In this document: positions 1 to 37,119 of the stretch, in pieces
Layout: each line of letters begins with the position of its first letter
Numbering within the stretch: position 1 is the first letter of the stretch
From: Gallionella sp.
Lineage (GTDB): Bacteria; Pseudomonadota; Gammaproteobacteria; Burkholderiales; Gallionellaceae
Assembly (NCBI GenBank): GCA_003134595.1
Contig: PLBS01000093.1
Coordinates: 15,068-52,186 of the forward strand
Direction: 5' to 3'
Length of the DNA: 37,119 nt
Translations under genes and position numbers: made by a program
The notes under the pieces: generated by a model
Told to the model about the DNA's origin: nothing
Databases searched by the model: none
The model's input: only the letters and a program-made list of their open reading frames with translations

Positions 1-254
1 CCGATGTTGCCCTCCTGAATCAGATCGGCTTGCGGCAGCCCATAACCGGCATAACCACGCGCCACGCTGACCACCACGCGCAAGTGAGAGAGCACCAACT
101 CACGTGCGGCATCCAGGTCATTCTCGGTTTTGAAGCGCGTCGCCAAGACAAACTCCCTCTCCTGCGATAGAAGCGGGAAGCGGTTTACTGTTTGGACGTA
201 GCCTTCCAAGCTGCCAACGGCAGACGGTACGGGCAAATTCATTGTGGCATTCAT
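1..254 (-). CDS. rpoH: RNA polymerase sigma-32 factor RpoH (N-terminal part, runs off window)
   Basis: Reverse complement translates [85 protein letters not shown], the sigma-32 N-terminus and region 2; AGGAGG upstream of ATG. Confidence 0.93.
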
Positions 255-481
255 TGTGTTTCCTCCTTAAGGGGATAATTCTAGCACTCGCGGGATTGGA
301 GTGCCAAGGTGGAAAATGGTTCGATGCAGGATTCTGGGGTATGAGCGGCAGACTGCAGCGCATTCAATACGAAGCGATGGGAGCGATTATATGTTCCAGC
401 CCACACCCCAACGCCACCGCCACCGTCTCAACATTACTACTGGCGCACCAAGCGGAAAATCGTGACTTGCCTCTATTTTTT

Positions 482-503
482 TGTCACAATGTCCACTGTG
501 ACA
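482..503. promoter_or_regulatory. Palindromic operator-like site TGTCACA-N8-TGTGACA upstream of first cyc2-like gene
   Basis: Perfect 7-bp arms; a degenerate version (TTGCCACAAT...TGATATGTT) lies upstream of the second copy. Confidence 0.4.
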
Positions 504-593
504 TGATATGTTCCTCTGTATTTTGGGAAGCTCAATAGTCGGATGGCTATGCAAGTTCATCAACTGTATTCTTAAACTCTTTGGGAAAAAGGC

Positions 594-1940
594 ATGAAAA
601 AAATCATTTTATTTCTGGCAGGGATAATGGCTGCTGTGACTTTGGCGTCAGAAGTGTCGGCGCTGCCCTTGTTCGCCCGCCAAACTGGCATGGCTTGTTC
701 CGCATGTCACTTCCAACACTTTCCAATGCTGAATGGTTTCGGTCGTGCATTTAAGTCCGCCGGCTACACCATGATGGGCGCGCAGGGAAAAGTGGAGGGC
801 GAAGGTTTGGCCATTCCCAACACCTTGAACATGGCCGTGCTGACTACTGCAGGTTATGAAAAAACCAATCAGGCTGCTGGTAACAGCCCCCAAAAAACAA
901 CGGGTGATGGCGCATTCTATGTGCCGGGCACCGGCGGTGAACTGTCCCTGTTCCTTGGTGGTCGTGTAAGCGAGAACGCCGGTTTCCTGGCAGAAATTGG
1001 TACGGGTGGAACTGTGGCAGGTACTACTATTAGTGCCGCTCATAGCTCTGCCAAGTTGCCTATCCTGTTTGAATTGACAGTCCCTCAGCTTAAAGTGCCA
1101 GAAGGCACGCGTGCAGGTGTCATACCGTTCACCACGGATGATCATGGTGCGTCCTACGGCTTTGAAGTGCTGAATACCGGCGCCAATGTCGTGCACCAGA
1201 TGAACGCCACGCCTGGTCTGAATGGCGCGCACAGAGCGGCTTTTTCAGCTCAGCAATACATCGGTACCGCTGGGTCCGCAACCGGCCTGGCATTTGTGGC
1301 GAATAACTCCACTGGTTTCATAAACCTGACCAAGTACGACCAGACCGGCATAGCGGGCGGTGCCTTGGCAGTCCTGGGCTCCACTTATGTTCGTGTTGCA
1401 GGTATGTTTGATTTGGCCGGTTGGGATGCGGGCGCAGGTATTCAGATATGGCGCGGCAACTCGGCTGTTGCTGGAGCATCTACATACGCCGACACCAGGG
1501 CAACCGCTATTGATGGCCAGATGCAAGGCGCATTGGGCAATATGCCGGTGGGTTTCTACGCCAGCTATGCCACGGCACCAGCCGGTACTACCAACACGTA
1601 CAACATGGATCCCGCTGCGGCTGTGCCCGGTTCTGCTGTGCTCGTTACTTACGGTACGGCTACCAAGAGTGCCCTCAATATTTCTGTTGAAGTGGGCGTG
1701 ATCCCTGAAAAAGTCACGCTGGGGGCCGCCATTCGTTTCGGCAAGAGCGGTGTCGCAATCGTCGGAGGTGCCAGCAATGCGAGTGATAACGCAATCATGC
1801 TTGTTGCTACCTACAAGCTGGCACAGAACATGATGGCATCCTTCTCCCTCACCAGCGCAAGCGGTGGGTACTGGGATGCGGCTCACCGAGGTGCACTGGG
1901 TAGTGGAACCACCACCATCAACTTGTCTACCTTGTTCTAA
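594..1940 (+). CDS. cyc2: Cyc2-like outer-membrane fused monoheme cytochrome c/porin (copy 1)
   Basis: Signal peptide, ALPLFARQTGMACSACHFQHFPMLNGFGRAFK (single CxxCH), then ~400 aa of barrel-like sequence ending in a C-terminal Phe (INLSTLF). Confidence 0.8.
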   Translation: MKKIILFLAGIMAAVTLASEVSALPLFARQTGMACSACHFQHFPMLNGFGRAFKSAGYTMMGAQGKVEGEGLAIPNTLNMAVLTTAGYEKTNQAAGNSPQKTTGDGAFYVPGTGGELSLFLGGRVSENAGFLAEIGTGGTVAGTTISAAHSSAKLPILFELTVPQLKVPEGTRAGVIPFTTDDHGASYGFEVLNTGANVVHQMNATPGLNGAHRAAFSAQQYIGTAGSATGLAFVANNSTGFINLTKYDQTGIAGGALAVLGSTYVRVAGMFDLAGWDAGAGIQIWRGNSAVAGASTYADTRATAIDGQMQGALGNMPVGFYASYATAPAGTTNTYNMDPAAAVPGSAVLVTYGTATKSALNISVEVGVIPEKVTLGAAIRFGKSGVAIVGGASNASDNAIMLVATYKLAQNMMASFSLTSASGGYWDAAHRGALGSGTTTINLSTLF

Positions 1941-2169
1941 ATTTATTGCCACAATTTTTTCAGGATGTGATATGTTGTGATCTCAGTTGGTAGCGGAAGC
2001 TTGTCATCACTTGAGTTGTATAACGTTAACCAGCCTGAGTGTGTTGTTGGGGCTTTACCTCTTACAACCACGGCGCGCCCCTTGCGGGTGTCTTGCAGAC
2101 GAAAATCGGCTTAGTCGCTTGGCTATGCAAAGTTCATCAACGGTATTCTCAACATATAAGGAAAAAGTC

Positions 2170-3534
2170 ATGAATAAAATCATTTTCTTCCTGGCAAGCG
2201 TAATTGCTGCTGTGACGTTCGCGTCAGAAGCCTCGGCGTTGCCATTGTTCGCCCGTCAAACCGGCATGGAATGCGCGGCGTGTCACTTCCAGCACTTTCC
2301 AATGCTGACCGCCTTCGGTCGTGCATTTAAGGCCGCCGGTTTCACCATGATGGGCGCACAAGGCAAAGTGGAAGGAGATAACCTCTCCATTCCCAACACG
2401 CTGAACATGGCCGTGCTGACCACCATGGGCTACTCCAGGAACAATTCCGATAAAGCAGCTACCATCGATCCTGCACTCAATGCCGCAGGTGTGCGGACCA
2501 CAGGTGATGGCACGGTATACGTGCCTGGCACCAATGGTGAATTCTCGCTGTTCGTTGGCGGTCGCGTCAGCGACTTCGCCGGCGCACTGGCCGAACTCGG
2601 TATGCTGAATGACGCCGGTACAGGTGCTGGCCTCGCTTCCGCCAAGATTCCGATGCTGTGGGAAATGGCTGATGGTACCCGCGCAGGCGTGGTGCCCTTC
2701 ACTACCAACGGCCAGGGCGCATCCTATGGCTATGAAGTGCTGAACACCGGCGCCAATGCCGTGCATACCATGATGTTCATCGGCGGTGACTTCAATGGTT
2801 CCGTTGCACCCGTTCTTTCCGCCCAGCAATACATCGGCACCGCCACACAGGCAACCGGCGTGGCCATTGTGGTGAACAACCCTGGCTACTTCATCAACCT
2901 GACCAAGTTCCATCAGGTCGGGCCTGCTGATCTGGGCGGTACGGCCGCTGCCTTGACCTCCACCTATCTGCGCGCAGCCGGTACGTTTGATCTGGCAGGC
3001 TGGGATACCGGCGTCGGTATCCAGAACTGGAGAGGTTCTTCTACTACTGTTACTTTTGAAAGTGCTGACCCCTTCACGGGGATCATCACACCGGGCGGAG
3101 TGGGGCTGAGTGACACCAAGGCCACTGCCATCGACGGTCAAATGCAGGGCCAGCTGGGCAAAATGCCAGTGGGCTTCTATGCCACCTATGCACGTGCCCC
3201 AGCCCCATCTGGCGCTAATGACAATACGTACAACAGCGGCGGTACCGCTACCAAGAGTTCTTTCAATCTTGCGGCTGAACTGGGCGTGATTCCTGAAAAA
3301 GCTACTGTGGGCTTCGGCATCCGTCGCGGCAAGAGCGGTGGTAGTGCAGGTTCTTTAGTTGCAGGTGCTAACGACAGCGATAACGCGTTGCTGATCGAAG
3401 CCAGCTACAAGCTGGCGCAGAACATGTTGCTGAATCTGGTCTACACCAGCCAAAGCGGCGACTTCTGGAGCGCGGCTAATTCGGCTGCTCTGGGCAGTAA
3501 GCAAACCTACATCAACCTGGCAACGATATTCTAA
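2170..3534 (+). CDS. cyc2: Cyc2-like outer-membrane fused monoheme cytochrome c/porin (copy 2)
   Basis: Start reassigned to ATG 2170 (MNKIIFFLASVIAAVTFASEASA signal peptide); ALPLFARQTGMECAACHFQHFPMLTAFGRAFK; C-terminal INLATIF; clearly paralogous to copy 1. Confidence 0.8.
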   Translation: MNKIIFFLASVIAAVTFASEASALPLFARQTGMECAACHFQHFPMLTAFGRAFKAAGFTMMGAQGKVEGDNLSIPNTLNMAVLTTMGYSRNNSDKAATIDPALNAAGVRTTGDGTVYVPGTNGEFSLFVGGRVSDFAGALAELGMLNDAGTGAGLASAKIPMLWEMADGTRAGVVPFTTNGQGASYGYEVLNTGANAVHTMMFIGGDFNGSVAPVLSAQQYIGTATQATGVAIVVNNPGYFINLTKFHQVGPADLGGTAAALTSTYLRAAGTFDLAGWDTGVGIQNWRGSSTTVTFESADPFTGIITPGGVGLSDTKATAIDGQMQGQLGKMPVGFYATYARAPAPSGANDNTYNSGGTATKSSFNLAAELGVIPEKATVGFGIRRGKSGGSAGSLVAGANDSDNALLIEASYKLAQNMLLNLVYTSQSGDFWSAANSAALGSKQTYINLATIF

Positions 3535-3550
3535 TTTCCAGGCGACTGTC

Positions 3551-3613
3551 CTGATGAAACTACTAGCCATTCGACTAGGCTATCAAAAGACGATAGCCAA
3601 GTCGCTGGTTATG
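3551..3613 (+). repeat. 63-bp covarying-hairpin element, copy A
   Basis: CTGATGAAACTACTAGCCATTCGACTAGGCTATCAAAAGACGATAGCCAAGTCGCTGGTTATG; inner stem GGCTATC/GATAGCC. Confidence 0.85.
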
Positions 3614-3646
3614 AGCTTGGTCAAAGGATAGGTTGTTGCAAAATGA

Positions 3647-3675
3647 CAGGGGAGCCTCGGCTCCCCTGTTTTTTT
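3647..3675 (+). terminator. Rho-independent terminator downstream of the cyc2-like pair
   Basis: CAGGGGAGC-CTCG-GCTCCCCTG followed by TTTTTTT. Confidence 0.9.
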
Positions 3676-3698
3676 ACGTCTGTCATTTCAACTTGTCG

Positions 3699-4070
3699 TC
3701 ATTTCTTTTTCAGCAGCGCCTGCAGGTCAGCGAATGGATTATGGGTCGCTGTGGATGAGTGGTTGTCGCGATTTCCTGGCCGCGCCTGTTCTTCAAGGAG
3801 ACGCATGTGCTCGTTGTCGTGGCAATACAGGCACAGCAACTCCCAGTTGCTGCCATCCGGCGGATTGTTGTCGTGATTGTGATCTTTGTGGTGCACCGTC
3901 AACTCGCGCAGGCGCGCGCCGGCAAACTCGCGGCCGCATCGTCCGCAGATCCACGGAAATAGTTTGAGTGCCCGCTCGCGATAAGTTGCCTCGCGCTCAG
4001 CACTGAGCCGACGCGTCTCGGCGACAACGCGATCAAGCCGGGCGTGATCAGGAGTGGTACGTTTGGGCAT
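3699..4070 (-). CDS. yajD: YajD-family HNH nuclease
   Basis: FPWICGRCGREF...LRELTVHHKDHNHDNNPPDGSNWELLCLYCHDNEH...NPFADLQALLKKK matches YajD; start could be 4070 or 4079. Confidence 0.85.
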   Translation of the reverse strand: MPKRTTPDHARLDRVVAETRRLSAEREATYRERALKLFPWICGRCGREFAGARLRELTVHHKDHNHDNNPPDGSNWELLCLYCHDNEHMRLLEEQARPGNRDNHSSTATHNPFADLQALLKKK

Positions 4071-4079
4071 GATAGTCAT

Positions 4080-4179
4080 GTAGGTTGGGTTACGCGATAT
4101 AACCAGCCGCTTACCCACCGTCTGTTGGCGGGTTAGCGGAGTGGCTAGGGGTCTCATCAAAGCCGCTAACCCAACCTAC
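4080..4179. repeat. Palindromic GTAGGTTGGGTTA repeat hosting a 63-bp element at its apex
   Basis: GTAGGTTGGGTTA (4080-4092) and TAACCCAACCTAC (4167-4179) are perfect 13-bp inverted arms. Confidence 0.75.
4098..4160 (-). repeat. 63-bp covarying-hairpin element, copy D
   Basis: Minus strand TTGATGAGACCCCTAGCCACTCCGCTAACCCGCCAACAGACGGTGGGTAAGCGGCTGGTTATA; same length and architecture with different but complementary stems. Confidence 0.75.
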
Positions 4180-4189
4180 ATCCAAACTC

Positions 4190-4288
4190 TCAGTGATGGT
4201 TGATGAATGCGCCTGTAAGCGTGGCAGGCGGTGGCTGCTTCTTGGGTTTCTTTGCTTCTTTGCTTTTACGTTGCTGTCCTTTAGCCAT
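4190..4288 (-). CDS. Small basic protein, 32 aa
   Basis: MAKGQQRKSKEAKKPKKQPPPATLTGAFINHH* with AAGGAG Shine-Dalgarno; missed by the ORF track (too short). Confidence 0.55.
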   Translation of the reverse strand: MAKGQQRKSKEAKKPKKQPPPATLTGAFINHH

Positions 4289-4501
4289 GATAGTTCTCCT
4301 TGTGGTGTAAACATGTTGAAATATGCGGCAACCAATGTGGTGCGGTTAAAGCGGGTTACCGCCGCTGTGCCAACCACGGTTGCGGTAAGGCACAACGCGC
4401 ACAGATGATAAACCGTCACGAGAAAATGTGAAACTTTTTCTATTTGATCTTGGTCATCTCACGACTCAATGTATCATGCAGAAAACAGCAATCCCATACC
4501 G

Positions 4502-5353
4502 ATGAAGACACCAAAAAGAATCGAACCGCTGATCCAGGACGGCCTCGTCGACGAGGTCATCCGTCAGCTCATGAGCGGCAAGGAGGCCAAGGTCTATGTG
4601 GTTCGCTGTGGCGAAGAGATTCGCTGCGCGAAGGTTTACAAAGAGGCCGAGCAACGCAGCTTCCACCACAATGTCAATTACACCGAGGGCCGCAAGGTGA
4701 AAAACAGCCGTCGCGCCCGCGCCATGGAGAAGGGCACCAAATATGGCCGCAAAGCGCAGGAGGAAGCATGGCAAAGCGCCGAGGTGGATGCCCTGTACCG
4801 TCTCGCCGCTGCCGGTGTGCGTGTGCCCAAGCCGTATAATTTTCTTGAGGGGGTGCTGTTGATGGAGTTGGTGACCGACGACAATGGCCAAGCCGCTCCA
4901 CGGCTCAACGATCTGGTGCTAAGCGCAGAGTTGTCACGCGAGTACCACCGCATAATGATCACCCAAGTTGTGCGTATGCTCTGCGCCGGGATCATTCATG
5001 GTGATCTGTCCGAATATAACGTGCTGGTCGGCAGCGAGGGACCGGTCATCATCGACTTGCCCCAAGCCGTAGACGCTGCGGGCAACAACAACGCCTGCAG
5101 CATGCTCGAGCGTGACGTCAACAACCTGGCTGCCTACTTTGGACGTTTCGCTCCCGAGCTGCTGACCACCGACTATGGCAAGGAGATATGGTCGCTCTAC
5201 CAGAGCGGCAAACTACACCCGGAAAGCCCACTGACCGGGCGCTTCGAGCGCAACGAGAAACCGGCTGACCTGGTCAGCGTCATGCGCGAAATCAATGACA
5301 CGCTCAAGGAAGAAGAAGCGCGGCAACTGTACCGGCAGCAGATGGAAAAATAA
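4502..5353 (+). CDS. RIO1-family serine protein kinase
   Basis: SGKEAKVYVVRCGEEIRCAKVYKE..., GIIHGDLSEYNVLV, PVIIDLPQAVD: RIO kinase motifs. Confidence 0.9.
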   Translation: MKTPKRIEPLIQDGLVDEVIRQLMSGKEAKVYVVRCGEEIRCAKVYKEAEQRSFHHNVNYTEGRKVKNSRRARAMEKGTKYGRKAQEEAWQSAEVDALYRLAAAGVRVPKPYNFLEGVLLMELVTDDNGQAAPRLNDLVLSAELSREYHRIMITQVVRMLCAGIIHGDLSEYNVLVGSEGPVIIDLPQAVDAAGNNNACSMLERDVNNLAAYFGRFAPELLTTDYGKEIWSLYQSGKLHPESPLTGRFERNEKPADLVSVMREINDTLKEEEARQLYRQQMEK

Positions 5354-5374
5354 AACGCCGCAACTGCCAACCAG

Positions 5375-7171
5375 ATGATTACCCCCAACCCAACTCAACC
5401 TGCTGCTACAAAACGCTTATCTCCATTGCGGGATCTGTGGCCTTTCCTGCGGCCTCATCGCGGGCGGATCGCGCTGGCTTTCGTGCTGCTATGCCTCGGT
5501 TCCGGCACTATCCTGCTGGTGCCGCTGGCATTTCGCGACTTGATCGATTTCGGTTTCGGGCAACGTGCAAACACAGATGACGGACTGTTGGGAACATCGA
5601 GTTTGAATGGCCATTTCGCATTGCTGTTCGGGCTGGCCAGCTTGTGGGCGCTGACCGTGTCGGCGCGCTTTTATACTGTGAGTTGGGTGGGCGAGCGGGT
5701 CACGGCGGATTTGCGCAGCGCGGTGTATGAACGAGTGCTGGCGCAGTCGCCGCAATTCTTCGAGACATTGCAAACCGGCGAAGTGCTGTCGCGGCTGACC
5801 GGCGACACCACGCTGGTCCAGACCGTGGTTGGCAGCTCCATTTCGATGGGTTTGCGCAGTCTATTCCAGTTTATCGGCGGCATGATCATGCTGGCGGTGA
5901 CCAGCTTTTATTTGTTTTCTTTGAATCTTGGCCTGATGGCATTGCTGGCGCTGCCTATCTTCATCATCGGGCGTAAAGTAAAGAAACTTTCGCGCGAATC
6001 GCAGGACAAGATCGCGGATGCGTCGGCGCTGGCCGGCGAGATCCTCAATGCCGTGCCGACCGTACAAGCCTATACGCAGGAGCGGCATGAAACCAAGCGC
6101 TTCGCGGATCGTGCGGAAGTGAGTTTCGTCACCGCGATTCGGCGCACTCGCGTGCGTGCGGCGCTGACTGCGCTGATCATCACCGCGGTAATGGGCACCA
6201 TCATCTTCGTGCTGTGGGTCGGCGCGAACCAGGTGCATGACGGCAGCATGACCGGCGGGCAACTGGCTTCGTTCGTCCTTTACGCGGCGTTGGTGGCGGG
6301 TGGTGTGGGCACCATGGCGGAAGTGTGGGGTGATGTGATGCGCGCGGCGGGCGCAACCGAGCGTCTGCTGGAACTGCTGCATGCAGAATCCAACATCGCC
6401 GAGGTTTCCGCACCGCAAACACTGCCGCAGCCCAGGCAGGCGGCGATTCGCTTCGAGCAGGTCAGCTTCCGCTACCCGGCGCGTTTGCAAACCGCCGCGC
6501 TGGACGACATCACCTTGGACATCGCGCCCGGCGAAAGCATCGCGCTGGTCGGCCCTTCCGGTGCGGGCAAGACCACCCTGTTCCAATTACTGCTGCGCTT
6601 TTACGATGTGACCAATGGCTGCATCCGCCTTAATGGGCAGGACATCCGCCAACTTTCATTGCGCGATCTTCGCGACAAGATCGCCATCGTGCCGCAAGAC
6701 CCGGTGATCTTCTCGGCCAATGCGCTGGAAAATATCCGTTACGGTCGCCCTGCCGCCAGCGACGCGGAAGTGATAGCCGCCGCAAGAGCGGCGCTGGTGG
6801 ACGAATTCATCAACCGCCTGCCGGATGGCTATCAAACATTTTTGGGCGAACGCGGCACCCGCTTGTCCGGTGGTCAGCGCCAGCGCATCGCCATCGCGCG
6901 GGCGATTTTGAAGAACGCACCGCTGTTGCTGTTGGACGAAGCGACCAGCGCGCTGGATGCCGAATCTGAAATCCTGGTGCAGGAGGGGCTGAACGCCGCC
7001 ATGCAGGGACGAACCACGCTCATCATCGCGCACCGGTTGGCCACCGTGCAGAAGGTTAACCGCATCGTGGTGTTGGAACACGGGCGCATCGTCGAAACCG
7101 GAACCCCGGAAGATTTGCGCAAACAGAGCGGACTTTACGCTCGGCTGGCGCGTTTGCAATTTGATGTTTGA
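5375..7171 (+). CDS. ABC exporter, fused permease/ATPase (MsbA/LipA-export type)
   Basis: ABC membrane domain; Walker A GPSGAGKTT; signature LSGGQRQRIAIARA; Walker B LLLLDEATSALD. Confidence 0.93.
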   Translation: MITPNPTQPAATKRLSPLRDLWPFLRPHRGRIALAFVLLCLGSGTILLVPLAFRDLIDFGFGQRANTDDGLLGTSSLNGHFALLFGLASLWALTVSARFYTVSWVGERVTADLRSAVYERVLAQSPQFFETLQTGEVLSRLTGDTTLVQTVVGSSISMGLRSLFQFIGGMIMLAVTSFYLFSLNLGLMALLALPIFIIGRKVKKLSRESQDKIADASALAGEILNAVPTVQAYTQERHETKRFADRAEVSFVTAIRRTRVRAALTALIITAVMGTIIFVLWVGANQVHDGSMTGGQLASFVLYAALVAGGVGTMAEVWGDVMRAAGATERLLELLHAESNIAEVSAPQTLPQPRQAAIRFEQVSFRYPARLQTAALDDITLDIAPGESIALVGPSGAGKTTLFQLLLRFYDVTNGCIRLNGQDIRQLSLRDLRDKIAIVPQDPVIFSANALENIRYGRPAASDAEVIAAARAALVDEFINRLPDGYQTFLGERGTRLSGGQRQRIAIARAILKNAPLLLLDEATSALDAESEILVQEGLNAAMQGRTTLIIAHRLATVQKVNRIVVLEHGRIVETGTPEDLRKQSGLYARLARLQFDV

Positions 7172-7339
7172 TTGATTGGGGTGATGACACATTCGAGAAT
7201 ATAATGCGCACAGGGCATGCAGGGATTCGCATAGGTCAGGGGAAAATTCCCGGGCGGCCGGACAGCGGTGGGTGCCAAATGAACGGAAACTTTCAAAGGC
7301 TAAATTTAAGTTGGCTGAAAATAATTACTGGGGAAAATC

Positions 7340-8080
7340 ATGAAGAATTGGTTAGTGGCAATAATGAGTGCGATCATCATAACGATGAGTGGGGCTGGTC
7401 TGGCGGTGCCTATGACCAAGGATCAGGGAGACGCCATACTCAAGGAGCTTCGCGAGATCAAGCAGCTGCTTGCAAGACCTCAGCAGCAAGCTCCGGCAGC
7501 ACCGTCAGCTCCGCCGAAACTGGAGAGCCTGACGGTTAAAGGCGATGCGATATACGTGCTCGGCAAAAGCGATGCCCCGCTGACAATGGTGGAATTTACC
7601 GACTACCAGTGCCCGTTCTGCGCGCGGTTCGAGGCGACCACTTTCCCCGAGATCAAAAAGAACTATATCGACACCGGCAAGCTGCGCCTTATCTTGCGTG
7701 ACCTCCCGCTGGCGGATATGCATCCATTCGCCCTGAAAGCCGCCCAGTCCGTGCGCTGCGCCGGAGATCAGGGCAAGTTTTGGGAGATGAAGGAACTGGT
7801 GTTCAAAAATCAGAACAAGATTGATGTTGATTCGCTGGCCGGTTATGCAAAAGATCTTTCGCTCAATGGCGATACCTTCAAGAGCTGCATGGCCGATGGC
7901 AAGCATCTGAAAGAAATCGGCGACGAAACCAAATACGCCCAATCACTGGGTATCACCGGAACGCCGACGTTCATTCTCGGCAAGGCCGTGGGTGACTCGG
8001 TGGAGGGCCGAGTGATCGTCGGCGCTCAGCCGCTAGCGGCTTTCGAAGCGGCGATCAATGAGATGCTGGGGAAGCACTAG
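7340..8080 (+). CDS. DsbA-family thiol:disulfide oxidoreductase, periplasmic
   Basis: Signal peptide; FTDYQCPFCARFE active site; LGITGTPTFILG cis-Pro loop. Confidence 0.9.
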   Translation: MKNWLVAIMSAIIITMSGAGLAVPMTKDQGDAILKELREIKQLLARPQQQAPAAPSAPPKLESLTVKGDAIYVLGKSDAPLTMVEFTDYQCPFCARFEATTFPEIKKNYIDTGKLRLILRDLPLADMHPFALKAAQSVRCAGDQGKFWEMKELVFKNQNKIDVDSLAGYAKDLSLNGDTFKSCMADGKHLKEIGDETKYAQSLGITGTPTFILGKAVGDSVEGRVIVGAQPLAAFEAAINEMLGKH

Positions 8081-8096
8081 CGCCATTGTTTGGCGT

Positions 8097-8134
8097 AGCC
8101 AACGTAGCGTGCCTGCAGCGCACGCTACATGGCT
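8097..8134. terminator. Long hairpin between convergent genes (possible bidirectional terminator)
   Basis: AGCCA-ac-GTAGCGTGC-ctgcagc-GCACGCTAC-at-GGCT; no strong T-run. Confidence 0.4.
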
Positions 8135-8156
8135 GGATTTTAAAGGCTTCCTGCTA

Positions 8157-9233
8157 TCAGCCCAGCGCCGGGTAATCGGTATAACCCTTGGGTCCGGGCG
8201 TATAGAATGTGCTCATGTCGGGCGCATTCACAGCTGCGCCGATTTTCCAGCGGGCAACCAGATCCGGGTTGGCGAGGAACGGTTTCCCCACGGTGATCAG
8301 ATCGCATTTGCCCGCAGCCAGATCGCTCTCGGCGCGCGCGGCATCGTAGCCGCCGGAGAGGATCAGTTTGCCCTTGAACACGTTGCGGAACGTCGCCTTC
8401 ATTGACTCAGGCACCGGCGGCGCACCCATGGACGAGTGGTCGACCAGATGGATGTAGACCAGCCCGCGTGCATTGAGCTGTTGCGCAAGATAGGTGTAAT
8501 CCGCTTCCATCGCGTCGTACAGCGGCATGTCGTTGAACACACCGAACGGCGACAAGCGTATGCCGACCTTGTCCTTGCCGATCGCCCTGATCACCGCATC
8601 GACGACTTCTAGCACGAAGCGCGCGCGGTTTTCTATCGAACCGCCGTAACGATCCGTGCGCTGATTCGAGTTCGGGCGGATGAACTGCTCGAGCAGATAA
8701 CCGTTTGCTCCGTGCAACTCGACACCGTCAAATTCCGCTGCCACCGCATTCTTCGCGGACTGCGCAAATTCTTCTATGGTGGATTTGATGTCAGCCTCGG
8801 TCATTGCTTGCGGAGTGGCATTCGGTTTCATGCCCTCGGCATCGGTGTACATTTCGCCGACGGCCGCTACCGCAGAAGGCGCCAGAATACGCGCACCCGC
8901 AGGCAGGTTGAGGGCATGGCCAATGCGCCCGCAATGCATGAACTGGATGAACATCTTCGCGCCCTGCGCGTGAACCGCATCAGTAACGCGCTTCCATCCC
9001 GCAACCTGCGCCGCGGAGAATATCCCAGGTATGCGTGGGTAGCCCAGCCCATTGGGAGACGGCGACGTGCCTTCGGTGATGATGAGGCCTGCGGTAGCTC
9101 GTTGCGCGTAATACTGCGCCATGAGCTCGTTCGGAATATTGCCGGTGGCGCGATTGCGCGTCATCGGTGACATGACCAAGTGGTTCTGCAGCGTGAGTGA
9201 ACCCAGAGTGGTTTTTGAAAACAGCAGCGACAT
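8157..9233 (-). CDS. Old Yellow Enzyme family NADH:flavin oxidoreductase/alkene reductase
   Basis: LGSLTLQNHLVMSPMTRNRA...FDGVELHGANGYLLEQFIRPNSNQRTDRYGGSIENRARFVLEVVDAV. Confidence 0.93.
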   Translation of the reverse strand: MSLLFSKTTLGSLTLQNHLVMSPMTRNRATGNIPNELMAQYYAQRATAGLIITEGTSPSPNGLGYPRIPGIFSAAQVAGWKRVTDAVHAQGAKMFIQFMHCGRIGHALNLPAGARILAPSAVAAVGEMYTDAEGMKPNATPQAMTEADIKSTIEEFAQSAKNAVAAEFDGVELHGANGYLLEQFIRPNSNQRTDRYGGSIENRARFVLEVVDAVIRAIGKDKVGIRLSPFGVFNDMPLYDAMEADYTYLAQQLNARGLVYIHLVDHSSMGAPPVPESMKATFRNVFKGKLILSGGYDAARAESDLAAGKCDLITVGKPFLANPDLVARWKIGAAVNAPDMSTFYTPGPKGYTDYPALG

Positions 9234-9527
9234 GGTTGCTCCTCCTTATAAATGGTTTGGATATTTTACAAATAAGAAAAAAGTTTAGCAGGGTGTTGCA
9301 AGAAGGAAGAATGGTGTTGCCAACCCGGCGGACAATATACTCCGAATTAAATGGGGCAGCTCATGCAGACCCCTTTTTGCTGCTTTTCGATTTGCCATTT
9401 TTCACACACTTTAACTAAGACTAAAGATGAATTTCCGTCAGTTTTTAATTCGCCAGCCCTGTCAGTTACATCTCAATAACGCCCGCTACGCTAATATTGG
9501 CGCCGTTTCCGACAATAGGCTTTGTAT

Positions 9528-9543
9528 TGGCATGTAATATGCG
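9528..9543 (+). promoter_or_regulatory. Candidate sigma-54 promoter (GG-N10-GC)
   Basis: TTGGCATGTAATATGC, ~80 bp upstream of the 9622 ORF. Confidence 0.3.
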
Positions 9544-9621
9544 TATTAATAACATAAAGGTAGCAAATTCAAATTCGGCAGTAACAAGCCGTAATGCAGC
9601 AGAAGCAGAAGGAGGTGTGCC

Positions 9622-9843
9622 ATGACTATCGTGATGAACATGAGCGACTATGAAATCGAACGTGAAGCGTTGGAGGTCGAGTACGGCGAGGAAATCATGT
9701 ATTCCGGTTGGAATCCTGATGTTGACTTAGTGCGTGAGCAACTGCAGCTTGTGCCGACCAGCGAACAGAAGACCATTCCTGAGGATCTTGCGACGGTAGC
9801 TGCGGAGTTATTCCTGAGAAAGATGTATTCCTATCAGCGCTAA
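9622..9843 (+). CDS. Hypothetical acidic protein, 73 aa
   Basis: Good Shine-Dalgarno (GGAGG) before ATG. Confidence 0.6.
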   Translation: MTIVMNMSDYEIEREALEVEYGEEIMYSGWNPDVDLVREQLQLVPTSEQKTIPEDLATVAAELFLRKMYSYQR

Positions 9844-10152
9844 CTGCGCGGTGGCTTCTTTGTATTGCGCCCAGGAAAAAGCCACAGGAAATTGAACGGG
9901 AGGGTAGCATCAATCAACTTCCACCGATGGGCTCATGCTTTGCGCCCACTTGAAGGCATCAATGAGCGCGTCCAGTTCAGTGTGGCGCGCTGGTTTGCAG
10001 AGAAACGGCAAATTTTGCTCTTGCAGGCATCACACAAACCAAATTCACAAAATTGTCATGGAACAAAATCCAGATCGTCTGGTCTGATTCACCGGAATCG
10101 AGTATGAACACGAGATTCTTTTCATCTTAACGATTATTGAAGGAGTATCAAT

Positions 10153-10269
10153 ATGAGCGACCAAACCAACAGCAATACTTTTTCAGAAGACGCTGAGTTT
10201 AACGCTGCACTCGGCTGGCTTGCAGCCCTGTCAGTGTCGATTGCCACTTGGGCTGGCCTTGCTTCTTAA
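10153..10269 (+). CDS. Small hydrophobic peptide, 38 aa
   Basis: MSDQTNSNTFSEDAEFNAALGWLAALSVSIATWAGLAS*; AGGAG upstream; terminator directly downstream. Confidence 0.6.
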   Translation: MSDQTNSNTFSEDAEFNAALGWLAALSVSIATWAGLAS

Positions 10270-10300
10270 AGGCGGCGAACGGTAACGAGCAGTACAACAG

Positions 10301-10324
10301 AGGGCGGTCAAAAACCGCCCTTTG
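10301..10324 (+). terminator. Rho-independent terminator-like hairpin
   Basis: AGGGCGGT-CAAAA-ACCGCCCT-TTG immediately after the 38-aa ORF. Confidence 0.65.
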
Positions 10325-10582
10325 TCATTATTAGCCGTTGATTCCTGCACAAGATTGAAAGGGTCAGCATCAAAATATATCGAGTCTGATCCCCCGCTGT
10401 TCGCACGAAACCGCAATAAGTGAACCTGTTCCTGCAAGGAGAAGTAAAAACAACAAATTGTTACAACTCTCCTGAGGCTGGCAACACTTTTTTTACGGAT
10501 GATTGCTAGAATTCGTTGAGGCATAAGATTCGAAAGTTACATCGATGATCTTGCCGTCAGTTCGAACTCTTCCCCGCCTCCA

Positions 10583-10628
10583 GGTGTCGCCTTGGTTTTG
10601 CCGGGGCAGGCGACTACCCCATTTTTTT
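10583..10628 (+). terminator. Candidate hairpin plus T-run
   Basis: GGTGTCGCC...GGCGACTACC followed by CCATTTTTTT; parent transcript unclear. Confidence 0.35.
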
Positions 10629-10811
10629 GTATGGCTGGCCGCTTGGTAACATGGTACTAACCGGGTGGACGTACTTAAGCATCCAAATCTGGTATGGTTC
10701 GTTTTAAGAGAGGTGCGTGTAGCTCATTCTGGCAATGTTGGCTTGCTGGCCATAAAAAGCTCGGATACCGTTCCGCTCTTCCCAACTTTCATTAAATTAT
10801 TGAGGTCAATC

Positions 10812-11426
10812 ATGAACAGTAAAAAAATAGCAGTTCTTTTAGCTTGCGGGCTGAGCATGGGACTTTCAGCGATTTCAGGTCCCTCCTTTGCGGCCGACGC
10901 TCCCACCAATAAACCAGACACCTCCAAACCGTTTGCCCATCCAAAAGCACACCAGAAAGATCATTGTGATGAGCATGGGTCCGGGATGACGGGAGGTTAT
11001 GGTCGCGGCATGATGGGTGACCATGAGGGCGGCATGATGGGGGGGAATGGCTCCGGAATGATGGAATCACCACGGATGAACATGGTCAGGTCACTTGATC
11101 TCAGCGATGAGCAACGTTCCAAAATCAACAAACTGTCCGACCAGTTGCGCCATAATAATTGGGTGGCACAAGGTTCTATCATGGACGAATCGGCAAAGCT
11201 TCGCGATCTTTATGAAGCAGACAAACGTGATCCAGCGACGATTGGCAATGTATACCAAAAGATTTTTGACTTGAAGCGCCAGATGATAGAGGCGATGATC
11301 GATACCCAGAACCATGTTGAGGAGTTATTGACCCCTGAACAAATCATCCAGTTGAAGGACATGCATCACATGAAGGGCATGCATCACATGCCGGGGCCTA
11401 AGCACCACGGTCATCCGATGAACTGA
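10812..11426 (+). CDS. Spy/CpxP-like periplasmic protein with Met/His-rich segments
   Basis: Signal peptide; LDLSDEQRSKINKLSDQLR...LLTPEQIIQLKDM (LTxxQ-like); GMMGDHEGGMMGGNGSGMM and MHHMKGMHHMPGPKHHGHPMN. Start moved to ATG 10812. Confidence 0.75.
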   Translation: MNSKKIAVLLACGLSMGLSAISGPSFAADAPTNKPDTSKPFAHPKAHQKDHCDEHGSGMTGGYGRGMMGDHEGGMMGGNGSGMMESPRMNMVRSLDLSDEQRSKINKLSDQLRHNNWVAQGSIMDESAKLRDLYEADKRDPATIGNVYQKIFDLKRQMIEAMIDTQNHVEELLTPEQIIQLKDMHHMKGMHHMPGPKHHGHPMN

Positions 11427-11446
11427 GCCACTGTGTTTTGCCAAGC

Positions 11447-11479
11447 TAATACCCGGGTCGAGAAACCCGGGTATTTTTT
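11447..11479 (+). terminator. Rho-independent terminator
   Basis: AATACCCGGGT-cgaga-AACCCGGGTATT followed by T-run. Confidence 0.9.
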
Positions 11480-11671
11480 ATGCGCTAGCCTATTTCCGAT
11501 GAGCCTATGCCACCCGCCCCTTTGCAGCACGTCGATGGGCGCGGGTCGCATCACCGTGGCGGAATGGGTTCGCAGAGGATTGCGGAGAGGCGGCGAATGA
11601 TGCGTTGTTTGAGATACGGAAGGGATGAGATCTCGATGCCGACCCATTTGATCCAGTGCAGCCAGGAGGAC

Positions 11672-11836
11672 TTATTTGGCCTTGTGCTCCAGCGCGATGC
11701 CGAACAGCTCCAGAACAACGCCCAAGATAAGCAACAGCGCGCCCGGCCATGCTTCTGGAGCGAGGAGCATCAGTGTTGCGCCCAGCACCACCATGATCAC
11801 TGCACTGGCGCGCCGGGTACGTGGATTCTTTATCAT
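11672..11836 (-). CDS. Small membrane protein, 54 aa
   Basis: MIKNPRTRRASAVIMVVLGATLMLLAPEAWPGALLLILGVVLELFGIALEHKAK*; two TM-like segments. Confidence 0.6.
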   Translation of the reverse strand: MIKNPRTRRASAVIMVVLGATLMLLAPEAWPGALLLILGVVLELFGIALEHKAK

Positions 11837-11959
11837 ATGGCTTCCCCTGCTATTCCTTGGTTCGAGTTTTAAGTATAGTTTAGATAATCACTTTCAGTCG
11901 ACATGATTTTCGGTCGCCCTGCAAGGGTGCTAATCATTAAATCAATGGCGGAGATCACC

Positions 11960-12220
11960 ATGAAAAAACTAAAAAATGAAGCAGAATTATTTAAAGGAGC
12001 GTTACTCGCAGGCGTGAAGTATGCGGAGGGGCGTGGTGTAGTCGAGTTTGAACCAACCGATTCGGCAAGTGAGAAACTCTTATACATCTATAGACTGCTG
12101 GTCCATGATAAAGTCATTCAGCCATTGCCTGAAGATCAGGTCGCTGAAAAAACTTTGCGGCACAAACTTGCAATCTGGTACTCAAAACAACTGCCCGAAG
12201 ATCATCCGCTTTTAAAATAA
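11960..12220 (+). CDS. DUF5062-like small protein
   Basis: MKKLKNEAELFKGALLAGVKYAEGRGVVEFEPTDSASEKLLYIYRLLVHDKVIQPLPEDQVAEKTLRHKLAIWYSKQLPEDHPLLK. Confidence 0.6.
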   Translation: MKKLKNEAELFKGALLAGVKYAEGRGVVEFEPTDSASEKLLYIYRLLVHDKVIQPLPEDQVAEKTLRHKLAIWYSKQLPEDHPLLK

Positions 12221-12294
12221 GCAAAATAGTCAGCCCGATCCGACTTCATTGATTGCACGAACATCAGCGCGACATTCGCATTCAGCGCATCAAG

Positions 12295-12690
12295 ATGAGT
12301 ACAGACGACAATACAGAGAAATTCCGCATCGACAAGTGGCTTTGTGCCGCGCGTTTCTTCAAAACGCGTTCCTTGGCGGCTGACGCTGTTGAGTGCGGTA
12401 AAGTGCATATCAATGAGGTGCGCGTCAAACCGGCTAAGGCAGTGGCGGTGGGCGATATGCTGAACATCCACATCGGGCAGCATCAATTCGTAATCGAGGT
12501 GCTGGCACTGTCCAATAAACGCGGTCCGGCATCCGAGGCGCAGAAACTATATCGCGAGACCGATGCCAGCGGTCAGCGGCGAGAAGCCATTGCCGCCCAA
12601 CTCAAGGCACAGCCGCAGCCTTTCTTTTTTAAGGGTAGACCGACCAAACGTGATCGACGGGAGATCGAGCGTTTCAAGAAGGGAAAGTGA
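12295..12690 (+). CDS. hslR: Heat-shock protein 15-like S4-domain RNA-binding protein
   Basis: FRIDKWLCAARFFKTRSLAADAVECGKVHINEVRVKPAKAVAVGD...GRPTKRDRREIERF. Confidence 0.9.
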   Translation: MSTDDNTEKFRIDKWLCAARFFKTRSLAADAVECGKVHINEVRVKPAKAVAVGDMLNIHIGQHQFVIEVLALSNKRGPASEAQKLYRETDASGQRREAIAAQLKAQPQPFFFKGRPTKRDRREIERFKKGK

Positions 12691-12773
12691 TAACCGTTGC
12701 CGACCCGCAGCCGACACTCAGAATCAGGGTTTCAAGGCATTTGGCAAGCACGTTTCGTTGTATTTACTCGATA

Positions 12774-13838
12774 TCATCTTGACTCATCAAATAGCGCTTC
12801 CAGACGCATGCTGAGCGCAGGGCTGGATTGATAATTCATTACTCTGGGGAAATGCAGTTGCGGGCTTAATTCAAAGAATAGCCATTCCCGATGCATTCGG
12901 TAACGATAAAGCATTTGCACGACATAATCCGTCACTTGATACTGCGGATTACTGACCCCAATTACACTCGCCTGATACAGCAAGGCGGTACGATCATTCA
13001 GGGTGTGATAAATAGATAAATCCTGACGCAGGTCGAAGTTCTGTTTGTCATTGAGCCACGTGGCAGTGCTGGTGGCACGAAACAGAGCCGGCTCGCTTAT
13101 AAAACGCTCCAGGTCAAACTGACTGGTTTCACCCACGCCTATGGTATTAAACCAATACACAGACTCCGCTGCTTTCAGGCGCCACTCACCCATCGGAGCC
13201 GAAAAGCTACCCCTTGCGCGTACGAAAGGCTTTATCGGGATTGGAAATTTAAGCCCCGCATCCGTACTGAAGTGCCAGACGTTTGCCGCTGCTGTCTCAT
13301 AGCGCGCAGCCAAGGCAACACTCGAAGGCGCGACGACCTGATTACGAAGCACGGTCTGACCTTGTGCTGGTGTTGGCTCAGATGTTATATTTTTCTCAGG
13401 GTCTGTTTCAATCAACAGATGTAATCGCCCCTCGGTTACAGGCAATCTCAAATTTAGCCTGGCTGCAAGATCGAACTTGCGATTACCGTTAAATCCCGCC
13501 ACCCTGGTAAGGTCCAGCTGAAATACACTTTGGTTGCTCTCCTGGTAATGACGATCACCACCAAAGAAGCGATCGATACTGCTTGCGAAGCTGACAATCT
13601 TCCCAGACAAATAATCACGCGGAGCATCCATAGAATCAAAGCGATCGGATTGTTGTGTCTGTGGGACAGCTTGTGCTGTTTGTGGGACAGCTTGTGCTGT
13701 TTGTGGAACAGCTTGTTCTGTTTGTGGAACAGATTGTTCTGCTCCAAGCAGCTTCAAGGGGAAAAGGAGAGTAATGCCCAACAGCAGACTCGACGAAAGC
13801 CTGCAAAGCCAGATGGATGTTTGCTCAGAGATAGACAT
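12774..13838 (-). CDS. Hypothetical exported protein with VPQTxQA repeats, beta-rich (possible OM protein)
   Basis: N-terminal signal-like segment, heptapeptide repeats, then beta-rich aromatic sequence; no family recognised. Confidence 0.6.
   Translation of the reverse strand: MSISEQTSIWLCRLSSSLLLGITLLFPLKLLGAEQSVPQTEQAVPQTAQAVPQTAQAVPQTQQSDRFDSMDAPRDYLSGKIVSFASSIDRFFGGDRHYQESNQSVFQLDLTRVAGFNGNRKFDLAARLNLRLPVTEGRLHLLIETDPEKNITSEPTPAQGQTVLRNQVVAPSSVALAARYETAAANVWHFSTDAGLKFPIPIKPFVRARGSFSAPMGEWRLKAAESVYWFNTIGVGETSQFDLERFISEPALFRATSTATWLNDKQNFDLRQDLSIYHTLNDRTALLYQASVIGVSNPQYQVTDYVVQMLYRYRMHREWLFFELSPQLHFPRVMNYQSSPALSMRLEALFDESR
13657..13741 (-). repeat. ~4 x 21-bp in-frame tandem repeat
   Basis: Encodes VPQTEQA-VPQTAQA-VPQTAQA-VPQTQQ just after the signal peptide. 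Confidence 0.85.
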
Positions 13839-14067
13839 TTCGGGTAGAAATATTACATAATAAAGTCGCGTAAACGGAGTTTGACATGAAGCCGGAGCGT
13901 CAGCAAATATTCAGTGCGCGCGCCAACTATACACACGAAAAATCGCGCGAGGGGCTGAGCCCCCCAACCCGCATGTCTATTCCACGTCATGCGCTTTGCT
14001 CATCTCGCCGTGCAAACCTTGCAAAGTGTAAAAGTGCAAAACCTAAGCCCCCTACGCGAAGCCTGTT

Positions 14068-14199
14068 CTGATGAAACTAATGATACGACTACTAGCCATC
14101 TGACTGATACAACTACTGGTGAAACTACTAGCCATCTGACTAAGTTGGCAAACCACGCCAACTAAGTCATTGGTTATAGCCATTCCACTAGGCTGCCAG
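14068..14199 (+). repeat. Cluster of 63-bp element: 5' partial, full copy B (14116-14178), half-hairpin 3' partial
   Basis: Full: CTGGTGAAACTACTAGCCATCTGACTAAGTTGGCAAACCACGCCAACTAAGTCATTGGTTATA; ACTACTAGCCATCTGACT is duplicated upstream; TAGCCATTCCACTAGGCTGCCAG follows. Confidence 0.8.
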
Positions 14200-14223
14200 C
14201 CGAAGAACTTTTATGTCGAAGGG

Positions 14224-15162
14224 CTACGGGAGCATCCTGGCTAAGCGAAACCCGAAGATGCTGAAACGGAGCACAGGCTTGTTGCTGTTACGTATAGCCG
14301 CGCGCACGTTCCGTGGTCCGTTGTTCCACGAACCGCCGCGAAGCACGCGCTTCGCGCCATCCCCTTGCCAGGCACTGCCGTCAGCCGGGGCGCCCTTATA
14401 GCTGTCGTGATAACTGTCCTCAGTCCATTCCCACACGTTCCCCAGCATGTCATCCAGTCCGAATGCATTGGCCTTGAAGCTGCCTACCGGAGCGGTATAG
14501 GCAAAACCATCCGTGCAGTTATGTACCGACCAGGATGATGCATTAAGTATCCCTGCTTGTGCTGTCTTGTCCGCAGCATTCGCATATCCGCAAGCATCAT
14601 CAGGGTTGCCCCCCCAGTAACGTGCGGTGCCGGTGTTGCCACGAGCGGAGTATTCCCATTCAGCCTCTGTTGGCAGACGGTATTGTTTGCCTGTCTTGCG
14701 TGACATCCATTTCGCATAGGCTTTGGCATCGTTCCAGTTGATACAGGCGACAGGGTGTTTGTCGTCTTGTGGGTAGCCGGGTTTGCTCCAGCTGCCACTG
14801 CGCTCTTCAAATTTACCGCCTTCAAGCGTCCAGCATTTGTCGCCGGTGCTGTAGTTGGTATTTTTCACGAATGCCGCAAACTGGCCTCGGGTGATCTCGG
14901 TCTTGCCCAGAGCGAAGGCAGCAACATTGACCCGATGCACAGGGCCTTCGTCGTGATCCCGCCCGGCCTCAGAACCGGGCGAGCCCATGTCAAAGCTCCC
15001 CGAAGGGATGACCACCATCTCTGGACAGCTTGGACAGTCGCGGAAGATATTGCCTGCTTTGCCCTGCTTGGCGGCTTGGGCTTGGGTAGGCATCCACATC
15101 AAACAGAATGTGGCGATGATGAGACCGAGTAGGTTGCGCATTGGGGCTTGCCTCATTTTCAT
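14224..15162 (-). CDS. SUMF1/formylglycine-generating-enzyme-fold protein, exported
   Basis: MVVIPSGSFDMGSPGSE...YRLPTEAEWEYSARG...DMLGNVWEWTEDSY...RVLRGGSWNNGPRNVRAAIRN...FGFRLAR. Confidence 0.92.
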   Translation of the reverse strand: MKMRQAPMRNLLGLIIATFCLMWMPTQAQAAKQGKAGNIFRDCPSCPEMVVIPSGSFDMGSPGSEAGRDHDEGPVHRVNVAAFALGKTEITRGQFAAFVKNTNYSTGDKCWTLEGGKFEERSGSWSKPGYPQDDKHPVACINWNDAKAYAKWMSRKTGKQYRLPTEAEWEYSARGNTGTARYWGGNPDDACGYANAADKTAQAGILNASSWSVHNCTDGFAYTAPVGSFKANAFGLDDMLGNVWEWTEDSYHDSYKGAPADGSAWQGDGAKRVLRGGSWNNGPRNVRAAIRNSNKPVLRFSIFGFRLARMLP

Positions 15163-15439
15163 TGGATTAGTTGATTGAACACTTCCTGTCTATGTAATAC
15201 GGGAGGTTATAAATACAAAGCTTTATCTATGCTGCCAGGCTGGACTGGTTTCCATGGGTAGCATCATTAAAATAGCTTTACGCATTGCAACCCCCATATT
15301 TGTTGCAGGTGTTTTGCCACCAGTTCCTCGATGATTTTCCCGATTCACGGGGGCTATAAATACATCACCCTCAATCTGGCAGCAAAAACCCTTTAGCATG
15401 AGCTCCATTTTAGAAAAACTATTCCCCGTTCTGCCGTTG

Positions 15440-16810
15440 CTAACACCCCTTGAATTTATTAGCAGTGCATTTTCTGGCCAGTTCCTGTGCTTGGGCTATT
15501 TGCTGTGCAGCCATTTTCTCTGCTATTGAATCGCGAAATTCAGTGCGTTTCTTCTGGTCTTCGCTAACAGTTGTATTTGTAACAGCTATGTTTGTCCACA
15601 TATGCGCCAACACGTAATCTTGCGGTACACCTTGTCCGAGGTAATACATCCACCCAAGAGAGGATTGTGCGGTTGCATCACCTTGTTCTGCTGCCAGTCG
15701 ATACCACTTTGCCGCTTCCTGGTAATCTTGAGGAATACCTTGCCCTGAGTTATACATATATCCAAGAGAGTATTGAGCTAAAGCATCACCCTGTTCCGCC
15801 GCCAGTCGAAACCACTTCGCTGCTTCCTTGTAATCTTGAGGAACACCCTTTCCGTTTTCATACATAAACCCAAGGCTGAATTGTAGATAAGCATCACCCT
15901 GTTCCGCTGCCAGTCGATACCACTTCACAGCCTCTTTGTAATCTTGATGAACACCTTGCCCTAAGTCATACATCAACCCAAATTTGACTTGTGCAACAGC
16001 ATTACCATGCTCTGCTGCCAGTTGATACCACTTCACTGCTTCCTTGTAATCTTGAGGAACACCCTTTCCGTTTTCATACATAAACCCAAGGCTGGTTTGT
16101 GCTTTAGCATCATCCTGTTCCGCTGCCAGTCGATACCACTTCATAGCCTCTTTGTAATCTTGAGGAACACCTTGCCCTAAGTCATACATAAACCCAAGGT
16201 TGAATTGTGCAACAGCATTACCTTGCTCTGCTGCCAGTTGATACCACTTCACTGCTTCTTCGTAATCTTGAGGAACATCCTTTTCGTTTTTATACATAAA
16301 CCCAAGGCTGGTTTGTGCTTTAGCATTACCCTGTTTCGCTGCCAGTCGATACCACTTCACTGCTTCTTTGTAATCTTGAGGAACACCCTTTCCGTTTTCA
16401 TACATAAACCCAAGGTTGACTTGTGCAACAGCATTACCTTGCTCTGCTGCCAGTCGAAACCACTTCACTGCTTCTTTGTAATCTTGAGGAACACCCTTTC
16501 CGTTTTCATATATAAACCCAAGGTTGACTTGTGCAAAAGCATTACCTTGCTCTGCTGCCAGTTGGTACCACTTCACTGCCTCTTTGTAATCTTGAGGAAC
16601 ACCTTGTCCATTGTCATACATAATCCCAAGGTCGAATTGGGCGAAAGCATTACCCTGCTCTGCCAGCGGCCTGAGTAACTTTGCTGCTTTTGCATAATCT
16701 TTTTCATGGTAGGCACGTTCTGCATCTGATAACGAATCGGCAACTGCCTGACCAGTCAACGCAAACAAACACACACAAACCAACAACACCTGTTTTAGCA
16801 ACTTATGCAT
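15440..16810 (-). CDS. Sel1-like repeat (SLR/TPR) exported protein
   Basis: Signal peptide plus ten 36-aa Sel1 repeats (AEQGNAxAQxxLGxMYxxGxGVPQDYKEAVKWYxLA). Confidence 0.95.
   Translation of the reverse strand: MHKLLKQVLLVCVCLFALTGQAVADSLSDAERAYHEKDYAKAAKLLRPLAEQGNAFAQFDLGIMYDNGQGVPQDYKEAVKWYQLAAEQGNAFAQVNLGFIYENGKGVPQDYKEAVKWFRLAAEQGNAVAQVNLGFMYENGKGVPQDYKEAVKWYRLAAKQGNAKAQTSLGFMYKNEKDVPQDYEEAVKWYQLAAEQGNAVAQFNLGFMYDLGQGVPQDYKEAMKWYRLAAEQDDAKAQTSLGFMYENGKGVPQDYKEAVKWYQLAAEHGNAVAQVKFGLMYDLGQGVHQDYKEAVKWYRLAAEQGDAYLQFSLGFMYENGKGVPQDYKEAAKWFRLAAEQGDALAQYSLGYMYNSGQGIPQDYQEAAKWYRLAAEQGDATAQSSLGWMYYLGQGVPQDYVLAHMWTNIAVTNTTVSEDQKKRTEFRDSIAEKMAAQQIAQAQELARKCTANKFKGC
15584..16663 (-). repeat. 10 x 108-bp tandem repeat array (Sel1 repeats)
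   Basis: Near-identical DNA units such as CACTTCACTGCTTCTTTGTAATCTTGAGGAACACC recurring every 108 bp. Confidence 0.9.
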
Positions 16811-17146
16811 TTTCGTTATCCCTTATCGATGCCGAGCCTTGGACGCAAGCTACGCCTATGCCGCCCAACAATCAATGCGCCATTATCCAGGCAATCTCTT
16901 TGAGCCTATCCCGTTGCTTACGCAACAGCTTGGACAATTTGCGAATGGCTGGCACCTAGCTGCCCGTCATCACCGCATCGAGATCAACGACTGCTATCGG
17001 GAAGCACGAACTTCCGCTAACGACACACAGCCGCCCTCCAAGGTGGAACGTATAGGGGGCTGCTTTACTACGTACAGCAGACCTTCGTTCGGGCGAAAAT
17101 TTGTGAATATGGATGTCGCCTCATAACCCAAAGCGGTCTGTTGAGA

Positions 17147-17578
17147 TTACTTCTTAAGATAATACTGTTGTAGATTTGGCATTTCGCCTGCGTTAATATT
17201 GTACATCCATCCCTTTAACATCATTATCTTGTTGTAAAGTCCTTCATCTTGTATTGCCACGCCTAAATAGTTTTGTGCAGCCCCTTTTTTGTTAGCGTTA
17301 TAAATCACACCTGCTATAAGATAGCCAACAATAAATGACCACCATCTTGCTGTAAAGCTCAGGTAGATGGAGTAAATTACGATGGAAAAGGCTATAGTCA
17401 ACCAGAAAAAATATGCAGCAGAAGCTGATGATTTATTCGACGTGACACCGTTTTCAGCTAACGATCTCGCCAGCTCGTTGTTAATTCCGAGTTCGAGTTT
17501 GCCATCATTTTTTAGCTTGAGCATCACGTCGTATGGGAGCCAGAAGCCGTCGTTATTCTTTAGCAACATCACATCCAT
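17147..17578 (-). CDS. Hypothetical membrane protein, DUF2628-like
   Basis: TM segments FFWLTIAFSIVIYSIYLSF and WWSFIVGYLIAGVIYNANKKGAAQNYL; family assignment weak. Confidence 0.6.
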   Translation of the reverse strand: MDVMLLKNNDGFWLPYDVMLKLKNDGKLELGINNELARSLAENGVTSNKSSASAAYFFWLTIAFSIVIYSIYLSFTARWWSFIVGYLIAGVIYNANKKGAAQNYLGVAIQDEGLYNKIMMLKGWMYNINAGEMPNLQQYYLKK

Positions 17579-17709
17579 CGTTTTGCTCCCAGTGCATATT
17601 TGATTTTAAGTTGACCGTCTGAATGGCATGTTGTTGCCGTTCACAACTGTCAGCTTTCTCGCTCGATATTCTACACCTCGACTGTTGATCATATGATAAG
17701 TCCGCGCAT

Positions 17710-18228
17710 TCATTGCTCACGCCTAACAGCAAGATATGCCTTGAAGAAGTCATCCTTCTCGATGTTTTTCAATCGCTCATTCGTTTTGACTGGAATTGGC
17801 TTCTTAAACCAACTGGGTCTATGGAGCGAAAGATAAACGGTGAAAGCATCCACTGTATCATTTCGCTTTTCTCCCATGCGATCTAATCCTGTTATACAAA
17901 TAGCAATGAAAAAAGTATTGAGGTCAGGAGCAAATTCAATAGCATGGTCTGGGTTGGCTTCCCTTTCGGCGTGCTTAAAGAAATTAGCCGATTCTTTCAT
18001 TTTATTTGCGAAATCGCCCCTGAATTCATCCTTTATCAAAAATGAATCGAACAACAAATCATTTAGGCCTTTGAGTCTATACAGGCGATGAATGATCTCA
18101 TGTGCGGAGTAGGCAAGAGCGTGGATAGAAACGGGGTCACCATCAGCAAACCACAGTTCGATAGCGGTCGCCAATTGTCTGTGTGCCGCATCAAGCTTGG
18201 TGATTGTAATTTTCTCATAGTCGTCCAT
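17710..18228 (-). CDS. Hypothetical protein (alpha-helical, HEPN-like at best)
   Basis: MDDYEKITITKLDAAHRQLATAIELWFADGDPVSIHALAYSAHEIIHRLYR...; start reassigned to 18228. Confidence 0.6.
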   Translation of the reverse strand: MDDYEKITITKLDAAHRQLATAIELWFADGDPVSIHALAYSAHEIIHRLYRLKGLNDLLFDSFLIKDEFRGDFANKMKESANFFKHAEREANPDHAIEFAPDLNTFFIAICITGLDRMGEKRNDTVDAFTVYLSLHRPSWFKKPIPVKTNERLKNIEKDDFFKAYLAVRREQ

Positions 18229-18650
18229 GATGGTGGTTATTATGCATTTATTAAAATTTGACAAGCTGTATAGTAGTTTTGCACCGTCCGTTATTGGCAG
18301 GGTGCTGTCGGTCAGCCATTTTACTCGCCAACGACCGCTCAAACTGATACCGGTCGTTAAATTTTATATGAGTGAAGTGCAGCAACTGGCACAGACCTGC
18401 CATTCACCAATGTCCGAAAACGACCCGAGACATTCTCGCCAAAGTCATACGACATTTTGCTGTAGCATCAACGTTCAACCAAGTCATGAAAAAAACCGAG
18501 CTTAACCTCCCAATTATTGCGTTCCCTCAGCTTGCATGAGCGCGTGGTGGGCATACTGGAAACATATGGTGATGGCGGATAATTTATACGACAATTCGGA
18601 TGGCGGCGCATTCCTGTCGCCAAGCCCATTATGCTGATAAGGAGATGAAC

Positions 18651-18737
18651 ATGGATATATTGCAAAAGATAATAATTTTCGTCACGGTGGCCTTGGTTGT
18701 TAGCGGCCTGATCTGGTTCATTTTCATAGCGCATTGA
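18651..18737 (+). CDS. Single-TM microprotein, 28 aa
   Basis: MDILQKIIIFVTVALVVSGLIWFIFIAH* with AAGGAG 7 nt upstream. Confidence 0.5.
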   Translation: MDILQKIIIFVTVALVVSGLIWFIFIAH

Positions 18738-18930
18738 GTGGCCGTTGCCAGCCGGTAAGAGGCCCGTGGCGGACGGTCGTCATCGAAGCAAACCGAAGTT
18801 GCGTTGCGGGCAGATTGCCCATGAGCGATCTCGCTTGAGCTTCGTTTGAAGCGTTATCGGCGTAACAGCTTTGATCAGCTATTAAATGAGGCCCACCCGT
18901 TTTTTTTGAATAATTCTAGCCAGGATAGAT

Positions 18931-19587
18931 ATGAAAAAAGATTTTTGGCTGGAACGCTGGGAGCGGGAAGAAATCGGTTTTCACCAGAACGAGGTTAATC
19001 CTTATTTGTGTGAATACTGGCCGGAATTGCATCTTACCCGCGGCAGCATGGTGTTCGTGCCGCTGTGTGGCAAAAGCCAAGACATGCTATGGCTGCGCAA
19101 GCAGGGGCATCAGGTTATGGGTGTGGAACTGAGCAATATCGCGGTGCAAGCGTTCTTCAAGGAAAACGGCTACACCCCGCATCACGTCACCCGCGGAAAA
19201 TTTGAGCATTGCGAAGCGGAGGGCATCCGCATCCTGTGCGGCGATTTTTTCGATTTGAGCAAGGATGACTTGGCCAAAGTGAGCGCGGTGTACGATCGCG
19301 CATCGCTGATCGCGCTGCCGCCGGAAATGCGCGAACGCTATGTCCGCCACTTGGCGAGCATCCTGCCGCCCGCAACGCAAATCCTGCTCATTACTGTCGA
19401 CTATCCCAGGTCGGAAATGCAGGGCCCGCCATTTTCGGTTTCTTCGGGCGAAGTAGAAGCGCTCTACCGCGAGCACGCCGAGGTGCGCTTGCTGGCGCAA
19501 CTGGACGTGCTGGCGAAAAACCCGCGCTTTCAAGAACGCGGCTTGAGCCAATTACAGGAAAACATCTTTTTGCTGACACTGCGCTAG
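18931..19587 (+). CDS. tpm: Thiopurine S-methyltransferase family protein
   Basis: FWLERWEREEIGFHQNEVNPYL...VFVPLCGKSQDMLWLRKQGHQVMGVELS. Confidence 0.93.
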   Translation: MKKDFWLERWEREEIGFHQNEVNPYLCEYWPELHLTRGSMVFVPLCGKSQDMLWLRKQGHQVMGVELSNIAVQAFFKENGYTPHHVTRGKFEHCEAEGIRILCGDFFDLSKDDLAKVSAVYDRASLIALPPEMRERYVRHLASILPPATQILLITVDYPRSEMQGPPFSVSSGEVEALYREHAEVRLLAQLDVLAKNPRFQERGLSQLQENIFLLTLR

Positions 19588-19677
19588 TTCGGACAAGGTT
19601 GCTTGAGGACAATGATCAAAAGCCCAAGAAAATAAATCAGGGGAAAATAAACCGGGCTTGGCCGCTTCATTTTTATT

Positions 19678-20376
19678 TCATTTTGAAACGATGACCAGGC
19701 CTCGCGCTTTATTGCTGGTCGTGTCGATGGTGGCAATCGCCTGTCGCAGGGTACTGATGCCGACCCACACCGGGGGATATTTATACTTTGCCACATCGAG
19801 AATCAGAACGCGGTCGGACTGCGCATCAAAGGCCGCCAATACTGACCAATGCCCGCCGCCTACCTGTCCCAGGTTTGCACGTAAATAATTCGCCAGCACA
19901 AACTGCCCGTCGTCTATCAGCGCTTTTTGCAGCAAGGTGCGCAGACCATCATCGTTCAGGGTATCGCCGGCGATGGATGTTGCCCGGACACCTTGGGCAG
20001 TCAGTGTTTCTGCCATCTGTTCCCGTGTCATGCCCATCTGCAGCACGGTCTGCGGACTGATGATTTTTATCACATCAGGTGTGAAATAATTGCTCTGGGT
20101 AAAGTAGGCATAGGGCGCATAAGCGGGATCAACGGGTTTTTTGATCGGCATGGCGTTGAGCACGGTGATGGCACTGGCCACGGAACAATATGACTGGGTG
20201 TTCTGCATGGCGAACGCCGGGATCAGTTCCCAGTAATCCGCATCGGCCGGGATACGGGCTCGCAGTGCCTTGCCTTCCGCCGAGTCCCAGTAAATGACGG
20301 CAGGTTCTGCACCTGTTACTCCAAAAGCGGCTGGCACGAAGGAGTATAGAATTATTGCGAGCACGACATTCTTCAT
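19678..20376 (-). CDS. Phytochelatin synthase family protein with signal peptide
   Basis: QNTQSYCSVASAITVLNAM (Cys), GGGHWSVLAAFD (His), LILDVAKYKYPPVWV (Asp). Confidence 0.88.
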   Translation of the reverse strand: MKNVVLAIILYSFVPAAFGVTGAEPAVIYWDSAEGKALRARIPADADYWELIPAFAMQNTQSYCSVASAITVLNAMPIKKPVDPAYAPYAYFTQSNYFTPDVIKIISPQTVLQMGMTREQMAETLTAQGVRATSIAGDTLNDDGLRTLLQKALIDDGQFVLANYLRANLGQVGGGHWSVLAAFDAQSDRVLILDVAKYKYPPVWVGISTLRQAIATIDTTSNKARGLVIVSK

Positions 20377-20530
20377 GGATCACCTTCCCGGTTGCTTGTA
20401 TTTTCAGGCATAACGATACCATCATCAACGTTCAGTCAGGCCAAAAAAATGGATCGAGCCTGGCACCTTTGGTTCTCTTTAATTTCCGGAATGGAAAGTC
20501 AGTCCGCGGATAAAACAGCGCAATTTTTTC

Positions 20531-20748
20531 TGAAATCGTGACTATTGATCATTCCATAATTCATTACACCGTTCACCCTGAGGTATCGAAGGGTGAGCTT
20601 GCGCGTAGCCTTGGGCTTCGATACATCCGTTGTGGTTCGATACCTCACCACGAACGGATGTGCCCTGTGCTGAGCCTGCCGAAGCATCAGCCCGAACGGA
20701 GTGGTTGTCGCGAATTATGGAATGCTCAATAGTTTTTGAAATCGTGAC
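20531..20748. repeat. MITE-like element: 20-bp TIRs flanked by 12-bp direct repeats
   Basis: TIR TATTGATCATTCCATAATTC (20543-20562) vs inverted GAATTATGGAATGCTCAATA (20712-20731), 19/20; direct repeats TGAAATCGTGAC at 20531-20542 and 20737-20748. Confidence 0.65.
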
Positions 20749-20914
20749 CAGGCGAGATGTGATAGCATAAAAATTCCATGCCACCCCGACCGCTGAACAC
20801 TCACCCACTGAACATTCGCCGCCCTATGCCTTTTATAAAGCGCTTCCTGACATGGGTGCCGCAACCTGTTGCACTGTGCGGCATCGCAGCAGCCGACTAC
20901 AGGAGGGCAAAGCG

Positions 20915-22438
20915 GTGGTAGTGTTCTCCTCGCTGCTGATCGGCAGCATCACTATCCTCGTCTTCTACATCATTCGCATCAAGCGCAGGCTTGCTCGCGA
21001 CATCAGCGACCGTAAACAGTCTGAGCAACGCGAACAAACCCGCAACCATGTGCTGGAACTGCTGGCCCATGGCGCACCGCTCGCCACGATACTGGAGGCC
21101 ATCGTGCGTGGAGTGGAGCAGGAGCAACCGGCCATGCTTTGCAGCATCCTGCTGCTCGACAACGAGGGCAAGCATCTCCTGACCGGCGCCGCACCCAGCC
21201 TGCCCGATTTCTACAACGCCGCGATCGACGGGATCGAGATCGGCATCGGTGCCGGCTCTTGCGGCACCGCCGCCTTTACCGGCCAGCGAGTCATCGTTGA
21301 AGACGTCCAGACCCATCCATACTGGGCACCCTATAAGGAACTCGCCGATAGGGCAGGGCTGGGCGCGTGCTGGTCGGAACCCATCCGCTCGGCTTCCGGC
21401 AAAGTGCTCGGCACCTTCGCCATTTATCATCATCAAGCGCACCAACCGACCGATGACGAAATCCGCTTGATCGAGCAAGCCGCCAATCTGGCCGAGATCG
21501 CGCTGGGTCGCAGCCATGCCGATCAGGCGCTCAAAGAGAGCGAGAAACTGCTCTCCGATATTCTGGAAAATGTCACCGCCTACATCTACATGAAGGATAC
21601 ACAGGGCCGCTACCTGTTCGCCAACCGCCTGTTGCGCGAGCGATTCGATGCGCCGATGGAAGAGATCGTGGGCTATGACGACAATAAATTCTTCGATGCC
21701 GACACCGCAGCCAGTATGCGCAAGGACGACCTGCGTGTATTGCAAAAAGGCGAGACGCTCCAGACTGAAGAGACCAATCTCAACCTGCTCACCGGAGTGA
21801 CGGATGTCTTCCTGTCGGTCAAGCTCCCGCTGCGGCACGAGGACGGCAGCATCTATGCATTGTGCGGCATCTCCACCGACATCTCCGAGCGTAAGGAGGT
21901 GGAGGAACACATGCACCACATGGCGCAGTACGACGCGCTTACCCACCTGCCTAACCGCGCGTTATTCAACGACCGTCTGCAGCAGGCGATCGCTGCCGCC
22001 CAGCGGAATAAAGCGCATCTGGCACTGATGTTCATCGACTTGGACAAGTTCAAACCGGTCAATGACACATACGGTCACGGCGTGGGCGATCTGTTGCTGA
22101 AGGATGTCGCGCTGCGCATCCAGGATTGCCTGCGTGAGTCGGACACCGCCGCGCGGATAGGCGGCGACGAATTCGTCATACTGTTACCAACCATCGAAAC
22201 GGAGCAGGATGCCAGAAAGGTCGGGGAGAAAATACTCCATGCCCTCAACCAGCCTTTCGAACTGGCGGGACATAACCTGCAAATCTCCTCGAGTATAGGC
22301 GTTGCTGTCTATCCAAAACACGGCAGGGACGAGAAACTGCTGGTCAAAAGCGCTGACATCGCCATGTATCATGCCAAAAAGAATGGCCGCAACAACGTCA
22401 AGATATACCAGCCCGGAATGCAGGAAATCAGCCAGTGA
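20915..22438 (+). CDS. TM-GAF-PAS-GGDEF diguanylate cyclase
   Basis: GTG start after AGGAGG; GAF-like domain, PAS (ILENVTAYIYMKDTQGRYLFANR), ARIGGDEFVILL active site. Confidence 0.85.
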   Translation: MVVFSSLLIGSITILVFYIIRIKRRLARDISDRKQSEQREQTRNHVLELLAHGAPLATILEAIVRGVEQEQPAMLCSILLLDNEGKHLLTGAAPSLPDFYNAAIDGIEIGIGAGSCGTAAFTGQRVIVEDVQTHPYWAPYKELADRAGLGACWSEPIRSASGKVLGTFAIYHHQAHQPTDDEIRLIEQAANLAEIALGRSHADQALKESEKLLSDILENVTAYIYMKDTQGRYLFANRLLRERFDAPMEEIVGYDDNKFFDADTAASMRKDDLRVLQKGETLQTEETNLNLLTGVTDVFLSVKLPLRHEDGSIYALCGISTDISERKEVEEHMHHMAQYDALTHLPNRALFNDRLQQAIAAAQRNKAHLALMFIDLDKFKPVNDTYGHGVGDLLLKDVALRIQDCLRESDTAARIGGDEFVILLPTIETEQDARKVGEKILHALNQPFELAGHNLQISSSIGVAVYPKHGRDEKLLVKSADIAMYHAKKNGRNNVKIYQPGMQEISQ

Positions 22439-22562
22439 AGCGTAGATGTTCCTTCATGCGTTCTTATGATAATCCTGCCTGGGCATATTTTTCGCCACTC
22501 TCCAGCCATTTTTAGCATAATCACACATCCCGCAGCCGGGATTTTATAGGTGCCATCCTGCA

Positions 22563-22919
22563 ATGAAAAAATCTGAAATCAAATTTACCGTCACACTTGA
22601 CGACAACAAGATGCCTGAAAAGATCGACTGGAGCGCTTCCGATGCCAAAGCGGAAAGCACCAGCAAAGCGGTGATGATCGCTCTTTGGGACACCAAGGAA
22701 AAAAACACGCTGCGTATCGATCTATGGACCAAAGACATGATGGTGGATGAGATGAAACAGTTTTATCACCAGAACCTTTTATCCATGGCAGATACTTTTG
22801 AACGTGCCACCGGAGAAGTGGAAGCAGCAAAAGCCATGCGCACCTTTGCCCAGGAATTCGGTGAACGTATGAATCTGGTCATGAAGAATAATTTTTATTC
22901 TTTGGGCAAGAGCAAGTAA
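22563..22919 (+). CDS. gldC: GldC-family (gliding-motility-associated) protein
   Basis: KKSEIKFTVTLDDNKMPEKIDWSASDA...LRIDLWTKDMMVDEMKQFYHQNLLSMADTFERATGE matches Bacteroidetes GldC. Confidence 0.8.
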   Translation: MKKSEIKFTVTLDDNKMPEKIDWSASDAKAESTSKAVMIALWDTKEKNTLRIDLWTKDMMVDEMKQFYHQNLLSMADTFERATGEVEAAKAMRTFAQEFGERMNLVMKNNFYSLGKSK

Positions 22920-22935
22920 GGAAGCTCTGATCAAG

Positions 22936-23039
22936 TCCGTCACACCGGCGAAGGCCGGTGTCCAGTTTATTGAAAATACTGGATTCCGGCCTGGCCAGAG
23001 GCTAGTTTATCCTGAGCCTGTCGAAGGGCCGGAATGACA
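22936..23039. repeat. Composite palindromic repeats, one interrupted at its apex
   Basis: GTCACACCGGCGAAGGCCGGTGTCCAG, then CTGGATTCCGGCC-[TGGCCAGAGGCTAGTTTATCCTGAGCCTGTCGAAG]-GGCCGGAATGAC. Confidence 0.7.
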
Positions 23040-23068
23040 AAGCTAGAGTTAATCAGAGCCATGGTAGG

Positions 23069-23629
23069 TCAGTTCGGCTTGTGTTCCGCCGCCCATTTCC
23101 GCAATGCGGCTAGCGTGTTTTCGACATGCTTGTCCGGTTGCAGGTCTGTGTAGGTATAAATGATCTCGCCACTGGGAGAGATCACGTAGGATGTGCGATT
23201 CGCGTACTCCGGTTTTGCTGAGAGGATCGCATCGTAGGATTTCATGATGCTCTGATCGGGATCCGCCGCCACTGGAAATTTGCTGCGGCATTCGCTGACC
23301 GAAAACCTGTTCAACTTCTCGATATCGTCGTGCGAAACGCCGATCACCGTCGCCCCAAGAGCCTGATATTTCTCGATTGCATCGGCAAAATCGTGTGCCT
23401 CGATCGTACAACCTTTGGTGAACGCTGCCGGATAAAAATAGAGCACTACCGGCCCCTTCTTCAGCGCATCAACGAGTGAGTATGTGAATACCTTGCCGCC
23501 AAGGGAGGCCTGTGTAACAAAGTTTGGCGCCATGACCCCGATGTTCAGGGCCGAATACGCCGGCATCGCAACTGATGCTGCCAAGAGTCCCAATGCTGTC
23601 AAGAGTACAAAAGCAAAAAATTTTCTCAT
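23069..23629 (-). CDS. Peroxiredoxin (Bcp/AhpC-TSA), exported
   Basis: Signal peptide; VVLYFYPAAFTKGCTIEAHDF. Confidence 0.92.
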   Translation of the reverse strand: MRKFFAFVLLTALGLLAASVAMPAYSALNIGVMAPNFVTQASLGGKVFTYSLVDALKKGPVVLYFYPAAFTKGCTIEAHDFADAIEKYQALGATVIGVSHDDIEKLNRFSVSECRSKFPVAADPDQSIMKSYDAILSAKPEYANRTSYVISPSGEIIYTYTDLQPDKHVENTLAALRKWAAEHKPN

Positions 23630-23871
23630 CGCGAGTTCCTTTCTGTTTTTAACAAGTCAGTATTCTATACTTTTGAAGCTGAATCGTCTTCGCAAGGAAA
23701 CCCGGGCCGGGTCAGACTGGCTCCTTTGATTTTCGTTTCTCCGACCATCATTTATCTGTTGGCGGAAATCACCGATAACGGAGTATACTTTTTTCCCGTT
23801 GGGAGGCGGCACCACGGATGGGTTGAGCCGACGGTGTCGCATTATGACGATATTATTGAAAGGAGCGAATC

Positions 23872-24639
23872 ATGTTTATTTCACAATACAGTTCAGGAGC
23901 ACGATGGTTTCCGGCGTTACTCGTCATTTTGGGATTGGCATCGGGAGTGGACGGATACGCATCGTCTCAATCGGATGGCTCACAAGATTTATCAGAGAGC
24001 TACAATCAGGCGGTTGCCAGCCCGATACGAACCGATGAAGACAGGGGTGCCGATGCCAGGCGCAAGCCGCTGGAGTTCCTGCAGTTCACCAATGTGCGAC
24101 CCGGCATGCGGGTGCTGGATATTGCAGCCGGCGGCGGGTACACCACGCAATTGCTTGCGCTGGCCGTTGGAAGCAACGGGACTGTATGGGCGCAAGGGAC
24201 CAAATCACGGACAGCACTAGACGAACGATTGGCCAATCACCCGCAGGCCAACATCGTTCCGGTTATCCGGCCTTTCGAGGACCCGATACCCGATGGAGTG
24301 CTCAAGCTGGATTTGATCACCATCATCATGAATTACCACGACATCGCCTATATGCCCGTTGACCGCGCAAAGATGAACCGGCGGCTGTTCAATGCATTGA
24401 AATCGGGCGGACATCTCGTTGTGCTGGATCACTCGGCTAAGGAGGGTAGCGGTATCTCGGCGGCAAAGTCCCTCCATCGTATTGACGAGAAGGTCGTGAT
24501 GGACGAGTTTCAGCAAGCCGGTTTTAAGCTGGAACAAGAAGACGATTTTTTGAAAAACCCGGCCGACCCTCGCGACCAGGCTTTCTTCGATATGAAGATC
24601 CAGACAGACAAATTCGCACTGCGCTTCGTCAGGCCTTGA
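23872..24639 (+). CDS. Class I SAM-dependent methyltransferase-like protein with putative signal peptide
   Basis: VRPGMRVLDIAAGGGYTTQLLALAVG; hydrophobic N-terminus. Confidence 0.85.
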   Translation: MFISQYSSGARWFPALLVILGLASGVDGYASSQSDGSQDLSESYNQAVASPIRTDEDRGADARRKPLEFLQFTNVRPGMRVLDIAAGGGYTTQLLALAVGSNGTVWAQGTKSRTALDERLANHPQANIVPVIRPFEDPIPDGVLKLDLITIIMNYHDIAYMPVDRAKMNRRLFNALKSGGHLVVLDHSAKEGSGISAAKSLHRIDEKVVMDEFQQAGFKLEQEDDFLKNPADPRDQAFFDMKIQTDKFALRFVRP

Positions 24640-24700
24640 TGGGTGAAACGCTGCGTCATACCCGAAGCAAAAATTTAGGGGCACCCAAAAGAGGACAACA

Positions 24701-25414
24701 ATGAAAACCACATTGATTACGGGTGCCAACCGCGGGATCGGACTGGAGTTTTGCAGGCAATATGCCGCAGATGGCTGGCGTGTTTTAGCTTGTAGTCGCC
24801 ACCCTGAAAAACCCCATCTTGGAACATCGGATGCGCTCAACAAACTGGCGGCTCAATATCCTGAACTGATAAAAATGCATGCCCTTGATGTCGCTGACCA
24901 TGCGCAAATCGAGCGCTTGGCGCAGGTGCTGGCTAATGAATCCATTGACCTGCTCATTAACAACGCCGGCATCTATCCTGATTCTGATAAAAGAGGTTTT
25001 GGCCATACCGATTATGCGGAATGGACGCGGGCATTTCGCATCAATACCATGGCGCTACTCAAGATGGCCGAGACATTTGCCACACAAATTGCTCGCAGCA
25101 AGCAAAAAACCATCGTGACCATCACCAGCAAAATGGGCAGCATTGCGGACAATAGCGGAGGCGGTAATTACCTTTATCGCTCCAGCAAAGCGGCGGTTAA
25201 TATGGTTGTGAAGAGTCTTGCAATTGACCTGAAGCCGATTGGAATCACTGCAATAGTATTCCATCCGGGTTGGGTCAAGACTGATATGGGTGGGCCGAAC
25301 GCATTGATCTCCGCAGAACAAAGCGTATCTGGCATACGGCAAGTGATCAGCAGCCTCACCCTGGCCGACTCCGGGAAATTCTTTGGTTATGACGGCCAGG
25401 TGATTCCTTGGTAA
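24701..25414 (+). CDS. SDR family oxidoreductase
   Basis: TLITGANRGIGLEFCRQYAADGW; NNAGIYP; YRSSKAAVNMV. Confidence 0.93.
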   Translation: MKTTLITGANRGIGLEFCRQYAADGWRVLACSRHPEKPHLGTSDALNKLAAQYPELIKMHALDVADHAQIERLAQVLANESIDLLINNAGIYPDSDKRGFGHTDYAEWTRAFRINTMALLKMAETFATQIARSKQKTIVTITSKMGSIADNSGGGNYLYRSSKAAVNMVVKSLAIDLKPIGITAIVFHPGWVKTDMGGPNALISAEQSVSGIRQVISSLTLADSGKFFGYDGQVIPW

Positions 25415-25468
25415 TCACGCCCGAATTCTGCAATCCTGTTTTTATGAAGTTAGTGACAGCAGGCGTAT
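25389..25468 (+). repeat. ~80-bp direct repeat, left copy (3' end of SDR gene)
   Basis: ATGACGGCCAGGTGATTCCTTGGTAATCACGCCCGAATTCTGCAATCCTGTTTTTATGAAGTTAGTGACAGCAGGCGTAT; recurs at 29744-29823. Confidence 0.85.
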
Positions 25469-25529
25469 CAAACCAGACGAGTGGCAACTAAGCGCAAACA
25501 GACTTTGGATTTTGAACAGGAGCTGCAAA

Positions 25530-25676
25530 ATGCAAATACATAAAGCGAAGTTGAGCCCTTCGAAGCACTACGCTGATGGATGGGCAGACAGGCAACGCCA
25601 CATCGCGTGGCAAATACTGTTTGCGCTGGGTGCAATCGCACTGACCGCCGCCGCCTTTTTGCGCTGGTTCTCTTAA
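25530..25676 (+). CDS. Small protein with C-terminal TM, 48 aa
   Basis: MQIHKAKLSPSKHYADGWADRQRHIAWQILFALGAIALTAAAFLRWFS*, directly upstream of the GGDEF-EAL gene. Confidence 0.5.
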   Translation: MQIHKAKLSPSKHYADGWADRQRHIAWQILFALGAIALTAAAFLRWFS

Positions 25677-25691
25677 GACGTAACCAAAATC

Positions 25692-28061
25692 GTGAAAATT
25701 CACAAACTCCAGACACAGATAGTGCTCGCTTTCACACTGCTGTTGCTGCTGATCCAGGCAGCAAGTTTGGTCATTATCAACGGCGTCCTGTCGGACAGCA
25801 CAAACCAGGACATTCGGCGCAACTTATTGGCTGGCCAGCGCGTCTTTAATCTGCTGCGCGAGGACAACAACCGGCAATTGGCCCAATCGGCAAGTATCAT
25901 GTCGTCGGATTTCGCTTTTCGAAAGGCCGTTGCTACCGCCGACTACGGCACCGTGGTTTCCGCACTGACCAACCACGGCGCAAGAATCAACGCGGATGTG
26001 ATGCTGCTGGTGGGCACCGACGGAAAATTGATAGCCGACACGCTGCCTGCCGGACATGCAGAACAGCCATTTCAATTTCAGGAACTCATCACGCTTGCGG
26101 AACAGCAACGGCAGGCAGCGGCCATGGTTGTGCTTGATGGGGCGCTTTATCAAATGGTGGTTGTACCGGTACTGGGGCCGTTGCCCATCGCATGGCTGGT
26201 CGCGGGTTTCAGCATTGACGACAAATTCGCCCGCAATCTGCAGTCGCTTACTGCGTTGAATGTGTCGTTCCTTACCCGGGATAGGCCAGAGAGCCAATGG
26301 CAGCTATTGGCTACTACCCTGTCTTCCGGGCCATCCGGTGCCTTGCCCCATATGCTGCCCAGCCTGTCAAATACAAAATCGACCGACATTGCCACGCTAC
26401 GCATGGGTGATGTGGATTACATGACACTCACGTCCGGGCTGGAGACACAGAGCGGCACGCACATCGTCGCCATCCTGCAACAGTCGCTGCAACAGGCACA
26501 GGAGCCGCTGCGGCACTTGCAGAGGTTACTGCTGGTGCTGAGCGGCCTATCCCTGTTAGCCACGTTGGCTGCAAGCTACAGAATAGCGCGCAGTATTACC
26601 AAACCGATCAGCGAACTAGGTTCCCTGGCCAGCCGCATCCAGCAGGGCGACTATTCTCAGCCCGCCCCGGTTGACCGGCAAGACGAGATCGGCGGTCTCG
26701 CTTCCGCCTTTAACCACATGAAGGATGGCCTGGCAACGCGTGAAGCGAGAATCACCGAACTTGCCTACCGCGATCAACTGACCGGATTACCCAACCGCAC
26801 GCTGTTCCACGACCGCCTGGAGCAGGCGGCGAAGGCGGCAAATCGTGCCGGTGAAAATTTTTCATTGTTGATAATTAATCTGGACAGGTTCAAGGAGGTC
26901 AACGTCATTTTGGGCCACCATATCGGCGATCTGCTGTTGCAGGAAATTTCCAAACGACTGGCGACCGTTCTTACACGGGATTCCGACACGCTTGCACGGC
27001 TCGGCGGCGATGAATTCGCCGTGCTGCTTCCGGCCTGCGACACGCAGTGCGCCATGATCGTCGTGCGCAAGATTCTGGACACGCTGGATCAGCCGATTCT
27101 GCTGGAAGGCCAGGAAGTCATCGCCACCGGCAGCATCGGCATAGTCATCTATCCCGAACACGGCGATGAAATCAATACCCTGTTACGCCATGCGGACATC
27201 GCCATGCACGAGGCGAAACATGACAACAGCGGCTACGCCCTGTTCGACCTGAACTATGTCGAGCAAAACCAGCAGCATCTGTCGCTGCTGGCCGAGCTGC
27301 GCCATGCCATCGAGCAGAACGAATTCGTCCTCCACTACCAACCCAAGGTGGGATTCGCCACCGGCGCCATCGGCCATGTGGAGGCGCTGGTGCGCTGGAT
27401 GCACCCGGAACGGGGCATGATCCATCCCGATCAGTTCATACCCTACGCCGAACATACCGGATACATCAGAACCATTACCCGATGGGTGATTGAGGCGGCC
27501 TTGCGCCAGCGCAGGCAGTGGGAGAAAATGCAGTTGCCGCTGACCATCTCCGTCAACATATCGGCGCGGGATTTAATGAATGCGGATATGCCCAAGCAGA
27601 TCGCCGGACTGATGGACAAGTACGGGGCATCGCCCCACTGGCTGTGCCTGGAAATCACCGAGACCGCGATCATGGGAGATCCCAAACGCGCCTTGGGTAT
27701 ACTGGAAGAACTTCATCGCATGGGACTCGACCTTTCAGTGGATGACTTCGGCACGGGCTATTCTTCGCTGGCTTACCTCAAGAAACTGCCGGTATCCGAA
27801 TTGAAGATAGACCAGTCTTTCGTACTCCACATGGCAGACGACAAGGACGATGCAACCATAGTGCGCTCGACCATAGACCTGGGACACAACATGGGCCTCG
27901 TGGTGGTGGCGGAAGGCATAGAGAACAAGGCCACCTGGGATATGTTGAATGCCATGGGCTGCGATTTGGCGCAGGGTTATTACATCAGCAGGCCTATGGA
28001 TGCCGATGCGCTAGTGAATTGGATCGGGCAAGGGCCGTGGAAAGTGGTGAAGGAGATTTAA
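25692..28061 (+). CDS. Membrane sensor (extracytoplasmic domain-HAMP-GGDEF-EAL) c-di-GMP protein
   Basis: ARLGGDEFAVLLP and VEALVRW...DDFGTGYSSLAYLKKLPVSELKIDQSFV; both catalytic motifs appear intact. Confidence 0.93.
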   Translation: MKIHKLQTQIVLAFTLLLLLIQAASLVIINGVLSDSTNQDIRRNLLAGQRVFNLLREDNNRQLAQSASIMSSDFAFRKAVATADYGTVVSALTNHGARINADVMLLVGTDGKLIADTLPAGHAEQPFQFQELITLAEQQRQAAAMVVLDGALYQMVVVPVLGPLPIAWLVAGFSIDDKFARNLQSLTALNVSFLTRDRPESQWQLLATTLSSGPSGALPHMLPSLSNTKSTDIATLRMGDVDYMTLTSGLETQSGTHIVAILQQSLQQAQEPLRHLQRLLLVLSGLSLLATLAASYRIARSITKPISELGSLASRIQQGDYSQPAPVDRQDEIGGLASAFNHMKDGLATREARITELAYRDQLTGLPNRTLFHDRLEQAAKAANRAGENFSLLIINLDRFKEVNVILGHHIGDLLLQEISKRLATVLTRDSDTLARLGGDEFAVLLPACDTQCAMIVVRKILDTLDQPILLEGQEVIATGSIGIVIYPEHGDEINTLLRHADIAMHEAKHDNSGYALFDLNYVEQNQQHLSLLAELRHAIEQNEFVLHYQPKVGFATGAIGHVEALVRWMHPERGMIHPDQFIPYAEHTGYIRTITRWVIEAALRQRRQWEKMQLPLTISVNISARDLMNADMPKQIAGLMDKYGASPHWLCLEITETAIMGDPKRALGILEELHRMGLDLSVDDFGTGYSSLAYLKKLPVSELKIDQSFVLHMADDKDDATIVRSTIDLGHNMGLVVVAEGIENKATWDMLNAMGCDLAQGYYISRPMDADALVNWIGQGPWKVVKEI

Positions 28062-28135
28062 TGTAGGGTGGGGGTGAGATGCGTGAAACACGTAAAATGT
28101 CTTAATGAATTATCTGGATTTAATGGGAGAAAGTC

Positions 28136-29026
28136 ATGCGGATTTTAAATTTTAAAAGGCTAGGCTATGCTTTTCTTTGCGCCATCCCCTTGCTCTGCGC
28201 TTCCCCTGTGGCGTTGGCGGAGTGGGTCGGCAATACGGATGCGGGCATCCGCCATGACAGCAACATCAACAACGCCCAATTGGCCAATGACATTGCGGGT
28301 GTCTCGGCGCTCAGTGCGGGTGTTTCGGCGACAGGTTTTTTTCCTCTGGAAAATGGCAACAGCGTGAGCATCACCGGAGAAGCTAAAGGCGAGGCATACA
28401 ATCACTACACCGGATTGAACAACGTATCACTGGGCGCGGCGCTCGGCTTCCGCAAGAAGTGGGGGCTGGGGGCTTACGCGCCGTGGACAGGCGTGTCCCT
28501 GTCTTCGGCGCATTTGAACTACGCCAATAATATCCGTAACGGGTGGCGGCATCAGCTCGCGTTTCGCGGCGGAAAGCGCGTCTTCGAGCGGTGGGATGTT
28601 CGCGCCGAGTATATGGTCGAGCGGCGCACTGCCAATACTTTGCCGCCGGATCAGCCGGGAATTTCGGGCGACGTGTTCACGCAATCTAGCCGGGCATTGA
28701 CGCTCAATGCGGGGTACATCTGGAGCGACAGCCTGTTCTTTACGTTCGGCTCCCTGTTGCGCCACGGCGATGTGGTCGCATCCACCAGTGAGACCACAAA
28801 AATTATCTATGCCTCGAAAGCAATCGCGATGGATCCGGTGTTCGGCCCGCATTTTTATGCCTACAGGATGAACGGGGCTACTTATGGGCTGAATGTAGAT
28901 ATGAATTTTGCGGTGACTCCCAGCAGCATGTTGAGTGCTTCCATATCGCGCCAGTTGACCCATACGGAAGGCGACAATAACTATGCCAAAAGTGTGCAAA
29001 TGGTTTCCTGGAACTACAATTTCTAG
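28136..29026 (+). CDS. Putative outer-membrane beta-barrel protein
   Basis: Signal peptide (...PVALAEW), alternating beta-like strands, C-terminal Phe (VSWNYNF). Confidence 0.7.
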   Translation: MRILNFKRLGYAFLCAIPLLCASPVALAEWVGNTDAGIRHDSNINNAQLANDIAGVSALSAGVSATGFFPLENGNSVSITGEAKGEAYNHYTGLNNVSLGAALGFRKKWGLGAYAPWTGVSLSSAHLNYANNIRNGWRHQLAFRGGKRVFERWDVRAEYMVERRTANTLPPDQPGISGDVFTQSSRALTLNAGYIWSDSLFFTFGSLLRHGDVVASTSETTKIIYASKAIAMDPVFGPHFYAYRMNGATYGLNVDMNFAVTPSSMLSASISRQLTHTEGDNNYAKSVQMVSWNYNF

Positions 29027-29038
29027 CGAGAAACAGAC

Positions 29039-29722
29039 ATGTCAAAACTCCATTCAACCCCGCGCATTTTGTTCGTCGGCCTCATGTTTGCCTGGACAGT
29101 CTTGTCCAGTGTCGGCGAATCCGGTGCCGGCGAATTGCATGCTTTCATCAAAGACCAGAATGGGCAACCGATAGAGGATGCGGTCGTGCTGGCCACACCG
29201 CTCGGCGGCCAGAATGTCCCGTTGCCCAGACAAGCCCGCAATGAAATGGACCAAATAGATAAGGAGTACGTGCCCCATGTGAAAGTGGTCACAGCCGGTT
29301 CCAAAGTGTATTTTCCCAACAAGGACAACATCCGGCACCATGTGTATTCCTTCTCGCCGGCCAAGGTGTTCGAGCTGCCGCTCTATTCCGGCACCTCAGC
29401 GTCCCCCGTGATGTTCGACAAGACCGGGCAGGTCACCCTGGGATGCAACATCCATGACTGGATGCTCGGCTACATCTACGTTGCGGACACGCCGTTCTTC
29501 GGCAAGAGCGCGAAGGATGGCAAGATTCTTATCGAGGATGTTCCGGCAGGGGAATATTCGGTGCGGGTATGGCATCCCGACATGAAAGGGACAGAGGAAT
29601 CAACCGTGCGCAAAGTGACGCTGGACGCCACCCAGGCAGCAAACATGGAATGGCAGTTGACCCTGAAACCGGCATTCAGGATACCCCGTGCCTCCGGTAG
29701 CACTGGTGCCGCTTACCGCTGA
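29039..29722 (+). CDS. Cupredoxin-like (plastocyanin/methylamine-utilisation type) exported protein
   Basis: VYFPNKDNIRHHVYSFS...VTLGCNIHDWMLGYI: type-1 Cu ligand pattern H...C-x-x-H-x-x-M. Confidence 0.8.
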   Translation: MSKLHSTPRILFVGLMFAWTVLSSVGESGAGELHAFIKDQNGQPIEDAVVLATPLGGQNVPLPRQARNEMDQIDKEYVPHVKVVTAGSKVYFPNKDNIRHHVYSFSPAKVFELPLYSGTSASPVMFDKTGQVTLGCNIHDWMLGYIYVADTPFFGKSAKDGKILIEDVPAGEYSVRVWHPDMKGTEESTVRKVTLDATQAANMEWQLTLKPAFRIPRASGSTGAAYR

Positions 29723-29743
29723 CTGGACTACTGCCGCTGGATG

Positions 29744-29823
29744 ATGACGGTCAGATGACTCCCTGGTAATCACGCCCGAATTCTGCAATCCTGATTTGTG
29801 AAGTTGCTGACAGCAGGCGTATG
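29744..29823 (+). repeat. ~80-bp direct repeat, right copy (SDR C-terminal remnant)
   Basis: ATGACGGTCAGATGACTCCCTGGTAATCACGCCCGAATTCTGCAATCCTGATTTGTGAAGTTGCTGACAGCAGGCGTAT; encodes DDGQMTPW* vs YDGQVIPW* in the SDR. Confidence 0.85.
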
Positions 29824-29874
29824 ACCGACGCATGGAGACGGAGCACCATTCTTCAACCCCGTTTCGATTTAAAA

Positions 29875-30318
29875 TCAATGGGGCTCTGAGCCCCAGTCAT
29901 CCGGAAGTGCAAAGTCGCCGCGGTTAAATGCCTGGATGACATCTTTAGCCTCGGCAACGCGAGAAGCCGGCACGAGGACGCGAACTCCGCCAAGCGCGAT
30001 AGCCAAAAGAGAGTTCAACTGTACAAGGTTGGCATCAGCAACAAAGGCCGGGACGCCAGCAGCCTCTAAATAGGCACTTGTGATGTGCGCGTCGGTAGGG
30101 TTAAGAAACCGCGCGACGGTCTCGAAGTCGCCCTCGTAACGAGCAGTCTCGCTCGCTGTGATAATGGGGTCGTGCAATTTGAGCCCACGGGAAGTGAGTT
30201 CTTCGATGGCGATGGATTGTGCAACCTCGGTCAAACTACCAGAGCTACAGCGATACAAGAGCTCATCGTCACTCATGTCGCGAAAATGTTTAGCTAAATT
30301 GAGTGGGTCGGTGTTCAT
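29875..30318 (-). CDS. DUF2007-type protein
   Basis: YEGDFETVARFLNPTDAHITSAYLEAAGVPAFVADANLVQLNSLLAIALGGVRVLVPASRVAEAKDVI; start moved to 30318. Confidence 0.75.
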   Translation of the reverse strand: MNTDPLNLAKHFRDMSDDELLYRCSSGSLTEVAQSIAIEELTSRGLKLHDPIITASETARYEGDFETVARFLNPTDAHITSAYLEAAGVPAFVADANLVQLNSLLAIALGGVRVLVPASRVAEAKDVIQAFNRGDFALPDDWGSEPH

Positions 30319-30383
30319 AGCTCCAACGTTTGAAATGTGGTGACCAGGTAGCGGAGTCGAATTCCTTAAGGGGTGACCAGCTC

Positions 30384-30469
30384 GTAGGTTGGGTGGAGCA
30401 TAGCGATACCCAACAAAAATTTCCGACAACATCAAAACGATGGGTATCGCTACGCTCCACCCATCCTAC
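30384..30469. repeat. Inverted-repeat element GTAGGTTGGGTGGAGC...
   Basis: GTAGGTTGGGTGGAGCATAGCGATACCCAAC / GATGGGTATCGCTACGCTCCACCCATCCTAC, ~31-bp arms. Confidence 0.85.
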
Positions 30470-30559
30470 CGCGCTTCATGCGCGGGGGTTAACCGCGACA
30501 ATCGCGGATGAATCCGCTCCCACAATAGCTTTGCCCGTCATCAAGTTATATGCGTTGTT

Positions 30560-31141
30560 TCAAGCCTTGGACAACAACTTAAGCGCTTGGCGGATACCGT
30601 CCGAGACACTGGCATCTTTGGGTAATTGTTTGGCCGCCCAGTCCGCTTCCTTGTCGTTGTAGCCCAATGCCAACAGGGCGTTCACGATGTCGTTGTTTAT
30701 TGATGTGACAGCCGCGCCTCGAACAACACTCGCGCCAGTCACCACGAACTTGCCCTGCAATTCCAGCAGCAACCGCTCGGCGGTTTTCTTGCCCACGCCG
30801 GGAATTTTTGTGAGTCGGCCTGCCTCTCTATTCGCCACCGCCACCGCCAGATCATTCAGGCTTAAACCGGACAATACCGACAATGCCAGTTTGGGCCCGA
30901 CTCCGCTGATCTTGAGCAACTGGCGAAACGCGACGCGCTCTTCATTGCTTAGAAATCCGTACAGCAAATGCGCATCCTCGCGCACGATGAGTTGCGTGTG
31001 CAGCACCACTTTTTCATGCAGCACGGGCAGGTTGTAGAACGTGCTCATTGGCACATCCAGTTCGTAAGCCACGCCCTGCACGTCCAGTAAAATCTGCGGC
31101 GGATTTTTTTCCAGCAGGATGCCTGTTAAACGACCGATCAT
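30560..31141 (-). CDS. ruvA: Holliday junction branch migration protein RuvA
   Basis: [35 protein letters not shown]...[15 protein letters not shown]...[16 protein letters not shown]. Confidence 0.96.
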
Positions 31142-31170
31142 TTCAAGTGAGTCCCGGAAAAATTATTATT

Positions 31171-31355
31171 TCGTCATTCCCGCGCATAACCAGCGACTTT
31201 GCTGGCGTTGTTTGCCAGCTTAGTCGAATGGCTAGTAGTTTCATCAGGCGGGAATCCAGCAAATCAAAAATTCTGCGCAGCAGACAAAACAAAAATGTCG
31301 TCCCGCCATGCGGGGATCGTCAAATTGACTGGATTCCCGCTTTCGCGGGAATGAC
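31171..31355. repeat. Composite palindromic repeat (GTCATTCCCGCG family), left palindrome interrupted by a 63-bp element
   Basis: TCGTCATTCCCGCG...GCGGGAATCCAG ... CTGGATTCCCGCTTTCGCGGGAATGACG. Confidence 0.8.
31185..31247 (-). repeat. 63-bp covarying-hairpin element, copy C
   Basis: Minus strand CTGATGAAACTACTAGCCATTCGACTAAGCTGGCAAACAACGCCAGCAAAGTCGCTGGTTATG. Confidence 0.85.
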
Positions 31356-31374
31356 GGAAGCACATTGATATTCA

Positions 31375-31929
31375 TTAAACCAGTCTCCCATTTTTCATGC
31401 GATACCCGGCAGTCGCCAACGCACCCAAGCCTTGCCCGCCATGCGCATGACAAATCGCGCAGGCCAGCGCGTCTGCCGCATCCGAGCTGGGCGTGCCGGA
31501 TAATTTCAACAAGCGTTGCACCATCTGCTGCACCTGCTCCTTTTCGGCATGTCCATTGCCGACCACGGCCTGCTTTACCTGCAATGCGGTGTATTCCGCC
31601 ACCGGCAGATTCGCCAGCACCGCCGCGCAGATCGCCGCGCCGCGTGCCTGACCGAGCAACAGGGTGGATTGCGGATTGACGTTGACGAACACTTTTTCCA
31701 CCGCAACTTGATCGGGCCGGTGCTGCGCAATCACTTCGCCCAAGGAATTCAATATTGCTTTTAATCGCTCCGGCAATTCGCCGTCCGGAGTCTTGATGCA
31801 GCCGCTGGCGACGTAGTGCAATTGCTGCCCGACTTTGTCCAACACGCCGAAGCCGGTGATGCGCAGGCCGGGATCAATTCCCAGAATGCGGATCGAGGAT
31901 TGAGGATTGAGGATTGAGGGGCGAGGCAA
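31375..31929 (-). CDS. ruvC: Crossover junction endodeoxyribonuclease RuvC
   Basis: [16 protein letters not shown]...[25 protein letters not shown]...[15 protein letters not shown]; start uncertain (candidate TTG 31929). Confidence 0.93.
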
Positions 31930-31986
31930 AACCGCCGCTCCGTTCTTAGTCTCGATCCTCAATCCACGCTCCTCAATCCTCAATTA
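31890..31986. repeat. Inverted heptad array (GGATTGA)n / (TCAATCC)n
   Basis: GGATCGA-GGATTGA-GGATTGA-GGATTGA-GGGGCGA then TCGATCC-TCAATCC-ACGCTCC-TCAATCC-TCAATTA. Confidence 0.85.
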
Positions 31987-32698
31987 CTGCTGTTGTATAG
32001 ACTTCCTGCACGTCATCCAAGTCCTCCAGCGCGTCCAACAGCCTCTGCATTTTCACCGCATCATCGCCGGTGAAGATCACTTCGTTGGCGGGTTTCATGA
32101 TGACTTCGGCAAACTCCGCTTTATAGCCTGCCGCTTCCAATGCCTGTTTCACATTGACGAAATCATGCGGCGTAGTCGTCACTTCGATGCTGCCGTCGTC
32201 ATTGCTAACGATATCTTCCGCGCCCGCATCCAGCGCGACTTCCATCAAGCCGTTCTCGTCCGTGCCGGGGGCGAAGATCATTTGCCCGCAATGCGTGAAC
32301 AGGAATGACACCGAACCGTCGGTGCCGAGATTGCCGCCATTCTTGGAGAAGGCATGGCGCACATCGGCGACGGTGCGGGTCTTGTTGTCGGTCATGCAGT
32401 CCACCATCACCGCCGCGCCGTTTATGCCGTAGCCTTCGTAGCGCAACTCCTGATACTCCACGCCTTCCAGCTCGCCGCTGCCGCGCTTGATGGCGCGTTC
32501 GACGTTGTCCTTGGGCATATTGTTGGAGTAAGCCTTGTCCATCGCCAGGCGCAGGCGCGGATTGCCATCCGGGTCGCCGCCGCCCAGCCGTGCCGCCACG
32601 GTGATTTCCTTGATCAATCGCGTGAAAACTTTACCGCGCTTGGCATCCTGCTTGCCCTTGCGGTGTTGGATGTTTGCCCATTTGCTATGTCCTGCCAT
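31973..32698 (-). CDS. yebC: YebC/PmpR family protein
   Basis: [43 protein letters not shown]; start moved to 32698. Confidence 0.95.
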
Positions 32699-32745
32699 AC
32701 TGTTCCCCGAAAAAACCAGCAAAAAAATCCACATTTCATCCCAAC

Positions 32746-32854
32746 TGCTGCGTTGCATAAAAAATATCTTGCTTACATATAACCCATATGCGGCGCGGCG
32801 AAATTTTTTCCGCGTCTTGCATTTGGGCGAACTCTGAATTTTTAGAGGTTCCCT
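32746..32854 (-). repeat. ~110-bp dispersed repeat, copy 1
   Basis: Minus strand AGGGAACCTCTAAAAATTCAGAGTTCGCCCAAATGCAAGACGCGGAAAAAATTTCGCCGCGCCGCATATG...; inverted copy at 37005-37110. Confidence 0.9.
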
Positions 32855-32954
32855 AAATAATTATTAGGTTCCCTAAATAAAAAGTTCCGCGATGGTATCA
32901 TTTCCACCTGTTTAACCCAATATTTAGACCTCTCCGAGGAAAGGTATAGACGCA

Positions 32955-33569
32955 ATGAAAACAATTTTGATCGCAAATCCAAAGGGCGGCAGCGGCAAAA
33001 CCACGCTGTCGGTCAACATTGCCGGATTTCTGGCCAATCGCGGTCAGCGCGTGGCCCTGCTCGACCTCGATCGCCAACAATCCGCCTCGCTGTGGCTCGC
33101 CATGCGCCCTGACAATCTCCCTCAGATACGAACACTGGAATCGAAAAAAGAGGAAGCACACCGCAACGACTGGCTGGTGATCGATTCACCCGCCGGCCTG
33201 CATGGCAAGAACCTCGCCCATGCCCTCAAGCTTGCCAGCAAAATCATCGTGCCCGTCGCCCCGTCTTTATTCGATCTGCAAGCCAGCCGCGACTTCCTGC
33301 AAACACTGGCCGAAGAAAAGAAAGTGCGCAGCAGCAAGTGCCACATCGGCATAGTCGGCATGCGCATGGAGATGCGTACCAAAGCCGCCTGGGCGCTGGA
33401 ACATTTTCTCGCCACCCTTGATCTGCCGATACTCGCTTACCTGCGCGAGACACAGGTCTACGTGAACGCCGCCTTTGAGGGGAAATCCCTGTTCGACCTG
33501 CCGCCCTACCTCGCCGAGCGCGAGCTCGAACAATGGGCGTTTCTGCAGGACTGGCTGGATAAGGATTAG
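32955..33569 (+). CDS. ParA-family ATPase
   Basis: [51 protein letters not shown]. Confidence 0.92.
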
Positions 33570-33613
33570 CCGCGCATATCCTCGTGACGCTGACGGTAGC
33601 GAGTCAGGTGGGT

Positions 33614-34336
33614 TCAGCGTGCTGCGATATTGAAACGCATGATGCGGTAAAAACCCGCGAAGCAATGTTCAATGCCGGGTTTACCATTCAACGCTTTGCC
33701 GTTCTGCCTGAGCGCATCGTTTAATTTTGCCGCCACGTCTTCCTGCCAAAATCCCGGCAGGAAAGGTTCGAGACGTCCAAGCAGCCAACGGAATGGCACG
33801 AAGCGATACAGCCAGTGCCGCTGCGGGGTTGCGGCATATTCCGTGATCAGCACCGAGCCGCCCGGACGCACCACGCGCGCGATTTCGGCGTAAGCTTTGT
33901 GCCGCGCTGCGGTGGGCATTTCGTGGAATAAAAAGATGACGATGACCTGATCGAATGCGTCGTTGCGATAGGCCAGACATTCTGCGTTCATGCGCGCCAG
34001 ATGGCAGCGATCCGCGACATGCAGCGTCTTGCGCCGCGCCAATTGCAATTGGCCGGTAGCGATGTCGCACAAGTGAATTTCATTACGGGTGTTGGACAGC
34101 AGCGACGGCGTGAATTTGCCGTACACGCAGGTCAGTTGCAGCAGCTTCGCGTCCGGCCTGGTCTCGACTTGCGCCAGTGTTTTTTTCAGCAGCCGGTCGT
34201 ATTGACCGAACAGAATGGCGTTGATGACGGGTTGATGATCGAAGAACCAGATGCTCCAGCGCCACAGATACGCCCACCAGTAATAGCGCGCGAGATACTC
34301 GGGCACCCCGTCGAGAAATTTTTTGTATAGGCGCAT
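33614..34336 (-). CDS. rquA: RquA-like methyltransferase (rhodoquinone biosynthesis)
   Basis: VPEYLARYYWWAYLWRWSIWFFDHQPVINAILFGQYDRLL...LLQLTCVYGKFTPSLL; LQLTCVYG replaces the usual VLDxGCGxG motif I. Confidence 0.75.
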   Translation of the reverse strand: MRLYKKFLDGVPEYLARYYWWAYLWRWSIWFFDHQPVINAILFGQYDRLLKKTLAQVETRPDAKLLQLTCVYGKFTPSLLSNTRNEIHLCDIATGQLQLARRKTLHVADRCHLARMNAECLAYRNDAFDQVIVIFLFHEMPTAARHKAYAEIARVVRPGGSVLITEYAATPQRHWLYRFVPFRWLLGRLEPFLPGFWQEDVAAKLNDALRQNGKALNGKPGIEHCFAGFYRIMRFNIAAR

Positions 34337-34376
34337 ACCGGCACGTAAATCGGGGGGCGATCGATTAAAGGAACAA

Positions 34377-34988
34377 CTAAAAGTTTTGCTTGTCCTTGTT
34401 TTCTTCCATCGCAGTCCTTAGATTTTTCATGCAAACGGACAGCTTATCGGCTTCGCCCTGGTCTAGCCGCTTATCGAACTGGAATACGTCATCCGGGCCA
34501 TCCTCATTTCTATTAAGCCCGACCCTGAATCCTTCATGCGATATCGCGACCAACAAATCCACGGTGCTGGCGAATTCCGCTGACACCATATAGGCGTCGC
34601 TATGCGACGACTCGCCGTTTTTATAAATCAGCGGTTCCTTCCCCGAATCGGGTTTGATCCAGGCCTTCCGGATCTTTCCGATGTTTGCATAGGTGATCTT
34701 GCCGTCCTGTAACAGAGGAATACCGTCCTTCACGTTTACTTTTCTGGCGACCACTTTGATCACCCCGAAGGTGGCCCCCGTTCCCTTCATGAACACAGTG
34801 ATCAACACATTGAGCCACAAGTCGTCCCTGGTCTCCCCGGTTGCTCTCAACCCGCACCCCGTTTGCCGGCCATCACCGAAATAATCGACCACCGCCAGGT
34901 TCTGGTTCAACGGGATTACCGGAGCGGATGAATCTGCAAGTGCATGCGCAGATAACAGCACGCCGAAGAGAAGAACCCAATATTTCAT
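34377..34988 (-). CDS. Hypothetical exported protein
   Basis: MKYWVLLFGVLLSAHALADSS signal peptide; no recognised domain. Confidence 0.65.
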   Translation of the reverse strand: MKYWVLLFGVLLSAHALADSSAPVIPLNQNLAVVDYFGDGRQTGCGLRATGETRDDLWLNVLITVFMKGTGATFGVIKVVARKVNVKDGIPLLQDGKITYANIGKIRKAWIKPDSGKEPLIYKNGESSHSDAYMVSAEFASTVDLLVAISHEGFRVGLNRNEDGPDDVFQFDKRLDQGEADKLSVCMKNLRTAMEENKDKQNF

Positions 34989-35082
34989 TTACCCGCTCCT
35001 TATGCTTTATTCGTAACGGGCAAAGGTTAGCATAATTGGAGTTCGGGCATCACTTGTTGGCGGGCAGAATGCCCGCGCGTTT

Positions 35083-35207
35083 ATCCCAATTCGCAATAGA
35101 AGCGAGAACAAGGCGGCAAGGATGAGGCGACGAAGACAGTACAGTTAGTACGGCTAGGTGCTGAAGACGCAGCCAACACAGTTATCGCTTCTATTGCGAA
35201 TTGGGAT
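35083..35207. mobile_element. 125-bp MITE/palindromic element with perfect 23-bp TIRs
   Basis: ATCCCAATTCGCAATAGAAGCGA (35083-35105) and TCGCTTCTATTGCGAATTGGGAT (35185-35207). Confidence 0.75.
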
Positions 35208-36298
35208 TAGACGTTGAAGCGGAAGTGCATCACATCGCCGTCCTGCACGACATACTCCTTGCCTTCCACACGCATCTTGCCGGCATCCTTCGCGCCCTGT
35301 TCGCCTTTGTATTTCACAAAGTCGTCAAAGGCAATCACTTCTGCGCGAATAAAACCGCGCTCAAAGTCGTTGTGGATCACGCCCGCCGCCTGCGGGGCAG
35401 TGTCGCCTTTGTGGATGGTCCAGGCGCGCACTTCCTTCACGCCGGCGGTGAAATAAGTTTGCAGTCCGAGCAGGTTATAGCCGGTGCGGATCAGGCGATT
35501 CAGGCCGGGTTCTGCCAGACCGGCATCGGTCAGGAATTCCATTTTGTCTGCATCGGACAGCTCGGCAATCTCCGCTTCCAGTGCGGCGCAAATCGGCACC
35601 ACCGGCGCGCCTTCCTTGGCCGCGAATTCTTCCAGGCGGGTCAGCAGCGGGTTGTTGCTGAAGCCACCCTCCGCGACGTTGGCGACATACATGGCGGGCT
35701 TGATGGTGAGCAGGCACAGCGGCTTGAGCAGGGCGAGTTGGTCGGCATCCAGCTTCAGCATGCGCGCCGGTTTGCCTTCGTTCAAATGGGCGGATACTTG
35801 CTCCAGTAACACGCCGAGTTTGGCAGCTTCCTTGTCGCCGGATCGCGATTGCTTGTTGTTGCGTTGCTGCGCTTTTTCCACGGTGGCGAGGTCGGCCAGC
35901 GCGAGTTCGGTGATGATGGTTTCGATGTCGGCAATCGGGTCGATCTTCCCCGCGACGTGAATCACGTTGTCGTCCTCGAAGCAGCGCACCACGTTCAGGA
36001 TGCCGTCCGTCTCGCGGATGTTGGCGAGAAACTGGTTGCCCAGTCCTTCGCCCTTGGATGCCCCGGCGACCAATCCGGCGATGTCGACGAATTCGGTGAT
36101 CGCATGCTGCATGCGTTGCGGCTTGACGATCTCCGCCAGCGCTGCCATGCGCGCATCCGGCACTTCGACGATGCCGACGTTCGGCTCAATGGTGCAGAAC
36201 GGATAGTTCTCCGCCGCGATGCCCGCCTTGGTCAGCGCATTGAACAAGGTGGATTTGCCCACGTTAGGCAGTCCGACGATTCCGCATTTCAAACTCAT
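35207..36298 (-). CDS. ychF: Redox-regulated ATPase YchF (EngD/OLA1)
   Basis: [44 protein letters not shown]...[15 protein letters not shown]. Confidence 0.97.
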
Positions 36299-36322
36299 GG
36301 TTTATCTCTTTCTAAAAAATCA

Positions 36323-36416
36323 GGTTCAAGGCTCAAGGGGCAAGGGACAAGGTTTTGACTCAGCGGAACATCGAGTTTTTCTTGAACCTTTCTCCTTGCG
36401 CCTTGGACCTCAATTG
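36323..36416. repeat. Inverted heptad array (GGNNCAA)n / (TTGNNCC)n
   Basis: GGTTCAA-GGCTCAA-GGGGCAA-GGGACAA then TTGAACC-TTTCTCC-TTGCGCC-TTGGACC-TCAATTG. Confidence 0.8.
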
Positions 36417-36985
36417 CTATGCAGCTTCAACATCGCCGCTTCGGTTTTTCCTTCGATGACCAGATGCGCGATGTTCTGCGCTTGCTGCATGGCCTCGTCT
36501 ATCAGTTCGCGTTCTTCGCGGAGCGGATCGTTCAACACGTAGTTGGTCACTTCGGTACGATCACCGGGATGACCGATGCCGACGCGCAGCCGCCAAAAAT
36601 CCTTGCTGCCGAGATGCGCGATGATATCTTTCAGCCCGTTGTGTCCGCCGTGCCCGCCGCCCATTTTCAGGCGCGCCACACCCGGCGGCAGATCCAGCTC
36701 GTCATGCACGACCAGCATTTCTGCCGGTTCGATCTTGTAGAACTGCACCAGCGCGCCGACGGCCCGGCCGCTCACATTCATGAAGGTTTGCGGTTTGAGC
36801 AGCAACACTTCATGTCCGTGCAACTGGCCGCGCGCAGTCAAGCCGTGAAATTTTGTCTCGTTCTTGAAGCTCAGCTTTTGCAGGCGCGCAAGCTCATCCA
36901 CCCACCGGAAGCCGACGTTATGCCGGGTGGTTTCATATTCGCGTCCGGGGTTGCCCAGACCAACAATCAAACGTATCGCAGTCAT
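36410..36985 (-). CDS. pth: Peptidyl-tRNA hydrolase
   Basis: [31 protein letters not shown]...[15 protein letters not shown]...[13 protein letters not shown]. Confidence 0.97.
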
Positions 36986-37004
36986 GCCGTTCATGGAGCC
37001 TGAA

Positions 37005-37110
37005 GGGAGCCTCTAAAAATTCAGAGTTCGCCCAAATGCAAGGCGCGGAAAAAATTCCGCCGCGCCGCATATGATCGATATGTAAGCAAGGAATTTTTTT
37101 CGCAACGCAG
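37005..37110 (+). repeat. ~110-bp dispersed repeat, copy 2
   Basis: GGGAGCCTCTAAAAATTCAGAGTTCGCCCAAATGCAAGGCGCGGAAAAAATTCCGCCGCGCCGCATATG...GCAACGCAG; inverse of 32746-32854. Confidence 0.9.
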
Positions 37111-37119
37111 CATAACCAG

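Follow-up and report, generated by a model that had tools for sequence, protein, structure and literature searches.

A dispersed 60-bp hairpin element in the loop of a REP palindrome of Gallionella, a candidate for mobility as single-stranded DNA

Introduction

How does a repeated sequence come to stand inside a palindrome whose two arms are left whole? The ruvA-ruvC spacer of a Gallionella sp. contig (PLBS01000093.1) raises this question. We analysed positions 15,068 to 52,186 of the contig, a stretch of 37,119 nucleotides here called the window. At window positions 31172-31259 lies an interrupted palindrome of the type CGTC-ATTCCCGC-loop-GCGGGAAT-CCAG, and the interrupter is a repeated 60-bp hairpin element. 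An earlier, sequence-only reading had recognised a repeated element between intact palindrome arms, which our analysis confirms in the sequence, and had proposed two origins, targeting of a hairpin tip or cruciform loop and template switching at a hairpin.

Results

The interrupted palindrome is of a described type. CGTC-1 REPs (dRS3 in Neisseria) have a CGTC tag, an 8-bp stem starting with AT, a 4-nt loop and a CCA tail, and mostly occur as facing dimers (PMC3733652). The target palindrome, CGTC-ATTCCCGC-GCAG-GCGGGAAT-CCA, shows every one of these features: tag, stem, loop, tail and facing pairs. Its left half, CGTCATTCCCGC followed by the loop bases GCA, occupies 31172-31186 on the plus strand, and its right half, the loop base G followed by GCGGGAATCCAG, occupies 31247-31259 on the same strand. 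Facing it at 31329-31356 is an uninterrupted partner that reads CGTCATTCCCGCGAAAGCGGGAATCCAG on the minus strand. All three were delineated from the sequence and from intact genomic copies, the left half also from the published REP type (PMC3733652). The two GTCATTCCCGCG copies that had drawn attention to the locus are both exact, at 31173-31184 (plus) and 31344-31355 (minus), against a chance expectation of 0.18 with one mismatch allowed.

A collection of such palindromes across the genome, as the sequence-only reading had proposed, yielded 32 intact copies with exactly the target arms. Their loops are CAG in 15, AAG in 12, AAA in three, and CAT and TAG in one each, and the CAG-loop copies represent the empty form of the filled site. 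Because 24 of the 32 also stand in facing pairs, the partner, earlier described as an intact control alongside the interruption, is indeed intact but is the ordinary facing member of a REP dimer rather than a special control. A further palindrome, GTAGGTTGGGTGGAGC...GCTCCACCCATCCTAC, lies at 30384-30469 and carries no insertion.

The element spans 31187-31246, reading TAACC...CATCA on the plus strand, with the hairpin model strand TGATG...TGGTTA on the minus strand, and matches a covariance model of the family with 86.2 bits. Exact lossless empty sites set its junctions at A|TAACC and CATCA|G. Rejoining its flanks gives GTCATTCCCGCGCA|GGCGGGAATCCAG, with a GCAG loop, which occurs verbatim 15 times in the window's genome; the element thus entered the GCAG loop between A and G, and no target bases were replaced. 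The mobile unit is 60 bp, and the three extra bases of the 63-bp unit first described (CA and G) are target loop. Nor was an AAA loop replaced, as had been thought, since the CAG-loop version is the exact lossless empty site of the filled copy. Among 152 parsed insertions, an exact, uninterrupted 26-mer of the joined flanks was found elsewhere for 22, and a duplication was needed in none. Matches with one extra base were seen for two of the 152, at least one owing to our script's call of the tail end, and a single A is ambiguous at the junction, since A is also the last base of the element.

Two other interpretations of these ends were dropped. Duplication of a CA dinucleotide does not hold, as the left flank is GA as often as CA and no duplicated pair was found. 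Integron attC sites end in RYYYAAC ... GTTRRRY; an attC identity was ruled out by the aligned element copies, which end TAACC...CATCA. A cluster of copies in G058 was likewise rejected as an integron array, the copies sitting in another dispersed repeat, GTCATTGCGA...TGGCAATCC.

Empty and filled apices, the comparison that the earlier reading had suggested, both occur at orthologous ruvA-ruvC sites. The spacers of G050 and G012 align with the window through GTCAT(T/A)CCCGCG and continue into an uninterrupted palindrome, giving an empty apex with an alignable left flank, and G065 likewise has a palindrome in this spacer. The G041 spacer holds another element copy in a different repeat, CGTTCGCCCTGA|GCTTGTCGAAGGG, whose empty form is present in G062. 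On the simplest reading of these alignments, the palindrome would have been there first and the element would have arrived later. A palindrome could stall replication, and to that extent template switching at a stalled hairpin might have made the composite. However, across many genomes, dozens of unrelated targets hold the element without loss and with identical ends, and these empty and filled pairs refute template switching as a general account; we reject it as extremely improbable.

There are four element copies in the window, at 3552-3611, 4100-4159, 14117-14176 and 31187-31246, and only those at 4100 and 31187 are centred in palindromes. The second and fourth copies of our numbering (3552-3611, 89.3 bits, and 14117-14176, 78.5 bits, both by the covariance model) have the TAACC orientation on the minus strand. 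The third (4100-4159, plus strand, 69.4 bits) is centred in the palindrome ATGTAGGTTGGGTTA...TAACCCAACCTACAT, with an inverted-arm score of 15.5 for the arms around it (L027). Adjoining the fourth, at 14068-14116 on the minus strand, are reiterated GTAGTTTCATCA-like tail units that form a 36-nt direct repeat.

The window also contains a 108-bp unit in nine tandem copies, 60-80% alike (15614-16777), and a dispersed repeat of roughly 80 bp, distinct from the hairpin element, in two copies that are about 90% alike (25389-25468 and 29744-29822). Inverted repeats of 109 nt, 90% complementary and 4.1 kb apart (32746-32854 and 37004-37112), surround a ParA-like ORF and possibly form a mobile unit with it.

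The element belongs to a large family. By DNA search, the window's genome alone has more than 40 copies. A covariance model built on 22 diverse copies gave matches in 72 of 76 genomes of the genus and, in a sample of 400 genomes from the order, in 28. Copy number is often at least 70 per genome; up to 72 candidates were scored in each, and the counts of 72 that were often reached are lower bounds. Among records with a name, the element is seen in Gallionella, Sideroxydans, Ferrigenium and related bins. Of the copies tested, about 60% fall outside ORFs of at least 300 nt, and such sequence makes up 14.5% by a similar mask. These copies constitute a dispersed family with fixed asymmetric ends, inserted without loss mostly at A|G, which reads C|T on the opposite strand. 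No publication on palindromic repeats of Gallionella was found by title and abstract words; the family is apparently undescribed so far, a provisional statement because the literature check rested on such words.

Outside the family, near-identical copies (L241-L250) in G198 are embedded in larger repeats of about 200 bp, and near-identical copies L251-L256 (G162, G260) also lie in a larger repeat, bounded by terminal inverted repeats of the CAGTTGAACGC type. Recent transposition was rejected for the identical copies in G198 and G162: longer flanks are common to them, and the hairpin was therefore carried within larger repeats. A single contig from a viral collection (L185) has one element copy, at 5596-5655, and may be host DNA.

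The element folds into one extended hairpin interrupted by two small internal loops. The basal stem is TAGCCA/TGGTTA and the middle stem CGACT/AGTCG, followed by a variable apical stem and an A-rich loop; a divergent copy, L041, has its basal stem rewritten as TAAGTA/TACTTA. After the stem comes a 12-nt GTAGTTTCATCA-like tail, which is reiterated in the window at 14068-14116 as well as in L070 and L084. The stem-loop is maintained by compensatory changes: 93.4% of cells are paired, double-sided changes number 51 against 15.7 in shuffles, a value reached by 0 of 500 shuffles, and the signal collapses when the partners are slid. A second class of elements has the tail TGCAAAGC instead of GTAGTTTCATCA and is housed in GGGTTAGCGCAGCG-type palindromes, with tandem joining possible (L084 4984-5218; L090 564-611; L130; L221 6873-6920; L304).

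Such strong covariation would also be expected of an element that acts as RNA, either as the gene of a structured RNA or within an mRNA, and that spread at the RNA level or by another route while selection on the RNA kept its fold. The basal pair, invariably G-U on the model strand and A-C on its complement, fits this reading, as does a lean of the model strand towards the sense of the flanking genes (36:22), although the lean, for which a crude ORF caller was used, does not reach significance (p=0.087). Against an RNA stand the many unrelated contexts of the element, the occurrence of neighbouring copies in opposite orientation as little as 12-70 bp apart, and an Rfam search that gave no match at gathering or relaxed thresholds. 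We judge an RNA origin of the fold distinctly unlikely.

What, then, draws the element to its targets? By far the strongest signal is in the sequence: 127 of the 152 junctions are A|G, a dinucleotide step that makes up about 5% of the background, in a purine-rich context of roughly G N S A | G R G G. We compared joined targets with non-coding control sites of the same loci, non-coding being defined by a crude ORF mask. The junction falls within a hairpin with a stem of at least 6 bp in 44 of 152 insertions (29%). For motif-matched sites the figure is 14% (odds ratio 2.5, p=5e-5), and for non-coding control sites and A|G sites it is 8% each. Loops receive 8.6-10.9% of insertions, compared with 3.7% at motif-matched non-coding sites (p=0.007-0.03). 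By a separate score, inverted arms surround 13.8% of junctions versus 7.0% of motif-matched sites (p=0.018), and folding energies point in the same direction as the hairpin excess. Many of the hairpin insertions are in the 3' arm, for example CCCGCTTGCGGGA|GAGGG, and some insertions lie in palindrome-free, unstructured repeats, for example GAGGACA|GAGGACAG.

These excesses argue for a mobilising enzyme that recognises hairpin tips or cruciform loops. Yet about 70% of insertions lie outside hairpins with stems of at least 6 bp, and when similar targets are collapsed the hairpin excess falls to 20 of 92 versus 14% (p=0.08) and that of the inverted arms is not significant. With the A|G preference so much stronger, we regard structure-specific insertion as rather unlikely. 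For the family as a whole, the A|G sequence preference is strong and the hairpin preference modest, partly a composition-driven by-product. The sequence-only proposal of targeting at hairpin tips or cruciform loops therefore stands in so far as the element did insert into a pre-existing palindrome here, as the empty spacers and the lossless sites genome-wide indicate, but does not extend to a general rule, the excess in loops being small. The surplus of palindromes among the targets would come mainly from the presence of the purine-rich A|G site in intergenic repeat hairpins.

HUH/Y1 enzymes that transpose single-stranded DNA would be expected to leave lossless insertions, asymmetric ends and a folded strand that is conserved, and on these grounds we infer such a route. 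The element would move as single-stranded DNA and be recognised through its hairpin, and the mobiliser would be an HUH/Y1-type enzyme, similar to IS200/IS605 or REP transposases, that joins the element at CT on the hairpin strand. Cleavage at CT beside their own hairpin has been reported for TnpAREP enzymes (PMC8266576), and the hairpin-strand junction of the element, CT|GATG or C|TGATG, matches this site. On balance we lean towards a non-autonomous mobile hairpin of the iron-oxidising Gallionellaceae, inserted in the loop of a CGTC-1-type REP and moved in this manner.

The search did not find the enzyme. Copy number and Y1 gene count correlate weakly across 38 near-complete genomes (rho 0.43, p=0.007), which general mobile-element load could explain. 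No Y1 match is present in the element-bearing genomes G056 (finished, 30 copies), G020 (71 copies, 99% complete), G053, G058 and G064. Of 30 Y1 loci scanned, two have one element copy each and none is flanked on both sides. The RAYT-type genes of the genus have flanking repeats of their own that differ from the element, and the ends of the Y1 loci differ too. Inverted repeats such as GGGGACAGACCACGG stand on both sides of the RAYT-type genes (about 245 aa) at L048-L055, an arrangement that matches the TIR-flanked RAYT genes described previously (PMC3733652). Orientation relative to replication was scored in G056 (20/29, p=0.06) and G043 (16/33, p=1.0), with G007 left out for its noisy skew; as the first is borderline and the second flat (combined p=0.25), we claim no replication-strand bias.

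Conventional transposons offer another source for the element, and ISs that insert into REPs have been reported (PMC1525189). A miniature derivative of IS110/IS1111 or of another such transposon nevertheless appears very unlikely: the window's genome has no IS110 genes, nor have the element-rich G056, G007, G079 and G065, no element copy was found near 30 IS110 loci, and the element lacks both terminal inverted repeats and target duplication. It is also conceivable, though we think it improbable, that these mobile DNA hairpins are recognised mainly by their folded shape, by an enzyme outside Y1 and IS110 that prefers single-stranded loops and the 3' arms of palindromes. If that were true, the loops and 3' arms of REPs and other palindromes would be preferred landing sites.

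Discussion

The ruvA-ruvC locus leads to an abundant mobile hairpin that almost all genomes of a single genus carry. Its ends are sharp, its empty and filled pairs are numerous, its fold covaries strongly, and no resident enzyme explains it. The element makes the spread of REP-like repeats directly testable, and its family does the same for whether shape or sequence draws insertions to palindromes.

Several known systems share some of these features. Like MITEs (RUP, ERIC, NEMIS and the like), the element is small, non-coding, dispersed and structured, but it has neither the terminal inverted repeats nor the target-site duplication of classical MITEs, its ends being TAACC...CATCA. With IS200/IS605-type (Y1 HUH) elements it shares asymmetric ends, insertion without target duplication and a predicted recognition through the hairpin, and it inserts losslessly at a short fixed site (22 empty sites; A|G in 127/152). 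It differs in having a single hairpin where those elements have two, one per end, no encoded enzyme and no demonstrated lagging-strand bias, and no matching Y1 transposase with related ends was found in the same genomes.

Insertion into palindromes has precedents, since both REPs within palindromes and ISs in REPs have been reported. REP-type repeats lie inside palindromes in A. variabilis (GTAG-15), T. roseum (GTAG-23) and H. neapolitanus (CGTC-1 dimers) (PMC3733652). The ISs ISPsy8, ISPa11, ISPpu9, ISPpu10, ISRm22 and ISRm19 insert into REPs (PMC1525189). For these ISs, as for the element, REP palindromes are landing sites; they are, however, full-size, carry transposase genes and use one REP sequence each, whereas the 60-bp element has many unrelated targets.

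REPs of the GTAG superfamily, associated with RAYT/TnpAREP (PMC3733652, PMC8266576), resemble the element as short, non-coding intergenic hairpins of high copy number with conserved stem irregularities. They measure 20-40 bp, compared with 60 bp and a separate 12-nt tail here, and they have GTAG 5' of the stem and flanking RAYT genes, both of which the element lacks. Directly 5' of its stem, where an unpaired GTAG would be placed, its hairpin strand has CTAC or CAAC; GTWG is confined to the opposite strand, 3' of the stem, and is variable there (GTAG, GTTG, GTCG, GTGG). CGTC-1 REPs and Neisseria dRS3 are of the same type as the host site, and the inserted 60-bp element is not of that type. REP-like mobile hairpins are themselves already known, and the element is apparently a new family akin to them.
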